From Nitrospiraceae bacterium (GTDB taxonomy: Bacteria; Nitrospirota; Nitrospiria; Nitrospirales; Nitrospiraceae): a DNA stretch of 57,497 nt. A program made the position numbers and the translations under genes. A model generated the notes under the pieces. The model did not search any database and was not told the origin of the DNA. It saw nothing but the letters and a program-made list of their open reading frames with translations. Location of the stretch: contig JABFSG010000060.1 of the NCBI GenBank assembly GCA_013140715.1, positions 1-57,497 of the forward strand, read 5' to 3'. Shown here piece by piece: positions 1 to 57,497 of this stretch (position 1 is the first letter of the stretch; the number at the start of each line of letters is the position of its first letter).

Positions 1-124
1 GGACAATGTGAGTGTGACGGGGGAGTTGATTAGCCCGATTGCGATGGATCAGGGGTTACGGTTCGCGGTGCGGGAGGGCGGCAAGACGGTCGGCTCCGGT
101 GTCGTCACCGAAATCCTGGCGTAA
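1..124 (+). CDS. tuf: Elongation factor Tu, C-terminal end (partial)
   Basis: Only the last 40 codons are present, cut by the window edge. In the frame starting at base 2 they encode the end of EF-Tu domain 3, including the [16 protein letters not shown] segment, and stop with TAA at 122-124. EF-Tu delivers aminoacyl-tRNA to the ribosome. It lies 26 bases upstream of rpsJ, the usual end of an str operon (rpsL-rpsG-fusA-tuf) running into the S10 operon, so rpsJ may be partly transcribed by readthrough. Confidence 0.95.
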
Positions 125-150
125 CGATTGTCGGATGAATAGAGGAATGA

Positions 151-465
151 ATGGTTAAGGTTGAACAAAGAATCAGGATTCGGCTGCGCGGATTCGATTA
201 CCGGGTCTTGGACCAGTCCGTGGCTGAAATTGTCGAGACTGTCAGGCGAAGCGGCGCAAAAATTGTGGGACCGATTCCGCTGCCTACGCGCATCGAAAAG
301 TTTACGGTGCAGAGCGCAACCCATGCCGACAAGAAGGCTCGTGAACAGTTTGAGATCAGAACGCATAAGCGTCTGATGGACATTATGGATGCGACTCCCG
401 AAACCATGGACTCTCTGATGAAATTGAACTTGGCTGCTGGAGTGGATGTCGAAATAAAATTATAG
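151..465 (+). CDS. rpsJ: 30S ribosomal protein S10
   Basis: The 104-residue protein has the usual S10 length and contains the conserved [14 protein letters not shown] and [14 protein letters not shown] segments. S10 sits in the head of the small subunit and, as NusE, also joins antitermination complexes. The ATG is preceded by GAGGA with normal spacing. It is the first gene of a ribosomal cluster that continues without interruption to rplQ. Confidence 0.97.
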
Positions 466-536
466 GAGCGTAAGAGGTCAGGGGTAAGGCGATATCGTAC
501 AGCGAACGCCTTGCGTCTCACGCCTCGCGAGTTGAG

Positions 537-1157
537 ATGACGAACGGGTTGTTGGGTAAAAAACTGGGGATGACCCAGATGTTTGACGAAGCGCGGCTTA
601 CGCCTGTGACCGTCATTGAGGCTGGTCCCTGTCGTGTGGTTACGATCAAGACGAAAGAGCGCGATGGATATGAATCCGTTCAATTGTCTTTCGGAGAGGT
701 GAAGGAGCGTAAGTTGTCCAAGGCAGAGTTGGGGCACCTGAAAAAAACAGAAGCTCCGGCGACCCGTGTGCTCAGAGAGTTTCAAAAGGTCGGCGACGTA
801 ACAGTGGGGCAATCCATTAAGGCCGATATCTTTAAAAAGGGCGACTGGGTTGACGTGATCGGTATTTCGAAGGGGAAGGGATTTCAGGGGGTCGTGAAGC
901 GCCACCATTATGCCGGCGGTCCTGAGTCTCATGGGTCCATGTTTCACCGGCATCCCGGCTCGATGGGTGCGAGCTCATATCCTTCGCGTGTTTGGAAAGG
1001 GAAGACCTTGCCTGGGCACATGGGGGCAAGACGGATTACGACTCAGCGGTTGAAAGTTATTGAATCGAGACCCGATGAGAACCTGCTGTTCATTCGAGGG
1101 GCGATCCCCGGTGCGGCAAATGGACTGATCGTGGTGAGAAAGTCGAAGAAGGGGTAG
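537..1157 (+). CDS. rplC: 50S ribosomal protein L3
   Basis: At 206 residues it matches bacterial L3, starting [12 protein letters not shown] and carrying the [20 protein letters not shown] core loop that reaches toward the peptidyl transferase centre. L3 is one of the two proteins that start 50S assembly. The 71-base gap after rpsJ is longer than most gaps in this operon, and the ATG has only a weak GAG-type ribosome binding site. rplD follows after 3 bases. Confidence 0.97.
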
Positions 1158-1160
1158 GGC

Positions 1161-1784
1161 ATGCCCACGGTTGATGTCGTTGATTTGAAAAAGCAGAAGG
1201 TCGGGTCTGTGGACCTTCCTGAAGAAGTGTTTGGCTGTAAGCTGCACACGGCGTTAGTTCATGAAGCGGTGGTGATGCAGCGCGCCTGTGAGCGTCAGGG
1301 GACGGCCTCGACGTTACGGCGTGGAGAGGTGGCTGGGTCAGGGAAAAAGCCATGGAAGCAAAAGCACACCGGACGAGCCCGTGCAGGATCGATACGCTCT
1401 CCTGTATGGCGTCATGGTGGGTCGGTATTTGGGCCGAAGCCGCGTGATTATTCCTACAGTATGCCGAAAAAGAAGTATCGCGCTGCGCTGCAATGTGCGC
1501 TTTCGGCAAAATTGGCTGATGGACAAGTGATGATCGTGTCGAACATGTCGTTGGAGCAGCCAAAGACCAAGTTGTTGGCCAAGGCGTTGACGGGTTTGGG
1601 AGCCGGGGCCTATGCCTTGATCGTGGCCGGCGCCGGGCATGCTGGATTGGCGCAGGCTGCGGGAAACCTTCCAAATGTCTGCGTGGTGGGGCCTGAAGGA
1701 TTGAACGTCTACGATATCGTGCGGGCTGAGTTGATTCTGATCCTTGAGCGCGAGTTGCCGAGAGTGAAGGAGGTCTGGGCATGA
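1161..1784 (+). CDS. rplD: 50S ribosomal protein L4
   Basis: A 207-residue L4 with the conserved extended-loop motif RQGTASTLRRGEVAGSGKKP and HTGRARAGS. This loop lines the peptide exit tunnel near L22. In Enterobacteria L4 also represses the S10 operon, but no such leader can be tested here. The ATG is just downstream of an AGGGG-like site, and the stop codon overlaps the rplW start as ATGA. Confidence 0.96.
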   Translation: MPTVDVVDLKKQKVGSVDLPEEVFGCKLHTALVHEAVVMQRACERQGTASTLRRGEVAGSGKKPWKQKHTGRARAGSIRSPVWRHGGSVFGPKPRDYSYSMPKKKYRAALQCALSAKLADGQVMIVSNMSLEQPKTKLLAKALTGLGAGAYALIVAGAGHAGLAQAAGNLPNVCVVGPEGLNVYDIVRAELILILERELPRVKEVWA

Positions 1785-2074
1785 AGGCGGATCTCCATAG
1801 CATTCTGTTGCAGCCGTTGCTGACGGAAAAGATTACGGCGATGCGTGAAGGTAATAATACGGTCGGGTTTCTCGTTCATCCGGATGCCAACCGTGTTCAA
1901 ATCAAGAAGGCGGTTGAATCATTGTTGAAGGTGAAGGTCGAGCGCGTGAACGTGATGAACGTTCGCGGGAAGGTGAAGCGCTTGGGACGGTTCTCCGGTA
2001 AGCGGTCGGATTGGAAAAAGGCTTTTGTCAAGCTTAAGCCGGGTGAAAAGTTAGAGCTCTACGAGAGCGCGTAG
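1781..2074 (+). CDS. rplW: 50S ribosomal protein L23
   Basis: A 97-residue L23 with the LLTEKITAMRE start and the VNVMNVRGKVKRLGRFSGKR region. L23 sits at the tunnel exit and is the docking point for trigger factor and SRP. The start codon overlaps the rplD stop (ATGA), implying translational coupling. Confidence 0.96.
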   Translation: MKADLHSILLQPLLTEKITAMREGNNTVGFLVHPDANRVQIKKAVESLLKVKVERVNVMNVRGKVKRLGRFSGKRSDWKKAFVKLKPGEKLELYESA

Positions 2075-2125
2075 CGAGACATTGGATCGAACTTGATCTG
2101 AGTCGGTTGGAAGGGCGACTGTAAG

Positions 2126-2950
2126 ATGGGAATTAGAGCATATAAGCCAAGAACGCCGGGCCGTCGCGGGATGACTGCGGTTACGACGGAAGAACTGTCG
2201 AAGAAGAGGCCTGAAAAATCGCTCACCTCGTTTCGGCGTAGTACCGGCGCCAGGAACAACGATGGGAGAACGACCGTACGTTTTCGTGGGGGCGGACATA
2301 AGCGGCTCTACAGAAAGATTGATTTCCGGCGCGATAAGACCGGGATTCCAGGGACCATAGCCGCGCTTGAGTACGATCCCAATCGCTCGGCTAGGATTGC
2401 TTTGGTTCACTATAAGGACGGTGAGAAGCGGTATATTCTGGCCCCTGTCGGCTTAAAGGTCGGAGATGTGGTGCAGTCCGGTCTCGGTTCGGAGGTGCGA
2501 ATTGGAAATGCGCTGCCTCTGTCCAGTATGCCGTTGGGAACCACTATTCATAATATTGAATTGAAGGCTGGAAAAGGTGGACAGCTGATTCGTAGCGCAG
2601 GCGGTGCCGCGCAGGTGATGGGTCGTGATGGGGAATACGTGCAGGTGAGGCTCAGATCGGGTGAAATGCGGAGAATCCTTTCTGCCTGCATGGCGACCGT
2701 CGGGCAGGTTGGGAATACGGATCACGAAAATATTAACGTTGGAAAAGCGGGCCGGAATCGATGGCTGGGCCGACGACCGAATGTGCGAGGCGTCGTGATG
2801 AATCCAGTCGATCACCCGCACGGTGGCGGTGAAGGAAAGTCTGGACAGGGAAACCCCCATCCAGTTTCCCCATGGGGTCTTCCGACCAAGGGCTATAAGA
2901 CCAGGAACAATAAAGCGACGGACAAGTTTATCATTTCCCGTCGCAAGTAG
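2126..2950 (+). CDS. rplB: 50S ribosomal protein L2
   Basis: A full-length 274-residue L2 with [12 protein letters not shown] near the N terminus and the highly conserved C-terminal [17 protein letters not shown] segment, whose histidine lies close to the peptidyl transferase centre. L2 bridges the subunits and is needed for their association. The start was set by the conserved [14 protein letters not shown] beginning. Confidence 0.97.
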
Positions 2951-2959
2951 GAGTACGCG

Positions 2960-3247
2960 ATGCCGAGGTCAGTCAGTAAGGGCGCATTCGTTGACGACCA
3001 TCTGCTCCAGAAAGTGGAGCGGATGAATCAGAATAAAGACCGAAAGATCATCAAGACTTGGTCGCGGCGTTCAACCGTCATCCCGGATATGATCGGGCAT
3101 ACGTTCGCGGTCCATAACGGCAAGAAGTTCATTCCGGTCTTCGTGACGGAGAATATGGTTGGGCATAAGCTGGGTGAGTTTGCTCCAACCAGGTTTTTCA
3201 AGGGGCATGGGCACGCCAGGACTGAGAAGTCAGTCGCCCTCAAGTAA
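2960..3247 (+). CDS. rpsS: 30S ribosomal protein S19
   Basis: A 95-residue S19 beginning [19 protein letters not shown] and containing the family motifs [16 protein letters not shown] and [12 protein letters not shown]19 forms a head complex with S13 near the A site. A GGAG site precedes the ATG, nine bases after the rplB stop. Confidence 0.97.
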
Positions 3248-3291
3248 GGGTTGGATCACGGTCTCGGTAAATTTGATTGGATGTGACGGTT

Positions 3292-3645
3292 ATGGCTGAA
3301 GCGCATGCAGTTCTAAGGTTTGTACGTATCTCTCCGAGGAAGGCCCGCCCCGTGGTTGATTTAATCCGTGGGCAACAGGTTCCAATGGCCTTGGCACTAC
3401 TAAGAAATTTGCCACGACAGGCCTCGAAAGTGGTGGAAAAGATTTTGCGATCTGCCGTGGCCAATGCGGAACAGAAGGAGCTGGGCGACAGCGACTCGAT
3501 GGTGGTTTCGAAGGCATTTGTAAATTGTGGACCGACATTAAAGCGCTTTCGATCCCGATCGCAGGGACGCGCCAATGCGATTCACAAGCGGATGAGTCAC
3601 ATTACGGTTGTCGTGTCGGCTGAAAGTGTGAAGGCGAAGAAGTAG
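3292..3645 (+). CDS. rplV: 50S ribosomal protein L22
   Basis: The protein has the L22 hallmarks [17 protein letters not shown] and the C-terminal [20 protein letters not shown] hairpin that lines the exit tunnel. I chose ATG 3292 (117 residues, starting [10 protein letters not shown]), which fits the usual length. An in-frame TTG at 3277 would add five residues. Neither start has a strong ribosome binding site, so the exact start is uncertain. Confidence 0.95.
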
Positions 3646-3700
3646 CTGAAAGCGGTTAATGGACGAAATCCTTTTCTATCTGAGTGAGGCGTAAGAAGTT

Positions 3701-4372
3701 ATGGGCCACAAGACACATCCGATCGGGTACCGGCTAGGCTATAACGTCAATTGGAGCTCTCGGTGGTATGCCAGCAAGGACTATGCAAAGCTCCTCCACC
3801 AGGACATTAAGATTCGCAAGATGGTCAAGCAGCGTCTCTTTCATGCCGGTGTGGCCAAGGTTGAAATCGAGCGATCGGGAGACCAAACGCGTGTGATCAT
3901 CCACACGGCACGCCCCGGTATCATCATCGGCCGTAAAGGCGCTGAAGTCGATAAGCTCAAGGCAGAGTTGGAGAAGGCATATTCCGGGCAGGTTTACATC
4001 ACGGTGAAAGAAATCAAGAAGCCGGAACTGGATGCGCAATTGGTATGTGAGAACGTCGCTACCCAGCTGGAGAAGCGCGTGGCATTCCGCCGGGCCATGA
4101 AGCGAAGCGTGCAGTCTGCACTTCGTCTTGGCGCACAGGGAATCAAGATTATGGTCGGGGGTCGCCTGGGAGGAGCGGAGATCGCTCGGTCAGAGTGGTA
4201 CCGCGAGGGTCGTGTGCCTCTCCATACGCTTCGGGCGGACATCGATTACGGGTTTGCCGAAGCCCATACGACGATGGGGCAGATCGGGATTAAGACCTGG
4301 ATCTATAGAGGGGAGATCCTTCCGTTGCAGCCCCTCAATAAAGAATCAGCATTTGACCGCAGACTCGGGTAA
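3701..4372 (+). CDS. rpsC: 30S ribosomal protein S3
   Basis: A 223-residue S3 with the [13 protein letters not shown] start, a KH domain with the GRKG loop ([13 protein letters not shown]), and the C-terminal [20 protein letters not shown] motif. S3 helps form the mRNA entry site and contributes to the ribosomal helicase. It is followed closely by rplP. Confidence 0.97.
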
Positions 4373-4386
4373 TTGAAGAGGGTATT

Positions 4387-4800
4387 GTGTTAGCACCAAA
4401 GAAAGTCAAGTTCCGTAAAATGATGAAGGGGCGGATGACTGGTAAGGCCTATCGAGGCAGCCAGATTACCCTCGGAGAGTTCGGCCTCAAGGCCCTCGAG
4501 CCCGGCTGGGTGACCAGCCGGCAGATTGAGGCGGCGCGCATCGCGATCACTCGCTGTGTGAAGCGTGGGGGGCAGGTCTGGACGAGAATTTTCCCCGATA
4601 AACCGATCACGAAAAAACCGGCTGAGACTCGGATGGGTAAAGGAAAGGGCAATCCAGAGTACTGGGTCGCCGTCGTCAAGCCTGGACGTATTCTTTATGA
4701 GATGGACGGCGTCACGCCGGAGGTTGCTAAAGAAGCATTCCGTTTGGCGTCGCATAAGTTGCCCATCGCCACAAAATATGTCATGCGCGGCGAGTTTTAG
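4387..4800 (+). CDS. rplP: 50S ribosomal protein L16
   Basis: A 137-residue L16 starting [20 protein letters not shown], with the conserved [20 protein letters not shown] and [19 protein letters not shown] segments. L16 binds near the A-site tRNA elbow. Translation starts at GTG 4387, behind a GAAGAGGG site. Confidence 0.96.
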
Positions 4801-4840
4801 CGTCGGTCGGGCTGAGTGAAGGGGTTAAAGAGAGGCAGTC

Positions 4841-5062
4841 ATGGATATAAAAGAATTACGGCAACTCACGGGGCCCGAGTTGGAGGCGAAGACGCAGCAA
4901 CTCACGCAGGAGCTTTTCAGTCTTCGTTTTCAACTGGGAACTGGGCGGTTGGAAAACCCTATGCAGGTCAGAAAGACGAAGCGGTCTATTGCCAGGGTCA
5001 AGACAATTCAGCGCGAACTCTCGAAGGCTGAGACGATTTCTACTGCGGCGAAAGGGGCTTGA
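4841..5062 (+). CDS. rpmC: 50S ribosomal protein L29
   Basis: A 73-residue L29, a two-helix coiled-coil protein beside the tunnel exit, recognised from [17 protein letters not shown] and [23 protein letters not shown] site precedes the ATG. The C terminus abuts rpsQ. Confidence 0.94.
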
Positions 5063-5064
5063 AG

Positions 5065-5331
5065 ATGGGGGAGTCAGTGAATGCACGGCGCGAATGGGTC
5101 GGCTATGTGGTCAGCAATAAGATGAATAAGACTGTGGTCGTTGAGATTCAGCGGTCCGTCATTCATCCTCTCTACCGAAAGGTCCTTCGCCGGGTGACGA
5201 AATTCAAAGCCCACGATGAGAATAATGCCTGCAAGATCGGCGACCGTGTTCGCATGGTTGAGACAAGGCCTATCAGTAAAGATAAGCATATGCGCGTTGT
5301 CGAAGTTTTAGAAAAAGGACGTGGGGAGTAG
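5065..5331 (+). CDS. rpsQ: 30S ribosomal protein S17
   Basis: An 88-residue S17 with the OB-fold motif [18 protein letters not shown] and a [15 protein letters not shown] ending. S17 is a primary 16S rRNA binder. I chose ATG 5065 because GGGG in the rpmC 3' end lies at ribosome-binding distance. A TTG at 5059 overlapping the rpmC stop would add two residues. Confidence 0.95.
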
Positions 5332-5369
5332 GGCGAGATTGTGCGCAAGATAGAGGAAACACCGGGACG

Positions 5370-5738
5370 ATGATTCAAAGCTATACATACATGGATGTGG
5401 CCGATAACTCCGGTGCCAAGCAGGCCATGTGTTTTCATGTGCTTGGCGGAACGAGGCGTCGGTACGCCTCGCTCGGAGACATTGTCGTTGTAGCAGTTAA
5501 GGAAGCCATCCCTGCGGCAACGGTCAAGAAGGGCGATGTCAGCCGGGCTGTGGTCGTGAGAACAACCAAAGAAGTGCGCCGCGAGGACGGTTCTTACATC
5601 AAGTTTGATCGGAATGCCTGTGTGCTGATCAATAAGGATGGGGATCCCGTTGGGACTCGTATTTTCGGGCCGATCGCGCGTGAGCTTCGATGGAAGAAGT
5701 TCATGAAGATTATTTCCCTGGCGCCGGAAGTGCTGTAG
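5370..5738 (+). CDS. rplN: 50S ribosomal protein L14
   Basis: A 122-residue L14 with [17 protein letters not shown], the [13 protein letters not shown] core and [20 protein letters not shown] at the C terminus, all at normal positions. L14 forms intersubunit bridges and interacts with RsfS and elongation factors. It begins the spc part of the cluster. Confidence 0.97.
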
Positions 5739-5757
5739 CTACGATGGAGGCGGCGGG

Positions 5758-6093
5758 ATGAACAAGCAGGCATTGAAGAAGAGTCGTATCCGTAAGGGCG
5801 ATATGGTGGTCGTGATTGCCGGACGCGATCGCGGCAAGTCCGGGAAAGTGTTGTCGGTCGATCCCGGGGTGGGGAAGGTCGTGGTTGAAAAGTTGAACAT
5901 GATCAAGCGCCACACCAAGCCGAATCAGAAAGTCAAGCAAGGCGGCATTCTCGAACGGGAAGCGCCCCTTGCGATCTCAAATGTGCTGTATCTATGTTCT
6001 GTGACCAAGAAGCCGACTCGGCTGGGCGTGCGCACGCTCGACAGCGGCCGGCGGGTCCGGTTCAGTAAAAAATCGAACGACTCAGTCGAGTAG
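5758..6093 (+). CDS. rplX: 50S ribosomal protein L24
   Basis: A 111-residue L24 with the KOW motif [19 protein letters not shown] and the conserved [18 protein letters not shown] stretch. L24 is one of the two assembly initiators of the large subunit. GGAGG lies directly upstream of the ATG. Confidence 0.96.
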
Positions 6094-6108
6094 GAGCGAG
6101 GACTCCAG

Positions 6109-6765
6109 ATGGCGAAAGTTGAACCAGGAAAAGGCGGTAAGGCCTCGGATCGGAGACCATCCAAGAAAAAGGAAGGGGCGCCCATTCCGCAGGCAAAGGA
6201 CGAGGGCAGCGAGGAGTCCAAGTTCAATCCACGGATGCGTGAGACCTACCTGCAAAAGGTTGTGCCTGCACTCATGAAAGAGTTCGGCTACAAGAATATT
6301 ATGCAGGTCCCGAAGCTTGAGCGGATTGTGCTGAATGTGGGGATGGGCGAAGCCATTCAGAATGTGAAGCTCCTGGAGAGCGCTGCTACGGAATTGGGCG
6401 CGATTACAGGTCAAAAGCCCCTGATTACGAAGGCGAAGAAAGCTATTGCGACCTTCAAGCTACGGCAAGGGATGCCGATCGGTACGAAGGTCACGTTGCG
6501 CAGCCGAAGAATGTGGGAATTCTTCGATCGTCTCGTGACCTTGTCGTTGCCAAGGATTCGAGACTTCCGGGGTGTCTCGCCGAAGTCGTTCGATGGCCGA
6601 GGCAATTACACGCTGGGACTCAAAGAACAGCTCATATTTCCCGAGATTAAGTACGACGAAGTCGCGTCCATCCATGGTATGGACATCACGATTGTCACGA
6701 CCGCCAAGACCAACGATGAGGGGCGGGCACTGTTGAAGCATTTGGGGATGCCATTCCGGACATAA
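6109..6765 (+). CDS. rplE: 50S ribosomal protein L5 with N-terminal extension
   Basis: L5 binds 5S rRNA and contacts the P-site tRNA. The core from about residue 43 ([20 protein letters not shown]) to the end is canonical, with [10 protein letters not shown] and [13 protein letters not shown]. The protein is 218 residues against about 180 in most bacteria. The extra N-terminal segment is Lys-, Glu- and Pro-rich and probably disordered. The upstream start is supported by AGGAGCGAG with good spacing, whereas ATG 6235 at the core start lacks a site. Confidence 0.96.
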
Positions 6766-6786
6766 TGCCAAGCGAAGGAGCTGCAG

Positions 6787-6972
6787 GTGTCGAGATTAGC
6801 GCTTAGAAATAAATCGGCGGTCAAGGCCAAGTTTCCAGTCCGAGACTATCATCGGTGCGAGATTTGCGGGCGTGTGCGAGGATTCTTGCGCCGTTTTCGC
6901 ATGTGCAGAATTTGTTTTCGGTTGTTGAGCCTGAAGGGTGAAATTCCCGGGGTTCGGAAGTCCAGTTGGTAG
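6787..6972 (+). CDS. rpsN: 30S ribosomal protein S14, zinc-binding type
   Basis: A short, 61-residue S14 with two CxxC pairs (CEIC and CRIC) that form the zinc site of the type-Z family. The GTG start at 6787 lies ten bases after a GGAG site. S14 helps assemble the 30S head with S3 and S10. Confidence 0.95.
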
Positions 6973-7018
6973 ATAATCCGCACCTGGTCACACGAAGAAC
7001 GTTGGTGAAAGGGTTGGT

Positions 7019-7414
7019 ATGGTTACAGATCCCATTAGCGACCTGTTAGTACGATTGCAGAACGGCCTGCGGCGACGTCATGATGTCGTGAACGTTCCGG
7101 CTTCCCGTCTCAAGCGCGAGGTCCTTCGGATTCTCCAGAACGAAGGATATATTCAAGGAGTTCAGGCGGACGTCGCAGATGGACATCCTGTTCTGAAAGT
7201 GCAACTACGATACATGCCGGAAGGGCAACCTATGGTGACCGGTATGCAGCGGGTGAGCAAGCCTGGTCGTCGTGTCTATGTCGGGATTAAGGATATTCCG
7301 CGGGTTAAAAGCGGTATCGGTGTGGCGATCCTGTCTACGTCCAAGGGCCTGATGACGGATCAGGATTCTCGCCGCGCCGGACTTGGCGGAGAAGTGTTGT
7401 GTTCGGTGTGGTAA
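7019..7414 (+). CDS. rpsH: 30S ribosomal protein S8
   Basis: A 131-residue S8 with DPISDLLVRLQNGLRRRH at the N terminus and the C-terminal STSKGLMTDQDSRRAGLGGE motif, ending in CSVW as usual. S8 is a primary binder in the 30S platform and the classic repressor of spc operons in Enterobacteria. Confidence 0.96.
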   Translation: MVTDPISDLLVRLQNGLRRRHDVVNVPASRLKREVLRILQNEGYIQGVQADVADGHPVLKVQLRYMPEGQPMVTGMQRVSKPGRRVYVGIKDIPRVKSGIGVAILSTSKGLMTDQDSRRAGLGGEVLCSVW

Positions 7415-7469
7415 TGGGCAAGCGAAACGGTTTTTCATCGCAGCGACGTACTTGGGGAGTGAGGCATCG

Positions 7470-8006
7470 ATGTCACGCATAGGAAAGAAACCTATCCTGA
7501 TTCCGGCAGGAGTGGATGTGAAAATCGTCGGGCAGGTCGTCTCCGTGAAGGGGCCGCTGGGAAAGATCGATTGGTCTCTGTCCAAGGGTCTTGGGGTCTC
7601 AGTGACGGACGGACAGCTTGTGGTGAACCGGTCGAATGAAGATCGCCAAGTGCGGGCTATGCATGGGTTGACTCGCGCTGAGCTCAGTAACATTGTCCAG
7701 GGTGTAACGAAGGGTTATGAGCGTAACTTAGAAATCACCGGGGTCGGATATAAGGTTGCCGTGCAGGGTCGGGCGATGAACTTCAATGTCGGCTATATCA
7801 ATCCGGTGACCTATCCGATTCCGGTTGGAATCGACGTGAAGGTGGAAAAGCAAACGCTGATCAATGTGAAGGGGGCTGACAAGCGAGTGGTGGGCCAGGT
7901 TGCTGCGAACCTGCGAGCCATTAAGCCTCCCGACGTCTATAAGCAGAAGGGCGTTCGCTATGTCGGTGAAGTCTTGCGCAAGAAAGCCGGAAAGACAGGG
8001 AAGTAG
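7470..8006 (+). CDS. rplF: 50S ribosomal protein L6
   Basis: A 178-residue L6 starting [17 protein letters not shown], with the duplicated L6 fold and the C-terminal [20 protein letters not shown] motif. The open frame extends upstream to 7383 into the rpsH 3' end, but the conserved start and the family length identify ATG 7470. L6 sits near the factor-binding site. Confidence 0.96.
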
Positions 8007-8014
8007 GATGCTAT

Positions 8015-8380
8015 ATGAATGCTGCAGATAAAGCGAGTCAGCTAACCAGACGAAAACAGCGGGTCCGAAAACGAGTCATTGGTACGGCCGAGCGTCCACG
8101 ACTTAATGTGTTTCGCAGCCGCTCGCATATTTATGCTCAGATCGTTGACGATTTGAAGGGGGCCACTTTGGCCGCCGCGTCTTCCTTGGATAAGTCCCTG
8201 CGCACGTCGCTCAAATCCACTGGCAGTATCGATGGCGCCAAGGCTGTTGGAAAGCTGTTGGCTGAACGGGCGAAGGCCGCCAAGGTGCAAGCTGTGGTGT
8301 TCGATCGCGGCGGACGAATGTACCATGGACGCGTCAAAGCGTTGGCTGAAGCGTCGCGTGAAGGTGGATTGCAGTTCTAG
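8015..8380 (+). CDS. rplR: 50S ribosomal protein L18
   Basis: A 121-residue L18, a 5S rRNA binder, with [19 protein letters not shown] and [20 protein letters not shown]. An AGGATG site overlaps the end of rplF and serves the ATG at 8015. Confidence 0.95.
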
Positions 8381-8437
8381 ATCGGGCCTCCCTTTCATCC
8401 AATATGAAAGCAGGGGGAATGAAGAGGAGAATGCTAG

Positions 8438-8947
8438 GTGCGAGTTAATCCAGATGAGCTAAGCCTGAAGGATAAGGTTGTCTTTATCAACCGCGTGGCA
8501 AAAGTCGTGAAGGGTGGAAAACGGTTCAACTTTTGTGCGTTGGTTGTCGTAGGAGATGGACAGGGTTGGGTCGGCATCGGTAAGGGAAAGGCGGCTGAGG
8601 TGCCTGTTGCGATTTCCAAGGCAGTTGAACAGGCCAAGAAAAACCTGGTGCATGTCGCCCTCACCTCTGGAACGATTGCGCACGAGGTCCATGGGTTGTT
8701 TGGTGCCGAGCATGTTCTCCTGAAGCCGGCACAGAAGGGGGCCGGGATAATCGCGGGAGGCGCCGTCCGAGCCGTAGTCGAGGTTGCCGGCGTGCATAAC
8801 GTCATTGCGAAGACGCTGGGCCGTGGAAATCCATTTAATACGGTTCGGGCCACACTCAACGGCCTCTGTCAGCTCCGCAATGCTGAGGATGTTCTCAAGA
8901 TGCGCCGCAGCGGGATGGGCGACGCACAGAATAGAGTGAGTGCCTAA
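8438..8947 (+). CDS. rpsE: 30S ribosomal protein S5
   Basis: A 169-residue S5 with the double-stranded RNA-binding core ([33 protein letters not shown]) and the C-terminal S5 fold. S5 works with S4 in decoding fidelity. The GTG start at 8438 has a weak ribosome binding site. The stop overlaps the rpmD start by one base. Confidence 0.95.
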
Positions 8948-9156
8948 TGTCTGAATCAAAGATTGCAAAATCCGTCTCGAAGGGGCTTGTGATTACCTTG
9001 CGACGAAGCCCTATCGGCACACCGCAAAAGCATCGACGTGTCTTGTGCGGCCTTGGTTTGAGAAAGATCAGACAGACGGTGACTCGTCCCGATACTCCGC
9101 AAGTCAGAGGGATGATCGGCAAAGTTGGATATCTATTGGAAGTGCAGCCACAATGA
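8947..9156 (+). CDS. rpmD: 50S ribosomal protein L30
   Basis: A 69-residue L30 recognised by [40 protein letters not shown] and KVGYLLEV. Start and stop overlap rpsE and rplO respectively, which is the tightest packing in the operon and suggests translational coupling. Confidence 0.94.
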
Positions 9157-9608
9157 ACTTACATGAGCTCAGTCCCGCAAAAGGATCCAGGAAACGACGT
9201 AAGCGTATCGGCCGTGGGCCAGGTTCCGGTCATGGGAAAACCTCGGGAAAGGGTCATAAGGGCCTGTTAGCCAGATCCGGAGGTCGGAGCCGACAGGCTG
9301 GCGGATTTGAAGGCGGTCAGATGTCTCTGATCCGTCGAGTGCCGAAACATGGCTTTACCAACGTATTTCGCAAGGAATACTCGATTGTCAACCTGAAGAG
9401 TCTGGGTGCGATGATCGTATCCGGCACCATTACTCCACAGGCGTTGGTCGATGTCGGTTTGGTGAAGCGCAAGTCGCTACCGATCAAGATTCTTGGAAAC
9501 GGAGAGCTCACGAAAGCAATCGTGGTGCAGGCGCACAAGTTTAGTAAGTCGGCAGAGGCGAAGATTGTAGCCGCTGGAGGGAGAGTCGAGGTCATCCCCG
9601 GTGTTTGA
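9153..9608 (+). CDS. rplO: 50S ribosomal protein L15
   Basis: A 151-residue L15 starting [20 protein letters not shown] with the Gly/Arg-rich extended N terminus ([18 protein letters not shown]). The ATG at 9153 overlaps the rpmD stop. The open frame continues upstream to 9045, but that part lies inside rpmD. The 3' end overlaps secY by eight bases. Confidence 0.96.
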
Positions 9609-10920
9609 GAGACTCCTGACCAGTTTTCAGAATATTCTCAAAATCCCCGAGTTGCGTACCCGCATCCTTTTTACCATGGGGATGTTGGTGGTATATCGGA
9701 TCGGGGCTCATATCCCCACACCTGGGATCAACGGCGAAGCTCTTTCGGAGTTTTTGCAAAAAGAAGGCGGTGCTCTGCTCGGGTTTTTGGATATTTTTTC
9801 CGGTGGATCGCTTTCACGTTTGACGATTTTAGCGCTGGGCATTATGCCCTATATCAGCGCTTCAATTATTCTTCAGCTGCTGACCGTGGTCGTTCCGCAT
9901 CTCACCAAGTTAGCCAAAGAGGGCGAGCGCGGTCGTAAAAAGATTATTCAGTACACTCGATTCGGGACGATCGGAATTGCAATCATCCAAGGCTTTGGGA
10001 TTGCCGTCGGTCTCGAACAGATGAATAACGGCGCATTCGTGATGAGTGGTGGATGGGGATTCCGTCTTATGACGGTTATCACCCTGACGGCCGGGACCGG
10101 TTTTCTCATGTGGCTCGGAGAGCAGATTACCGAGCGAGGGATCGGGAACGGCATCTCCCTGATTATTTTTGCAGGGATCGTCGCACGTTTACCATCCGCC
10201 GTGGCCCAGACGTTTAATTTATACACGATCGGACAGCTGAGCATTATCTTGCTGGTTGCCCTCGCTGTGCTGATGGTCGTGGTCGTGGCAGCCATCGTCT
10301 TTTTGGAAAGCGGGCGGAGAAAAGTGCCGGTTCAGTACGCAAAGCGAGTGATCGGGCGACGAGTTTTCGGGGGGCAAAGTACGCACATTCCTTTGAAGAT
10401 CAATACGGCCGGAGTCATTCCTCCGATTTTCGCGTCATCGATTATTGCGTTTCCCGCAACGATTGCCGGGTTTTTTGAAACGCCATGGGTGAAGGCCTTC
10501 GGCGCACAGCTGGCGCCTGGATCGCTACTTTATACTTTGATGTATGTTGGGCTTATTCTATTTTTCTGTTTCTTTTACACTGCGGTAGTCTTGAATCCTG
10601 TCGATATGGCAGACAACATGAAGAAGTACGGTGGATTCATCCCTGGGATTCGCCCTGGAACAAGGACGTCCGACTATATCTATAAGGTACTGACGAGAAT
10701 TACGTTCGCCGGATCAATCTATCTGGCAATCGTTTGTGTGATACCTGAGTTTTTGATTTATAAACTGAATGTGCCGTTCTATTTCGGCGGTACCTCTCTA
10801 CTGATCGTCATTGGAGTCGGTCTCGATACGGCTCAGCAGATTGAGTCCCACATGCTCATGCGGAACTATGAAGGGTTTCTCGGTAAAGGCATGGCCCCGC
10901 TTCGTGGGCGGAGTGGGTGA
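9601..10920 (+). CDS. secY: Preprotein translocase subunit SecY
   Basis: A 439-residue SecY with ten hydrophobic segments, the TM1-TM2 region RIGAHIPTPGINGEAL, the GGSLSRLTILALGIMPYISA stretch, and the cytosolic loops carrying QYAKRV and PGIRPGTRTSDYI. SecY is the membrane channel for the Sec pathway and the insertion route for many proteins encoded here, such as the Pil, Lpt and Urt membrane subunits. GTG 9601 lies inside the end of rplO. Confidence 0.97.
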   Translation: MFERLLTSFQNILKIPELRTRILFTMGMLVVYRIGAHIPTPGINGEALSEFLQKEGGALLGFLDIFSGGSLSRLTILALGIMPYISASIILQLLTVVVPHLTKLAKEGERGRKKIIQYTRFGTIGIAIIQGFGIAVGLEQMNNGAFVMSGGWGFRLMTVITLTAGTGFLMWLGEQITERGIGNGISLIIFAGIVARLPSAVAQTFNLYTIGQLSIILLVALAVLMVVVVAAIVFLESGRRKVPVQYAKRVIGRRVFGGQSTHIPLKINTAGVIPPIFASSIIAFPATIAGFFETPWVKAFGAQLAPGSLLYTLMYVGLILFFCFFYTAVVLNPVDMADNMKKYGGFIPGIRPGTRTSDYIYKVLTRITFAGSIYLAIVCVIPEFLIYKLNVPFYFGGTSLLIVIGVGLDTAQQIESHMLMRNYEGFLGKGMAPLRGRSG

Positions 10921-10929
10921 GGGGAATTG

Positions 10930-11586
10930 ATGCGGGTCGTGTTTCTCGGTGCGCCAGGGGTAGGTAAGGGGACTCAGGCCGAGCGTATTGCGGCGCAGTG
11001 CCATGTAGCGAAGCTCTCGACCGGCGATCTCCTCCGTGAGGCGGTTCGTAATCAGACTGCGCTGGGTCTAGAAGCGAAGAGCTACATGGATCAGGGGAAG
11101 CTTGTCCCTGACGCGGTGGTGATTGGGCTGGTGAAGGAGAAGCTAGCCGACCCCAGCTGCACGAAGGGATTTGTGTTGGATGGGTTTCCCAGAACCGTTC
11201 CACAGGCGGAAGCATTAGGGTCGGTTTTGATTTCTAAGAATATGGCCCTGGACCGGGTCGTGAATTTTCAGGTTTCGCGTGAGGACATCGTCAGGCGATT
11301 GAGCGGTCGACGAAGCTGCCAGAAATGCCAAGCGACGTTCCACGTGGATTTTGCAGTGCCGAAGGTGAGTGGAGTTTGCGATCGATGCGGAGAACCGCTC
11401 GTGCAACGCAGCGATGATCGTCGCGAGGCGATCGAGATGCGACTGAAAGTGTACGACGAGCAAACGGCCCCGCTCGTGAGCTATTACCAGGAGCGAAAGC
11501 TGTTGTTTCAGCTGGAAGCTTCCGGGACGGTGGATGCGGTCTTTCAGCATCTTTCGCAGGAGCTCGCACCGTATCAGGCGACATGA
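10930..11586 (+). CDS. adk: Adenylate kinase (zinc-lid type)
   Basis: A 218-residue enzyme that interconverts AMP and ATP with two ADP. It has the P-loop FLGAPGVGKGTQAE, KLSTGDLLR, DGFPRTVPQAEAL and a long LID domain with four cysteines (CQKC and CDRC) expected to bind zinc. I chose ATG 10930. A TTG immediately upstream at 10927 is also in frame. secY-adk-map is a standard arrangement. Confidence 0.96.
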   Translation: MRVVFLGAPGVGKGTQAERIAAQCHVAKLSTGDLLREAVRNQTALGLEAKSYMDQGKLVPDAVVIGLVKEKLADPSCTKGFVLDGFPRTVPQAEALGSVLISKNMALDRVVNFQVSREDIVRRLSGRRSCQKCQATFHVDFAVPKVSGVCDRCGEPLVQRSDDRREAIEMRLKVYDEQTAPLVSYYQERKLLFQLEASGTVDAVFQHLSQELAPYQAT

Positions 11587-12332
11587 TTATTCTCAAGACG
11601 CTGGAAGAGATCGCCTTGATGGCCCAGGCGTCGAGAGTAGTGGCAGAAACATTACTGGTATTGCAGCAAGCTGTTCGGCCCGGTATTACGACCGACGAGC
11701 TTGACCGTATCGCTGAAACAGAGATTGTATCGCGAGGCGCGCGACCGGCATTTAAGGGCTATCGTGGTTACCCGAAGACGCTCTGTGCATCGGTGAATGA
11801 CCAGGTTGTCCATGGAATTCCCTCCAAGCGGGTGCTGAAAGAGGGAGATATTATCGGACTTGACCTGGGCGCGATCGTCGGAGGCTTTTATGGAGATTCG
11901 GCGGTGACGGTTTCTGTAGGGCAGACGCCAGAACGAAATGCTCGATTGGTACAAGTGACTGAAGAGGCCATGTATCTAGGAATTGCCCAAGCGGTGGTGG
12001 GGCGTCGTTTATCCGATATTTCTCATGCGGTTCAACGGCATGTAGAAGCAGCAGGTTACTCGGTTGTGACGGAGTTCGTCGGCCATGGGATCGGTCGGCA
12101 GTTGCATGAAGAGCCGCAGGTGCCGAATTATGGGAAGCCTGGGCAGGGTCCACGGTTGCAGGCCGGGATGGTCCTGGCCATCGAGCCGATGGTCAATATG
12201 GGCGGCGCTGCAGTCAAGATTCTTGATGATCGATGGACTGCTGTAACGGTAGACGGAAGTCTTTCGGCGCATTTCGAGCATACAATCGCGATCGAGCCGA
12301 GCGGGCCGCCGCGTATTTTGAGCCAACTCTGA
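11583..12332 (+). CDS. map: Methionine aminopeptidase, type I
   Basis: A 249-residue type I enzyme that removes N-terminal methionine from nascent proteins. The dinuclear metal ligands are visible in GLDLGAIVGGFYGDSAVTV, FVGHGIGRQLHEEP and LAIEPMVNMG, with the final glutamate in SAHFEHTIAI. The start overlaps the adk stop (ATGA). Confidence 0.96.
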   Translation: MIILKTLEEIALMAQASRVVAETLLVLQQAVRPGITTDELDRIAETEIVSRGARPAFKGYRGYPKTLCASVNDQVVHGIPSKRVLKEGDIIGLDLGAIVGGFYGDSAVTVSVGQTPERNARLVQVTEEAMYLGIAQAVVGRRLSDISHAVQRHVEAAGYSVVTEFVGHGIGRQLHEEPQVPNYGKPGQGPRLQAGMVLAIEPMVNMGGAAVKILDDRWTAVTVDGSLSAHFEHTIAIEPSGPPRILSQL

Positions 12333-12379
12333 TGGGCGAGTGACGTGGTCATACGGTTCGGGAGAAAGGGTAGAGATTT

Positions 12380-12598
12380 GTGCCGAAAGAAGACGTAATT
12401 GAAATTCAAGGCACGGTGAACGAAACCCTACCGAATGCGATGTTTCGTGTGTCGCTGGACAATGGGCATAAGATTCTTGCACATATTTCCGGGAAAATGC
12501 GCATGCACTTTATCCGTATTCTTCCCGGAGACAAGGTGACCGTAGAGTTGTCGCCGTACGATCTGACACGTGGGCGGATTACCTATCGGTTTAAGTAG
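12380..12598 (+). CDS. infA: Translation initiation factor IF-1
   Basis: A 72-residue single OB-fold protein starting [20 protein letters not shown] and ending [12 protein letters not shown], the family signature. IF-1 occupies the A site during initiation. It starts with GTG at 12380 after a GGAGAAAGGG site. Confidence 0.96.
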
Positions 12599-12613
12599 GA
12601 GCGCGAAATCGTC

Positions 12614-12727
12614 ATGAAAGTGAGATCATCCGTTAAGCCGATCTGTGCAAAATGCAAAGTGGTCCGGCGCAAGGGTGTGGTGCGAATCCTTTGCGAGAAT
12701 CCGCGCCACAAACAGCGCCAGGGCTGA
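12614..12727 (+). CDS. rpmJ: 50S ribosomal protein L36
   Basis: A 37-residue protein beginning [20 protein letters not shown], with the zinc ligands Cys-x2-Cys, Cys and His of the standard L36. It lies 15 bases after infA behind a GGAGCG site. This is the normal position between infA and rpsM. Confidence 0.95.
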
Positions 12728-12730
12728 AGA

Positions 12731-12796
12731 CGTTATTCGTTAAGCGTTGACCGTTATGCGGTCTTGTTTCTTGCGATGCACGAGCGACGAATAACG
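12731..12796. repeat. Inverted repeat between rpmJ and rpsM
   Basis: CGTTATTCGT at 12731-12740 is perfectly complementary to ACGAATAACG at 12787-12796, with extra GTTAAGCG/CGCTTCACG-like matches beside it. It belongs to a GTTAACG-rich intergenic repeat type also seen at 13627-13715 and 43703-43757. It sits inside a transcribed essential operon and would form an RNA hairpin. Confidence 0.6.
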
Positions 12797-12824
12797 CTTC
12801 ACGTTTCGACCGAAGGGGGAAAAA

Positions 12825-13211
12825 ATGGCTCGTATTTCAGGAGTGGATTTGCCGAGAGAGAAGCGGGCGGACATCGGCTTGACCTATGTCTATGGGATTG
12901 GGCGGGCATCCGCACTCTCTATCTTAGAGAAAGCTGGAATCGACGGGTCGATTCGCGTCAAGGACTTGAGCGAAGAACATATCGTCAAGATTCGTGAAAT
13001 TCTACAGGAGGGCTATCAGGTCGAAGGCGATTTGAGAAAGACCTTCTCGATGAATATCAAACGGTTGATCGATAGCGGCACATATCGAGGTCTGCGCCAT
13101 CGGAAAGGGTTGCCCGTCCGCGGCCAGCGGACCAAGACGAATGCACGGACGAGAAAAGGCCGCCGTTCCGGTGTGGGAAGCAAACCGAAACCGCCTGCGC
13201 GTTCGGCGTAG
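12825..13211 (+). CDS. rpsM: 30S ribosomal protein S13
   Basis: A 128-residue S13 starting [20 protein letters not shown], with the C-terminal tail [20 protein letters not shown] that contacts P-site tRNA. AAGGGGGA lies directly upstream of the ATG. It begins the alpha part of the cluster, rpsM-rpsK-rpsD-rpoA-rplQ. Confidence 0.97.
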
Positions 13212-13242
13212 TGCGGGACCGTCACTTGAGTAGGGGGCTTCA

Positions 13243-13626
13243 ATGAGTATCAAAAAAGGGAAGAAGAAAGAGCGTCGGATTGTGCAGAGCGGGGTGGCCC
13301 ATGTTCAGGCCTCCTTCAATAACACGATCGTGACGATTACCGATATGAGCGGTAACACGATTGTGTGGGCCAGTTCGGGCAATCAGGGTTTCAAGGGCTC
13401 TCGCAAAAGCACACCCTTTGCCGCTCAGCGGGCCGGCGAGGCTGCCGCGCGTAAAGCGATGGAGAGCGGAATGCGTTCGGTGGATGTCTATGTGAATGGG
13501 CCTGGGTCCGGTCGCGAATCGGCGATTCGATCTCTGCAGTCAGCCGGACTGCGGATCCATATGATTCGTGATGTAACACCGATTCCGCACAACGGATGCC
13601 GCCCTCCTAAGCGGCGTCGTGTCTAA
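13243..13626 (+). CDS. rpsK: 30S ribosomal protein S11
   Basis: A 127-residue S11 with [39 protein letters not shown] and the C-terminal [19 protein letters not shown]11 is a platform protein near the E site. A GGGGG site precedes the ATG. Confidence 0.97.
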
Positions 13627-13718
13627 GATGTGAATTGTTAATCGTGATACGTGAAACGATAGGACCGGAATATCGCCCGGGTAACGAATAGCGGTTAACG
13701 AAGAACGAGGAGGAAGCA

Positions 13719-14345
13719 GTGGCAAAGTACCGTGGTCCCGTCTGTCGGTTGTGTCGGCGAGAGGGTGAGAAATTGTTCCTCAAAGGCTCGCGCTGTATGA
13801 CAGAGAAATGCGCCATCGAGCGACGGAGCTATCCTCCCGGGCAGCATGGGCAAAAGCGTCCGAGGAATTCGGAGTACAGCACGCAGTTGAGAGAGAAACA
13901 GAAACTTCGCAGGATTTACGGTCTGATGGAGTGTCAGTTCCGTGGCGTGTTTGAACGGGCAGAGCGCCAGTCCGGCATTACCGGCGAAGTACTCTTGCGG
14001 TTGCTGGAATGTCGGTTGGACAATGTGGCCTACCGATTGGGGTTTGGCGCCTCCCGAAAAGAAGCGAGACAACTGGTGAGCCATGGACATCTGACCATGA
14101 ACGGCCGAAAAATCAACGTACCCGGTGCCCAGGTCAAAGCGGGAGATGTCATCAGCGTTCGGGAGCGAAGTCGCACCTTGGTTTCGATACAGTCGGCCTT
14201 AGAGTCTGTCGATGGTCGAGGTATTCCAGAGTGGTTGGACCTCGATAAGACAGCCTTTAAGGGCATGGTGCGAGCGTTGCCCTCGAAAGACCAGATTTCG
14301 CTGCCGGTGAACGAGCAGATGGTGGTGGAGTTGTATTCCAGGTAG
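13719..14345 (+). CDS. rpsD: 30S ribosomal protein S4
   Basis: A 208-residue S4 with the N-terminal MAKYRGPVCRLCRREGEK, cysteines in the CxxC...C zinc-type arrangement, and the S4 RNA-binding domain around LDNVAYRLGFGASRKEARQL. S4 starts 30S assembly and affects accuracy. GTG 13719 follows a strong GAGGAGG site. The preceding 92-base gap carries GTTAACG-type repeat sequence. Confidence 0.97.
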   Translation: MAKYRGPVCRLCRREGEKLFLKGSRCMTEKCAIERRSYPPGQHGQKRPRNSEYSTQLREKQKLRRIYGLMECQFRGVFERAERQSGITGEVLLRLLECRLDNVAYRLGFGASRKEARQLVSHGHLTMNGRKINVPGAQVKAGDVISVRERSRTLVSIQSALESVDGRGIPEWLDLDKTAFKGMVRALPSKDQISLPVNEQMVVELYSR

Positions 14346-14425
14346 AGGTGGACTGGGGAGGGCGGTTTCTACGGCGAACTGGCACTGTTCAGGGACCGGC
14401 TACTCGATGAGATGAAGGGGGAGTC

Positions 14426-15427
14426 ATGAATAAAGCGATGAAAGACTTTCAAATCCCAATGCGGGTGGAAGTCGATAAAGATACGCATTCCCAAACATTC
14501 GGAAGATTTACGACTGAGGCCTATGAGCGTGGTTTCGGGACCACGGTCGGCAACGCATTACGGCGCGTGCTGTTGTCGTCGTTGACTGGCGCGGCAGTGA
14601 CGACGGTGAAGATCGAAGGGGTCTTGCATGAGTTTTCCACGATCCCCGGTATCACCGAAGACGTGACCTCCATCATTTTGAATGTCAAAGGACTACGGCT
14701 TGCCGTGCATACCGATAAGCCGAAGACGCTCCGTCTGAAAAAGAAAGGGCCCGGCGAAGCGAAGGGGTCCGATATTATCCATGATGCAGACGTCACCATT
14801 CTGACCCCGAACCTTCATATTGCGACCTTGGACAAGGACGCTTCATTCGATATGGAAATGACGGTCAAGCACGGGCGTGGCTATGTGCCGGCAGAGCGCA
14901 ATAAGGAAGAGGGGTTGCCGATCGGCGTTATCGCCATCGACTCGGTGTTTTCGCCGATCAAGCGCGTGAATTTTCATGTGGAGAACGCCCGTGTCGGCCG
15001 CATGACCGATTATGACAAGTTGACTTTGGAAGTCTGGACGGATGGGACTATCTCGCCCCGCGATGCTGTGTCTACAGCGGCCGGCATTATGCGCGATCAC
15101 ATCGATATTTTCATCAACCCCGATGAACGGGTCGAAGGGCGTACCGATCTCGAGGGCGATGAGGGACAACGCGAGGTCAATAAGCATCTGTTCCGGAGCG
15201 TGAACGAATTGGAACTATCGGTTCGTGCCGCAAACTGTTTGAAAAATGCGAATATCAAGACTATTGCGGACTTAGTCCAGAAGACCGAAGGGGAGATGCT
15301 GAGGACGAAGAATTTTGGTAAGAAATCTCTGAACGAGATTAAAGAAATCTTGACGGAAATGGGCTTGGGCCTAGGTGTGAAGCTTGATGGAGTGCAACAG
15401 GGCGGCGGCAGTCAGAAGAGCGAGTAA
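14426..15427 (+). CDS. rpoA: RNA polymerase alpha subunit
   Basis: A 333-residue alpha subunit. The N-terminal assembly domain (residues 1 to about 235) has RGFGTTVGNALRRVLLSSL. The C-terminal domain (about 255 to 320) has the helix-hairpin-helix LVQKTEGEMLRTKNFGKKSL and SLNEIKEILTEMGL, which bind UP-element DNA and activators. AAGGGGGAG lies before the ATG. Confidence 0.97.
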   Translation: MNKAMKDFQIPMRVEVDKDTHSQTFGRFTTEAYERGFGTTVGNALRRVLLSSLTGAAVTTVKIEGVLHEFSTIPGITEDVTSIILNVKGLRLAVHTDKPKTLRLKKKGPGEAKGSDIIHDADVTILTPNLHIATLDKDASFDMEMTVKHGRGYVPAERNKEEGLPIGVIAIDSVFSPIKRVNFHVENARVGRMTDYDKLTLEVWTDGTISPRDAVSTAAGIMRDHIDIFINPDERVEGRTDLEGDEGQREVNKHLFRSVNELELSVRAANCLKNANIKTIADLVQKTEGEMLRTKNFGKKSLNEIKEILTEMGLGLGVKLDGVQQGGGSQKSE

Positions 15428-15445
15428 CGAAACAAGAGGGATCCT

Positions 15446-15868
15446 GTGCGTCATAGAAAAAAAGGCAGACAACTTGGGCGACAGACCAAACATCGGTGGG
15501 CTCTGTTCAGAAGTCTCGTGACCTCGCTGCTCGAACATGAGCGTATCGAGACGACTGAGGCCAAGGCGAAGGAGATTCGAGGATTTACGGATCGGATGAT
15601 TACACTCGGCAAGGCAGGAACATTACCGGCTCGTCGACAGGCTCTTGCATTTATTCGAAGCAAGGATGTCGTTTCAAAGCTCTTCAGCGATGTGGCGGTT
15701 AGGTTTAAAGACCGTCCTGGTGGCTATACGAGGATGGTAAAGACGAGACGGCGGGTCGGCGATGCTGCGAAACTTGTCGCGATCGAACTCGTCACAAGGC
15801 CGGATACGGCACTTACCAAAAAACAGACGCCTGCTGCGTCAGCTCCTGCAAGTCCAGCGACCGACTAG
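15446..15868 (+). CDS. rplQ: 50S ribosomal protein L17
   Basis: A 140-residue L17 starting [20 protein letters not shown] with [11 protein letters not shown]-like core sequence. The C-terminal 20 residues are Ala/Thr/Pro-rich and beyond the usual core. GTG 15446 follows AAGAGGG. It is the last gene of the ribosomal superoperon, and its stop codon lies inside a strong hairpin. Confidence 0.96.
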
Positions 15869-15895
15869 GTCTCCTATCGAGGAGGCCTGGTCGGT
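15860..15895 (+). terminator. Hairpin spanning the rplQ stop codon
   Basis: ACCGACTAGGTCTCCT at 15860-15875 pairs with AGGAGGCCTGGTCGGT at 15880-15895 around an ATCG loop. This gives a 16-bp stem with two G-U pairs. The TAG stop of rplQ is inside the left arm. No clear U-run follows, so it may stabilise the mRNA end rather than terminate by itself. Confidence 0.6.
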
Positions 15896-15962
15896 CTCGC
15901 AATACCTCGTTATTGATTTTGAAATTCTCTTATCCCGCGCACTGAATGCCTATCGCGTAAAC

Positions 15963-16000
15963 CATGCCGTTCTTCTGGCATGAGTTTACTTGATTTTTCT
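15963..16000 (+). terminator. Possible terminator after the ribosomal operon
   Basis: CATGCC at 15963-15968 and GGCATG at 15977-15982 form a 6-bp stem with an 8-base loop. T-rich sequence ending in TTTTTCT follows to about 16000. It is short, but it has the T-rich tail missing from the larger hairpin upstream. Confidence 0.4.
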
Positions 16001-16013
16001 CGCATGCTACTAT
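15985..16013 (+). promoter_or_regulatory. Candidate promoter of lptC-lptA-lptB-rpoN
   Basis: TTTACT (15985-15990) and TACTAT (16008-16013) are 17 bases apart, and the -10 is extended by TG one base upstream (TGCTACTAT). It ends 44 bases before the lptC start and overlaps the possible terminator tail. Confidence 0.45.
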
Positions 16014-16057
16014 CGTGCCAGTCTTCTCCAGGCCATTAAAAGGAATACAGGGATAAC

Positions 16058-16630
16058 GTGTGGCAACGCTGGGTACGGGGAGGATTGTTAGCGGTCAGTG
16101 TCATGTTGGCCTGTTTCCTCGCATACCTGCTTGCGATCAATTCGGCAACGGCTCCCACACAGACTTCGGCGATGCCAGGATCTATGGACAAAGCTGATGC
16201 GAAAGTCTCCCAGTTTGCATTCACCCACACGAAGGGTAATACGATTCAGTGGCAAGTGCAGGCGCAAGAGGCGCGGGTTTTTGAGCGAGACAAGGAGGCG
16301 ATGCTCCAAGTTGTCGCGGTCACACTATTCGGTCAGCGGGGAAAGGAATTGACGGTGACCGGAGACGAAGGAACATTGAATACGGAGACAAAAGACTTTG
16401 TGCTCGCGAACCGATCAGAGCCGCTCGTAATCCGCACCGAGAGCGGATATGTGATCTATACGAACCATCTTGCGTGGACCGACCAGACGAGAGAGATCCG
16501 TACGCAAGATCCGGTCCGTATTGTAGGTCATGGACTAGAGGTAACGGGGCGTGGGTTATTGGGACATTTGGACCGTGAAGAATTTGAAGTGCTTGAGGAT
16601 GTACATGTGGATTTGGCTCCTGCTCCTTAA
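16058..16630 (+). CDS. lptC: LPS export ABC transporter periplasmic protein LptC
   Basis: A 190-residue protein with one N-terminal membrane anchor (about residues 8-26) and a periplasmic LptC/OstA-like beta-jellyroll. It is recognised from QFAFTHTKGNTIQWQVQAQE and the following antiparallel repeats. LptC passes lipopolysaccharide from the inner-membrane LptBFG complex to LptA. GTG 16058 is the most upstream start in a frame beginning MWQRWVRGG. The gene overlaps lptA, and its neighbours are lptA and lptB. Confidence 0.85.
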   Translation: MWQRWVRGGLLAVSVMLACFLAYLLAINSATAPTQTSAMPGSMDKADAKVSQFAFTHTKGNTIQWQVQAQEARVFERDKEAMLQVVAVTLFGQRGKELTVTGDEGTLNTETKDFVLANRSEPLVIRTESGYVIYTNHLAWTDQTREIRTQDPVRIVGHGLEVTGRGLLGHLDREEFEVLEDVHVDLAPAP

Positions 16631-17150
16631 TATGGTTCCGCTTGGGATGGTGTCATCGAGTGAGTCGGCTCATGCCGCCCTTTCCAAAGGTGGTGGCGAT
16701 CAAGCGGTCAGCACGACCATTACGGCCAAGAAAATGACCGTAAAGAATCAGGACAGTCAAGCGGTGTTCGAAGGGGCGGTCGTGCTGACTCGTGGGACAT
16801 TGGTCGTCTATTCCGATCGCATGGTGGTGATGTTTCGTGCACAAGACCTGCCTGCGGGTGATAGCCAGAAAGGGCTTGATGCAATGCCTGCTGTGTCCAA
16901 TCGTTCGATTAACAGGATTGAAGCGACGGGACGAGTCAAAATTGAGAAAGATACTGGGAGCGCGACGTGTGAGAAAGCGATCTATTACCATGAGGGGGAT
17001 AAAATCGTGTTGACGGGCGATCCGGTGGCCTGGGATAAGGGAACAAGGGTCAGCGGTAAACAGATCACGATGTTCTTGGCTGAGGACCGGAGCGTGGTAG
17101 AGGGTGGCTCGCATGTGCGGATTGAACCGGAGGGGGGAATGTCCAGGTGA
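16605..17150 (+). CDS. lptA: LPS transport periplasmic protein LptA (OstA-like)
   Basis: A 181-residue protein with a signal peptide (MWIWLLLLNMVPLGMVSS, likely cut after SAHA) and an OstA domain with TTITAKKMTVKNQDSQAVFE and RIEATGRVKIEKD. LptA forms the periplasmic filament that carries LPS to the outer membrane. I chose ATG 16605 for its GAGG spacing. ATG 16599 is also possible, and a longer frame from 16551 is unlikely. The gene overlaps lptC by 26 bases, and its stop overlaps lptB. Confidence 0.83.
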   Translation: MWIWLLLLNMVPLGMVSSSESAHAALSKGGGDQAVSTTITAKKMTVKNQDSQAVFEGAVVLTRGTLVVYSDRMVVMFRAQDLPAGDSQKGLDAMPAVSNRSINRIEATGRVKIEKDTGSATCEKAIYYHEGDKIVLTGDPVAWDKGTRVSGKQITMFLAEDRSVVEGGSHVRIEPEGGMSR

Positions 17151-17929
17151 TCGAGGCGGTGCAGGGGAATACGGCTTCGACTGATTCCCCGCAGAATAGG
17201 ACCAGGAGTATCGGCCTACGCGCGACGGGGTTGGTGAAAAGTTTTCGCTCGCGCAAGGTCGTGAAAGGTGTCTCGATCGAAGTCCATCCCGGCGAGGTCG
17301 TGGGATTACTGGGACCCAACGGAGCTGGGAAAACCACCATCTTCGATATGATTGTCGGTCTGTGCCAGCCTGATGAGGGAGAGATTTCACTAGGTGAAGA
17401 GGCAGTTACGGATCTGCCGATGTACAGGCGCGCACGGAAAGGGATCGGATATCTGCCTCAAGAATCGTCTGTGTTTCGGCGCTTGTCGGTCGAAGACAAT
17501 ATTCTGGCAATTCTTGAGATGCTGGACTACTCTCGGTCAGAGCGTCGCGACCGGGTGGATGCCCTTCTGAAAGAACTGGACCTCTCTCATATTCGAACGA
17601 GTATGGCCTATGCATTGTCCGGTGGAGAGCGTCGACGGTTGGAAATTACGAGGGCACTCGCGACAAGCCCTCTGTTCATGTTGCTCGACGAACCATTTGC
17701 AGGAATTGACCCGATCGCTGTCGCGGACATCCAGCACATTATTACCCGATTGAAAGAAAAAGAGATCGGTATCTTAATTACCGATCACAATGTCCAGGAA
17801 ACGCTGTCCATTACGGATCGGGCCTATATCATCAATGAAGGATTAATCCTCGAGGCCGGGCCTCCAGAGCTCATCGTCAAGAGTGAGACGGCTCGGGCTG
17901 TCTACTTAGGAGAACGGTTCAAGCTATGA
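17147..17929 (+). CDS. lptB: LPS export ABC transporter ATP-binding protein LptB
   Basis: A 260-residue ABC ATPase with Walker A GPNGAGKTT, signature LSGGERRRLEITRAL, Walker B FMLLDEPFAGIDP and the H-loop ITDHNVQETL typical of LptB. It powers LPS extraction from the inner membrane with LptF and LptG, which are not in this window. About 20 extra N-terminal residues precede the ABC core. The GTG start overlaps the lptA stop. Confidence 0.93.
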   Translation: MIEAVQGNTASTDSPQNRTRSIGLRATGLVKSFRSRKVVKGVSIEVHPGEVVGLLGPNGAGKTTIFDMIVGLCQPDEGEISLGEEAVTDLPMYRRARKGIGYLPQESSVFRRLSVEDNILAILEMLDYSRSERRDRVDALLKELDLSHIRTSMAYALSGGERRRLEITRALATSPLFMLLDEPFAGIDPIAVADIQHIITRLKEKEIGILITDHNVQETLSITDRAYIINEGLILEAGPPELIVKSETARAVYLGERFKL

Positions 17930-17948
17930 TGCGGAAGGATCTGCGCAT

Positions 17949-19460
17949 ATGAAGCTCAGGCTCGACCTTCGGCTGAGTCAAAAGCTGATCATGACTCCAC
18001 AATTGCAGCAGGCGATTAAACTGCTGCAGTTGTCCCGACTCGAGCTGCAGCAGAGTCTTACGCAGCATTTGATGGAAAATCCGCTTTTGGAAGATCTTCC
18101 CACCGAGGCGGAGGACAGCGAGGCGACAAGTGCGGAGGAAAAGGCGGAAGATTCTGCAGCATCAGCGGATAGTGAGCCATCGAATGTAGAGGAATCGACT
18201 CCGGAAGAACGAGATACGCCGGATGAGGTTTCAGCGTCCGGTTGGGAAGAATACTTTGGAAGCGATCGACGGATCGGCGGGTCTGAGTCTCAGTCCTCAT
18301 CACAGGAAGAGTTTCCGTCCTATGAACAGACCATGTCGAAAGCGACATCCTTGGAGGACCATCTCCTCTGGCAGCTGTCGTTCTCCGGTTTATCCGATCG
18401 GGAGAAGGGGGTTGGGCGGTTGATCATCGGTAATCTCGACGATGACGGATATCTGCGCATGTCTCTCGCAGAAATTGTCGACGGCACCGACTTTTCCGAG
18501 AAGGAAGCGGAGTCGGTTCTGAAGGATATTCAGAGCTTTGATCCTACCGGCGTGGCGGCACGCGATCTTGCGGAATGCCTGCTGTTGCAAATCGGGCATC
18601 TGGGAAAGAGCCCCATGGGTTCATTGGGGGCTCGGCCTGGGGCCTTGAAGGGATCGATAGTTGAAGCCATCGTTCAGCACCACCTCAAAGACCTCGAGAA
18701 AAAACAGTATGCGAGAATCGCGAAGGCGTTAGATGTCACGGTTGATGAGGTGTTCCAGGCCACCAAGGTCATCGAAGTGCTTGAGCCCAAGCCCGGACGA
18801 CCGTTTACGAACACCCAAAACTATGTCATTGTCCCTGACGTATTCGTCGTCAAGAATGAAGGGGAATGGGTGGTATTGCTGAACGACGACGGGCTGCCCC
18901 GTATGAGGATCAGCCCGTACTATAAGCAATTGATGGGGGCGGGCGAGGGCGGATCGGCCGAGACGAAAGCCTATCTGGACGAAAAGTTGCGGGCGGCGCA
19001 ATGGGTCATTCGCAGTATTGAACAGAGGAATAAGACGATCGTCAAGGTGGTGTCGAGTATCGTCAAGTTTCAAGAGCAATTCTTCGAAAAGGGCGTGCAA
19101 CATCTCAAGCCGTTGGTGCTGAAGCAGGTCGCTGAAGATATTGGGATGCATGAGTCGACCATCAGCCGCGTGACGGCGAATAAATATATGTATTGTCCGC
19201 AGGGAATGCTGGAGCTGAAATTTTTCTTCAATGCCGGCTTGCAGCGGGCGGATCAGCCTTCCGATATGATGTCGTCTGTGACGGTGAGAGAGATGATCCG
19301 GAAAATGGTGGCAGAGGAAGATGCCAGCCACCCGCTCAAAGACGAAGAGATTGCGGCGAGACTGCTCACACAGAAGGTTGTGATTGCGCGGCGGACAGTG
19401 GCCAAGTATCGAGCGGAAGAACATATTCCATCCGCGACTCAGCGTAAGCGGTTCTTTTAG
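17949..19460 (+). CDS. rpoN: RNA polymerase sigma-54 factor
   Basis: A 503-residue RpoN. Region I is Gln/Leu-rich (LSQKLIMTPQLQQAIKLLQL), region II is acidic (about residues 55-110), and the core- and DNA-binding region III follows. It ends with the RpoN box ARRTVAKYRAEE close to the C terminus. It directs RNA polymerase to -24/-12 promoters that need an AAA+ activator, and none is encoded in this window. The position after lptB and before hpf is the classic rpoN neighbourhood. Confidence 0.97.
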   Translation: MKLRLDLRLSQKLIMTPQLQQAIKLLQLSRLELQQSLTQHLMENPLLEDLPTEAEDSEATSAEEKAEDSAASADSEPSNVEESTPEERDTPDEVSASGWEEYFGSDRRIGGSESQSSSQEEFPSYEQTMSKATSLEDHLLWQLSFSGLSDREKGVGRLIIGNLDDDGYLRMSLAEIVDGTDFSEKEAESVLKDIQSFDPTGVAARDLAECLLLQIGHLGKSPMGSLGARPGALKGSIVEAIVQHHLKDLEKKQYARIAKALDVTVDEVFQATKVIEVLEPKPGRPFTNTQNYVIVPDVFVVKNEGEWVVLLNDDGLPRMRISPYYKQLMGAGEGGSAETKAYLDEKLRAAQWVIRSIEQRNKTIVKVVSSIVKFQEQFFEKGVQHLKPLVLKQVAEDIGMHESTISRVTANKYMYCPQGMLELKFFFNAGLQRADQPSDMMSSVTVREMIRKMVAEEDASHPLKDEEIAARLLTQKVVIARRTVAKYRAEEHIPSATQRKRFF

Positions 19461-19499
19461 CAGGGTGGTGAGCAAGTCCCCAGTATAAGCAGACCATTA

Positions 19500-19578
19500 T
19501 TGGGTTTGTCTGGTCTGTCTGGTTTTCAGTTGGACGCGTCTAACCAGATGTGCAAAACAAGCCAGATGAGCCAGGTCA
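19500..19578. repeat. 9-nt-period palindromic repeat, copy 1
   Basis: The left arm has TTTGTCTGG and TCTGTCTGG in tandem. The right arm has the complementary CCAGATG and CCAGATGAGCCAGG segments, so the whole can fold back. It lies in the 278-base gap between rpoN and hpf. I saw no convincing sigma-54 or sigma-70 site in the rest of that gap. Related copies are at 29195, 35100, 53507 and 54500. Confidence 0.6.
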
Positions 19579-19738
19579 AGCCATCCCGCTGGCTTGCACG
19601 GCTATCCCGCCTGGCCCAGCCGCATTCGTCGTTGCCTCTTCCCCCCGCGTTCTCCCTGGCGGCATGTGCATTCAGAGCTAAAAATATGGTCGAGTTAGAG
19701 AAGGGTCGAGATTATTCAGTTTGAAAGGATATTTGCCT

Positions 19739-20248
19739 ATGAAAATTACAGGACGACGTCTCGTGATAACGCCGGCTCTCAGAGAGCATATTGAAAGTCG
19801 GTTTGAACGGCTCGTGCGGTATGAAGTGACTCTGAGCCATTTGGAAGTGATCCTGAGTGTGAGCAAGCTTCAGCACAGCGCGGAGGTCGTCTGTACGATG
19901 CAAGGGCGACGGATTCAGGCCAAAGCCTCGACGGAGGAAATGTACGCGACAATCGACCAGCTTGTGGATCGCTTGGGAGTTCAGATCAGAAAATACAAGG
20001 ATCGCCAGGCCAATCATAAAGAGCCGGCAAAGCGCGCTGCGCGGAAAGTACCGCGTCCAGCTCTTCGCGATGCAGAAGAGGAACTGGAGGTTATTCGTCC
20101 AACTCGAGCTGTTCTGACTTTGGAAGACGCGAAGCGCCAGCTGGATCCTCTGCCTGGTTCGTTACTGGTATTCACGGCAGTGACCTCTGGAAAGCTACAG
20201 ATTCTGCAGCGTATCGACCGTAATCGAATGGTCCTGATCGATCCATAG
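19739..20248 (+). CDS. hpf: Ribosome hibernation promoting factor, long form
   Basis: A 169-residue protein. The N-terminal S30EA/HPF domain (about residues 1-100) has MKITGRRLVITPALREHIES. The C-terminal domain (about 120-169) has LLVFTAVTSGKLQILQRID and VLIDP, a diverged form of the long-HPF dimerisation domain. Such proteins pair 70S ribosomes into inactive 100S dimers in stationary or starved cells. I chose ATG 19739 (AAAGGAT upstream) over an in-frame TTG at 19721. Confidence 0.88.
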   Translation: MKITGRRLVITPALREHIESRFERLVRYEVTLSHLEVILSVSKLQHSAEVVCTMQGRRIQAKASTEEMYATIDQLVDRLGVQIRKYKDRQANHKEPAKRAARKVPRPALRDAEEELEVIRPTRAVLTLEDAKRQLDPLPGSLLVFTAVTSGKLQILQRIDRNRMVLIDP

Positions 20249-20260
20249 AGGCGGATAGCC

Positions 20261-21127
20261 ATGGCCGGACTCAAGTTGGTTGTGATCAGCGGTCTTTCGG
20301 GTTCTGGGAAGTCTCATGCCCTCAAGTGTTTCGAAGATGTTGGGCATTTCTGCATCGATAACTTACCCCCGGCCCTTCTGCCGACTTTCGTCGATCTGTG
20401 TCATCAGCAGGGGGGCGAGATTAAGAATGTTGTACTCGGAATCGATGTCAGAGAACGTGTGTTTTTTGCCGATCTCGTGGGGATTCTTGAGCGGGTTAAG
20501 GGACTCGGTCACGAAGTAGAATTGGTATTCTTCGAAGCCCGCGAGGAGGTGTTGGTTCGTCGATTCTCGGAGTCTCGGAGGCCCCATCCGCTCTTGCCCC
20601 ATCTCCCGATCTTGGAAGGAGTGCGGTTTGAAAGGGAGCGTCTTGCCGACCTGCGGCGCCACGCCGACCGAATAATCGATACCTCAGATTTGACAGTGCA
20701 TGAGTTGCGAGAATTGTTAATCAGACAATTCAGGCAGGAAGGCCTGCCTCAACGATTGACCATTTCGCTCGTGACATTCGGTTTCAAGTTCGGTGTCCCG
20801 TACGATATCGACCTCCTATTCGACGTTCGGTTCTTGCGGAACCCATTTTTCGTCCCTGACCTCAAACCATTGACCGGGGAAGATCCGCGGGTGCGGACCT
20901 ATGTATTGGCCGACCCAGAGGCCGTTGCGTTTATTAGACAACTGGAAGGCTTCTTTAAATTCCTCATCCCGCTCTTTGAACGGGAACGCCGGAGCTATGT
21001 GAATGTCGGGATCGGCTGTACCGGTGGGCGGCATCGATCCGTGGCGATCGCCGGTCGGCTCCAAGAAAGTTTTTCTGCGCTCGGCTATCAAGTGATTGCC
21101 ACTCATCGCGATCTCAATAGGCAATAA
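20261..21127 (+). CDS. rapZ: RNase adapter protein RapZ (YvcJ family)
   Basis: A 288-residue nucleotide-binding protein with Walker A VVISGLSGSGKSHAL, the GIDVRER segment and the C-terminal domain with FGFKFGVPYDIDLLFDVRFL and NVGIGCTGGRHRSVAIA. In E. coli RapZ controls amino-sugar synthesis through small RNAs. The role here is not shown by the sequence. It lies 12 bases after hpf. The ptsN gene that often separates the two is absent. Confidence 0.93.
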   Translation: MAGLKLVVISGLSGSGKSHALKCFEDVGHFCIDNLPPALLPTFVDLCHQQGGEIKNVVLGIDVRERVFFADLVGILERVKGLGHEVELVFFEAREEVLVRRFSESRRPHPLLPHLPILEGVRFERERLADLRRHADRIIDTSDLTVHELRELLIRQFRQEGLPQRLTISLVTFGFKFGVPYDIDLLFDVRFLRNPFFVPDLKPLTGEDPRVRTYVLADPEAVAFIRQLEGFFKFLIPLFERERRSYVNVGIGCTGGRHRSVAIAGRLQESFSALGYQVIATHRDLNRQ

Positions 21128-21215
21128 GCCACAGAGCCGTTTGGCAGGACTTCCTACCGCTGGAATACAACCATTTAGGCCTCTTCTCAATGCCAGTGGA
21201 CTCTCAGCGATTTGC

Positions 21216-21243
21216 TTGACAGGTAGCGACTATGGACTATACT
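21216..21243 (+). promoter_or_regulatory. Sigma-70 promoter upstream of pilMNOPQ
   Basis: A perfect -35 TTGACA (21216-21221) and a near-consensus -10 TATACT (21238-21243) are separated by 16 bases. It lies in the 375-base gap between rapZ and pilM, leaving an untranslated leader of about 250 bases. Nothing else in the gap could be identified. Confidence 0.6.
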
Positions 21244-21502
21244 TAGCCTGTGCTAAGGCTAGATAGCAGTGTAGCCTGCCCTGTAAATGCTTGTCGGATG
21301 CGATTCAGATCCGAGCTGCGCGTCATCTACGCTAAGGAATTGGTGAGCCGAAAGTAGAGCATAGGTGAATAGGCAAAGTCGTAAGACACTTCGCGATTAC
21401 GAACGCTGAATTATCTGGGGGCATGGTCATGATGGGCAGTCTGCGTGAAATTTGTATTAAGACTTGTGCTGCATGGATAGTCATGTACAGTCAGGGGCAC
21501 GT

Positions 21503-22612
21503 ATGCTGAACTCATTCAAGGGTCTTGCAGAAACCGATTTGTTTTCGATGTTCACCCCGAAGCGGCAGCTCGTGGGGCTGGACATTGGGTCGAGCGGTAT
21601 CAAGATCGTCCAGCTGAAGGAAAACCGTGGACGGTATATTCTCCAGAAGTTTGGCTTTAAACCACTTGAGCCGGAGGTCATCGTCGACGGTACGGTGATG
21701 GATGAGGGGCGCGTGGTGTCGGCGATTAAGGAATTGTTTGAGGAAACGAAGATTAAGGTGAAACAAGTTGCGGTATCGATTTCCGGCCATGCAGTCATCA
21801 TTAAGAAGATCAGTCTGCCGCCGATGCCCGATGAGGAGTTGGAAGGACAGGTGCGGCTTGCTGCGGAGCAGTATATCCCTTTCGATATCAATGAAGTGAA
21901 CATCGATTTCAGTGTGCTTCCCTCTTCTGAGGCTGCATCCGATGCGCAGGGAGAGATGTCGATCATTCTCGTAGCGGCCAAGAAGGACAAGATCAATGAG
22001 CTGACGGAACTTGTCAAGGGAGCGGGGCTGCTTCCGATCGTCATGGATGTCGATGCCTTTGCGATCGAAAACATGCATGCGATCAATTACCCTGTTTCGC
22101 AGGAAGAAACGACCGCGCTTGTCAATATCGGCGCCAGTGTCATGAATATCAACATCGTGCGAGGCGGCACTTCGCTGTTTACGCGGGACATTCCCATCGG
22201 CGGGAATCGTTATACGGAAGCTATTCAGCGCGAGATGGGCATGTCCTACGATGAAGCAGAAGAAACGAAAAAAGGCGTTCGTTCATCGGGAAGTAATCAG
22301 GTAGCGGTGGCTACGGTCGTAGACAGCGTCAATGCCGAGGTTGCGTCGGAAATTGCGCGGACCATCGATTACTTTAAGTCAACCATGTCGGATGTGGACG
22401 TCCAGCAGGTTCTCTTGTGCGGAGGCGGTGCGCAGGTTAAGGGCTTGGTCACGCAGCTGAGTGACCGAATGCAAGCGATGGTGGAGCTTGTGAATCCATT
22501 CGGTGAAATCGATACCTCAGGAAGCGGTTTTGATCAGACCACCTTAGCCGAATTGGCTCCACTGGCAGCCGTGGGGGTGGGATTGGCCCTCAGATCGGTA
22601 GGGGATCGATGA
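21503..22612 (+). CDS. pilM: Type IV pilus assembly ATPase-like protein PilM
   Basis: A 369-residue actin-like protein of the SHS2/FtsA fold, with the phosphate-binding LVGLDIGSSGIKIVQL motif and VNIGASVMNINIVRGG in the second lobe. PilM is cytoplasmic and binds the N terminus of PilN to form the inner-membrane alignment platform of type IV pili. I chose ATG 21503 behind AGGGG. ATG 21473 would add ten residues. The 3' end overlaps pilN. Confidence 0.92.
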   Translation: MLNSFKGLAETDLFSMFTPKRQLVGLDIGSSGIKIVQLKENRGRYILQKFGFKPLEPEVIVDGTVMDEGRVVSAIKELFEETKIKVKQVAVSISGHAVIIKKISLPPMPDEELEGQVRLAAEQYIPFDINEVNIDFSVLPSSEAASDAQGEMSIILVAAKKDKINELTELVKGAGLLPIVMDVDAFAIENMHAINYPVSQEETTALVNIGASVMNINIVRGGTSLFTRDIPIGGNRYTEAIQREMGMSYDEAEETKKGVRSSGSNQVAVATVVDSVNAEVASEIARTIDYFKSTMSDVDVQQVLLCGGGAQVKGLVTQLSDRMQAMVELVNPFGEIDTSGSGFDQTTLAELAPLAAVGVGLALRSVGDR

Positions 22613-23160
22613 TTCGCATTAATTTATTGCCGGGACCCAAGGGGCACAAGGCTAAGCCTCAATACGATGTCAGAGCGCAAGCACTGTTGGGAGTGGGGCT
22701 CTTGGTTATCACTTTGGCCGGGTGCTGGTGGTACTCTGCGTCGCTCGATGAGGAGATAAACCTTCGGCAAGCCGAAAAAGTCGACAAAGAAAAACAGGTT
22801 GCACAGCTGAAAGAACAGGTAAAGCAGGTTTCCGATTTCGAAAACCGCAAAAAAGTGCTGGAGGACAAGAATCGCATTATCGACGAGTTAGAGAAGTCGC
22901 GTATCGGCCCTGTCAAGGTGCTCGACCATGTCAGCCAAAGTCTGGATCCGCTGAAGGTGTGGCTGGTGAGGGTTGCGGTCACCGATAAAGAAATTGATCT
23001 TGAGGGTCGCGCGGCGACCAACGACGATGTGGTGGAATTCGTGAACAATCTTCGCCGTACCGATTATTTCACGAATATCAACCTTCAGGAGAGCCGAGCG
23101 GCGGTAGAGAACCAGATCAATATCTATCAGTTTAAACTCGGTTTCCGTCTCAAAGGGTAA
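22609..23160 (+). CDS. pilN: Type IV pilus inner-membrane protein PilN
   Basis: A 183-residue protein with the conserved N-terminal INLLPGPK PilM-binding motif, one membrane helix (about residues 26-44), a coiled coil (about 50-95) and a periplasmic ferredoxin-like domain. It starts at an ATG overlapping the pilM stop. PilN pairs with PilO in the alignment subcomplex. Confidence 0.92.
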   Translation: MIRINLLPGPKGHKAKPQYDVRAQALLGVGLLVITLAGCWWYSASLDEEINLRQAEKVDKEKQVAQLKEQVKQVSDFENRKKVLEDKNRIIDELEKSRIGPVKVLDHVSQSLDPLKVWLVRVAVTDKEIDLEGRAATNDDVVEFVNNLRRTDYFTNINLQESRAAVENQINIYQFKLGFRLKG

Positions 23161-23165
23161 GAATC

Positions 23166-23792
23166 ATGAAGCTTCCTGCTATCAATCTTGACCTCTTGCG
23201 GTCAGTCCCATTGGCTCAGAAGGTAGGACTTCTTCTGATGGTTCTGGTGGGGATTATCGTGGGTTTCTACTATTTTGTCGCGGAGCCAAAATCTGTGGAG
23301 ATTTCAGGACTCCAGGGGGAAATCGGCGCGCTAGACACCCAGATTCAAACGTTGACCATTAAAGTCAAGCATCTTGACGAACTGATTGCCGCTAGTAAGC
23401 AACTGGAGATTGAGCTTGCGAAAAAGAAAGAGCGGTTGCCGCCGGAAGAGGAAGCGGTGATGTTGCTCAAGCAGGTGTCGGATTTGGGGATTCGCCTTGG
23501 GCTCGACATTAAACTGTGGAAACCCAGCGCCAAGAGCGAGGATCCATCGAAACTATTTGTCAAGATGCCGGTGAACGTGGAGGTCTCCGGCGGCTACCAT
23601 ACCGCAGCTTTATTTTTCGATCGAATCAACGCGTTGCCTCGAATTGTGACTGTCTCCGGCCTCAAGATGGGAGCTCCAAAGGTCGAGAAGGGGCGGTTCG
23701 TCACACAGACGGTGTTTGATCTCGTCGCCTATGCGGCACCGGAAGAAGTCAAGGTAGCTGCGGCGGTTTCGGCGGTTCCTCAGAAGAAGTAG
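23166..23792 (+). CDS. pilO: Type IV pilus inner-membrane protein PilO
   Basis: A 208-residue protein with one N-terminal membrane helix (about residues 18-36), a coiled coil with LKQLEIELAKKKERLP-like sequence, and a PilO ferredoxin-like domain (GGYHTAALFFDRINALPRIV). It forms heterodimers with PilN and links to PilP. The ATG is six bases after the pilN stop. Confidence 0.9.
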   Translation: MKLPAINLDLLRSVPLAQKVGLLLMVLVGIIVGFYYFVAEPKSVEISGLQGEIGALDTQIQTLTIKVKHLDELIAASKQLEIELAKKKERLPPEEEAVMLLKQVSDLGIRLGLDIKLWKPSAKSEDPSKLFVKMPVNVEVSGGYHTAALFFDRINALPRIVTVSGLKMGAPKVEKGRFVTQTVFDLVAYAAPEEVKVAAAVSAVPQKK

Positions 23793-23826
23793 TCCAGTGT
23801 CCTGGGGTATGTTGAGGTGATGAGTT

Positions 23827-24363
23827 ATGGATGTCATCTGTGAAAACTGGCGGTTGGCTATGAAGACCACAAGAATAACTCTGGTTGGATGCATTTGCCT
23901 CCTTGTCTCAGTCGGCCTGAGCGCTGCGGAGACCGGTCAAGTACCAGCCGCGGCAGCCAGCGATCAGACTGCTCAACCTGTTGTATCCAATCCAACATTG
24001 GAGCCAATGAGCGCACATTCCTACGATCCTTCTGGGCGGCGTGACCCATTTGTACCAGTGTTGCAGCAATTGGGGCTCGGGGCGATCGATCCCTCGCTGC
24101 CCCCACTCCAACGTGTCGGTCTCACTGAGATGAACCTGATCGCTGTCGTATGGGGAGCCTACGGCAATACAGCTATGGTTCAGACTCCAGATGGGAATGG
24201 ATATTCCGTGCGCCGAGGAACGAGGATCGGTCCCAATAATGGCGTGGTGAGTGCTGTGAGCGAAAAAGGGATTGTAGTGCAAGAAAGATTTACAGATGTG
24301 TATGGGAATAAACAGGAGCGGGAGTATGTGAAGCTCCTCCACCCGAAAGAGGGCGCAGAATGA
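23827..24363 (+). CDS. pilP: Type IV pilus lipoprotein PilP
   Basis: A 178-residue protein with an N-terminal hydrophobic export signal, a low-complexity linker with YDPSGRRDPFVP and a HR domain with LNLIAVVWGAYGNTAMVQTP-like beta strands. PilP connects PilNO to the secretin PilQ. An LVGC lipobox-like motif lies at residues 19-22, but hydrophobic residues continue after the Cys, so lipidation is uncertain. ATG 23827 has a good GAGGTGA site. ATG 23860 is the alternative. Confidence 0.85.
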   Translation: MDVICENWRLAMKTTRITLVGCICLLVSVGLSAAETGQVPAAAASDQTAQPVVSNPTLEPMSAHSYDPSGRRDPFVPVLQQLGLGAIDPSLPPLQRVGLTEMNLIAVVWGAYGNTAMVQTPDGNGYSVRRGTRIGPNNGVVSAVSEKGIVVQERFTDVYGNKQEREYVKLLHPKEGAE

Positions 24364-26309
24364 CACTTAAGCTGACCATGACAACCACAGCATTTGTTCG
24401 CGTGCTCTCGGCGGTGGGAGCGCTGAGCGTCCCGATGGCCATACCGGCAATAGGAGCGCCGCTCGATGTTTCTGCCGGCGATTCAAGCATGCCCTCGATT
24501 ATCGAAGAGGGTCTGGCGTCGATCCTGACCCGCATCGAGGTTCAGCGCGGCACGGACGACATCCGGGTTGTCATCTCTGGGGATGGCAAGTTGGCTCATC
24601 ATGAAGTGACGCGTCTTGATGAGCATCGCCTCATGATCGACATTCCAGACGTTGCGTCCGCCATACGCAAGCCGGTCATTTCTGTGAATCACCAGATCTT
24701 GAAGCAAGTGCGTCTGGGATATCATACCGATAGAGTGCGGGTAGTATTGGATCTTGCCGGTACGGCTGATTACTCGGTTGAGCCGCGAGGGACGAATCTT
24801 ATTGTGACGCTTCGGGAAGGAACCGGTACGGATGTCGGTGAAAGTACGGATTCTCACCATGGTGGTGTGCCCAAAACCATCGAGTCTATGAGTCCGGTCA
24901 TGTCGAACGTCCAGACGACTGCCGCCTCCCGGATGTCTCAGCGGGCAATGCCCACGGTTCGGCGCGCTTCAACAAAATTTCAAGTGCAACTTGCGCAGAT
25001 GACATCCGGAGCGGATACCGCCGAGGTAAGCACACCGAAGGACGATGTGGTTGTCGGGGAAACGCGCTATGTCGGTCGGCGCATTTCACTGGATTTCCAG
25101 CAGGCAGACATCAGCAATGTGTTGCGCCTCATTGCCGAGGTGAGTGGCTTTAACATGGTCGTCGGTGAAGGGGTCAAGAGTAAGGTCACGATGAAGCTCG
25201 TCAGCGTGCCCTGGGATCAAGCACTGGATATGATCTTAAAGATGAATGGGTTGGGCAAGATTACCCAGAGCAATATCCTGTGGATCGATACACTTTCGAA
25301 TATTGCAAAACAGCAGAATGAAGAGGCGCAGGCGAGGGATGCCAAGACAAAAGCAGAACCGCTGGTGGATCGGGTGTTCTATATTAGAAACCTGCAAGCA
25401 ACAGAACTCATGACCTCTCTTCGGCAGTATTTGAGCCCAAGAGGGCTGATGCAGATGAGTCAGGGATCCAATGCCTTAGTCGTCCGGGACACCGAAAGCC
25501 AGATGGGGGTACTTAAACAGCTTGTTGATGGACTCGATCTCGAAGTGCCCCAAGTCCAAATCGAAGCCAGGATCGTGCAGGCCGATACGACCTATTCCCG
25601 TTCACTGGGAGTTCAATGGGGTATCCAGAATCTAAACGCAAACCTCGGGAATGGTGGGGTCGCGAACTTCAGGACGGGTAATGCCGGTGCCTTTAACGGT
25701 CAGAGCTCCGGCTTTCTTGTCAATCTTCCCGCCACAGTCGGTGGATTGGTGACGACCCCTACCGTCGGGTTTACGGTTGGGAAAGCAGATGGAGCGTTAT
25801 TGGATATGCGGTTGTCAGCAGGTGAGTTGCTCGGTCTCAGTAAAGTCATTGCCTCGCCGAAGGTTACAACCTTGGACAAGCGGGAGGCCAAGATCTCGCA
25901 AGGGGAATCGATTCCGTTCCAGACAACCTCCCTCCAGGGGACTCAGACAACATTTGTGGATGCAAACTTGGAACTGAATGTGACTCCCCAGATTACCTCG
26001 CGTGATCCGAAGGAAGCCGGTAAGCTGATTATGATGAAGGTCCGCGCAACCAGAAATGCCGTCGGTGCACGAAGCAATCCAGCCGGCCCAAGTATCGACC
26101 GACGCGAAGCCAATACCCAGGTCAATATCCGCGATGGCGAGACTATGGTGATCGGTGGAGTCTTCATCGATGCGCAGAACAACAACGTGATCGGTATTCC
26201 TTATCTCTCGCGTGTGCCTGTTTTAGGATGGCTATTCAAACAGAAGAGCGAGACCGTCTCAAAACAAGAACTGCTCATTTTCTTGACGCCCAGCATCGTG
26301 AAGAGCTAG
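24360..26309 (+). CDS. pilQ: Type IV pilus secretin PilQ
   Basis: A 649-residue outer-membrane secretin. It has an N-terminal signal region, one AMIN domain (about residues 55-150), a linker, an STN/N0 domain (about 240-310 with ISLDFQQADISNVLRLIAEV), a NolW/N1 domain (about 335-405) and the C-terminal secretin barrel, ending YLSRVPVLGWLFK and LLIFLTPSIV. The start overlaps the pilP stop (ATGA). It is the last gene of the pil operon, and its stop lies in a strong hairpin. Confidence 0.95.
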   Translation: MTLKLTMTTTAFVRVLSAVGALSVPMAIPAIGAPLDVSAGDSSMPSIIEEGLASILTRIEVQRGTDDIRVVISGDGKLAHHEVTRLDEHRLMIDIPDVASAIRKPVISVNHQILKQVRLGYHTDRVRVVLDLAGTADYSVEPRGTNLIVTLREGTGTDVGESTDSHHGGVPKTIESMSPVMSNVQTTAASRMSQRAMPTVRRASTKFQVQLAQMTSGADTAEVSTPKDDVVVGETRYVGRRISLDFQQADISNVLRLIAEVSGFNMVVGEGVKSKVTMKLVSVPWDQALDMILKMNGLGKITQSNILWIDTLSNIAKQQNEEAQARDAKTKAEPLVDRVFYIRNLQATELMTSLRQYLSPRGLMQMSQGSNALVVRDTESQMGVLKQLVDGLDLEVPQVQIEARIVQADTTYSRSLGVQWGIQNLNANLGNGGVANFRTGNAGAFNGQSSGFLVNLPATVGGLVTTPTVGFTVGKADGALLDMRLSAGELLGLSKVIASPKVTTLDKREAKISQGESIPFQTTSLQGTQTTFVDANLELNVTPQITSRDPKEAGKLIMMKVRATRNAVGARSNPAGPSIDRREANTQVNIRDGETMVIGGVFIDAQNNNVIGIPYLSRVPVLGWLFKQKSETVSKQELLIFLTPSIVKS

Positions 26310-26332
26310 AAGTCTCGCTTCTAGCTCTTCAC
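26298..26332 (+). terminator. 15-bp perfect hairpin over the pilQ stop
   Basis: GTGAAGAGCTAGAAG (26298-26312) is perfectly complementary to CTTCTAGCTCTTCAC (26318-26332), with a TCTCG loop. The TAG stop of pilQ is inside the left arm. No U-run follows. It probably ends or protects the pil mRNA. The rest of the gap to aroB (26333-26740) holds no gene I can support. Confidence 0.7.
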
Positions 26333-26608
26333 TTCGGTCCCGCCAACGCATAGTCTCCAGCCTTGTCGTTTCCTTAACATGATCAATGCTGCCCTGTCGC
26401 AACTTGGACTGGGACAGGTGCCAGAAGGATGCTTGCAGTCCCAACGGTACGTTCCGTTTCCAATGGGCAGGCCAGCCGACCGAAGGCTCGTTATAGCGCG
26501 GATCGGCGATGGGAGAAGAAACATTCGTCAACCATGGGCGTGAATCCATGGCACGCGATCGTTTAGCTTGAAAGTGCCTTAGAAAACCTTCTAGTTTTCA
26601 AACCGTTG

Positions 26609-26617
26609 TGGTACCAT
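26609..26617 (+). promoter_or_regulatory. Possible extended -10 upstream of aroB
   Basis: TGGTACCAT fits an extended -10 (TG-n-TACCAT), 124 bases before the aroB start. No good -35 is visible. A small inverted repeat, GAAAAC-N6-GTTTTC (26582-26599), lies just upstream and could be an operator. Confidence 0.3.
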
Positions 26618-26740
26618 CCTCCCCGATGTTCGCCCTCGCAAATCATCGCTCCCTCAGGCAAAATGTGCTGTGAATCCAGGCATTCCTAATCCAAGAAGAA
26701 TCGGACGAATGTTGGGGTATCGGGCCAGGAGAGACCGTCG

Positions 26741-27919
26741 TTGAGTATGGCTGCGGTGACAGAACAGATTGTGCCAGTAACTTTGGGGGAACGGAGCTAC
26801 GACATCGCTCTATATCCTGGGTTGCTTGCGGAAGTCGGCGATAGACTCAGCGCCCTTGGGACTTCTTCGAAGGTCGGGGTTGTGACAGATCGGCATGTGG
26901 CAAGCCGATATCTCCAAGGTGTTCTTCGATCACTACGCAAGGCAGGATACGATCCGACCCCGATCATCTTGCCGCCTGGAGAACGAACAAAGACGCTCGG
27001 CACAATTGCCAGGGTTCTCGATCGGTTGGCTAAACAGAAGTTCGAGCGTCGGTCCCTGTTACTGGCTCTCGGCGGAGGAGTCGTTGGCGATATTGCCGGC
27101 TTTGCCGCAGCGATCTATCAACGAGGAATTCCGTTCGTGCAGGTACCGACCACGCTGGTGGCTCAAGTAGATTCCAGTGTCGGCGGCAAGACCGGTGTGG
27201 ACCATCGGCTGGGGAAAAATCTGATCGGAGCATTCCACCAGCCGCGCGCGGTGTGGATCGACCCCCTGACGCTGCGCACCTTGCCACGCCGTGAATGGAT
27301 TGCCGGGTTAGCCGAAGTGATCAAATATGGCATTATCGCGGACGAGGAATTTTTTGCCTTTCTTGAGGCGAACATTCCTGCGCTGTTGAAACTCGAAGAA
27401 GCTGCGGTCATGCAGGCGATTAAGCGATCCTGTGAGATCAAAGCGCAGGTGGTTGCAGAAGATGAGCGGGAATCCGACCGCCGGCGCATACTGAATTACG
27501 GCCATACCATCGGACATGCATTGGAGTCACTTTCCGATTATCGCGGATTGATCCATGGTGAAGCGGTCGGGATCGGGTTGGTGCAAGAAGCCGATCTGGC
27601 TTATCATATGGGCCTCTGCGGGCGGGAAGTTGTCGAACGGATCAGAAGTGTGGTGCAGCGGGCCAAATTGTCCGAACAGGTCCCGCGGACGTCCTTTGCA
27701 TCTCTTTGGGGCGCCATGCAACATGACAAGAAGGTGCTCGGCGGACAGGTCGTCGGGGTATGGCCAGTGAAGATCGGAGAAGTAGTTATGCAGCCGATCG
27801 CGCGGCAGGTTTGCGCTGCATGGTTTCAGAGTAAGCAGGGTCATGGGAACCGACTCCGGGACAGCCGTCTGTCGGGCAAGCAACCGGCCCGTCGCAAGGC
27901 TTCTGCAGAAGGTAAATGA
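26741..27919 (+). CDS. aroB: 3-dehydroquinate synthase
   Basis: A 392-residue enzyme that cyclises DAHP to 3-dehydroquinate, step 2 of the shikimate pathway. It shows the NAD-binding GGGVVGDIAGFAAAIYQRG motif, VPTTLVAQVDSSVGGKTGVD and the metal ligands in NYGHTIGHALE and IHGEAVGIG. AGGAG at 26727 is spaced well for TTG 26741. ATG 26747 is two codons later. About 25 basic residues at the C terminus exceed the usual length. The stop overlaps the next gene. Confidence 0.95.
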   Translation: MSMAAVTEQIVPVTLGERSYDIALYPGLLAEVGDRLSALGTSSKVGVVTDRHVASRYLQGVLRSLRKAGYDPTPIILPPGERTKTLGTIARVLDRLAKQKFERRSLLLALGGGVVGDIAGFAAAIYQRGIPFVQVPTTLVAQVDSSVGGKTGVDHRLGKNLIGAFHQPRAVWIDPLTLRTLPRREWIAGLAEVIKYGIIADEEFFAFLEANIPALLKLEEAAVMQAIKRSCEIKAQVVAEDERESDRRRILNYGHTIGHALESLSDYRGLIHGEAVGIGLVQEADLAYHMGLCGREVVERIRSVVQRAKLSEQVPRTSFASLWGAMQHDKKVLGGQVVGVWPVKIGEVVMQPIARQVCAAWFQSKQGHGNRLRDSRLSGKQPARRKASAEGK

Positions 27920-29184
27920 CTATGACCACCGCACGCACGCCATCCGTGGCTCACCTCCAACAGGCTTTACGGGAAAAAGCGCGCGAAGTCGACGTACTCC
28001 ATCGGATCTCTGCGTCGATCAGCAACCAGCTGGATCTTGAAGCGATTCTCAAACATATCGTCGACGTGGTCGTCGAAGTCACCAAGGCGGATGCCTGCCT
28101 CCTCTATCTCTTGTCGGACAGCCAGGACGAACTCATTCTGCGAGCCTCGAAAAACCCCCATCCGAAATTGATCGGCCGTATTACGATCGGGTTGGGAGAG
28201 GGCATCACCGGGTGGGTCGCTCAGGAACGAACGCGCGTCGTGATTCCGAGCAATGCGAACGACGATCCACGGTTCAAGTTTTTTCATAACCTTCCGGAAG
28301 ACCGCTACCAAGCCTTTGTTTCCGTGCCGATCATGGCGAAAAAAGAAGTGGTCGGCGTGATCAATGTCCAACATAAACGCCCAAAACGTTATCAGGCCGA
28401 TGAGATTGCGTTGCTCTCGACCATTGCCAATCAAGTCGGCGGAGCGATTGAAAACGCGAGGCTTTACGATCAAATGCAACGCAAGGCCTTGCAAGTGGAA
28501 ACGCTGTCGCAGGTCTCGGAAACCGTGGCGTCCAATCGGTTGATCAAAGACGTGCTGCAGCTCCTGGTGACGATGACCGCGCAACTGATGAACTCCAAGA
28601 TCTGCTCGATCATGTTGTTGGACGAAGCCAGCGGAGAATTGCGGATCGAGGCGACGCAGAGCCTCAGCGAACAGTATCGCCGAAAGCCGAACCTGAAAGT
28701 GGGGCAGGGTATCAGCGGCCGCGCGGTGAAAGAGCGTCGACCGATCATCGTGGCAGACGTCACCACCGATCGGGACTATATGTATCGGGATATGGCCAAG
28801 CAGGAGGGGCTCTGCTCGCTGGTCTCGGTCCCAATGATGGTGCGAGAGAAGGCGATGGGTGTGATCAATAGCTACACGTCCATTCCGCACGTGTTTACCG
28901 GAGAAGAAGTCAAGCTGCTCCAGGCCATCGCCAATCAGGCCGCTATCGCCATCGAACATACGGCCCTGGTCGAGAAATCCCTTGAGATGCAGGAGGCTCT
29001 GGCGGTTAGAAAGCTCATGGAGCGGGCCAAGGGCTACCTGATGCGCTCAAGGCGACTGACGGAAGAGGAGGCCTTCAAACTTATTCAGCGGCAAAGTATG
29101 GATTTGCGGAAGTCGATGCGTGAGATAGCCGAGGCAGTACTCTTAGCTGGAGAACTCGACCAGCGGGTTGAGAAACAGCGGTGA
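27916..29184 (+). CDS. GAF-GAF-ANTAR regulator (putative RNA-binding antiterminator)
   Basis: A 422-residue protein with two GAF domains (about residues 30-180 and 205-345) followed by an ANTAR domain (about 355-415) with KLMERAKGYLMRSRRLTEEE and AFKLIQRQSMDLRKSMREIA. ANTAR proteins such as AmiR, NasR and EutV bind paired hairpins in nascent RNA and prevent termination, often in nitrogen or amide use. The GAF domains would sense a small ligand. It overlaps aroB (ATGA), so the two are co-translated. It lies 1.4 kb from the urea/amide porin, a suggestive but unproven link. Confidence 0.88.
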   Translation: MTMTTARTPSVAHLQQALREKAREVDVLHRISASISNQLDLEAILKHIVDVVVEVTKADACLLYLLSDSQDELILRASKNPHPKLIGRITIGLGEGITGWVAQERTRVVIPSNANDDPRFKFFHNLPEDRYQAFVSVPIMAKKEVVGVINVQHKRPKRYQADEIALLSTIANQVGGAIENARLYDQMQRKALQVETLSQVSETVASNRLIKDVLQLLVTMTAQLMNSKICSIMLLDEASGELRIEATQSLSEQYRRKPNLKVGQGISGRAVKERRPIIVADVTTDRDYMYRDMAKQEGLCSLVSVPMMVREKAMGVINSYTSIPHVFTGEEVKLLQAIANQAAIAIEHTALVEKSLEMQEALAVRKLMERAKGYLMRSRRLTEEEAFKLIQRQSMDLRKSMREIAEAVLLAGELDQRVEKQR

Positions 29185-29194
29185 TAGCTAGTTC

Positions 29195-29286
29195 TTCTTG
29201 TTTGTTTGGTCTGTTTCGTTGATTTGGTTCAAACAATGAGAGTAGCCATGCGCACCAAATGAACCAAACAAACCAGATGAACCTGC
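29195..29286. repeat. 9-nt-period palindromic repeat, copy 2
   Basis: The left arm reads TTTGTTTGG, TCTGTTTCG and TTGATTTGG in tandem. The right arm is the complementary ACCAAATGAACCAAACAAACC series. The loop contains AATGAGAGTAGCCATGCGCACC, close to that of copy 3. It lies between two convergent genes and could act as a bidirectional terminator. Confidence 0.7.
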
Positions 29287-29297
29287 TCCCCGTCGTG

Positions 29298-30176
29298 TCA
29301 CGGTTTCGGGATTGAACGGGTCCGTTCCGCCTCTTGCTCCGCCAATTTCCTCTTGATGTCCTGCAACTCCTTTCGAAGCAAGTCCAGATCGGCATCTCGC
29401 TGAGGCGGCTCTCCCTTCGCAGATGCCGGAGGTTGAGCGGCCGCCGGTCGCATTTCCGGTACGGCAGGCAATGTGGCAAGGAGATCGTAGTCGATGACCA
29501 GCGTCGCATCGGTCGAGCGCGCGGTTCGATAGCTATCGGGTCTTTTGGCTGATTCCGGGACGAAGGATACAGTGCGGTTCGCCAATCCAGTCGGATTGGC
29601 AATTCGCTGATTGGCCTTGTTAACCGTTTCGCCCGTTTCAAGCCTACGGCGATACTCGGTCAAGGTCAGATACAGCGAGCGTCCGTAGGCGTAGAGCGAT
29701 CCTTCCGTCAGCAGAGGCTGCTCTGACGTACAGGCGCCTGGGAAACGGACAGAAGACGAACAGAACGATATCCCGCTGGATTGTGGAGAATTCAACGCGC
29801 CGACGTGGGCAACCCGAAATCCGACCTGCTGGTCCGGCGCCGCCTTGGTGAGTCCCTCAGCCAAGAGCGGCGCCAGGTACGCAATCTCTTCATCTCCAAA
29901 CGCGCGAACTGTTTCCGATTTGGCGGCAATCAGATTTGCTAAGGGTCCGCGGGTATCCTTGACGATCACCCCGCGAAGGATTCGGGCCATGATATCTGCC
30001 GATAAGGCAATGGGGTGGGCGGCGTGAAAGGACCGGTCGTGAATCCGTTCCATATATACAGCGCCCCGTTCGGACTCTTGGATCGTGGTGTCCAGCTCAG
30101 GTCCTGTTGCGCAGGCAGACAGGGCCATGGCGATTCCGGTAAAAAGAACGAGCGCAGCTTGCCGATGCTGAGACAT
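29298..30176 (-). CDS. Conserved lipoprotein, family A (paralogue of 56475-57434)
   Basis: A 292-residue protein of unknown function. It has a lipoprotein signal ending in the lipobox LSAC, a conserved middle (IAYLAPLLAEGLTKAAPD, then SLYAYGRSLYLTLTEYRRR) and a C-terminal coiled coil (LDLLRKELQDIKRKLAEQEA). It is likely anchored to a membrane facing the periplasm. The homologue at the far end of the window aligns along its whole length. I chose the ATG at 30176, as five further upstream codons would weaken the signal. It is divergent from the porin gene. Confidence 0.75.
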   Translation of the reverse strand: MSQHRQAALVLFTGIAMALSACATGPELDTTIQESERGAVYMERIHDRSFHAAHPIALSADIMARILRGVIVKDTRGPLANLIAAKSETVRAFGDEEIAYLAPLLAEGLTKAAPDQQVGFRVAHVGALNSPQSSGISFCSSSVRFPGACTSEQPLLTEGSLYAYGRSLYLTLTEYRRRLETGETVNKANQRIANPTGLANRTVSFVPESAKRPDSYRTARSTDATLVIDYDLLATLPAVPEMRPAAAQPPASAKGEPPQRDADLDLLRKELQDIKRKLAEQEAERTRSIPKP

Positions 30177-30206
30177 GATCAACTCACACAATGGAGGCCA
30201 GCCGGT

Positions 30207-30215
30207 ACTCTAGCA
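30207..30215 (-). promoter_or_regulatory. Extended -10 of the family A lipoprotein gene
   Basis: On the minus strand TGCTAGAGT fits TG-n-TAGAGT and ends about 31 bases before the ATG. The same TATGCTAGA string lies upstream of the paralogue at 57446-57454. Confidence 0.4.
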
Positions 30216-30367
30216 TAGCTGAAAGAGCGATGACACTATCAAGCTTGACTGTCCGCCAACAAGACCTGTTGCAACTTGTGGCAGAAGTGATGACAGTTCC
30301 ACGGTCTTCTTGTATCGAAGTAACGCCACGCCCTTCTCGCTTTTCCCGCTCGTCGCGCTGGTTTCGC

Positions 30368-30434
30368 CTAGGGATATTGCCGCCCGTTCCTAGGGAGATG
30401 CCTAGTGTGTTTCTCCTTCCACATGGATTATAGA
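30368..30434 (+). promoter_or_regulatory. Activator-type promoter of the porin gene, shared motif copy 1
   Basis: CTAGGGATATTGC (from 30368), then CCCGTT, then CCTAGGGAGATGCCTAGTGT (30389-30408), then 20 bases later a TATAGA -10 (30429-30434). The proximal part is an inverted repeat, CTAGG-N6-CCTAG. There is no good -35, as expected for an activated promoter whose regulator binds across the -35. The same arrangement with identical spacing lies upstream of urtA. Confidence 0.7.
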
Positions 30435-30473
30435 TTCCCACCATTGATCCGGTTGGACCGCGGTCGCTGGTTC

Positions 30474-30486
30474 CTTAGTACCTAAG
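30474..30486. promoter_or_regulatory. Small palindrome in the porin leader
   Basis: CTTAG-TAC-CTAAG is a perfect inverted repeat followed by a further TACCTA, so TACCTA occurs twice in 13 bases. It resembles the CTAGG half-sites of the upstream motif and may be another regulator site or part of an RNA hairpin. Confidence 0.35.
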
Positions 30487-30591
30487 TACCTATGAGAATT
30501 GGATGAAGAGGATGATGGGTTGAACTATTGGAGTACATGAAAGGAGGCATTGCAGATTTGTCTTTTCTTACTCACTGAGGAGGATGACACC

Positions 30592-31890
30592 ATGAAGGTA
30601 GATCAGAGTAGGCGGTGGAAAATGTTTGCGGTTGCCGGGGCTACCCTGGCGCTTGTGGCCGGGATGGTCTCTACGGTCCCCAATGTCTATGCCGGCGGCA
30701 CGATCAAGGCCAACGATGACCAGTGGATCTCCGTCGGAATGGGAATACGCACCAGTTTCAGTGCGAAAGAAGATGGGGCAGCGAGCGGTGCACAATGGAG
30801 TAACGATTTCGCCGTCGATAACGCTCGTATTTATATAAACGGGAAAATCCATAAGTACGTTGGGTTCGAGTTCAATACCGAATGTTTTAACTGTCCCCGT
30901 TCAGGGCAAGCTGCGGGTGGGCCGAATTCAAATACATTTGGGAGTAATTCCGGTGTCGGCCTGCTCGATGCGATCGGGAAGTTCGAGATCAATGAACTAG
31001 TGAACGTATGGTTCGGTCGCATGTTGGTGCCGGACTCTCGAGGCGAACTGAACGGTCCCTTCTACCATGCGGTCTACGATGGTTTTAGGACGCCGCTTAA
31101 CCCACATGACTTCAGTACGAATTTTGGCGCCGGCGGGTCTGGTATGTATGGCCGCGACAACGGCGTGACTTTTTTCGGGAAAGTCCATCCGGGCGGTACC
31201 CATCTGCAATATGTCGCGGGGGTGTTTACGGGAACAAGATCAGGTCTGAACAATGGACCTAATCAGCGAAACAGCCTGGTGTATGCTGGACGCCTGACGT
31301 GGAACCTGTTGAACGAGGAGAAGAATCCTGGCTACTACACCAGTGGTACCTACTACGGGACGCTTGGGGATATTCTCGCGATCGCTGCGGGAGGAGAATA
31401 TCAGAATGCCGCTGCTGGCTCATCGCAAAACCCACATGCATTCGGCAGCTTTGTGAGCGATCTATTGTTTGAGAAGGTCCTCCCGAATAACAATGGAGTA
31501 TTCACGTTCAACGCGGAATACAAACGGTACTGGGCAGGGAACCTCGCGTCCTTTACGACCACGGACACCAACAACATCCCTATATTTAGCGGGACTTCCT
31601 TCACTGCCTACGCTCTGTATCTGTTTCCAAATGAGGTCGGGATCGGGAGATTCCAGCCCTATGGGAGATATACCTTTGTGAATGGTGTGCATTCCACCGC
31701 ACTCGATGAATTTGAAGGAGGCCTGAACTACGTCATTAGTGGGCACAATGCACGCATTTCGACGTGGTGGCGGACCGGCAATCTTGCCCCCAATGGTGGG
31801 ATTGCGCAAAGTGGCTTTACGGGTGTCTTTAATGGCCCGAATAATCCGCATCAAGATTCTTTCCACGTAGCCTTGCAGTTGCAGTATTAA
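30592..31890 (+). CDS. fmdC: Outer-membrane porin, FmdC-like (short-chain amides and urea)
   Basis: A 432-residue protein with a clear signal peptide (AGATLALVAGMVSTVPNVYA, cut before GG) and a mature part of alternating beta strands ending in an aromatic-flanked QLQY terminus, as in outer-membrane barrels. The call as an FmdC-type porin rests on recognition of the family and on its place next to a urea transporter and urease, as reported for Nitrospira moscoviensis. I chose ATG 30592 for its perfect GAGGAGG at 30577-30583. An in-frame TTG at 30550 is unlikely. Confidence 0.8.
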   Translation: MKVDQSRRWKMFAVAGATLALVAGMVSTVPNVYAGGTIKANDDQWISVGMGIRTSFSAKEDGAASGAQWSNDFAVDNARIYINGKIHKYVGFEFNTECFNCPRSGQAAGGPNSNTFGSNSGVGLLDAIGKFEINELVNVWFGRMLVPDSRGELNGPFYHAVYDGFRTPLNPHDFSTNFGAGGSGMYGRDNGVTFFGKVHPGGTHLQYVAGVFTGTRSGLNNGPNQRNSLVYAGRLTWNLLNEEKNPGYYTSGTYYGTLGDILAIAAGGEYQNAAAGSSQNPHAFGSFVSDLLFEKVLPNNNGVFTFNAEYKRYWAGNLASFTTTDTNNIPIFSGTSFTAYALYLFPNEVGIGRFQPYGRYTFVNGVHSTALDEFEGGLNYVISGHNARISTWWRTGNLAPNGGIAQSGFTGVFNGPNNPHQDSFHVALQLQY

Positions 31891-31924
31891 GAAGGTCGGT
31901 TGAAATGGGCAAGCGCCCAGCCGG

Positions 31925-31961
31925 GAAAAGCCGAAATCCGTTCTGCGGGTTTCGGCTTTTC
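31925..31961 (+). terminator. Rho-independent terminator after the porin gene
   Basis: GAAAAGCCGAAATCCG (31925-31940) pairs with CGGGTTTCGGCTTTTC (31946-31961) around a TTCTG loop, with one G-U pair. The stem ends in TTTT, giving a standard A-tract/T-tract terminator that separates the porin mRNA from the two-component genes. Confidence 0.85.
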
Positions 31962-31987
31962 TCGCCCTTCCCCCCAGCAGATGACTA

Positions 31988-32063
31988 AGGGATAGAGGTT
32001 GAGGCTGAGGTTAAGGTCGAAATGAAGTAAGTCGGTCTTCGCTTAACCTCAACCCTACCCTAT
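31988..32063. repeat. 6-nt-period palindromic repeat, copy 1
   Basis: The left arm is GGTTGA, GGCTGA, GGTTAA and GGTCGA in tandem. The right arm (CTTAACCTCAACCCTACCC) is complementary. The loop has AATGAAG and GTCTTCG. A sister copy lies at 38769-38850. Confidence 0.65.
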
Positions 32064-32111
32064 ACTCCTCCGCTGATCCTCGTTTCACGGTTTCCGTATG
32101 GGGAATGCCCC

Positions 32112-32140
32112 TTGACAGGAGAGTAATAGACTCCGAATAT
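32112..32140 (+). promoter_or_regulatory. Candidate promoter of the two-component operon
   Basis: A perfect TTGACA at 32112-32117 is followed after 17 bases by GAATAT (32135-32140), a poor -10. An alternative TATAAG lies 3 bases further. It is 50 bases before the kinase start. Confidence 0.45.
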
Positions 32141-32191
32141 AAGCACCCAAATTGATGCGGCGCAGCAATCTGGCAAAGAGAATGAACCACC

Positions 32192-34420
32192 ATGTCTAAA
32201 GCCACGGCTCCCCGCCCCTACTCCTGGCTGTTGGTCCTCATCAGTGTGTTGCCGATCATCATGCTGACGATCGGCGCAATGGCTTTCCGCTACATCGAAA
32301 CCCGCATGATTGCGACAGCAGGCGAAACTCTGGCTCTGTCAGCCGCAGAAGTCTCGGACAAGGTGGACCGATTTCTCATTGAGCGGCATGGCGATGTGCT
32401 GATGATGGCAAGGACGTTCGGTGTGCAGGCGCATAATCGTGAATTTCAGTCGGCCTATGTCGCCGGGCTGATGACCGCATACCCGGACTACTTATGGGTC
32501 GGCGCCACGAACGAACTCGGACAGATTGTGGTTGCCACCGACCCAAGCACGCTGGGGCGAGACTACAGTGCTCAACCCTGGTTTCAGGCTGCGCGCAGCG
32601 GGCAGGGGGTCCATATGGGGGACGTGGAGCCCTTCGCAGTGATGGGCGGGCCAGACGCAATAGCCGTGACAGCTCCCATCACAGGACCACGAGGAGAATT
32701 TCTGGGGGTCGTGACGACCCGGGTGGGGATTCCCGGGCTAGAGAACCTCATGACAGGGACTCTTCGGTCGTTTCGGCAGCGGGAGGGATTTTGGGGAGCG
32801 CTGGAATATCAGTTCTTGAATGAGAAGGGAGTGGCCTTCATCGATTCGGATCTCGAGCATAAGGGCCACGTCAATCTCAAACGACTCGGCTTGCCTTCGG
32901 CATTGGCAAGCGAAGGGACCCTGTCGAATTATGTCGAGGAGGAGCATCTGCGTCGCCACGTGCCGGTCATCACCGGCTATGCCAGGACTTCGGTCCGTGG
33001 CGGGTTCGACGGCATACATTGGACGGTGTTGATGCGCATGGATCGGCGAGATGTGCTGGCGCCGATTCGAGAGGTGCTCTGGAACCTTGGCCTGGCGGGC
33101 GGCGCTCTGGTGATTCCAACGTTCGGACTGTTGGTGTGGACTGTGACCCGTGTGCGGAGGGAATATCGGCATGCGCAACAGGAACGGGCGATTGCCATGG
33201 AGGCCGAAGCATCGCTGCGCGAAAGCGAGGCTCGCACCAGGCGTATTGTGGAGATGGCGCTTGATGGCTTTATCGGGATGGACGCCGCCGGAGTCATTAC
33301 CGAATGGAACGTTCAAGCCGAACAGATGTTCGGCTGGTCGAGGCAAGAGGCCATCGGACGACTTCTTTCCACCACCATCATTCCGGTACAACACCGGGAA
33401 GCCCATGAGCGGGGATTGCGCCATTTCCTCGCAACCGGTGAAGGGCCGATCATGAACAGACGTATCGAAATCACAGGCATCCATCATGACGGGTACGAGA
33501 TTCCAATCGAACTGGCGATCTCGCCGGCCTTAGGGCAGGGGGGGGCCTATACCTTCAGTGCGTTCGTGCGGAATATCTCGAGGCGGAAGTTGGCCGAAGA
33601 GCAGAGCCGCCTGCATCAAGAGGAACTGCAACGGCTCAACGAGGCTTTGGATAAACGGGTGCAGATCAGAACCCAAGAACTGGCCGCGGTCAACGAATCG
33701 TTGGTGGCTGAAGTCTCGGAACGGATGGAGACCGAAGCGTCGCTCAAAAGCAGCCAGGAAGCACTGCAGAAATTGGCGCTTCAGCTGTTGCGCGTGCAGG
33801 AAGATGAACGCCGTCGTATCTCGCGCGATTTGCACGATGACATCAATCAACGGCTCGCGCTTCTGGCGATGGACATCGAAGCGGTAGAGCAGCGGCTCGG
33901 CTTCTTATCGGAAGACGTGGGTCAGGAGATCCGCGCGATACAGGACCGGGTTGTGGAATTGTCGGACGTGGTGCGTCATTTGGCCTATCAGCTTCATCCC
34001 TCCATTCTCGATGACCTCGGTCTTCCTATCGCCCTGCAGCGTTTGGTGGATGAGTTCACCGCTCGAAGCCGTATCCAAGGGAGTTTTGGACACAAGGATA
34101 TTCCTCCTACCATTCCCCAGGAGGTCGCGGCCTGTCTCTATCGCGTCGCCCAAGAGAGCCTCAGCAACGTGGCTCGCCATGCAGCGGCCTCCCGGGTCGA
34201 TGTGGAGCTGACTCGGTCTCGATCCGGGTTGACTGTCACGATTAGAGATAATGGAGTGGGATTCGACTCCGAGCAACCGGGGTATGGGCCGCATGGGCTG
34301 GGGTTGCTCGGAATGAAAGAACGAGTCGCGTTGGTTCAGGGAGACTTACAGGTGATGTCGGCTGTGGGGAAGGGAACGACTGTGCAGGTCGTGGTGGTCG
34401 TTCCGGAGGGAGTCTCGTGA
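32192..34420 (+). CDS. Membrane sensor histidine kinase (Cache-PAS-HisKA_3), urea locus
   Basis: A 742-residue kinase. TM1 is at about residues 10-32, a periplasmic double-Cache sensor at about 45-285, TM2 at about 305-325 and a PAS domain at about 350-460. A coiled coil, a HisKA_3 dimerisation domain with H548 in RRISRDLHDDINQRL, and a HATPase with DNGVGFD and GLGLLGMKERV follow. This is the NarX/DegS class that pairs with LuxR-type regulators. Cache domains usually bind small ligands such as amino acids, amides or urea-like molecules; the ligand here is unknown. It overlaps the regulator gene, which fixes the pair. Confidence 0.92.
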   Translation: MSKATAPRPYSWLLVLISVLPIIMLTIGAMAFRYIETRMIATAGETLALSAAEVSDKVDRFLIERHGDVLMMARTFGVQAHNREFQSAYVAGLMTAYPDYLWVGATNELGQIVVATDPSTLGRDYSAQPWFQAARSGQGVHMGDVEPFAVMGGPDAIAVTAPITGPRGEFLGVVTTRVGIPGLENLMTGTLRSFRQREGFWGALEYQFLNEKGVAFIDSDLEHKGHVNLKRLGLPSALASEGTLSNYVEEEHLRRHVPVITGYARTSVRGGFDGIHWTVLMRMDRRDVLAPIREVLWNLGLAGGALVIPTFGLLVWTVTRVRREYRHAQQERAIAMEAEASLRESEARTRRIVEMALDGFIGMDAAGVITEWNVQAEQMFGWSRQEAIGRLLSTTIIPVQHREAHERGLRHFLATGEGPIMNRRIEITGIHHDGYEIPIELAISPALGQGGAYTFSAFVRNISRRKLAEEQSRLHQEELQRLNEALDKRVQIRTQELAAVNESLVAEVSERMETEASLKSSQEALQKLALQLLRVQEDERRRISRDLHDDINQRLALLAMDIEAVEQRLGFLSEDVGQEIRAIQDRVVELSDVVRHLAYQLHPSILDDLGLPIALQRLVDEFTARSRIQGSFGHKDIPPTIPQEVAACLYRVAQESLSNVARHAAASRVDVELTRSRSGLTVTIRDNGVGFDSEQPGYGPHGLGLLGMKERVALVQGDLQVMSAVGKGTTVQVVVVVPEGVS

Positions 34421-35061
34421 GCAGGCCAAGGGTGCTCTTGGGCGATGACCATACTCTGGTGTTGGACGGATTCCGGAAACTGCTGGAAGATCAGTGCGAG
34501 ATCGTCGGTGCGGCGGAAGATGGCCGTACGCTGCTTAGAATGGCCCAGGAGCTTCAGCCGGACATCGTCACACTCGATATCTCGATGCCGCAGCTCAACG
34601 GGGTCGATGCAGCCAAGAAGCTGAAGAAGGTTCTGCCCCACACCAAATTGATTTTCGTCACCATGCATGCCGATCCGGCCTATGTGAATGAAGCCTTCAA
34701 GGCCGGCGCTTCCGGCTATCTGCTTAAACGGTCCGCCGGCTCAGAGTTACGTCAAGCCATCCAATCCGTTATGGAAGGACAGTGTTATGTCACTCCTCTG
34801 GTGGCGAAGGGGCTGGTGCAGTCCGTCATCACCGGGGAGAGACCTCCGGGTCTCAAAGACCAATCCTTAACTGCGCGCCAAAGAGAAGTATTGCAACTCG
34901 TAGCGGAGGGGATGACCGTCAAGGAGATTGCTTCGGCCCTCGATCTTTCACCGAAGACGGTCGAATTTCACAAGTCGCATATCATGATGCAGCTCGATCT
35001 CCACACGACGGCAGAGCTCACCAAGTACGCCCTAGTCCATGGGCTCCTCGCATCCGAGTAA
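34417..35061 (+). CDS. LuxR/NarL-family response regulator, urea locus
   Basis: A 214-residue regulator. The receiver domain has acidic residues DD at 10-11, phospho-acceptor D54 in VTLDISMPQLNG and K104 in GYLLKRS. The C-terminal LuxR helix-turn-helix has LTARQREVLQLVAEGMTVKE and DLSPKTVEFHKSHIM. The GTG start overlaps the kinase stop (GTGA). It lies between the porin and urt promoters, which carry the same palindromic motif, and is the best candidate to bind it. Confidence 0.93.
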   Translation: MSRPRVLLGDDHTLVLDGFRKLLEDQCEIVGAAEDGRTLLRMAQELQPDIVTLDISMPQLNGVDAAKKLKKVLPHTKLIFVTMHADPAYVNEAFKAGASGYLLKRSAGSELRQAIQSVMEGQCYVTPLVAKGLVQSVITGERPPGLKDQSLTARQREVLQLVAEGMTVKEIASALDLSPKTVEFHKSHIMMQLDLHTTAELTKYALVHGLLASE

Positions 35062-35099
35062 CGCCCCGCACATCGATATCTGCCAAAACCTGTTTGCCC

Positions 35100-35211
35100 C
35101 TCTTGTTTCTTTGGTCGATCTGGTTTATTTGGTTGATTTGATTCAAAAAAAGAGAGACGCCATACGCACCAAATAAACGAAATGAACCAAAGAAACCAAA
35201 TCAACCTGTCC
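35100..35211. repeat. 9-nt-period palindromic repeat, copy 3
   Basis: The left arm has TTTCTTTGG, TCGATCTGG, TTTATTTGG and TTGATTTGA in tandem. The right arm (CACCAAATAAACG to GAAACCAAATCAACC) is complementary. The loop AAAGAGAGACGCCATACGCACC is almost the same as in copy 2. It follows the response regulator and may terminate that operon. Confidence 0.7.
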
Positions 35212-35224
35212 CGTTGACATCCTG

Positions 35225-35291
35225 CTAGGGAGATTGCTTCCCGTTCCTAGGGAGATGCCTAGTGTCATTCTCGTTCTTCTCAGCTTATACA
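35225..35291 (+). promoter_or_regulatory. Activator-type promoter of urtABCDE, shared motif copy 2
   Basis: CTAGGGAGATTGC (from 35225), CCCGTT, CCTAGGGAGATGCCTAGTGT (35246-35265) and a TATACA -10 (35286-35291). The distances between the first CTAGGG, the CCTAGTGT element and the -10 are identical to those before the porin gene, and sequence similarity extends downstream (ATTCC-nn-CCA, then TC-n-GGT-n-GG). It gives a leader of about 430 bases before urtA. Confidence 0.7.
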
Positions 35292-35347
35292 TTCCGCCAG
35301 TGGTCTGGTCGGGGTTCAGCCACTGACACACTCACCCAGCGGGGCTG

Positions 35348-35686
35348 ATGATGAAGAAGATACGGTTCCTTCTCCCAGACGGCTCTCCACTCGATGCTTC
35401 AAGGGATTACTCCGTTCGTTTCGGACGAACATCGGTTGTGGGGGCGGTCATGGATAGAAGGGGCTTTATGAAGGTGTCGGTTCATCGGAGTTGCGACCCG
35501 TCTGGAAAGTCCGAGAGGTTCTTTCTGCCTCCCGCACAATTTCCGTCTCTGTGTGAGGGACAACGATCCCTCGTGACGGGGGCCGATTATCCGCAGGGTG
35601 GACTGACCGCAGGGATTGAATGGTGGACAACGGGGTTCACCGGATCGGCCAGAATGCACGGGAAGGACAACGGCGTCTTTTTCTGA
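35348..35686 (+). CDS. Small ORF upstream of urtA, hypothetical or gene remnant
   Basis: A 112-codon frame with no family I recognise. Its last residues (GSARMHGKDNGVFF) resemble GSGMYGRDNGVTFF inside the porin at 30592-31890, so it may contain a scrap of a second porin copy lying behind the same promoter motif. No good ribosome binding site is visible. It has no signal peptide or membrane segment. It may be untranslated leader. Confidence 0.35.
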   Translation: MMKKIRFLLPDGSPLDASRDYSVRFGRTSVVGAVMDRRGFMKVSVHRSCDPSGKSERFFLPPAQFPSLCEGQRSLVTGADYPQGGLTAGIEWWTTGFTGSARMHGKDNGVFF

Positions 35687-35725
35687 CCTCCTATAACTTC
35701 TTATGCTCGTGAAAGGAGTCCGACA

Positions 35726-37093
35726 ATGGAAAAGAAGAAACCTAATGAGGAAAGTTCGGTCGTAGCAGACAAAGTCGATGGGAGCGACGCTGGTCCATCC
35801 CGGCGTGAGCTTCTGGTGAAAGGAGGCAAGATAGTAGCCGGCATCGGGGTCGCCTCTTTGCTCGGCAACTTGGGCAATTGGGCCCTGTCCTATGCGGCAG
35901 ACAAAGAGCCGATCAAGATTGGAATCTTGCATTCGCTCAGCGGCACCATGGCCATCAGCGAAGTCTCGCTCCGCGATACGGTGATGATGGCGGTGGAGGA
36001 GATCAATGCGAAGGGCGGAGTGATGGGCCGGATGATCAAGCCGGTCGTCGTCGATCCAGCCTCGAACTGGGATCTCTTTGCGGAAAAAGCCAAGCAGCTT
36101 TTGTTGCAAGACAAGGTATCGGTGACCTTTGGCTGCTGGACTTCGGTCAGCCGCAAGTCGGTGTTGCCGGTCTTCGAGAAAAATAACGGCCTCCTGTTCT
36201 ATCCCGTGCAGTATGAAGGAGAAGAATGTTCGCGCAACGTCTTCTACACCGGCGCCGCTCCGAATCAGCAGGCTGTGCCGGCGGTGGATTATCTGATGAG
36301 CAAGGAGGGAGGCGGATTCACGAAGTTCTATCTGCTCGGGACCGATTACGTCTATCCCCGCACCACCAACAAGATTCTGCGAGCGATGCTCTTGGCAAAA
36401 AAAGTGCCGGCGGACAGCATCATGGAAGAATATACCCCGTTCCACCATCAGGACTATCAAACCATCTGCGGCAAACTGAAGAAGTTCGCCGCCGGTGGAG
36501 GGGCTGCCGTAATCAGCACGATCAACGGAGACAGCAACGTGCCCTTCTACAAAGAGTTTGCGAACCAAGGGTTGCGGGCCGAGGACGCTCCGATCATGGC
36601 CTTCAGCGTGGCGGAAGACGAGCTGCGCGGCATGGATACTTCGGCGTTGGTCGGGCACCTGGCGGCGTGGAACTATTATCAAAGCGTCGATACGCCGCAG
36701 AACAAGCAATTCGTGGCCAATTTCAAAGCCTATTGCAAAAAGAACAATCTACCTGACGGCGACAAGCGGGTCACGGACGATCCGATCGAAGCAGCCTACT
36801 TCGGCGTGTACATTTGGAAGCAGGCTGTCGAGAAGGCTGCTTCGACTGAAGTCGACAAGGTCCGAAAGGCGGTCTATGGCAGTAAATTCATGGCGCCAGG
36901 CGGTGAAATCATGATGGATGCCGCCAATCATCACACCTACAGACCGGTGCTCATCGGCGAAATCCTGGCGGATGGACAGTTCAAGGTCGTCTCCCGCTCG
37001 AAGGGACTGGTGAAGCCGGAACCCTGGAGCGAATATACGAATCCCGACAAGGGTTGCGACTGGGTCGGTCATCAAGGGACCTATCAAAAATAG
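35726..37093 (+). CDS. urtA: Urea ABC transporter substrate-binding protein UrtA, Tat-exported
   Basis: A 455-residue type I periplasmic binding protein. The N terminus has a twin-arginine motif (SRRELL, S25-R26-R27) before a hydrophobic stretch ending SYAA, so it is predicted to be exported folded by Tat. The mature part begins PIKIGILHSLSGTMAISE and has VTFGCWTSVSRKSVLPVFE and YPVQYEGEECSRNVFYTGAA, typical of UrtA/FmdD proteins. It binds urea for UrtBCDE. GAAAGGAG precedes the ATG. A hairpin follows before urtB. Confidence 0.94.
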   Translation: MEKKKPNEESSVVADKVDGSDAGPSRRELLVKGGKIVAGIGVASLLGNLGNWALSYAADKEPIKIGILHSLSGTMAISEVSLRDTVMMAVEEINAKGGVMGRMIKPVVVDPASNWDLFAEKAKQLLLQDKVSVTFGCWTSVSRKSVLPVFEKNNGLLFYPVQYEGEECSRNVFYTGAAPNQQAVPAVDYLMSKEGGGFTKFYLLGTDYVYPRTTNKILRAMLLAKKVPADSIMEEYTPFHHQDYQTICGKLKKFAAGGGAAVISTINGDSNVPFYKEFANQGLRAEDAPIMAFSVAEDELRGMDTSALVGHLAAWNYYQSVDTPQNKQFVANFKAYCKKNNLPDGDKRVTDDPIEAAYFGVYIWKQAVEKAASTEVDKVRKAVYGSKFMAPGGEIMMDAANHHTYRPVLIGEILADGQFKVVSRSKGLVKPEPWSEYTNPDKGCDWVGHQGTYQK

Positions 37094-37101
37094 CAAGTCG
37101 T

Positions 37102-37134
37102 CTTGGAGGGGGTTACTTAGTAGCCTCCTCCAAG
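37102..37134 (+). terminator. Intercistronic hairpin urtA-urtB
   Basis: CTTGGAGGGGG (37102-37112) pairs with CCTCCTCCAAG (37124-37134) with one mismatch and an 11-base loop. A partial terminator or mRNA stabiliser here would let the binding protein be made in excess of the membrane subunits, a common arrangement in ABC importers. Confidence 0.5.
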
Positions 37135-37208
37135 AGGGCGAGAAGTTCGGCTGACGGGACGTGATGTCTACGTCATGCGTGTGTCTTATGGAGGGATAGA
37201 TCATAATC

Positions 37209-38765
37209 ATGATGCCTTCTCTGGGTCGCATGGTTGCCATCCTCAGTATGGTGGGACTGATTCTGTTCTGTGGGCAGGATTGGGTGGCCGCAGCGGATCG
37301 GCCTGCTGACGCGCCTCCCCTGTCTCCTGTCGAGCTGGCGCTTACCCAGGTCGCCAGCGAGGACGAATCGGTTCGCGATACAGCCATTCGTACGTTGGTT
37401 GAACAGGGCGATGCCAGCCTGCTTCCGCAGTTAGAAGCGATCCGCGCCAATGCAGACCGCAGCATCCGGCAAGCCATCAAGCCGCTCATGGACTCTCTCA
37501 AGAATCGAGCGAATCTGAAGAGCCCCAGTACCGACGTGCGTCGATCGGCGGCGACGGATCTCGGGTCAGCCGGGAAAGCCTGGGCGATCCCATGGCTGGA
37601 GGCTGCCGCAGCGAACGAACCGAATAAGTGGGTACGCTACACGATGGAAGAATCTGCAGCGTTGCTCAAGCTTGCATTGGACGATCAGACGATCAAGGCC
37701 GCTGCAGCAGAGAAACTTGGCGAACTCTACAGCCAGAACGGGGTGCCGGCCATGAAGAAACTGGTTGCGATCGGCGAGAGCGCCGAGGCGACCGAACCGC
37801 AGAAGATCGTAGCGAAGGCTGCTGCCGAGGCTATTCACCGCATTGAAACCTGGGGCGATTGGTCGAACGCAATTGAAACGTTCTTTCGCGCCATGAGCCT
37901 CAGTTCAGTGCTGCTGATCATGTCGTTGGGATTGGCGATCGTCTTCGGTTTGATGGGCGTCATCAATATGGCCCATGGCGAGCTGATGATGGTCGGTGCC
38001 TATGCGACGTTCGTCACCCAAGAAATCTTCAAAGCCTATCTGCCTCCCTCCATGTTCGAGTCCTACTTTCTGACCGCGATGCCCGTGGCATTTCTGACCG
38101 CCGCCGCCTTCGGCCTGGCGCTTGAAGCTACCGTCATCCGGTTTCTATACGGCCGTCCGCTGGAGACCATGTTGGCGACCTGGGGTGTCAGCTTAGTCTT
38201 GATGCAAGCGGCGCGGGTCTATTTCGGCGACTTGACCGCCGTGATTGCGCCGACTTGGCTGAGCGGCGGCGCACAGGTCATGGTCGGGGTCTATCTCCCT
38301 TTCAACCGCATCTTCATTATCGGTCTGTCCATCATCTGCGTCCTGGCTATCTATCTCTTACTGTTTCGTTCGAGCTTAGGCCTGCGTGTGCGGGCGGTGA
38401 TGCAGAATCGCAATATGAGTTCATGCCTGGGCATTCCCACGAGAAAAGTTGATGCCTATACCTTTGCATTCGGATCCGGTCTCGCCGGCGTTGCCGGATG
38501 GGCCCTCACGCTGGTCGGCAATGTGGATCCCGGTCTTGGACAGAACTATATCGTTGACGCCTTCATGGTGGTGGTGACCGGTGGGGTTGGAAAACTGGCC
38601 GGCACGATCGTGGCCTCGCTGGGGATCGGCGGGCTGAACAAACTGATCGAACCGAGCTTTGGCGCCGTCTACGGTAAGGTTTTCATTCTTGTGCTGGTGA
38701 TTCTGTTCCTGCAGTGGCGGCCGTCTGGACTGTTTGCGATGAAGGGGCGGAATGCCGATTCTTAA
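37209..38765 (+). CDS. urtB: Urea ABC transporter permease UrtB
   Basis: A 518-residue LivH-type permease. It starts with a signal peptide (MVAILSMVGLILFCG to AAAD). A soluble alpha-helical periplasmic region with HEAT-like repeats (about residues 30-215) is followed by the membrane domain (about 225-515) with GLAIVFGLMGVINMAHGELMM and GVGKLAGTIVASLGIGGLNK. The long N-terminal part is known in UrtB-type proteins and absent from plain LivH. It forms the channel with UrtC. Confidence 0.92.
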   Translation: MMPSLGRMVAILSMVGLILFCGQDWVAAADRPADAPPLSPVELALTQVASEDESVRDTAIRTLVEQGDASLLPQLEAIRANADRSIRQAIKPLMDSLKNRANLKSPSTDVRRSAATDLGSAGKAWAIPWLEAAAANEPNKWVRYTMEESAALLKLALDDQTIKAAAAEKLGELYSQNGVPAMKKLVAIGESAEATEPQKIVAKAAAEAIHRIETWGDWSNAIETFFRAMSLSSVLLIMSLGLAIVFGLMGVINMAHGELMMVGAYATFVTQEIFKAYLPPSMFESYFLTAMPVAFLTAAAFGLALEATVIRFLYGRPLETMLATWGVSLVLMQAARVYFGDLTAVIAPTWLSGGAQVMVGVYLPFNRIFIIGLSIICVLAIYLLLFRSSLGLRVRAVMQNRNMSSCLGIPTRKVDAYTFAFGSGLAGVAGWALTLVGNVDPGLGQNYIVDAFMVVVTGGVGKLAGTIVASLGIGGLNKLIEPSFGAVYGKVFILVLVILFLQWRPSGLFAMKGRNADS

Positions 38766-38768
38766 TTG

Positions 38769-38850
38769 GAGGGAAGGTTGAGGCTAAGGTTAAGGTTGAG
38801 ATGAAGCACCTCAGCTTCTTACTCAACCGCAGCCTCGACCGCAACCTGCT
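38769..38850. repeat. 6-nt-period palindromic repeat, copy 2
   Basis: GGTTGA, GGCTAA, GGTTAA and GGTTGA in tandem, then an ATGAAG-CACCTCAG-CTTC loop and the complementary arm CTCAACC-GCAGCC-TCGACC-GCAACC. It lies between urtB and urtC. A short piece resembling the end of the urt/ure junction palindrome (GCCTTGTTGTAAGCAGCCTGG) follows at about 38862. Confidence 0.65.
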
Positions 38851-38897
38851 TAGCCTGAGGCCTTGTTGTAAGCAGCCTGGAAAGTAGGGCGTAGACT

Positions 38898-40031
38898 ATG
38901 ATGGCATCGAAAGAATCGGAGTCGCTGGCTCCAGGCGGTGGAGGCCTGGCCTTCTGGGTCGTCGGCTTCATTCTGCTCATAGCCATGCCGCTTTTGAACG
39001 TCTTGCCGCCGGAAGATTCCTGGCTGCATCTCTCCGATTTCAGCCTCAATCGATTCGGAAAATTTCTCGCCTTCGCGATTCTGGCCCTGGGCCTCGATCT
39101 TATTTGGGGCTACACCGGGATCTTGAGTTTGGGGCAGGGAGTCTTTTTCGGATTGGGCGCCTATTGCATGGGCATGCACATGATGCTCACGATCGGAAAA
39201 GAGAGCGTCTATGGGAGCGATCTGCCGGACTTCATGGTCTGGAACCAGGTGAAAGAGCTGCCGTTTTTCTGGAAACCCTTCTACAGTTTTCCTGCTGCGG
39301 TCATTGGCGCGATCCTGGTGCCGATGTTGTTTGCATTGGTATTCGGGTTTTTCGCCTTCCGCAGCCGCATCAAGGGTGTGTACTTCGCCATCATTACACA
39401 GGCGCTGGCGCTTGCTGCCTGGCTGGTCTTTAACCGGAACGACACCAATCTCGGCGGCACGAATGGATTGACCGATTTCAAACAGTTGATCGGGTATCGG
39501 CTCTCCGATCCCGGCACGCAACGGGTATTGTATATCGTCACAGTGCTCTGTCTGGGCGGGGCCTATCTCTTGTGCCGCTGGATCATTCGTTCGCGGGCCG
39601 GACGGGTATTGGTCGCTGTGCGGGACAGCGAGCAGCGTGTTACGTTTTCGGGGTACACTCCGGCCAACTATAAACTGTTTGTCTTTGTCGTGGCTGCGGC
39701 TCTGGCCGGATTGGCCGGGATGCTCTATGCGCCTCAGGTCGGCATCATCACGCCGGCGCAGATCGGGGTGCTGCCGTCGCTTGAAATGGTCATTTGGGTG
39801 GCGGTGGGAGGCCGTGCCAGTCTGGCAGGGGCTGTATTAGGGGCTGTGAGTGTGAATTACGGGCGCAGTATCCTCACGAACTATTTCCCCGAACTCTGGC
39901 CCTTCATTCTCGGCGGGCTCTTCGTTGTCGTCGTGCTGCTGTTTCCAGATGGGCTCATTGGCATCATGCGTAAGATGAAAGAGCGGATGAGGATGGGTAA
40001 AGCAGCGGCGGCTTCGGAAGGGAAGCGTTAA
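38898..40031 (+). CDS. urtC: Urea ABC transporter permease UrtC
   Basis: A 377-residue LivM-type permease with about ten membrane segments, LGLDLIWGYTGILSLGQGVFFGLGAYCMG near the N terminus, LGGTNGLTDF, and the cytoplasmic loop VRDSEQRVTFSGYTPANYKL that contacts the ATPases. It is the second channel subunit. urtD starts one base after its stop. Confidence 0.94.
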   Translation: MMASKESESLAPGGGGLAFWVVGFILLIAMPLLNVLPPEDSWLHLSDFSLNRFGKFLAFAILALGLDLIWGYTGILSLGQGVFFGLGAYCMGMHMMLTIGKESVYGSDLPDFMVWNQVKELPFFWKPFYSFPAAVIGAILVPMLFALVFGFFAFRSRIKGVYFAIITQALALAAWLVFNRNDTNLGGTNGLTDFKQLIGYRLSDPGTQRVLYIVTVLCLGGAYLLCRWIIRSRAGRVLVAVRDSEQRVTFSGYTPANYKLFVFVVAAALAGLAGMLYAPQVGIITPAQIGVLPSLEMVIWVAVGGRASLAGAVLGAVSVNYGRSILTNYFPELWPFILGGLFVVVVLLFPDGLIGIMRKMKERMRMGKAAAASEGKR

Positions 40032-40032
40032 G

Positions 40033-40809
40033 ATGACCGAGCAAAAGTCCTTCCAAAACTCCATCATCTATCTCGATGCCGTGACGGTCGATTATGACGG
40101 GTTCAAAGCGTTGAACCAACTGACCTTCATGGTCAACTATAAGGAATTGCGCGTCGTCATCGGGCCGAATGGAGCGGGAAAGACAACGCTGCTGGATGTG
40201 ATCTGCGGGAAGACGAAACCGGCGGCAGGCCGTGTCGTTTTCGGCCAGGACAAGGAACTGATCGGGAAACAGGCGGATGAAATCGTGAAGCTCGGCATCG
40301 GGCGAAAATTCCAAGCCCCCTCCATCTATGGCAATCTGACCGTGTGGGAAAATCTCGATCTGTCGTTGAAACGGAACAGCAAAGGGGTCTTCCCTACGTT
40401 GTTGGGAAAATCGACGGCGGAAGAACGGGAACGCATCGCGCAGAACCTCGAAACGATCAACCTGAAAGACTATGCCCATACCAGAGCCGGGTCGTTGTCG
40501 CATGGGCAGAAGCAATGGCTCGAAATCGGCATGGTGATCCTGCTGGAGCCCTCGTTGCTGCTGGTCGACGAACCGGTTGCAGGGATGACCGATAAAGAAA
40601 CGGAACAGACCGGTCGGTTGCTTCAATCATTGGCGGAGCAACGAGCGATCGTCGTCATCGAGCACGATATGGATTTTGTCCGTCAGATTGCCCGCACCGT
40701 CACTGTGCTTCACGAAGGCACGGTCATCTGCGAAGGCACCGTCGAAAAGGTGCAGGCCGACGACAGGGTAAGGGAAATCTATCTTGGGCGCCAAAAAGTG
40801 GCGCATTAG
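40033..40809 (+). CDS. urtD: Urea ABC transporter ATP-binding protein UrtD
   Basis: A 258-residue LivG-type ATPase with Walker A GPNGAGKTTLLD, the signature LSHGQKQWLEIGMV, Walker B LLLVDEPVAGMTD and IEHDMDFV. The signature starts LSHG, as in UrtD, rather than LSGG. It works as a heterodimer with UrtE. A palindromic repeat separates it from urtE. Confidence 0.94.
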   Translation: MTEQKSFQNSIIYLDAVTVDYDGFKALNQLTFMVNYKELRVVIGPNGAGKTTLLDVICGKTKPAAGRVVFGQDKELIGKQADEIVKLGIGRKFQAPSIYGNLTVWENLDLSLKRNSKGVFPTLLGKSTAEERERIAQNLETINLKDYAHTRAGSLSHGQKQWLEIGMVILLEPSLLLVDEPVAGMTDKETEQTGRLLQSLAEQRAIVVIEHDMDFVRQIARTVTVLHEGTVICEGTVEKVQADDRVREIYLGRQKVAH

Positions 40810-40932
40810 CATGATGTCGAAACGTGTCTCCAGCTTCGTTCTCGGCTCGACAAGATCCTCAACGTACCCCAGAGGGTACGCTTCCGGTCTTCTCTCGCCT
40901 GCGGCCTTGCTGGAAGCCCGTTTGAACATCCT
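40809..40932. repeat. Urt/ure junction palindrome, copy 1 (urtD-urtE)
   Basis: About 124 bp. The left end (GATGTCGAAACG ... CTCCAGC) is imperfectly complementary to the right end (GCTGGAAGCCCGTTTGAACATCC). Inside are CGTTCTCGGCTCG, TCCTCAACGTACCCC, AGAGGGTACGC and CTGCGGCCTTGC, all found again at 45493-45657 and 53365-53487. Confidence 0.7.
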
Positions 40933-40955
40933 GCAACTGCACCCGAAGCGACGCC

Positions 40956-41666
40956 ATGCTTGAGCTGAAGAACGTCAATGCCTACTATGGGGAAAGTCAC
41001 ATTCTTCGGAACGTGACGTTCACGGTCGAGCCGGGCGAAGTTGCCTGTTTGATGGGTCGCAATGGTGTGGGCAAGACCACGACATTGAAGGCCATTACCG
41101 GGCTGCTGCCGGTGCGGTCAGGCCAGATATCCTTCGCCGGCAAGGATATGACAACGTTGCCGACCGATCGTCGGGCTCGGCAGGGTTTAGCCTATGTTCC
41201 ACAAGGGCGTGAGATCATTCCCCATTTGACCGTGCGACAAAATCTGCAGCTCGGCTTTTGGGCGAGGTCGGACAGGCCGAATGGTTCGGTGGAGAAGACT
41301 GCGTTCGACGAAGTCTATCAGCTCTTTCCCAAGCTCACGCAAATTCTCAATCGTCCGGGCGGGGTGTTGAGCGGGGGAGAGCAGCAGCAATTGGCGATCG
41401 GCCGTGCGATCCTGTCAAATCCCAAACTACTCTTGCTCGATGAGCCGACGGAAGGGATTCAGCCTTCGATCGTGGACCAGATCGAAGATGTGATTATCGG
41501 ATTCAAACAGCAACGCCGGTTTGCGATTTTGCTGGTCGAGCAAGGACTCCACTTTGCCGCCCGCCTGGCGGAAAAGTATGTGGTGATGGCCAAAGGGGCG
41601 GTGGTGGCGGCGGGCAAGAGCGATGAGTTGAGCGCGGATATGGTGAAGCAGCATTTGACGGTGTAG
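40956..41666 (+). CDS. urtE: Urea ABC transporter ATP-binding protein UrtE
   Basis: A 236-residue LivF-type ATPase with Walker A GRNGVGKTTTLKA, signature LSGGEQQQLAIGRAI, Walker B LLLLDEPTEGIQP and LVEQGLHFA. It is the last transporter gene. Its 3' terminal 75 bases and stop codon are duplicated at 42093-42169, beyond the next small gene. Confidence 0.94.
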   Translation: MLELKNVNAYYGESHILRNVTFTVEPGEVACLMGRNGVGKTTTLKAITGLLPVRSGQISFAGKDMTTLPTDRRARQGLAYVPQGREIIPHLTVRQNLQLGFWARSDRPNGSVEKTAFDEVYQLFPKLTQILNRPGGVLSGGEQQQLAIGRAILSNPKLLLLDEPTEGIQPSIVDQIEDVIIGFKQQRRFAILLVEQGLHFAARLAEKYVVMAKGAVVAAGKSDELSADMVKQHLTV

Positions 41667-41668
41667 CG
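41592..41668 (+). repeat. Direct repeat, left copy (urtE 3' end)
   Basis: These 77 bases, ending just past the urtE stop codon, match 42093-42169 without gaps and with about eight mismatches. The two copies flank the small repeat-protein gene. Confidence 0.85.
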
Positions 41669-41716
41669 AAGAAGTAAGGCAGGCAGGCAGGATAACACTT
41701 AACTAAGGAGGCTCTC

Positions 41717-42067
41717 ATGGTATCTGCTCCCAAAATCATCGGTCTCATGTCTTGTGGGTTTCTGCTGTGTCTTGGTCTGTCTAATACGGCGCAGGCAGAG
41801 AACGCGGCTCCGGCTGTAGAGGGGGAGAAAGCCAGCACGCCTCATGCGAGGCAGCCTGGTGATCCGAGGGTAGGCGGGCAAGGTGGTCAGCCGGCTGCGG
41901 CTCTAAAGGGGGAAGCTGACAAGCCTCATGCGAGGCAGAAGGGTGATCCGAGGGTAGGCGGGCAAGGTGGGCAGCCGGATAAGGGACAGGCTCTAAAGGG
42001 AGAAGCTGGCACACCTCATGCGAGGCAGAAGGGTGGTCCAAGGGTAGGTGGGCAAGGGGGGCAGTAA
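41717..42067 (+). CDS. Small secreted repeat protein between urtE and ureA
   Basis: A 116-residue protein not recognised as any known family. A signal peptide (LMSCGFLLCLGLSNTAQA) precedes three imperfect repeats of 28-30 residues with the core PHARQKGDPRVGGQGGQP and the linker ALKGEA. It is Gly-, Arg- and Gln-rich, with one His per repeat and no Cys in the mature part, and is probably disordered and periplasmic. AAGGAGG lies before the ATG, so it looks expressed. The conserved repeat core argues for function. A structural or metal- or polyanion-binding role is only a guess. Confidence 0.75.
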   Translation: MVSAPKIIGLMSCGFLLCLGLSNTAQAENAAPAVEGEKASTPHARQPGDPRVGGQGGQPAAALKGEADKPHARQKGDPRVGGQGGQPDKGQALKGEAGTPHARQKGGPRVGGQGGQ

Positions 42068-42092
42068 CACGATCAGCCTGATAACGCTGACT

Positions 42093-42169
42093 AAAGGGGC
42101 AGTGGTGGTGTCGAGCAAGAGCAGTGAGTTGAGCGCGGAAATGGTGAAGAAGCATTTGACGGTGTAGCG
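42093..42169 (+). repeat. Direct repeat, right copy (duplicated urtE tail)
   Basis: A gene fragment able to encode the last 24 residues of UrtE (SELSAEMVKKHLTV then stop), about 90% identical to 41592-41668. It is too short to be a gene and has no start. It is the footprint of a duplication or insertion event. Confidence 0.85.
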
Positions 42170-42170
42170 G

Positions 42171-42269
42171 GCGCGGGACGGCTAGGTGGGTTCCTTGCTC
42201 GCAGAACGCGCACGATCAGAATGTGCTCGTTCGATGCGCGCAGTAGAACCCAACCTAGCCGTCCCGCGC
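42171..42269. repeat. Palindromic element A, between urtE and ureA
   Basis: GCGCGGGACGGCTAGG (from 42171, arm to 42193) pairs with CCTAGCCGTCCCGCGC (arm 42246-42269), a stem of about 23 bp with one bulge. The inner edges are GCTCGCAGAACGCGC (42197-42211) and GATGCGCGCAGTAG (42233-42246), shared with the nested elements downstream. Confidence 0.8.
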
Positions 42270-42319
42270 ATGCCATTTTCCCGCTCCCTTGAGGGAATAG
42301 AAAAAAAGAAATGAGGGAT

Positions 42320-42710
42320 GGAGCCTGATGATCTTCTGTGCTCGCGCAACGCGCGGCCTCAGAAGGATGGGAAAGGGAGCGGCCAGGTGCCCTCTTTGCT
42401 CGCAGAACGCGCAAGATAAAAAGGATTGGAAGGACACCCACGTTGATCCTGTGCTCCCGGAACGCGCGCCCTGAGAAGGGCCTCGTTCGACGGCCGCACG
42501 TAGACCAACATGGGTGCCCTTCCAAGAGAGGGAAAGCAAGCGAGCTTGGAAGGATCATTGATGCGCGCAGTAGAGGGCAGCCTTGGCCACTCCCTTAGAG
42601 GAGCGGTAGCTAGAATCGAAGGGCCCTCGCCTGGACTAATGGCACGTCTCGGCGTGCCAGTGGGCGAGCGGGTGAGAAAGTTGCGCGCAGTTGAAGTCAT
42701 CCTGACCACC
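42320..42710. repeat. Nested palindromic elements B, C and D
   Basis: Element B has arms GGGAGCGGCCAGGTGCCCTC (42375-42394) and 42573-42594. Inside it, element C has arms TTGGAAGGACACCCACGTTG (42426-42445) and CAACATGGGTGCCCTTCCAA (42506-42525). Around B, an older, weaker element D pairs the CTGATGATCTTC region (about 42325) with GAAGTCATCCTGACC (about 42693). Left inner edges GCTCGC(A/G)(G/C)AACGCGC occur at 42340, 42398 and (as GCTCCCGGAACGCGC) 42453. GATGCGCGCAGTAG is at 42560. The 868-base gap from 42068 to 42935 holds no gene. Confidence 0.7.
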
Positions 42711-42814
42711 CGTTACTATTCTGGGCCTCTCTTGAGTCGAGGGAGCAAGGCTGAGTTCTAGCAGGCTGCGGAAAAACTTAGCCGCACGAGACAGGCGGGA
42801 CGGGCAAGACGCAT

Positions 42815-42872
42815 GGGTTCGATGTCCGAAGTTCGAGGCTTTCGGAACGTGTAACCCGGAACTTCGAACTAC
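42815..42872. repeat. Small inverted repeat upstream of ureA
   Basis: CCGAAGTTCGAGG and CCGGAACTTCGAAC face each other across about 20 bases, so the leader can fold into a hairpin. It may be another intergenic repeat type. The ureA ribosome binding site (GACGGAG) lies downstream. Confidence 0.4.
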
Positions 42873-42935
42873 GGATCGTGCCTTTCTCGAATGTCTCGCG
42901 TTTCACGCGCCACTGACCATTGACGGAGTTCGACT

Positions 42936-43238
42936 ATGCATCTGACACCACGGGAACAAGAAAAACTGCTGATCTATGTCGCGGCGAATTTGGCCAAGGA
43001 GCGGAAGGCGCGCGGGTTGAAGCTGAATCACCCTGAAGCGGTCGCGTTTATCACGGCGGCCATTCTGGAAGGCATTCGTGACGGTCGTTCCGTCTCGAAC
43101 CTCATGAGTTTCGGCGCGACGTTGCTGAAGAAAAAAGATGTTATGTCCGGTGTGGCGGAGATGATTCCAGAACTGCAAGTCGAGGGCACATTCCCGGATG
43201 GAACTAAACTTGTGACGGTTCATGAGCCGATTCGATAG
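42936..43238 (+). CDS. ureA: Urease subunit gamma
   Basis: A 100-residue gamma subunit starting [20 protein letters not shown], with [20 protein letters not shown]. It forms the (alpha-beta-gamma)3 urease with UreB and UreC, which hydrolyses urea to ammonia and carbamate. Length and sequence are normal. ureB begins eight bases after the stop. Confidence 0.96.
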
Positions 43239-43246
43239 GTGAATCG

Positions 43247-43708
43247 ATGAAGAAGAAAACCAAAGCCAAGCAGAAAGTGACGAAGCGAAGGGGCGTGAGT
43301 CGGGATGCCAAGAAGGCTTCGATTCAGTCCACTGCTGTGATTCCTGGTGAGGTCATCCTTGGTGAAGGCGACATCGTTGCATTCAAGGGCCGTCAGACGG
43401 TTGAGATGATTGTCGCCAATACCGGGGATCGGCCAATCCAGGTTGGGTCGCATTGTCATTTCTTCGAGGCGAATCGCGCGCTGCGGTTCGATCGGGAGAA
43501 GGCCTATGGATTTCGGTTGCAAGTTCCTGCTGGAACTGCGGTGCGGTTTGAGCCGGGCGAAGACAAGCGGGTGACGCTGGTCTCGATAGGCGGCAATCGG
43601 GTGGCCTATGGGATCAATGGATTGGTGAATGGTCGTCTGGATGATCCGACGGTAAAGACCAAGGCGCTCGTTGCAGCTCAAGCACAGGGGTTCATCGTTA
43701 AACGTTAA
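43247..43708 (+). CDS. ureB: Urease subunit beta with basic N-terminal extension
   Basis: A 153-residue beta subunit. The core (about residues 31-135) has [30 protein letters not shown] and the [15 protein letters not shown] strand. About 28 Lys/Arg-rich residues precede it and about 15 follow, whereas free-standing UreB is near 100-110 residues. The start is constrained by ureA, and no later ATG precedes the core, so the extension is likely translated. Confidence 0.95.
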
Positions 43709-43757
43709 CCGTTATACGTATACGCGATTAACGATTCACGAGTAACGATTAACGGAG
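43703..43757. repeat. GTTAACG-type intergenic repeat, ureB-ureC
   Basis: AACCGTTATACG, TACGCG, ATTAACGATTCACG and GTAACGATTAACGG follow each other, and CGTTA and TAACG segments can pair. It is related to the repeats at 12731-12796 and 13627-13715. The ureC ribosome binding site (ACGGAG) is formed at its edge. Confidence 0.45.
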
Positions 43758-43763
43758 AACACT

Positions 43764-45491
43764 ATGAAAATCCCGCGTCGCCAATACAACGATCTCTACG
43801 GTCCAACGGCAGGCGATCGCATTCGTCTGGCTGACACGGATCTCCTCATTGAAATTACCCGCGATCTGACGGTGCCTGGCGAAGAGGCCAAGTTCGGAGG
43901 CGGCAAGGTCATCCGCGACGGCATGGGCCAGTCTCCGTCAGCCACCCGCGCGAAGGGCGCGCTCGACCTTGTGATCACGAATGCGATCATCATCGATTGG
44001 TGGGGGATCGTGAAGGCCGATATCGGCATCCGCGATGGCCGCATCGCCGGCATCGGCAAGGCAGGCAATCCCGATTTGATGGAAGGTGTCACAAAGGGGA
44101 TGGAGGTCGGCGCTTGTACCGAGGTGCTTTCGGCGGAAGGCAAGATCGTGACGGCGGGAGGCATCGATACGCACATCCATTTCATCTGTCCGCAGATTAT
44201 TACTGAAGCGATTGCGAACGGATTGACCACGTTGATCGGCGGTGGGACTGGCCCAGCCACCGGCACGAATGCTACAACCTGCACGCCAGGCGCATGGAAT
44301 ATCCATCGCATGCTGGAAGCAGCGGAGGGATTTCCGATCAATCTCGGTTTTCTTGGGAAGGGCAATTCGTCGCTGCCGGATGGACTCCGCGAGCAAGTCG
44401 AGGCCGGCGCGATCGGGCTCAAGTTGCACGAAGACTGGGGTACGACTCCGGCGGCGATTTCGACTTGCCTCGATGTCGCGGAAGAATACGATGTCCAAGT
44501 CGCCATCCATACCGACACATTGAACGAAGCTGGCTTTGTCGAAGATACGATCAAAGCTTTCAAGGGACGGACGATCCACTCCTTTCATACTGAAGGCGCA
44601 GGCGGTGGACATGCTCCCGACATCATCAAAGTCTGCGGTGAGGCAAACGTGCTTCCCTCGTCCACGAATCCGACGATGCCCTTCACGGTCAATACGATGG
44701 ATGAGCATTTGGACATGCTCATGGTATGTCACCATTTGAACCCTCGTGTGCCTGAAGACATTGCCTTTGCCGAGTCTCGCATCCGTCGGGAAACCATTGC
44801 GGCGGAGGATATCCTGCACGACATGGGAGCGATCAGCATCATGTCGTCGGACTCGCAGGCGATGGGGCGGGTCGGTGAAGTCATCATTCGCACCTGGCAG
44901 ACGGCGCATAAGATGAAAGTGCAGCGAGGGCACCTGTCTCAGACGGCGGTTGAAAAGCCGTCCGGCGTGAATGACAACTTTCGTGCTCAGCGCTACATTT
45001 CAAAGTACACGATCAATCCGGCGATCGCGCATGGCATCGGGCATGAAGTCGGGTCGGTCGAGGTCGGAAAGCTGGCGGATCTCGTGTTATGGAAACCGGC
45101 CTTCTTCGGTGTGAAACCGGAGATTGTCCTCAAAGGTGGCTTTCCTATGTCCGCCGCCATGGGAGATCCCAATGCGTCGATCCCGACACCGCAGCCGGTT
45201 TTCACCAGGCCCATGTTCGGAAGCTTTGGCCGCGCTCCCTTTTCCACCAGCCTCACCTTTCTCTCCCAAGCTGCCCTAGACCACGAGGTGCATAAGTCAC
45301 TCGGCCTCCAGAAGCGCGTTGCGGCGGTAAAGCAATGCCGCAGCATCGGCAAACGCAATATGAAGCTGAACGATGCGTTGCCACATATGGAAGTTGATCC
45401 GGAGACCTATGTTGTGAAGGCCGACGGGCAGATTTTGACATGCGATCCGATGGAGATCTTACCAATGGCCCAACGGTATTTTTTGTTCTAA
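43764..45491 (+). CDS. ureC: Urease subunit alpha (catalytic)
   Basis: A 575-residue nickel amidohydrolase with all the active-site elements: H137 and H139 in THIHFICPQ, the carbamylated lysine K220 in [23 protein letters not shown], the mobile-flap [16 protein letters not shown] and D363 in [12 protein letters not shown]. It starts [19 protein letters not shown] and is full length. Nothing indicates inactivation. Confidence 0.98.
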
Positions 45492-45492
45492 C

Positions 45493-45657
45493 GGCTGCTG
45501 AAAACGCCGTCCAGCATCGTTCTCACCTTGAACGCATCCTCAACGTACCCCACTCGGGGAAAGAGCTGTCTCGGCAGCTCGGGGTGGGCGGGTGAGGAAT
45601 GGTACGCCTCCGGTGCGTCCGTCGGCTCGGCCTTGCTGGACAACGTTTTGAGCAGCC
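45493..45657. repeat. Urt/ure junction palindrome, copy 2 (ureC-ureF)
   Basis: About 165 bp. GGCTGCTGAAAACG at the left pairs with CGTTTTGAGCAGCC at the right, and GTCCAGC with GCTGGAC. The inside matches copies 1 and 3 (CGTTCTC, TCCTCAACGTACCCC, GTACGCCTCCGGT, CGGCCTTGCTGGA), but it carries about 45 extra bases with their own hairpin (GAGCTGTCTCGGCAGCTC). Confidence 0.75.
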
Positions 45658-45676
45658 TAGCGGTTAGGGATAATCT

Positions 45677-46390
45677 ATGGAGAAGGGCTCACCGTGTAAT
45701 GCGATGAATACTCTATCGCTTCTGAACGGTCTGCGATTCATCGATAGCTTCTTTCCATCAGGTGGCTATGCCTTCTCCTCGGGACTTGAGGCGGCGGTGC
45801 AGGGGGGTGCAGTTCGGAATGCGGAGGAGCTGTCGCGTTACGTGGTCGAGTCGCTCACGACTGGAATGGGAGAACGCGAGGCAGTAGCGGTCGGATTGGC
45901 GCATGACGCTGTCGTTTCCGGTAGCTTGGAAATTGCGTTCAAGGCGGATCTTGACCTGGATGCGATGAAGCTGGGCCGTGAATCACGGATTGCCAGCCGT
46001 CAAATGGGCCGCCAGGTGATTCGCATAGCAGCGGAACAGCATCACGGACATCCATCACTCGAAGACTATTTAGCCGGTGTTGAAGCCGGGCGGAGTCCCG
46101 GGCATATGGCCGTCAGTCTGGGGCTCACGCTGGCGGCGGCCGGTTGGTGCAAAGAAGACAGCATTGCTTCGTTCCTCTATCAAACGGCGACTGGTTTTGT
46201 GGCGGCAGCCATGAAGTTGTTGCCGATAGGGCAGCGTGAAGGACAGCGACTCTTGGAAGGTTGGATCGAAGTCATTGAGCGGGTGAGCAAGCAGGCAACG
46301 CAGCAGAGAGAACTGCGCTCCTGGTCGCCGATTCAGGATATCTATGGAATGAAGCATAGCCGGTTGGAGTCGCGGCTTTTTCGGTCTTGA
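45677..46390 (+). CDS. ureF: Urease accessory protein UreF
   Basis: A 237-residue UreF with LLNGLRFIDSFFPSGGYAFS and GLEAAVQGGAVRNAEEL, the usual signature. UreF acts in the UreDFG complex that loads nickel into apo-urease and is thought to gate the GTPase UreG. ATG 45677 has an AGGGA site. ATG 45704 is the alternative. Its partners ureG and ureD lie 6 kb further on, beyond an inserted module. Confidence 0.92.
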   Translation: MEKGSPCNAMNTLSLLNGLRFIDSFFPSGGYAFSSGLEAAVQGGAVRNAEELSRYVVESLTTGMGEREAVAVGLAHDAVVSGSLEIAFKADLDLDAMKLGRESRIASRQMGRQVIRIAAEQHHGHPSLEDYLAGVEAGRSPGHMAVSLGLTLAAAGWCKEDSIASFLYQTATGFVAAAMKLLPIGQREGQRLLEGWIEVIERVSKQATQQRELRSWSPIQDIYGMKHSRLESRLFRS

Positions 46391-46640
46391 GCGCGCATGG
46401 CCTCCAGCAAGTCGTCAGGGCGATGCGATAGGTTCCCTTGCTGTTGGGTTCTGAGCCGTCGACTTTTTTCTACAACCCCATCCTCTTCCGTTCGCAGCCC
46501 TGCAATTACAGCGGCGATTCCTGTCTCGTCAGGGTCGAGTGAATTTTCCGTAGATAGGCGCGGCATGCGTCGTACTTCGATCAGCGTATCTGGGCGTTAT
46601 GGTAGTGCTGACCACAACGGGTCGGCGCATTGCGGGTAGC

Positions 46641-48872
46641 TCAAGGTCCGTGCGTTCCGGTGCGGTTTCGGAGTAGAGGAGGGATGCTGGGAAACGGGAG
46701 GAGTTTGCCCTGCCATGTCGAAGCAGCGGGGGCTGGTACGGAGTCCAAATCCGTTTTGTGGGGGAGGGTGATAATGAAAACTGTTCCTTGGCCGACGGTG
46801 CTCTGTGCTTCGATTGTGCCGGTATGTTCTTGAATGATTTGATGGACGATCGAGAGGCCGAGCCCGGTTCCCGCATGCTCCGCGCTGTCGTGTTTGGTTG
46901 TAAAGAAGGGGTCGAAAATGTGCGGCAGATCTTCAGGCGTAATCCCGCTGCCGGTATCGGAGATCTCGATCTGTATCCATTGGGTGCCGTCGAGGCGGGT
47001 GATGTCGCGTGTCGCGACGCTCAATCGCCCTCCGGTCTTCATCGCGTCGATCGCGTTTAGGACGAGATTCATCAACACTTGTTTAATTTGCTGACGATCG
47101 AGCACTATTGGAGTGAGCTGTTCGGCCAGATGCTTCTCAATCGACACTCCCAGGCTGTTCGCCTTGACTTCAATGAAGTGCAGGCAGGAGCTAACGATCT
47201 CGTTCAGCGATTCCAAGGAGAATTTGGGCTTCATATAGCGCGCGTAGTCCAGTATTTCTTCGATGAGGCGCTCGATGCGCGCAAGATCGTCGGCGACCAC
47301 CGGGCTGAAGGAGTCCATGAACTCAGCGTCGTCCCGTCGCAACGGCGCCAGTTGGATGAACGTTTTGATCGATGTTAGAGGGTTCCGTATCTCATGGGCG
47401 AATCCCCCTGCGATGGTTTCCAGTGAGCGGAGGCGATCCGTGCGCCGAATGAGAAGCTGCGAGCGTTTCCAATCCTCATAGAGCATGGCATTGTCGAGCG
47501 CAATCGCAGCGTTGTTTGCCAGAGAGCCGAGAAGTTTGATCTCGTCCAACGAATAGATTGCCAGAAGGGGCTTGTGCCCGAGATTGACAAAGCCGATGAG
47601 CCGAGCCTTGTTGACAAGGGGCAGACAGACTTCAGAGTCCATCTTCGTCAATACTTCCACCAGGGCGGCAGTCAGTGCTTCATCTTTTCCCAGAAGTCCA
47701 TGTTGGAGTTCTTCCTTGATGATCGGCTGGTTGTGCTCCACGAGAAAACCGGAGAAAGACTCATGGCTTGTGAGCTGAATGGCATTGGCCTGGGCTTTGT
47801 CTATCCCGTACGATGCTTTGAGCCCGTAGCGACCGTCTTCCTTTTCTAGGAGAAAGAGCGAGATCTTCTCGATGCCCATGACGTGTTGCAGCGCACGGAC
47901 GATCTCATTTTGCAAATTGGCGAGATCGAGATTCGTGACCATGGTCTGGCTGAAGCGCGCCAAGGTGTTGTACGCGTCATGCCTGCCTGGGAAAAGCGCT
48001 TTATTGAGAGCGGATTGAAGGCGCGGTTGGAAGGTGACATACAGCACCGTGAACGTCGCGGTCGCGGCAACAAGAGTTCCGGTCAAGGCTGCTGGAGAGA
48101 GGTCGCTCAGCCCATTTGCAAGCAGGACGAGCGCAAGCGTGAATGGGACGAGCGGGAGATAGGTGGCGCTCAGGGAGACGAATAGGGCGGCATCGAGAAG
48201 CTGATAGCGCAGAATGGCGATCGTGACGATGATGGTCAGCAGAAAAATTGGAACATATCCGAAGGGGTAGAGTGCATAGCCGAGGGCCGGCACGAAATCG
48301 ACTGAGCCCAGATAGGCGATCACAAACGCGATCAGAACGAACCTGATCTGCTGACGCTTAATGGGCGTTGTGACAGTGCCGTAGGCGCGAACATAGTCAG
48401 TGAATGCGACGGCCATATAGGAGAAGAACAGGGCGAAAAACGGCACACTGGCGGGACCCCACTGCGGAAAATATCCCCACCAATATTGGTGGACGCCTGC
48501 GACGAAATCTTGCCGAACGAGGACGGCTCCGGCCAGAAGTGTGGCGAGTCCATAGCCAAGCAGAATGGAACGGGGGCGATGAAGCTGGAGGAATTCCGAG
48601 GAGAATGCATAGAACGCGACAGAGATATACATGACGCCGACATTGTCGAGCCTAAACCAGTTCAAGGCTCTGTCCGCTGTGGTCGCGCAGAGGCCGATGC
48701 TGGTCGCGGTGAGCCACAACGCGATACTGGCGCAGAGAATGAGGAAATGGCGGTGCGAAGCGGATTGCCGATTCGACCGATAGACCAGGACTCCCAGTCC
48801 TAGCGTGACGAGCCCCATGAGCAGCATGGGGATGGCGTGAACATTGAGCGTGTAGGCCGGAGCAACAGACAT
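46641..48872 (-). CDS. 7TM-GAF sensor histidine kinase
   Basis: A 743-residue kinase. The N-terminal seven-helix membrane module (about residues 5-225, starting TLNVHAIPMLLMGLVTLGLG) resembles the HisKA_7TM family. A GAF domain (about 280-440), a HisKA domain with H493 in GGFAHEIRNPLTSIKTFIQL and a HATPase with NLVLNAIDAM, DTGSGI and GTGLGLSIVHQI follow. No response regulator is encoded next to it. The start at 48872 is five bases from the stop of the PilZ-AAR gene, so they form one operon. An upstream open frame to 49079 overlaps that gene and is not used. Confidence 0.88.
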   Translation of the reverse strand: MSVAPAYTLNVHAIPMLLMGLVTLGLGVLVYRSNRQSASHRHFLILCASIALWLTATSIGLCATTADRALNWFRLDNVGVMYISVAFYAFSSEFLQLHRPRSILLGYGLATLLAGAVLVRQDFVAGVHQYWWGYFPQWGPASVPFFALFFSYMAVAFTDYVRAYGTVTTPIKRQQIRFVLIAFVIAYLGSVDFVPALGYALYPFGYVPIFLLTIIVTIAILRYQLLDAALFVSLSATYLPLVPFTLALVLLANGLSDLSPAALTGTLVAATATFTVLYVTFQPRLQSALNKALFPGRHDAYNTLARFSQTMVTNLDLANLQNEIVRALQHVMGIEKISLFLLEKEDGRYGLKASYGIDKAQANAIQLTSHESFSGFLVEHNQPIIKEELQHGLLGKDEALTAALVEVLTKMDSEVCLPLVNKARLIGFVNLGHKPLLAIYSLDEIKLLGSLANNAAIALDNAMLYEDWKRSQLLIRRTDRLRSLETIAGGFAHEIRNPLTSIKTFIQLAPLRRDDAEFMDSFSPVVADDLARIERLIEEILDYARYMKPKFSLESLNEIVSSCLHFIEVKANSLGVSIEKHLAEQLTPIVLDRQQIKQVLMNLVLNAIDAMKTGGRLSVATRDITRLDGTQWIQIEISDTGSGITPEDLPHIFDPFFTTKHDSAEHAGTGLGLSIVHQIIQEHTGTIEAQSTVGQGTVFIITLPHKTDLDSVPAPAASTWQGKLLPFPSIPPLLRNRTGTHGP

Positions 48873-48877
48873 AGAGA

Positions 48878-50623
48878 TTATTCTATCGTTCGTGCTTGGG
48901 CGATTCGGAGCAGATGCTCGTCGGTAACGTAGCCTCCAGAATTTCGAAAGCGCGCAAGGCGGAAACCAAGCGCGCGACCGGCGGCAATGATGTGCGCGGC
49001 ATGCGATGGATCGGCTTTGCCGAGGGAGTAATGTCCGGTCCATCCTATGGCGGTCAAGATCATGGTTTCGGAGAGACAACCGAGGGCTTCCCCTGGGGCC
49101 AGGTCCAGGTCAAAGTGCACGTCGACATCGGGCGTTTGGACCACGGCGGATTCGATGACCACGACATCGGGCCGCTGGCGCGGGATCTCCTCCGATACAT
49201 TTTTTGGCTGGGCTGCATCGATCACAATCGCGCCGGGCTTCAAGTGATCAGCAGTTAGCAGGATGTGCGGGTTGTTGGTTGCGGCGATAACGATATCTGC
49301 CTCTCGTACTCGACTGAGACTCGTGGCGCCCTCCACGACGGCCGGCTGGTTTGCCAATTGCGCAACCAGGTTTTGCAGCGCATCTTTCTTGATGTCGATG
49401 ATAAGGAGGCTGGCTACTAATCGGGCGAGCATTTTTGCGCAGGCGGAACCTACCGACCCGGCTCCTCCGACGATCGCAACAGTGGCGTGCGGAAGGCTGA
49501 GATTCGTCAGGGCGGCGGCTTGAAGAATATTTTGGACGGCGATAGCGGCGGAATGAGGATTCCCCGTGGTCAATCCAAGGTGAACCTTCCCCTCAAGATC
49601 CCGTCCGTCTCGCGTGACGATCGATGTGAAGGCGCCTAAGCCTGCAATCTTCGCTCCCATTTTTTCAGCCAGCCGAATGGTCTGCAGGACACGCTGTCGG
49701 GCGAGCCGAGGGTTGCGAATCATCTGCTCTGTCGTCAGCGGAGAAATCAGCATCGCTCCGGTCGTAGGAGATCCGTTCGCCAGGGTCAGGCCGGTGATGT
49801 AGGAGGCGACAAAGGGCCATTGGTGCCGAAACCACCGCTCCACGATATGCGCCGGCAAGAAGTGCGCGAACGGGAATTTCCGTGGAACGTCGTCTAGTAT
49901 GCGAGGGTGTCCGATGAATGCAAAGGTAATGGGTGTGATAAAGAGGCGGGCAAGGGAGCCAGGCAGGAATCGGATGCTCAAATCACGAAGGACTTGCGTG
50001 AGAAGCCCGAAGCCTTGCCAGGCCATACTCCAGGAAAAGTGTCGGGGAGGCATCTTGGAAGCCTGGGGCGCCGGCACAGAGTCTGTATTCTGTATCGCCT
50101 GTTGAACTGGCGTCGAATCGATGTGTTGGGCCGAGCTGCGAGACCGATTGTCGGGGCCGACCGACAATCGGTAGGGAAGGTGATAGGGATTATCGGTGAT
50201 GAACAGGGAAAGAATGGACCGGGGGTTACTGGTAACGAGTCTCGCGCGCTCTGCCGCGCGCTCGTCGCTGTCCGGGGCTCCGAGGCTGTGCAGATAGATT
50301 TCCAGCTCTTCAAATGTAGACTCGAGGATCTGCCGCTCGATATCTCCCAGAGGCAGCAGGTGGATATCGATACGGAACTGTGTCGTCGGATTTCCGCTCT
50401 CTTCGGTCACGGCGGCCACCCGGCCTGTCAATGGCATATAGGCGACATTGCGGCTGAAGTAGAAGAGTACGGAGACCGATGTGTCTACTGGAGATGCGCA
50501 ATCGGTTAAGAGGGAAAGGGAGTCGAGGCAGAGATCCTGGGTCACTCCTCGCGCCAATGTGCCCTGAAAATCTACGACAATTGGAAGACTCACTCCGAGT
50601 CGGTTTGAAATTGCGCTCTCCAT
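48878..50623 (-). CDS. PilZ-like domain fused to acyl-ACP-reductase-like oxidoreductase
   Basis: A 581-residue two-part protein. Residues about 5-130 look like a degenerate PilZ domain (RGVTQDLCLDSLSLLTD, GRVAAVTEE). A Pro/Gln-rich linker follows. Residues about 215-580 resemble cyanobacterial long-chain acyl-ACP reductase: AEKMGAKIAGLGAFTSIVT, LGLTTGNPHSAAIAVQNI, the Rossmann motif VAIVGGAGSVGSACAKML near residue 380 and ADIVIAATNNP. The likely chemistry is NAD(P)H-dependent reduction of an acyl thioester, possibly under control of c-di-GMP or a lipid. I chose the ATG at 50623 with AGAGGTG upstream. A TTG at 50689 is less likely. Confidence 0.75.
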   Translation of the reverse strand: MESAISNRLGVSLPIVVDFQGTLARGVTQDLCLDSLSLLTDCASPVDTSVSVLFYFSRNVAYMPLTGRVAAVTEESGNPTTQFRIDIHLLPLGDIERQILESTFEELEIYLHSLGAPDSDERAAERARLVTSNPRSILSLFITDNPYHLPYRLSVGPDNRSRSSAQHIDSTPVQQAIQNTDSVPAPQASKMPPRHFSWSMAWQGFGLLTQVLRDLSIRFLPGSLARLFITPITFAFIGHPRILDDVPRKFPFAHFLPAHIVERWFRHQWPFVASYITGLTLANGSPTTGAMLISPLTTEQMIRNPRLARQRVLQTIRLAEKMGAKIAGLGAFTSIVTRDGRDLEGKVHLGLTTGNPHSAAIAVQNILQAAALTNLSLPHATVAIVGGAGSVGSACAKMLARLVASLLIIDIKKDALQNLVAQLANQPAVVEGATSLSRVREADIVIAATNNPHILLTADHLKPGAIVIDAAQPKNVSEEIPRQRPDVVVIESAVVQTPDVDVHFDLDLAPGEALGCLSETMILTAIGWTGHYSLGKADPSHAAHIIAAGRALGFRLARFRNSGGYVTDEHLLRIAQARTIE

Positions 50624-50755
50624 CGTCACCTCTTTATCCGTCCGAACAGATATCTTCACCCGTAAAACCGTTGAGAGTCGACGTCCCAAGTCGATTGAGT
50701 TAGGAGCGCGCCTTGTCGCCTAGACATAGACTGCGGCTCAGTATAGCCACACCCG

Positions 50756-50800
50756 AGGTGTAATACACCTTACTATTGTATGTGGTGAATGGTTTGTCAA
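50756..50800 (-). promoter_or_regulatory. Promoter and operator of the PilZ-AAR/kinase operon
   Basis: On the minus strand TTGACA (50800-50795) and AATAGT (17-base spacer) form a sigma-70 promoter. Directly downstream the perfect palindrome AGGTGTA-n-TACACCT (50756-50770) covers the expected transcription start, a typical repressor position. The transcript would have a leader of about 140 bases before the ATG at 50623. Confidence 0.6.
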
Positions 50801-50862
50801 CCAAAGCGTTTCTAAAGGCTGGGATCGCAAGAAGCCTTATGGGCTGTAATCGAATACAGGTA

Positions 50863-50893
50863 TTGTCAAAACTGAATGGATGATATGTATATT
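50863..50893 (+). promoter_or_regulatory. Candidate promoter of the FadL-type gene
   Basis: TTGTCA (50863-50868) is followed by an AT-rich TATGTATATT run giving possible -10 hexamers at 15 to 19 bases. An inverted repeat, ACTGAAT (50871) / ATTCAGT (50904), brackets the -10 region and could be an operator. The region 50624-51032 holds no gene. Confidence 0.35.
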
Positions 50894-51032
50894 AACGTAT
50901 GAAATTCAGTCGATTGCTGCTATCTCTTATGAAATTGTTAGGGATGTATTGTGCGGACAGACATAATTGCACGAATGTTGCAAAGAGATCGATTGGCGCT
51001 ATGTCAGGAGATTGTGGATGGAGGCATATCTC

Positions 51033-52490
51033 ATGCGGACGAACTCCATATGTAATGCGATAGGGATCGCTCGGCGCGCGAGCGGAGGGCGAGGGTATCA
51101 ATCGAAATCATGGGTGAGGTTCGCGGGTGCCTGTGGCCTGCTCATGATACTGGTGTTTCCCGCCGCTGTTTTTGCAGGTGCGTTCCAGGTTTTTGATCAT
51201 AGTGCCTCCGGGACAGCCCAGGGTGGCGCCTTCGCAGCCCAGGCCGATGATCCTTCAGCCATATATTTCAATCCGGCTGGAATGACTCAACTGAGCGGCA
51301 TTCAGACCAGTGTCGGAACCCTGCTGCTCGGGGGAGGCACAAATTTTACCAGTCCGTCCGGGGCGACCACGAGAGGTGATTTTGGCGGCAGTGTAGCCTC
51401 CCCGCCTCCGAGCAATTTTTATCTCACCGCGAACCTCAAAAGTCTCGGGGTGGCCGCATTGGAGAATCTTTCTGTGGGAATCGGCGTCGTTTCGCCGTTC
51501 GGAGTCTTGTACCGCTATTCCAACGACAGTCCGTTCGCTACAGCTGTGACATCGCAGTCATTGCCGTTGATGGATATCAAACCAACCCTGGCGTATAAGG
51601 TGAATGACCAATTGTCTGTCGGGCTTGGCGCAGATATCTATACCTTCGCAAGCTTTTGGGGCACAGGACAGGCTGTGACAAAATTCAATTCATCGGGAGG
51701 ACCGGGCTTGCCACCGCCCGGAACCTTGATGGAAGTGAATGGGGGGGATACGGCTGCCGGGTTCAACGTGAGTTTGCTGTACACACCGCTGCGGAACGCA
51801 GACGGGCGGCCATTGGTCAACGTCGGTCTGGTGTACCGCAGCCAGGCGACTCTCCACTTAGACGGTCAGTTTCTCGCCGGTGGAACGCGCGTTTCGGATG
51901 CCTCTACCACTCTGGTGCTTCCACAGGTCTTTACAGGGGGCATTGCAATTTGGCCGATCCGCGATGCGGCACATGAATGGAAGCTGGAACTCGATGTCGA
52001 CCATACGGGGTGGAGCTCGATGCGCAATCTCGACGTGCACCTCTCGACCGGTGGCACAATTCCATTCCCACAGAACTGGCGGAATGCCTATACGTTCAAG
52101 ATCGGAACTGAATATAAATGGCTCGATCCGGCTGTGCTGCCGGATTGGGACATTGCGTTGCGTGGAGGTTATTGGCATTCCCAAACGCCTGTTCCCGATC
52201 GATCCTTTACGCCTACCGTTCCAGACTCAGATCAGCAAGCGATCTCAGGAGGACTGGGCTTGCTATGCAAGGGGGGAGGCCGGTTTCTCGGACTGATCCC
52301 CTGCGGTGCGGCAGAAGGTTCATCGTTTTGGCCTAAAGGGATAGGAATAGACTTGGCCTATCAGCTGATTCTGTATGAGCCGCGGACGGTCAGCGGTAGT
52401 GCGCACCCGGTCGCTATTCCCGGCGTCATAGATGGAACATACCAAACCACCTGGCATGTTGGTTCACTGAACCTTCGGGTCAATTTCTGA
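51033..52490 (+). CDS. FadL/TodX-family outer-membrane transporter
   Basis: A 485-residue protein with a signal peptide ending FAGAFQV and the family motif near the mature N terminus (SASGTAQGGAFAAQADDPSA, then YFNPAGMTQL). It closes with a C-terminal strand ending LRVNF, typical of outer-membrane barrels. FadL relatives import long-chain fatty acids, hydrocarbons or aromatics. I chose ATG 51033, which has GGAGG eight bases upstream. ATG 51018 is possible. It is divergent from the acyl-ACP-reductase-like gene, which suggests a shared lipid theme. Confidence 0.88.
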   Translation: MRTNSICNAIGIARRASGGRGYQSKSWVRFAGACGLLMILVFPAAVFAGAFQVFDHSASGTAQGGAFAAQADDPSAIYFNPAGMTQLSGIQTSVGTLLLGGGTNFTSPSGATTRGDFGGSVASPPPSNFYLTANLKSLGVAALENLSVGIGVVSPFGVLYRYSNDSPFATAVTSQSLPLMDIKPTLAYKVNDQLSVGLGADIYTFASFWGTGQAVTKFNSSGGPGLPPPGTLMEVNGGDTAAGFNVSLLYTPLRNADGRPLVNVGLVYRSQATLHLDGQFLAGGTRVSDASTTLVLPQVFTGGIAIWPIRDAAHEWKLELDVDHTGWSSMRNLDVHLSTGGTIPFPQNWRNAYTFKIGTEYKWLDPAVLPDWDIALRGGYWHSQTPVPDRSFTPTVPDSDQQAISGGLGLLCKGGGRFLGLIPCGAAEGSSFWPKGIGIDLAYQLILYEPRTVSGSAHPVAIPGVIDGTYQTTWHVGSLNLRVNF

Positions 52491-52671
52491 GTTCCGGCGG
52501 TAGCGAGGGTTCGACAGACCGTGGAATCCGATGCCCGTATCGCAGGCGGGCTGCTCAGCTTCCGTATGAACCCTGTCACGTGGTGAGCTTAGGCCTGTTA
52601 TCTGTTCACGTCTCACGCACCGCTCTGTGGGGTCACCCTCACAACGACCCATCTCTTTCTTCTGTTGTTTC

Positions 52672-52680
52672 TGCTATAAG
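52672..52680 (+). promoter_or_regulatory. Extended -10 upstream of ureG
   Basis: TGCTATAAG matches TG-n-TATAAG, 34 bases before the ureG start. No -35 of quality is seen. A separate promoter makes sense because ureG is cut off from the rest of the urease operon. Confidence 0.4.
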
Positions 52681-52714
52681 CTATATGTTCTGAGCCATCA
52701 GCGCTGGGACTCCT

Positions 52715-53374
52715 ATGCATCAAGCCGATGAACATATGGTTGGCAGCGGCCGTGTCACGGAGGCGCGGGCGCGTCATATTCCTGTAATCGGGGTCGGCGG
52801 GCCGGTGGGGTCTGGCAAGACCGCCCTTGTCGAAGCGCTCTGTCTCCGCCTCCGAGATCGCGTGAGTTTGGCGGTCGTGACCAATGACATCTTTACCAAG
52901 GAAGATGCCGAGTTTCTCACTCGCCGTGGCGCACTGCCGCAAGACCGTATTCTGGGTGTCGAAACCGGTGGCTGCCCCCATACGGCGATCCGTGAAGATG
53001 CGTCGCACAATCAGGAAGCCTTGGACGATTTGCTCAAGCGCCATCCCGAAGTCGAACTGATGTTTGTCGAGAGCGGCGGCGACAATCTGGCTGCGACATT
53101 CAGCCCTGAACTCGCGGACAAGGTTATCTACGTGATCGATGTGGCAGCCGGTGACAAGATCCCGCGCAAAGGCGGCCCTGGTATTACTCGCTCCGATCTA
53201 CTCGTCATCAACAAGATCGATCTCGCGCCCCATGTCGGCGCGGATCTCGACGTTATGGATCGAGATAGCAGGCGGATGCGCGGGGACTTGCCGTTCATCT
53301 TTACGAATCTCAAAACAGGGCAAGGCCTCGACCAGGTGGTGGCGTGGGTTGAGCAGCTCATAGCAGGATGCTGA
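52715..53374 (+). CDS. ureG: Urease accessory GTPase UreG
   Basis: A 219-residue SIMIBI-class GTPase with P-loop [31 protein letters not shown], the metal-binding CPH motif in [17 protein letters not shown], and [15 protein letters not shown]. It uses GTP hydrolysis to deliver nickel to urease in the UreDFG complex. The end of the gene, including the stop codon, is formed by the left arm of a palindromic repeat. Confidence 0.97.
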
Positions 53375-53487
53375 AAAAGGTTCCCAACGTCGTTCTCGGC
53401 TGGTAAAGTCCTCAGCGTACCGCAGAGGGTACGCCTCCGGTTTTGCCTGCGTCTGCGGCCTAGTTGGATAACCTTTTTGAGCATCCT
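53365..53487. repeat. Urt/ure junction palindrome, copy 3 (ureG-ureD)
   Basis: About 123 bp. AGGATGCTGAAAAAGGTT (53365-53382) pairs with AACCTTTTTGAGCATCCT (53470-53487) with one mismatch. The inside has CGTCGTTCTCGGCT, TCCTCAGCGTACCGC, AGAGGGTACGCCTCCGGT and CTGCGGCCTAGTTGGA. The left arm contains the last bases of ureG. Confidence 0.8.
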
Positions 53488-53506
53488 GGGCGCTTCTCTC
53501 CTGCCT

Positions 53507-53558
53507 GGTCCAAAGTAACCAACAAACGAAACAAACCAAATGAACCAAACAAACGAGT
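53507..53558. repeat. 9-nt-period repeat, copy 4 (one arm only), inside the ureD start
   Basis: ACAAACGAA, ACAAACCAA, ATGAACCAA and ACAAACGAG continue the 9-base series in the complementary sense. No opposite arm is visible nearby. The ATG of ureD at 53540 and its first six codons belong to this repeat. Confidence 0.65.
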
Positions 53559-54475
53559 CCATCCTCGGTGCAGTCGGTCGCCGTGGGGCGCTGAGTTATG
53601 AGTTCGAGCGGCAAGGCTCGCGCACGGTCCTCGCCCGGTCATCCTGCTCAAGTCCCTGGCATCACTTTCCTCCTTCGTATCTCGACGACAGCGGTTGCGC
53701 CTGCACCTGGCTTGTGAATCCATCCGGAGGCTTAGTCGGTGGGGACTATGTCTCGATAGAGGCGCAGCTCCATGCCGGGACGCATGTGCTGATGACGAGT
53801 CCTTCCGCCAATCGTGTCTATCGAAGTCTGTCCGAGCCGGCGGTGCAAGAAGTTCGACTGTCGGTCGGTCCTGACGCTCGGCTGGAATGGATGCCCGAGG
53901 TTACGATTCCTTTTGCCGGTGCTCGCTTTCGCCAAAGAATCCATGTGGATCTTGCGCCTGGCGCGACGGTGGTACTGTGGGATGGTCTTGCCTCCGGCCG
54001 GGTAGCCATGCAGGAACGCTGGGCATTCGCATTGGTCGAAAACGAGATCTGCATAAGGGGACTGGCTCCGCCGTCCGCGGCGGTGCCTGTCCCCTTGCTT
54101 TCCGGACAGGGACAGGCGCCAAAAGAAAAGGCGCCGGTCTCCTGGTCGGTTGTCGAACGATATTGCCTGGTTCCCGGTTCATTGTCGGAATCGGTAGGCC
54201 TCGTCGGGAGCTGGGACTATGTTGCATCGTGCTTCGTCATCGGCGATGCCGTCGAGGCCGGCGTCTGGAAACATCTTGAAGAGGTATTGGCTACTATAAT
54301 GGAGCAACATTCCGGCCCGGTGCTGGGTGCAGTTTCAACCCCGGCAGCTCCAGGTCTGGTCGTGAAACTCGTCGCGCGTTCGGCTCCAGACCTGACTGCG
54401 ACCTTGGAAGCGATGTGGGCGGCAGTCCGAAAAAGTCTGTGGAATCTTCCGATGCCGAATCTGAGGAGGTACTAG
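53540..54475 (+). CDS. ureD: Urease accessory protein UreD (UreH)
   Basis: A 311-residue UreD with YEFERQGSRTVLARSS, the NPSGGLVGGDYVSIEAQLHA stretch and LEWMPEVTIPFAGARFRQ. UreD binds apo-urease and recruits UreF and UreG. The only usable start is ATG 53540, whose first residues (MNQTNE) are encoded by a 9-nt-period repeat. No Shine-Dalgarno sequence is visible. Several sites downstream in the gene are normal. ureE is absent from this window. Confidence 0.93.
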   Translation: MNQTNESILGAVGRRGALSYEFERQGSRTVLARSSCSSPWHHFPPSYLDDSGCACTWLVNPSGGLVGGDYVSIEAQLHAGTHVLMTSPSANRVYRSLSEPAVQEVRLSVGPDARLEWMPEVTIPFAGARFRQRIHVDLAPGATVVLWDGLASGRVAMQERWAFALVENEICIRGLAPPSAAVPVPLLSGQGQAPKEKAPVSWSVVERYCLVPGSLSESVGLVGSWDYVASCFVIGDAVEAGVWKHLEEVLATIMEQHSGPVLGAVSTPAAPGLVVKLVARSAPDLTATLEAMWAAVRKSLWNLPMPNLRRY

Positions 54476-54499
54476 CCGGCGCGACGCCGATTGGTACCT

Positions 54500-54583
54500 C
54501 TTGTTTATTTGGTTTGTTTGGTTTATCTGGTTGAGTGAGACAAACCAAGTGAACAAAACAAACTAGATCAACCAGACAAACCA
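54500..54583. repeat. 9-nt-period palindromic repeat, copy 5
   Basis: TTTATTTGG, TTTGTTTGG and TTTATCTGG in tandem, then a TTGAGTGAG loop and the complementary ACAAACCAAGTGAAC to CAGACAAACCAGG arm. It fills the gap between ureD and nadE and ends three bases before the nadE ATG. Confidence 0.75.
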
Positions 54584-54585
54584 GG

Positions 54586-56391
54586 ATGCGTACCCTTCGA
54601 ATCGCCATCGCCCAAATGAATCCGACGGTCGGTGATATCGACGGGAATGTCCGCCTGATTATCGCTCGGTTGCGCGAGGCCAAGAAGGCGAAGGCTGATT
54701 TGGTCGTCTTTCCGGAACTGGCGATTACCGGCTATCCGCCCGAAGACCTTCTGCTGAAGCCGCGTTTTGTGGCAGACAACTGCCGCGCGCTTCAAGAAGT
54801 CGTCCGCCACTGCCGGGGTCTTGCGGCGATCGTAGGCTATGTCAGCCAGTGCGACGGCATCGATCCGAAACAGGCTCGTTCGTCGGTGGTGTCGGCCGGC
54901 GTGCATGAACTCTACAATGCGGCGGCGGTCATTGCGGACCAGCAGCTCATCACGACCTACTGCAAGTGGTACTTGCCGAACTACGGGGTGTTCGATGAAA
55001 GCCGCTATTTCCATCCGGGCCGGAGGCTGCCCCTCGTTCGTCTGCGCGGCACGATGGTCGGGGTGAACATCTGTGAGGATATCTGGTTGCCGGACGGTCC
55101 GACCGGTTTCCAGGCTGTAGCAGGCGCCGAAGTCATCGTGAATATCAGCGCCTCGCCCTTTCATCTTGGGAAGAGTCTGGTGCGCGAACGGATGTTGGCG
55201 ACCCGCGCGCGAGAACATGGAGTGTTGCTCGCCTACAGCAACGCGGTCGGCGGTCAGGACGAACTGGTCTTCGACGGGAATAGTGTGATTGTGGATCATC
55301 GGGGCGAGATCATCGCGCGAGGGAAAGCGTTTGAAGAAGCTCTCATCGTTGCAGACCTCAATATAGAGGCGGTCGCGCGGGCGAGGCGCACCGGCAGGAA
55401 AAAACCCTTGCCGCGGCGGATCGCCTCCGCTGTGGAGCTCTATGGTGCATCGCTCCCCTCCGTTAAGAAGAATCCGGTGCGCGCTATCTCCGATGTGGCG
55501 ACGGTCCCTGATCAGCTGGAGGAGGTCTATCTGGCCCTCACGCTGGGGGTGCGCGACTATGTGAGGAAAAATGGATTTACGCGAGTCGTCATCGGCTTGA
55601 GCGGTGGCATAGACTCGGCGCTGACCGCCGTGCTGGCTGTCGATGCGCTCGGCGCCGAGAACGTGTCCGGTCTTTTCATGCCGTCGCCCTATACCTCGCA
55701 AGATAGCCATGAGGATGTTGCCGAGTTGGGGGCAACAATCGGGATCTCCGTCCGAACGATCCCTATCACGGCGTTGTTCGACAACTATCGACAGGCGCTT
55801 GCGGAGACCTTTGCGGGGCGCGCGCCGGATACGACGGAAGAGAACCTCCAGGCCCGTATCCGAGGCAATTTCCTGATGGCCTTCTCCAATAAGTTCGGCG
55901 ACCTCGTGCTTACGACCGGCAACAAGAGCGAGATGAGCGTCGGCTATGCCACGCTCTATGGCGACATGGCCGGCGGTTTCGCCGTGATCAAAGACGTGCC
56001 GAAGACGATGGTGTACGACCTGGCCAGGCTCCGCAACCTTCGTGGGACAGTCCCGGTCATTCCCAAACGGACCTTAGACCGGCCGCCCACCGCCGAGCTG
56101 AGGCCCGATCAAAAGGATGAAGATTCCTTGCCGCCCTACGAGATCTTGGATCCCATACTTCAGGCCTATGTGGAAGAAGACCGGTCTCTGGAAGAGATTG
56201 TCGAAGCAGGGTACGACCGAGCCACGGTCGCGCGCGTGATGAGGCTGGTGGATGGCAGCGAGTACAAGCGCCGACAGGCGCCGATCGGCATCAAGATCAC
56301 ACACAGGGCTTTAGGGAAGGACAGGCGGATGCCGATTACGAACGGGTATGGAAGAAGGCTGAAGGTTGAAAGGCCAAAGGCTGAAGGTTGA
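54586..56391 (+). CDS. nadE: Glutamine-dependent NAD(+) synthetase
   Basis: A 601-residue two-domain enzyme. The N-terminal carbon-nitrogen hydrolase (about 1-260) has the Glu-Lys-Cys triad in VFPELAITGYPPEDLL, CKWYLPNYGVFDE and C163 of GVNICEDIW. The C-terminal NAD synthase (about 300-590) has SGGIDS (339-344) and VLTTGNKSEMSVGYATLYGD. It amidates nicotinic acid adenine dinucleotide using glutamine. The last 12 or so codons lie in a GGCTGAA/GGTTGAA periodic repeat, so the normal stop may have been replaced. Confidence 0.96.
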   Translation: MRTLRIAIAQMNPTVGDIDGNVRLIIARLREAKKAKADLVVFPELAITGYPPEDLLLKPRFVADNCRALQEVVRHCRGLAAIVGYVSQCDGIDPKQARSSVVSAGVHELYNAAAVIADQQLITTYCKWYLPNYGVFDESRYFHPGRRLPLVRLRGTMVGVNICEDIWLPDGPTGFQAVAGAEVIVNISASPFHLGKSLVRERMLATRAREHGVLLAYSNAVGGQDELVFDGNSVIVDHRGEIIARGKAFEEALIVADLNIEAVARARRTGRKKPLPRRIASAVELYGASLPSVKKNPVRAISDVATVPDQLEEVYLALTLGVRDYVRKNGFTRVVIGLSGGIDSALTAVLAVDALGAENVSGLFMPSPYTSQDSHEDVAELGATIGISVRTIPITALFDNYRQALAETFAGRAPDTTEENLQARIRGNFLMAFSNKFGDLVLTTGNKSEMSVGYATLYGDMAGGFAVIKDVPKTMVYDLARLRNLRGTVPVIPKRTLDRPPTAELRPDQKDEDSLPPYEILDPILQAYVEEDRSLEEIVEAGYDRATVARVMRLVDGSEYKRRQAPIGIKITHRALGKDRRMPITNGYGRRLKVERPKAEG

Positions 56392-56477
56392 AAGGCTGAA
56401 GGTCGGATCAGAGGTCCGGCGCTCCGAAAGCTTCAGTCTTCGGACTATCAACCTTCAACCTTGAGTTTCGGCCTTCA
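56347..56477. repeat. 7-nt-period palindromic repeat between convergent genes
   Basis: AGGCTGA, AGGTTGA and AGGCCAA units alternate up to 56404. After TCGGATCAGAGGTCCGGCGCTCC the complementary arm (CTTCAGTCTTCGGAC, TATCAACCTTCAACC) follows. It covers the 3' ends of nadE (plus) and of the lipoprotein gene (minus), and may serve as a two-way terminator. Confidence 0.7.
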
Positions 56478-57434
56478 CTTTTTCTGCGGCGCTGGTTTTC
56501 GCCTTAGGCTGTCTTGTTTGGTTGGTTGGCTGCCGAGTTGTTCTTGAACGGACTTCAGTTCTTTCCTGAGAGTTTCCACTTCCTGAGCCAGGGCTTCTGT
56601 GGTTGGAGATGTCGCTTCGGGCGCTTTGGTCTCTGCTTGAGCGCTGGGCATCGGAGCAGTCCGTTCCACTTGAGGCAGGGTGTGAGTGGCGGTCGGCGCC
56701 TGTTGCAGCAGTTCGTAATCGACGGCGACAAACCGATCGGTCGGTTTCACCCTTGCCGGCGGGTCGAAACTATCCGACCGCTGCGCGATTTTCGGCGTGA
56801 AGAAGAGAAGACGGTCGCGGAGACCTGTAAAGTCAGGTGGACTGGGCCTGCTTGTGCCCCTGCCCAGGTTCTGGTTTGTTCTGGCCACGCTGGATCGATA
56901 TTGTGAGACCGTCACATAGAGCTGTCTGCCATAGGCGTAGAGAGACCCAGAGGTAGTCTCTGTGCCGGACGATTCGAATAGAGAGCCATCGTAGGCGGTT
57001 CGGACAAGAAACTGGACAGACTCATCCGGCGTCGCCCTGCGTAGACCCTCTGCAAGCAGGGGGGCGAGGAATCGGATTTGATCGTCCGAGAAGACGGGAG
57101 CAGAGCCTGTTGGCCCTGCGACCATTTTCTGGATGCCGAACGACTCCTTCTCCTGAACCTCCAATCCCTGCAGGACCTTGGCAAGAAGAGTCGGATCCAG
57201 ATCCACCGGGTGGTTTGCCTGAATCGACTGATCGGACATTGTCTGCAGAGATAGGGTGCCGCGTGGGTCGTCAAAAAAGACTTTTCCCGGCAGGCCGGTC
57301 GTGCTACAGGCAGCGGTGACAACACAGAGTAGGGCCAGCAGGATACTGTTCAGAGGAACCGTGAACCGTGAAGCGTGAAACGTGAAACGTGGGTCAGCTG
57401 CTGGAAAGAGCGAATGGTGTGGTGAAGGGGCCAT
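56475..57434 (-). CDS. Conserved lipoprotein, family A (paralogue of 29298-30176)
   Basis: About 319 residues, function unknown. It has a hydrophobic export segment (SILLALLCVVTAAC, probable lipobox TAAC), the conserved middle IRFLAPLLAEGLRRATPDES and SLYAYGRQLYVTVSQYRSS, a FVAVDYELLQQAP segment and a C-terminal coiled coil (LAQEVETLRKELKSVQEQLG). These match the lipoprotein at 29298-30176 in the same order. The start is uncertain: the first ATG (57455) overlaps the predicted -10, and the region before the signal is encoded by a GTGAAAC repeat. I give ATG 57434. Confidence 0.7.
   Translation of the reverse strand: MAPSPHHSLFPAADPRFTFHASRFTVPLNSILLALLCVVTAACSTTGLPGKVFFDDPRGTLSLQTMSDQSIQANHPVDLDPTLLAKVLQGLEVQEKESFGIQKMVAGPTGSAPVFSDDQIRFLAPLLAEGLRRATPDESVQFLVRTAYDGSLFESSGTETTSGSLYAYGRQLYVTVSQYRSSVARTNQNLGRGTSRPSPPDFTGLRDRLLFFTPKIAQRSDSFDPPARVKPTDRFVAVDYELLQQAPTATHTLPQVERTAPMPSAQAETKAPEATSPTTEALAQEVETLRKELKSVQEQLGSQPTKQDSLRRKPAPQKK
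57355..57392. repeat. 7-nt tandem repeat GTGAA(A/G/C)C
   Basis: GTGAACC, GTGAAGC, GTGAAAC and GTGAAAC follow in direct tandem. They are read in the lipoprotein's frame on the minus strand as RFTFHASRFTVP, unusual content for the start of a signal peptide. Confidence 0.6.
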
Positions 57435-57445
57435 AGATGGGGGAG

Positions 57446-57454
57446 AATCTAGCA
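57446..57454 (-). promoter_or_regulatory. Extended -10 of the second family A lipoprotein gene
   Basis: On the minus strand TGCTAGATT fits an extended -10 and sits in the string TATGCTAGA, which also occurs before the paralogue. Transcription would start near 57440, so the ATG at 57434 would leave almost no leader. Confidence 0.35.
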
Positions 57455-57497
57455 TAGGTCGAGGAGGAAAGGCGAGACGGGCGAAGGGGGGTAAAGG

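Follow-up and report, generated by a model that had tools for sequence, protein, structure and literature searches.

The two promoters of a comammox Nitrospira urea-uptake locus, one preceding an outer-membrane porin gene and the other preceding urtABCDE, carry the same regulatory box. Judging from sequence comparison, we put at about 0.8 the probability that both boxes are sites of the NarL/FixJ-type response regulator encoded at 34417-35061, which would activate the porin and Urt genes in the class II manner, from a palindrome centred at about -43.5 that replaces the -35 element, with input from a dCache-PAS kinase. Coordinates refer to the window, that is, the whole 57,497-nt stretch of DNA analysed. 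The kinase (32192-34420) would sense a signal from the periplasm or the membrane, perhaps urea, a related amide, or nitrogen supply, upon which a dimer of the phosphorylated regulator would occupy the 7-2-7 palindrome in place of the -35 element and a second dimer would sit 22 bp upstream, on the same face of the helix. Both dimers would then bring RNA polymerase to the conserved -10, activation rather than repression being the predicted outcome of the predicted binding, so that the porin and the UrtABCDE importer are switched on, possibly with read-through into ureABC.

The genome encodes amoA, and in this locus it is closest to Nitrospira sp. CG24E (95% for the regulator); therefore, the host is a comammox Nitrospira. 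The relatives nearest to the genome belong to the CG24 series of comammox Nitrospira. In the tree described below, the urea-type group includes the Rifle clade B genome (RCB), which makes clade B likely. Comammox bacteria oxidize ammonia all the way to nitrate and can use urea as an ammonia source for energy. The outer-membrane porin (fmdC) and UrtABCDE have been described as comammox urea-uptake genes (PMC11064514, PMC6311188), and the literature that we found, with many subscription papers outside its scope, contains no regulator or promoter element for comammox urea uptake. With the cis-element defined, a regulator named, and start sites precisely predicted, urea induction becomes open to direct testing in comammox Nitrospira.

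Genes of the urea-uptake locus

All genes of the locus lie on the + strand. The porin (30592-31890), called FmdC-like in the first-pass annotation, gave a weak NCBIfam match to the ExtI porin, below cut-off. The NarL-type two-component pair that the same annotation placed between the two promoters is indeed there, with a sensor histidine kinase at 32192-34420 (weak dCache, PAS, HisKA_3, and HATPase_c) and, at 34417-35061, a response regulator that combines a receiver with a GerE/LuxR HTH domain, both above cut-off (PF00072, 95.9 bits; PF00196, 71.1 bits). The two genes overlap, and a cognate HisKA_3 kinase is encoded in the same operon as the regulator. By score, the regulator is not an orthologue of NarL proper (125 bits, the equivalog cut-off being 250). 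The best NCBIfam resemblance of the pair is to MctSR and UhpBA, with all matches below cut-off (MctR, 183.6 bits of the 300 demanded for membership; MctS, 146.6 of 700; UhpB, 129.2; UhpA, 113.8). Both MctSR and UhpBA consist of a HisKA_3 kinase and a LuxR-type regulator that controls a transporter gene, but they differ from the window pair in the transported compound and the binding site. The sensor domain of the kinase had no match by sequence in the PDB.

The second box is followed by a 112-aa ORF (ORF112, 35348-35686), which occupies the place of the porin in relatives, and then by urtA, encoding the urea ABC transporter binding protein (35726-37093; TIGR03407, above cut-off), urtB (37209-38765), urtC (38898-40031), urtD (40033-40809), and urtE (40956-41666). 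All five subunits score above the curated cut-offs (TIGR03407-TIGR03411), and urease alpha is encoded downstream, among urease genes. ORF112 is 92% conserved in CG24E and has a porin-like tail of only 15 residues; we rejected its interpretation as a decayed porin, the resemblance being confined to these residues (E = 0.017).

Two copies of one promoter box

The porin promoter contains, on the + strand, an upstream half-site CTAGGGATATTGC (30368-30380), 22 bp from it the repeat that opens the core 7-2-7 palindrome CTAGGGA-GA-TGCCTAG (CTAGGGAGATGCCTAG, 30390-30405), and the -10 TATAGA (30429-30434), with the start predicted at ~30441. The urt promoter contains, on the same strand, the half-site CTAGGGAGATTGC (35225-35237), the core CTAGGGAGATGCCTAG (35247-35262), and the -10 TATACA (35286-35291), with the start predicted at ~35298. 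The first-pass annotation claimed the same layout from 30368 and from 35225, and on re-reading, its letters, coordinates, and distances all proved exact: CTAGGG and CCTAGTGT are 33 bp apart at both sites (30368 to 30401 and 35225 to 35258), and the -10 follows exactly 20 bases after CCTAGTGT (TATAGA at 30429, TATACA at 35286). The two sites share 57 of 70 aligned bases and match each other with E = 1.7e-15 in a BLASTN search within the window. The surroundings differ, also as claimed, with 14/60 identities in the 60-bp flank on each side, which is near random, as against 38/42 in the 42-bp box.

The inverted repeat CTAGG-N6-CCTAG that had been pointed out is mismatch-free at these two sites only in the 57,497-nt window. 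By pattern and model searches, on which all genome-wide statements here are based, the 28-base pattern CTAGGGNNATTGCNNCCCGTTCCTAGGG with up to 3 mismatches was found at two sites only in the 3.58-Mb genome, with 0 control matches; the motif is not scattered randomly through the genome, and random scatter is what the annotation would have counted against its proposal. Beyond the palindrome, each box contains two direct CTAGGGA repeats, 22 bp or two helical turns apart. Shortly before the urt box lies an intergenic repeat (35121-35206) with a counterpart between genes of CG24E, and the same CG24E stretch matches the window at 29188-29275 and 54488-54534.

Promoter geometry

In the 16-bp core, 2 bases separate two half-sites of 7 bases each, the second of which reads CTAGGCA when reversed; 7-2-7 inverted half-sites are the arrangement bound by the NarL dimer (PMC4549865, PMC9314961). 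The hexamers at 17-bp spacing from the -10 elements, TGTGTT and TGTCAT, each match TTGACA at 1/6 positions (by eye), in agreement with the missing -35 noted at the outset, and a consensus promoter scan detected no sigma-70 promoter at either site. Because neither window site has a usable -35, the promoters look activator-dependent. Counting the -10 as -12 to -7 puts the midpoint of the core at ~-43.5 relative to the predicted start, so that the 7-2-7 inverted repeat lies near -40 to -45 of a promoter without a -35, the class II layout. Activating NarL sites are located at -44.5 in ogt1052 and at -38 to -47 in yeaR, and in both ogt and yeaR NarL activates alone (PMC4549865, PMC9314961). By this analogy, a box at ~-43.5 that replaces the -35 has the geometry typical of direct activation by a NarL-type regulator.

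The likeness to these E. coli promoters extends to the family of the regulator (NarL/FixJ), the 7-2-7 half-sites, and the position near -40 to -45, from which the E. coli site activates alone. The half-site is different, CTAGGGA/CTAGGCA as opposed to TACCCCT in an engineered narG site (PMC4549865), and unlike yeaR and ogt, the promoters in the window have a second half-site 22 bp upstream and a kinase that is not NarX or NarQ.

The regulator could also bind the boxes and repress, for example, turning off the porin and Urt under plentiful ammonium: a protein bound at the predicted site, which borders on the -35 position, could also block the polymerase, and NarL itself is a repressor at some promoters (PMC4549865). 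We consider this reading unlikely given that the centre at ~-43.5 matches activating NarL positions, such as -44.5 in ogt1052 (PMC9314961), that promoters without a usable -35 look dependent on an activator, and that the corresponding promoter of relatives without the regulator has a good -35 instead (see below).

Box and regulator across Nitrospira

Among 32 genomes of the genus, 19 contain the 21-mer CCTAGGGAGATGCCTAGTGTG with up to 3 mismatches (control matches, 0), and 20 encode an orthologue of the regulator (83-100% identity; next best ~63%), with a 91% fragment at a contig end in one more (G013), which we counted as regulator-positive. Nitrospira genomes had been suggested for a co-occurrence scan in the first-pass annotation; in these genomes, the regulator is present in 19/19 genomes with the box, and 0/11 regulator-less genomes match the pattern (Fisher 6e-7, a descriptive value since kinship among the loci inflates it). 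Part of this co-occurrence reflects co-inheritance, as box and regulator gene are within ~50-230 bp of each other. One of the 19, G011, is included through an unlinked match (G011:C231) that we rejected as chance-like, there being no upstream half-site or -10; this genome has kept the regulator, with the adjacent box absent, the kinase broken, and urtA missing. Of the regulator-less genomes, G022 alone has a strong match to the urea-site profile, and this match is at a contig edge, in an efflux-type locus where the regulator would be off the contig, and the G028 box has 4 mismatches to the 21-mer. In G006:C7 (L116:7478-7624), the box is truncated by a deletion or an assembly join and runs directly into the 3' end of the porin gene.

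The 17 urea-linked promoters align without gaps, and 28 of the 71 columns are invariant, including most of the -10, the TATA columns being among the most conserved; the flanks carry low information. With one mismatch allowed, CTAGG-N6-CCTAG follows the regulator gene within 300 bp in 15/17 loci with at least 83% identity (control windows, 0/404) and in 17/23 loci where the regulator is at 64-69%, mostly in other genera and including N. defluvii (control windows, 1/495). Three family-level matches in genus g14, each with 3 mismatches, were dismissed as chance level, with six control matches in 175 genomes. In Acidobacteria (Bryobacterales-type; L255, L256), the genes for relatives with 58-59% identity to the regulator are closely followed by a CTGGG-N6-CCCAG-like palindrome.

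Loci with other sensors and target operons

Four genomes (G020, G026, G027, and G028) encode the same regulator (84-88%), with the box right after the gene, where a profile built from urea sites only recovers it. Their kinases align to the window kinase at the C-terminus only, and that of G028 has no Pfam matches other than HisKA_3 and HATPase. After some small and receiver-domain genes, these loci continue with genes for outer-membrane, adaptor, and RND efflux components, with no urea genes (by eye), and those of the loci with 64-69% regulators that were read also lead into efflux-type genes (by eye). Because the box precedes efflux-type genes in these related loci, it is tied to the regulator subfamily and not specifically to urea. 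G029 and G030, which count as one case because their upstream sequences are identical, have porin-urt without the kinase-regulator pair, and the upstream region has no box but does have TTGACA-N17-TATGGT (by eye). A 60-63% paralogue of the regulator is followed in several genomes by the same layout in changed letters, for example, CTAGTGGGATTG..CTAGGGACCTCCCTAG (by eye), and in G010, TATAAT follows at a distance of 28 bases, counted from where the closing CCTAG begins (by eye). This variant of the box precedes a gene for a receiver-domain protein (L174, L177, L178, L180-L183).

These comparisons clearly show a regulator and box staying together across lineages that differ in both the sensor and the target operon. 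They also bear on the possibility that another genus-wide factor binds the box, whose adjacency to the regulator would then be an inherited neighbourhood only. As this would predict, few sites are unlinked, the majority being physical neighbours of the regulator gene; however, the box remains beside the regulator despite a different sensor domain and downstream operon, it is also found beside the 64-69% relatives, mostly in other genera, with a variant beside the paralogue, and the sole regulator-less type of urea operon with a readable upstream region has none. We accordingly regard another factor as very unlikely and retain the regulator at 34417-35061 as the candidate.

In a tree of the kinase core and regulator, all urea-type loci fall on one side of a branch (100/97), beside a graded series of efflux-type loci, which would imply a single move to the urea locus if the root, which is not independently placed, is among the efflux-type loci. 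We give even odds to a single transfer of the regulator, its downstream box, and the kinase core, as a complete module, out of an RND efflux operon, an arrangement still present in other Nitrospira genera, to the front of porin-urt in the lineage that contains the comammox bacteria, with acquisition of a new dCache-PAS sensor. If so, urea, an energy substrate, would be under substrate-type rather than general nitrogen control. In other bacteria, urt is controlled by NtcA or NtrC, which respond to cellular nitrogen status; here, by contrast, a dedicated membrane kinase-regulator pair is encoded within the locus.

Origin of the two boxes

The usual gene order in relatives is a divergent lipoprotein-like gene, kinase, regulator, a single box, porin, urtABCDE, and ureABC. 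The window genome and CG24E differ: the box and porin precede the kinase or are on another contig, and box, ORF112, and urtA follow the regulator. The two boxes represent a lineage-specific split, in the window genome and its sister CG24E, of a one-box porin-urtABCDE unit. The two promoters probably descend from one, so that their likeness reflects shared origin together with conservation while the flanks drifted. In CG24E (L128:7088-10113, G003:C1), the porin copy is parted from urt by two transposase-like genes, others, and a scaffold gap.

That the box is merely a structural or mobile element (terminator, repeat family, or transposon end) copied by porin duplication seems most improbable: the core at 30390-30405 does score as a terminator-like hairpin and the two copies probably come from duplication, most relatives having one, but the genome has two copies only, with no Rfam match, the box is conserved at 38/42 against drifted flanks at 14/60 with fixed spacing to the -10, and no + strand gene ends just before the first site to be terminated. 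The urea/amide regulon proposed in the first-pass annotation is strengthened by the comparative box-regulator linkage and the activator-type geometry; what falls away is the independence of the two boxes and urea as the defining link of the box.

Unlinked sites

Good sites unlinked to the regulator are few and suggest a slightly wider regulon. Profile matches are located near c-type cytochrome-like genes (G016:C299 and C305) and before an unnamed membrane protein (G009:C35), and the window genome itself has a partial box (G000:C27:7859-7905, L008; E = 4.8e-5) upstream of a second NarL-type regulator. The protein after the G009:C35 box, P0001, is present in 2/32 genomes and was rejected as a UctT urea transporter, having no Pfam or PDB match and an NCBIfam value of only 0.093; its G004 orthologue has CTAGG-N6-CCTAG at a different place, without a placed -10. 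A weak partial box (G018:C51:2022-2054, L175; E = 0.03) likewise lies upstream of this second regulator. The window genome has the second regulator in tandem, as two near-identical copies around the C27 partial box.

Follow-up and report, generated by a model that had tools for sequence, protein, structure and literature searches.

Palindromes between urtE and ureA

We identified four palindromes (A, B, C, and D; 42171-42711, forward strand) between urtE and ureA in the window, i.e., the whole 57,497-nt stretch of DNA that was analysed. All four had been described in an earlier note on this DNA and are confirmed in the sequence; they are copies of one family of hairpin repeats, with a unit of ~105 nt. 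A stands alone, and the other three are nested, D enclosing B and B enclosing C. Element A (42171-42269) has 25-nt arms that form an inverted repeat and are 88% complementary (left arm, 42171-42195; right arm, 42245-42269), and between them a 46-nt core (42197-42242, with its left edge at 42197-42211 and its right edge at 42233-42242) that matches the pattern of the family. Folded as RNA, A reaches -73.2 kcal/mol, compared to a mean of -38.2 kcal/mol for shuffled sequences (z = -10.4).

The outermost element of the nest, D (42315-42711), is a weak palindrome: its left arm (42315-42339), which arm comparison identified as the commonest D-type arm, is followed by the left core (GCTCGCGCAACGCGC, 42340-42354; a left-edge match), and its right core (GTTGCGCGCA) and weak right arm, together at 42680-42711, were recognised from the sequence and by inverted-repeat search. 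B lies in the apical loop of D, with GAAGG on the left (42362-42366) and on the right (42618-42622) of the inserted copy as a candidate target duplication; the right half of the D loop (42623-42679) contains an extra hairpin (TGGCACG...CGTGCCA), an extension present in other D-type copies. The arms of B (42375-42594) were delimited by arm comparison (left, 42375-42397; right, 42570-42594) and its core halves by pattern matches (left, 42398-42412; right, GATGCGCGCA at 42560-42569). Within the apical loop of B we found C (42426-42525; RNA fold z = -5.3), whose arms, as given by the fold (42426-42452 and 42499-42525), flank a variant core (GCTCCCGGAACGCGC ... GACGGCCGCA, 42453-42498). The 34-nt tail after C (GAGAGGGAAAGCAAGCGAGCTTGGAAGGATCATT, 42526-42559) is common to the tails of D-type and C-type copies elsewhere. 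Automated parsing of nests was used for such tails and for a few nests checked by hand.

A hairpin repeat family of the Nitrospiraceae

The core follows the pattern GCTCGCnnAACGCGC-N21-GAnGCGCGCA (46 nt), and the inner edges that the earlier note had called conserved are its two halves. Across the window's genome (3.58 Mb in 105 contigs) the left edge, allowing at most one mismatch, occurs 129 times, compared to 7 times for the pattern read backwards, and the complete two-edge core occurs 72 times, compared to none for the reversed control; the edges are thus clearly over-represented, but they vary in a linked fashion (see below). Comparison of 159 non-redundant copies gave pairwise identities of 0.92-0.94 for the core halves, 0.37-0.44 for the arms (0.37 at the outer arm ends), and 0.28 for the flanks. 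The arms, which had been regarded as unrelated, are therefore little conserved between copies, but some shared pattern remains in them and is most evident within the prevalent types. The arm types that are most frequent in the genome (GGGAGYGGCCAGGTGCCCTTCTT; GGGATGGAGCCTGATGATCTTCTGT) are those of B and D, and the arms of A recur after urtE in four related genomes (G008, G009, G010, and G019).

The core is present in 31 of the 32 genomes of the genus, with 7 to 104 copies each; the one without strict copies is a 1.8-Mb genome. In a sample of 345 genomes of the phylum, 68 contain the core, all of them from the same family, and none was found in the other families sampled. Almost all named public contigs that contain the core come from Nitrospira (including the complete genome of N. 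defluvii) or from unclassified Nitrospirota, and the matches in non-Nitrospirota MAGs are single or oddly spaced. G029, which has no strict copy, carries diverged relatives at its urtE and purS junctions (L199 and L391, e.g., TTGCTGCTTGCGCACAC...TGTGCTCGCTCAACGCGCGCAGG); the age of the family is therefore greater than a search for strict copies would suggest.

We regard the family as widespread, apparently undescribed mobile hairpin elements, confined to Nitrospiraceae as far as sampled. A search of the open-access literature (Nitrospira combined with palindromic, REP, MITE, or intergenic repeats) found no description of the family, in agreement with the earlier note, although a negative from open-access papers is not proof of novelty. 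One survey placed N. moscoviensis among the genomes rich in predicted REPs, for palindromes that were by default at most 32 nt long (PMC12306157).

Position relative to genes

Counting open frames of at least 300 nt, 136 of the 278 copies with enough flanking sequence have the end of a sense ORF no more than 40 nt from their left arm, compared to 33 copies with an antisense ORF at the same distance on the other side (132 sense-only versus 31 antisense-only; p = 5e-16). The sense distances show a sharp peak at 0-10 nt past the stop codon, while the antisense distribution is flat; in a separate count of gene contexts, the median distance to the upstream sense gene was 18 nt.

This sense, post-stop position could alternatively reflect a function in the mRNA. 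The hairpins would then be functional 3′-UTR RNA elements (protecting mRNA ends, or acting in attenuation or termination) that were conserved for their RNA fold and spread by recombination, and the strong bias, the peak just past stop codons, and the very stable folds as RNA all speak for such a role. We nevertheless consider it rather unlikely, for reasons that lie in the mismatches of the arms, the sequence 3′ of the hairpins, and the empty sites described below.

Hairpin structure and co-evolution of the arms

The unit is an imperfect hairpin consisting of a left arm of ~26 nt, the 46-nt core, and a right arm of ~26 nt. Within the core, a T-C mismatch and a GA bulge are conserved, and the inner edges are thus part of the paired stem; two variable core positions covary as base pairs (AG with T, GG with C, GC with G). 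The paired extent of the arms is near constant, at about 25 of the 26 nt examined. In an alignment of 29 copies, 17 of the 27 pairs change on both sides, and the covariation score of 0.406 (0.193 when shuffled) was reached in 0 of 500 shuffles and was lost when the partner was slid. Pairing belongs to the individual copy: own arms fold at a mean of -43.4 kcal/mol, compared to -28.6 kcal/mol with the right arm of another copy and -23.6 kcal/mol for shuffled arms. The difference holds for the 32 copies without a near arm relative (-43.3 kcal/mol for own arms versus -26.0 kcal/mol for swapped ones), and some copies have unique, nearly perfect arms.

Pairs of copies that differ at one to three arm positions show 87 one-sided versus 6 both-sided changes; both-sided changes from one Watson-Crick pair to another then climb steadily with divergence and exceed independence at all divergences, in counts that are not independent since the copies share ancestry. 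The arms co-evolve stepwise, by a single-base change that is later compensated. Over 143 copies, G-T mismatches (254) and A-C mismatches (271) are about equally frequent, and the same is true for the sense copies just after a gene (167 and 169). If the fold of the + strand RNA were selected, G-U should exceed A-C, an expectation based on established knowledge of RNA helices, and the counts show no such excess. The corresponding comparison in tRNAs (three G-U versus no A-C) comprises eight tRNAs and is too small to calibrate this expectation. The equal frequencies speak against the idea that arm pairing is maintained for RNA stability, and hence against 3′-UTR RNA elements. Furthermore, TTTT is found within 20 nt 3′ of the hairpin in only 9 of the 159 copies, so the elements lack the T-run that directly follows intrinsic terminators and are not such terminators; and an Rfam search gave no match above any gathering score, with only chance matches below.

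Equal mismatch counts would be expected if mismatches are handled as DNA, for example if arm complementarity were kept mainly by hairpin-templated repair (quasi-palindrome correction) and not by selection, and the excess of both-sided changes at all divergences is also compatible with such repair. However, the preponderance of one-sided changes among the closest copies indicates that correction is not immediate, and repair leaves the conserved core and the mobility of the family unexplained; it is one component at most, and as the main explanation we find it improbable.

Filled, empty, and nested orthologous sites

Orthologous loci with ~90-94% flank identity were compared in the genomes G026 and G028, with four outcomes. 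Some loci have conserved copies with few arm changes. At others the whole hairpin, including its arms, is present in one genome and absent from the other (L253 vs L220; L231 vs L366; L264 vs L365). At a third group of loci different elements follow right after the same stop codon in the two genomes, and at two of these (L219/L368 and L258/L367) the copy of the other genome persists downstream as a left-half remnant, which looks like the entry of a new copy on the side nearer the gene. Lastly, a B-type copy is present in or absent from the apical loop of a D-type copy (L307/L250 and L278/L315), with GAAGG at the entry point; the Russian-doll nesting proposed in the earlier note is therefore real, as there are orthologous sites with and without the inner copy. 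Of the 30 D loops that are expanded, 23 diverge from the usual sequence at a GAAGG-like point, and AAGGC precedes four of the six orphan right halves that were found. Since many copies share a common descent, these counts of sites and copies are not independent. Whether an empty site reflects a gain in the other genome or a precise loss is a direction that we infer without a species tree.

Short-repeat arrays (AACCAGATAGACCAGATAGAC) lie within the apical loops of some copies (L311 and L007), so the loops seem to accept foreign repeats too.

The purS and urtE junctions

Upstream of purS, eight genomes including the window's have no palindrome: the upstream gene has its stop codon at the purS start or overlapping it (mostly as GTGA). 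Seven genomes have a single hairpin there with the same or nearly the same arms, mostly followed by ~34 nt (in G005 and G011 the right side is interrupted by other sequence); in other genomes the loop of this hairpin contains a further copy, of D type in G003, G019, and G031 and of the same C type as in the window in G018. Nesting thus happens repeatedly. Among the orthologous copies at purS, the core also varies in a paired manner (GG with C, AG with T). That eight genomes do without any copy at purS is a further point against a functional 3′-UTR RNA. In several filled genomes the insert has GTGA at either side, a pattern that selection keeping both stop and start would also favour. Like GAAGG in the D loops, GTGA at purS is a putative target duplication; both are short and inexact and were observed at few sites.

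These sites bear on the origin of the arms. The earlier note had proposed that insertion copies flanking host DNA in inverted orientation, an idea to which the copies with unique, nearly perfect arms lend some appeal. But neither arm is present in the purS empty sites and the arms there are shared across seven genomes, so they are not copies of the host flank; nor was any arm found in the empty site of the L231 versus L366 comparison. The one-sided differences of close copies and the growth of both-sided changes with divergence indicate stepwise co-evolution, not wholesale re-copying, and the residual arm pattern is common across copies. Host-flank copying is contradicted at the sites examined, and we consider it very improbable. 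Another idea is that host palindromes (e.g., terminators) were already in place and received the conserved core in their loops, so that their stems would form the arms; unique arms would fit, and loop insertion is indeed observed for the family's own copies. The empty purS site, however, is an overlapping gene pair with no palindrome, and this together with the near-constant extent of the paired arms speaks against terminator capture, which we reject, and makes capture of host palindromes scarcely credible.

At the urtE junction, the stop codon was located in 19 of the 20 genomes examined, and in all of these except the window's a family member, relative, or remnant lies within ~10 nt past it. 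This near-constant presence is what a functional 3′-UTR RNA would also lead one to expect. Three to four distinct arm lineages occur at the junction; in G019 the A type sits between the urtE stop and the type found in G003, G004, G017, G023, and G031. The element after urtE in G003 (L185) has a left arm like that of G004 and a right arm like that of G023 and probably arose by recombination across the conserved core, a process that may be a further source of arm change.

The end of urtE is duplicated in the window's genome, with A coming after the duplicate: the terminal 44 nt around the stop codon occur twice (41625-41668 and 42126-42169, with 2 differences in 44), on either side of a small ORF (41717-42067) with a signal-peptide-like start and then tandem repeats of ~25-30 residues (PHARQ.GDPRVGGQGGQP). 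G019 and similar relatives have no such ORF, and A follows directly after urtE. The arrangement points to an inserted gene segment that re-creates the 3′ end of urtE.

A second, unrelated intergenic repeat (GGATGCTCAAAAAGGCCGTCCAGCAAGGCCGCAG...CTTTTTCAGCATCCTG) occurs at the same junctions (L366, L384, and other loci upstream of purS), where it sometimes adjoins or replaces the palindromes.

Proposed mobility and candidate mobilisers

Overall, we think that the palindromes are probably copies of a non-autonomous mobile element whose folded core is recognised, with arms that are free in sequence as long as they are complementary. The sequences themselves document the family, its structure, the co-evolution of the arms, the position after genes, the nesting, and the presence or absence of entire units; that the copies transpose, are recognised as DNA, and duplicate their target, and which way the sites changed, is our inference from them. 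An enzyme would recognise the folded core, probably in single-stranded or cruciform DNA, and would move the whole hairpin, perhaps with a duplication of ~4-8 bp at the target. The arms would need complementarity only and could drift one base at a time, with compensation by hairpin-templated repair, by selection that favours foldable copies, or by both, and copies entering the apical loops of other copies would give rise to the nests. A more specific version, which we put forward tentatively as one possibility, is a separate class of mobile elements that act as folded DNA, or inside-out REPINs: an enzyme of the Nitrospiraceae would bind the bulged core, accept any complementary arms, and insert in a fixed orientation. 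Its targets would be the stop-codon ends of genes and the loops of copies already in place, so that nested arrays would grow from the gene-proximal side.

Two known enzymes were considered as mobiliser. Y1_Tnp (PF01797, RAYT) is absent from G025, G026, and G027 (99% complete, with 60-77 copies), so RAYT is not required, and no element lies next to the single PF01797 copy of the window's genome. An integron integrase (IntI) scored above the cut-off in only 2 of the 32 genomes. Given these distributions, we rejected both candidates.

If transposition is correct, it suggests that many intergenic hairpins of Nitrospiraceae genomes are mobile DNA. In this family one hairpin exists in hundreds of natural variants, whose arms are free in sequence and keep only their pairing, and these variants allow a test, from sequence alone, of whether selection on RNA, recognition as DNA, or repair of hairpins maintains palindromes. 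The orthologous empty sites with ~90% flank identity make it a tractable system for finding the mobilising enzyme in environmentally important nitrifiers.

Comparison with known systems

Small bacterial repeats are mostly defined by conserved ends, and the Nitrospiraceae family reverses this layout. The attC sites of integrons are sequence-variable imperfect palindromes with conserved extrahelical bases, which lie after stop codons and act as folded single strands. The family resembles them in its variable imperfect palindromes after stop codons and its conserved irregularities; but attC sites have their conserved boxes at the outer base of the hairpin, whereas the conserved part here is inside, the outer ends are variable (no outer R boxes), and IntI is rare, as noted above. 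IS1397 and similar insertion sequences target the loops of REPs. Loop insertion into a palindromic repeat is seen in the Nitrospiraceae too, where the inserted piece belongs to the same palindrome family.

The MITE-like repeats ERIC, Correia, RUP, and YPAL have conserved terminal inverted repeats, whereas the termini are the most variable part of the Nitrospiraceae element, given the low identity of its arms between copies, and no parental insertion sequence was noticed in the course of the analysis. Presence/absence polymorphism between relatives, a mark of MITEs, was observed. Like these families (reviewed in PMC2229807; ~100-130 nt), the elements are non-coding, palindromic, intergenic, and apparently mobile.

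The closest likeness is to REPs and REPINs, which are moved by TnpA-REP/RAYT and are likewise short, high-copy, mostly intergenic palindromes with a conserved irregularity in the stem. Compensatory changes also occur in REPINs, where part of the hairpin is variable (PMC3116915), and a conserved bulge is required in E. coli REPs (PMC8266576). A REP unit is 20-40 nt long and has a GTAG or CGTC tag at the foot of the hairpin (PMC3733652), whereas the Nitrospiraceae unit has ~105 nt and GTAG occurs only next to the core, in some copies, with outer arm ends that are not conserved; the absence of RAYT from three copy-rich genomes is another difference. In a REPIN the outer ends are conserved and the middle varies, whereas in the Nitrospiraceae family the inner core is conserved and the arms vary. 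By analogy, the family would be a mobile palindromic repeat that is most like a REPIN turned inside out.

Follow-up and report, generated by a model that had tools for sequence, protein, structure and literature searches.

Two described signalling systems come closest to the locus presented here. The RpfF/RpfC/RpfG (DSF) system shares with it a synthase for a fatty-acid-type signal that is encoded beside a multi-transmembrane kinase, DSF itself has been found to bind RpfC (PMC5391125), and an HD-GYP output recurs in part of the related modules described below. The PhcB/PhcS system (methyl 3-hydroxymyristate) pairs a methyltransferase synthase with a sensor kinase, and sister modules of our locus that carry a LuxD-like hydrolase-methyltransferase appear alike in logic (PMC8578825, PMC11960443). 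Unlike the Rpf system, however, the pair studied here contains no RpfF-type enzyme (Pfam matched no crotonase/enoyl-CoA hydratase fold in its chain), its kinase is of the 7TM-GAF HisKA_7TM type, a PilZ domain sits on the enzyme, and no response regulator gene lies beside the two genes. In addition, the partner is a reductase and not a methyltransferase, and the likeness to PhcB/PhcS is one of logic, not of sequence comparison. Regarding the enzyme itself, the relevant families are the acyl-ACP reductases (AAR, TIGR04058) and the PigE/TamH thioester reductase-transaminases, with thioester reduction reported for PigE (PMC8341465, PMC9594044). The domain name HisKA_7TM is seldom mentioned in the open-access literature searched, and the quorum sensing of Nitrospirales treated in PMC12342949 is of the acyl-homoserine-lactone kind only, with PilZ unmentioned.

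The locus lies in a window of 57,497 nucleotides, which is the whole stretch of DNA analysed (contig C24 of a 3.58 Mb host genome that is 99.7% complete and whose named relatives belong to Nitrospira). A preliminary description of this DNA had proposed, without stating the strand, an open reading frame at 48878-50623 that joins a worn PilZ fold to an AAR-like enzyme; the frame exists and runs on the minus strand from an ATG at 50623 to a TAA at 48878-48880 (Table 1). The suggestion that this is not a described architecture agrees with our search of one open-access library, in which no paper contained both 'acyl-ACP reductase' and 'PilZ'. The kinase, PilZ-AAR and FadL genes form a block (46641-52490) inside a urease cluster (42936-54475), where they split the ure genes into ureA, ureB, ureC and ureF on one side and ureG and ureD on the other (names assigned from translations). 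A small putative secreted protein with repeat units like (G/D)TPHARQKGDPRVGGQGGQ is encoded at 41717-42067 of the window.

Table 1. Features of the PilZ-AAR locus in window coordinates
Feature	Position	Strand	Basis or remark
PilZ-AAR fusion gene, 581 aa	48878..50623	minus	kept in about 16 Nitrospiraceae genomes
PilZ-like domain, aa 1-108, c-di-GMP motifs lost	50300..50623	minus	
Linker motif NPRSILSLFITDNP, aa 133-146, conserved	50186..50227	minus	orthologue alignments
Hydrophobic/basic segment LLTQVLRDLSIRFLPGSLARLFITP, aa 207-233, N-terminal to reductase	49925..50005	minus	orthologue alignment
AAR/PigE-type acyl-thioester reductase domain, aa 234-581	48881..49924	minus	NCBIfam and PDB matches
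C516 codon	49076..49078	minus	aligned with catalytic Cys294 of S. elongatus AAR
Sensor histidine kinase, 743 aa, starts 5 nt past the PilZ-AAR stop	46641..48872	minus	
Kinase 7TM domain (HisKA_7TM), part tracking the partner enzyme	48138..48872	minus	
Kinase GAF domain	47493..47930	minus	
Kinase HisKA and HATPase_c	46755..47411	minus	
FadL/TodX-family outer-membrane porin, divergent, ORF from first start codon	50967..52490	plus	

The C-terminal half of the fusion is AAR-like, as the preliminary description had claimed. Its best PDB match is the S. elongatus AAR 6jzu (6.5e-20, residues about 234-538), followed by further AAR structures (6jzq, 6jzz) and by PigE (4ppm, 1.4e-18). Among the NCBIfam models, PigE (NF053554) scores 142.6 bits, while the 85.8 bits (3.4e-24) obtained with TIGR04058, set against an equivalog cut-off of 449.7, mark PilZ-AAR as a relative that lies outside that equivalog. 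Glutamyl-tRNA reductase and shikimate dehydrogenase, which had been named as competing assignments, fit less well, with 24.9 and 21.6 bits, respectively; either identity is ruled out, and the Pfam Shikimate_DH match reflects a generic nucleotide-binding fold. An equivalent of the catalytic cysteine was found in C516, at the place where chain 6jzz has a serine, and this residue is invariant in the full-length PilZ-AAR orthologues and in the PilZ-less relatives. The nucleotide-binding motif is retained as well, and the motifs GLGAFTSIV, TTGNPHSAAI and GGAGSVGSA, already quoted from the window copy, are invariant or nearly so in the full-length orthologues. By its sequence, the reductase domain should turn fatty acyl groups into aldehydes.

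Although the reductase half shares the homologous core, the catalytic cysteine and the nucleotide-binding motif with AAR, it is fused to PilZ and paired with a kinase, and a genome search found no aldehyde-deformylating oxygenase in the host; the cyanobacterial alkane pathway was rejected for this reason. PigE is the closest NCBIfam model, but no aminotransferase domain was found by a Pfam scan of the whole PilZ-AAR chain, which has PilZ instead and stands in a signalling context. A 996-aa PigE/TamH-like protein, whose N part resembles an aminotransferase and whose C part resembles AAR, is encoded in two other Nitrospiraceae (L050:8178-11168, also L038 and L039), and the large same-strand ORFs that flank its gene resemble a biosynthetic cluster.

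The N-terminal part had been described as a worn PilZ fold, and this holds when it is compared as a family. The window copy alone reaches 18.1 bits (E 0.0034) with Pfam PilZ (PF07238), which is below the curated 22.5; a match is obtained in 12 of 13 orthologues (best 3.8e-5), and profile-profile comparison (hhalign) aligns the N terminus over 102 columns with other enzyme-fused PilZ domains at a probability of 98.8 (E 7e-17); against unrelated PilZ domains from the host genome the probability is 79 (E 1.5e-5). A profile of the N terminus retrieved no meaningful chain from the PDB. While most other enzyme-fused PilZ domains retain both RxxxR (invariant in the eight aligned) and [DN]xSxxG, the two c-di-GMP motifs are lost in the aligned PilZ-AAR sequences, and the simple c-di-GMP control of the enzyme that had been envisaged does not survive this comparison. 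In the AAR branch, the PilZ domain probably serves protein interaction or has a structural role. Behind other enzyme-fused PilZ domains, the alignments place 'SLLTLLVSKD' at a position similar to that of NPRSILSLFITDNP. The segment at residues 207-233, which is resembled by a stretch in L018, is a possible membrane-surface helix. The host genome contains 39 PilZ matches in its 3.58 Mb, several of them clustered (C94, C36, C102 and C2).

A survey for the same fusion, as had been advised, recovered it in about 16 of 175 Nitrospiraceae genomes (one copy broken and one partial) and in 2 of the 32 genomes of the host's genus, hence its distribution is patchy. The complete chromosome of N. moscoviensis carries PilZ-AAR (L015) and exactly one kinase of the 7TM-GAF family. 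PilZ-less relatives of the reductase occur in Bacillota, Parcubacteria and Chloroflexaceae; the 7TM-GAF kinase family is absent from six genomes of other phyla that carry such relatives, which indicates that the enzyme can exist alone. PilZ-AAR, on the other hand, was never seen without a 7TM-GAF kinase where the contig reaches.

Every intact orthologous locus on a contig that extends far enough has the kinase gene directly downstream of PilZ-AAR, at a distance of 5-10 nt or with an overlap. The 7TM domain of the window kinase scores 51.6 bits against a Pfam cut-off of 28.6 (PF16927), and this is the one HisKA_7TM kinase of the host genome; members of the family in Nitrospirota are mostly preceded by an enzyme gene, and their 7TM is sometimes doubled. 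The porin matches PF03349 with 154 bits. Since FadL is adjacent in about 8 of 14 orthologous loci and the kinase wherever the contig reaches, a FadL-centred lipid-uptake reading was rejected as a general explanation. Kinase and divergent porin both lie as the preliminary description had them, the kinase on the strand of PilZ-AAR and 5 nt away from it. What had been missed is that the kinase is more than a neighbour, being a member of a family found across the phylum that recurs in pairs with exchangeable enzymes.

Distant matches to the PilZ part were found in a PilZ-KASIII protein (L047), a PilZ-TenA-like protein (L048) and a PilZ-PilZ-PilZ-LuxD-like hydrolase-methyltransferase (L049). The first and the third are encoded directly before a kinase and the second with one short ORF between, and these three kinases score 635-687 bits against the window kinase, the next unrelated kinase reaching 68. 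Among 395 Nitrospirota genomes, metagenome-assembled ones included, 98 were matched by a 7TM-GAF profile. The partners of these kinases are many unrelated enzymes, most of which act on acyl thioesters or lipid-like substrates, and many carry a PilZ domain with intact c-di-GMP motifs. They comprise HMG-CoA reductase with (L117) and without PilZ (L201), PilZ-less AAR outside Nitrospiraceae (L141, L150), acyl-aldehyde dehydrogenase-type enzymes (L123, and L145 with ACP), PF07993 fatty-acyl reductases, in part with ACP and ketosynthase (L133, L134, L199, L205), an ACP with two ketosynthases (L149), a PilZ-methyltransferase (L144) and PilZ-less TenA proteins (L125, L126). In genome G171, enzyme and kinase are joined in one 1641-aa chain (L119, PilZ-PilZ-LuxD-MT-7TM-GAF-HK).

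We counted these pairings for the 69 family kinases that score at least 150 bits in the stretches of DNA retrieved. Because enzyme classes were named after the loci had been seen and the sample is weighted to high-scoring matches, this census describes rather than tests the association, in which an enzyme gene is found directly upstream of 47 of the 69 kinases, and of 55 when the second gene upstream or a short gap is also accepted. The remainder consists of two kinases at contig ends and 12 without such an enzyme, mainly a paralogous group in family f2, plus one in f31. Only 1 of 32 other kinases of the same stretches is enzyme-preceded, and this exception (L201) is itself a distant family member; similarly, none of the 28 other kinases of the host genome has such an enzyme gene within 1.5 kb. 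A REC-HD-GYP regulator is encoded downstream of the kinase in 13 of 69 modules and an NtrC-type activator in 5; a response regulator lies in the same cluster in 14, and the motif HHExxDGxG(Y/F)P is present in six of seven REC-HD-GYP regulators checked. The host genome has a second module (L154:11052-19402, C42), which opens with a 1394-aa REC-PAS-PilZ-PilZ-LuxD-methyltransferase and continues with a soluble kinase that lacks a 7TM (375 bits to the window kinase family), followed by NtrC-type and REC-HD-GYP regulators. In family f34 and its neighbours (L133, L134, L149, L198, L199, L202, L203, L205), the 7TM kinase ends ketosynthase/ACP/reductase clusters, and a second kinase and a REC-HD-GYP regulator come after it.

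The partner enzyme changes at least 19 times on the whole-kinase tree with the pairing kept, and the part of the kinase that follows these changes is the first 7TM. Only one distant kinase in Nitrospiraceae, L051, likewise has an AAR partner (the reductases being 75% identical), and its first 7TM shares 59% identity with the window 7TM, compared with 24-33% for the 7TMs of other pairs; in the GAF-kinase core, identity is 55-60% for every Nitrospiraceae pair compared. In the AAR pairs outside Nitrospiraceae (L141, L150), 7TM identity to the window is 27-28%. Partner labels change 11 times on the first-7TM tree (minimum 9) versus 14 times on the core tree. The LUXD, TENA and KS rows form one clade each on the former, as do 10 of 11 AAR rows, whereas the core tree needs 6 changes for LUXD, 3 for AAR, 3 for TENA and 2 for KS. 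In AU tests, whose groups were picked after the trees, themselves quick searches, had been seen, the core rejects the partner clades (AAR with L051, p 1e-4; TENA, 1e-135; LUXD, 1e-67), and the first 7TM rejects the sister pairs of the core (p 3e-49 and 1e-115).

Furthermore, identity breaks within the kinase chain. Between the L048 and L116 kinases, identity is 27-45% in residues 1-200 and 62-98% beyond, L048 is 53-78% identical to the TenA-paired L118 over residues 1-200, and the breakpoints in the L048 and L051 kinases lie at the end of the first 7TM. Where the 7TM is doubled (L047, L048, L049, L051, L116, L117), the second copy is 45-49% identical to that of L051 whatever the partner, while the first copy varies with the partner enzyme. 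The tree conflict and the identity break indicate that enzyme plus first 7TM behaves as a cassette before a resident kinase. As the two are contiguous DNA, one crossover moves both, and their joint inheritance supports, but does not prove, ligand matching.

We judge the chances to be about even that PilZ-AAR and the kinase are a synthase-receptor pair for a lipid-derived signal, analogous to Rpf and Phc. Computation shows the domains, a conserved cysteine, conserved adjacency, the swapping of enzymes and the fact that enzyme and first 7TM are inherited jointly; catalysis, product, ligand binding, phosphotransfer and any exit of the signal from the cell are inferred. The reductase domain would bind the acyl group of a fatty acyl-ACP or acyl-CoA thioester at C516, and NAD(P)H would reduce the bound group to a fatty aldehyde or a derived product. 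This hydrophobic product would enter the membrane and be read by the 7TM of the adjacent kinase; it may be exported, perhaps through FadL, or retained in the membrane. Recognition would alter kinase autophosphorylation, and the signal would reach a response regulator whose gene lies elsewhere in the genome. Where a sister module encodes its regulator alongside, this is mostly a c-di-GMP phosphodiesterase of the REC-HD-GYP type, accompanied in Nitrospiraceae by an NtrC-type activator. PilZ would be a regulatory graft, predicted to be a c-di-GMP binder in most sister modules, where it might form a loop with the HD-GYP output. The cysteine with the dinucleotide-binding motif, kinase adjacency, recurrent enzyme pairing, the L119 fusion, the tracking by the 7TM and the REC-HD-GYP regulators downstream in part of the modules all favour a synthase-receptor pair; the missing regulator beside the window pair, the roughly 12 of 69 enzyme-less kinases, the L154 kinase without a 7TM and the distance of the L141 and L150 7TMs from that of the window count against it. 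So do the TenA-like partners, which are not known to make a signal product.

The same observations allow other readings. A 7TM kinase might, like DesK, respond to the physical state or the lipid content of the membrane, with the enzyme as a lipid-modifying output or a co-regulated gene. Many partners act on acyl thioesters, the kinase has several transmembrane segments and FadL is near in part of the loci, but a general membrane sensor needs no 7TM that changes with the type of enzyme, and HMG-CoA reductase and TenA-like partners are no obvious membrane tailors, hence we regard this explanation as unlikely. That the enzyme is instead an intracellular metabolite sensor which touches the kinase via PilZ or the linker, catalysis being secondary, appears distinctly unlikely to us. 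PilZ domains often act in protein contacts, and the tight gene coupling, the complete enzyme-kinase fusion of L119 and the retention of a degenerate PilZ with an invariant linker motif would suit such a contact; however, the PilZ-less AAR (L141, L150) and TenA (L125, L126) pairs keep their kinase, the catalytic cysteine is invariant, and the part that tracks the enzyme, the first 7TM, is largely in the membrane.

Homology to AAR would also fit an enzyme of ordinary lipid metabolism that supplies aldehydes or alcohols to build wax or alkane-type lipids, beside a kinase that is an unrelated operon mate. Given that the host genome has no aldehyde-deformylating oxygenase, that the pairing with the kinase is conserved and is found again with other enzymes, and that PilZ-AAR always has its kinase where the contig reaches, this is very unlikely. 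Neutral contiguity bears most directly on the tree conflict: the synthase gene and the 5' part of the kinase gene adjoin and the breakpoints fall within the kinase gene, therefore co-transfer alone could explain part of the joint inheritance, through operon inertia rather than ligand matching. At least 19 partner changes with the pairing kept and the position of both the L048 and L051 breakpoints at the end of the first 7TM speak against it as the whole explanation, to which we assign a rather small probability.

Returning to the synthase-receptor reading, the coupled change of enzyme and first 7TM points to a hitherto undescribed family of lipid-based signalling systems. In its widest form, which we hold more tentatively and at somewhat less than even chances, Nitrospirota would possess phylum-wide, exchangeable and often PilZ-gated synthase-receptor cassettes, each with a private lipid signal read by its own 7TM, and each open to exchange on a shared kinase core; many modules would have their synthesis gated by c-di-GMP and an HD-GYP regulator that changes c-di-GMP as output. 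If true, nitrite oxidisers and their relatives have a second, lipid-based system for communication or self-sensing with many chemically different signals, AAR-type reductases gain a physiological role beyond the making of alkanes and antibiotics, several lipid enzymes come under PilZ control, and the natural domain swaps are ready-made pairs for locating the ligand-reading part of a 7TM kinase. The host genome also encodes a LuxI-type autoinducer synthase (L206, C61:38232-38687; 62 bits), so homoserine-lactone signalling may coexist.
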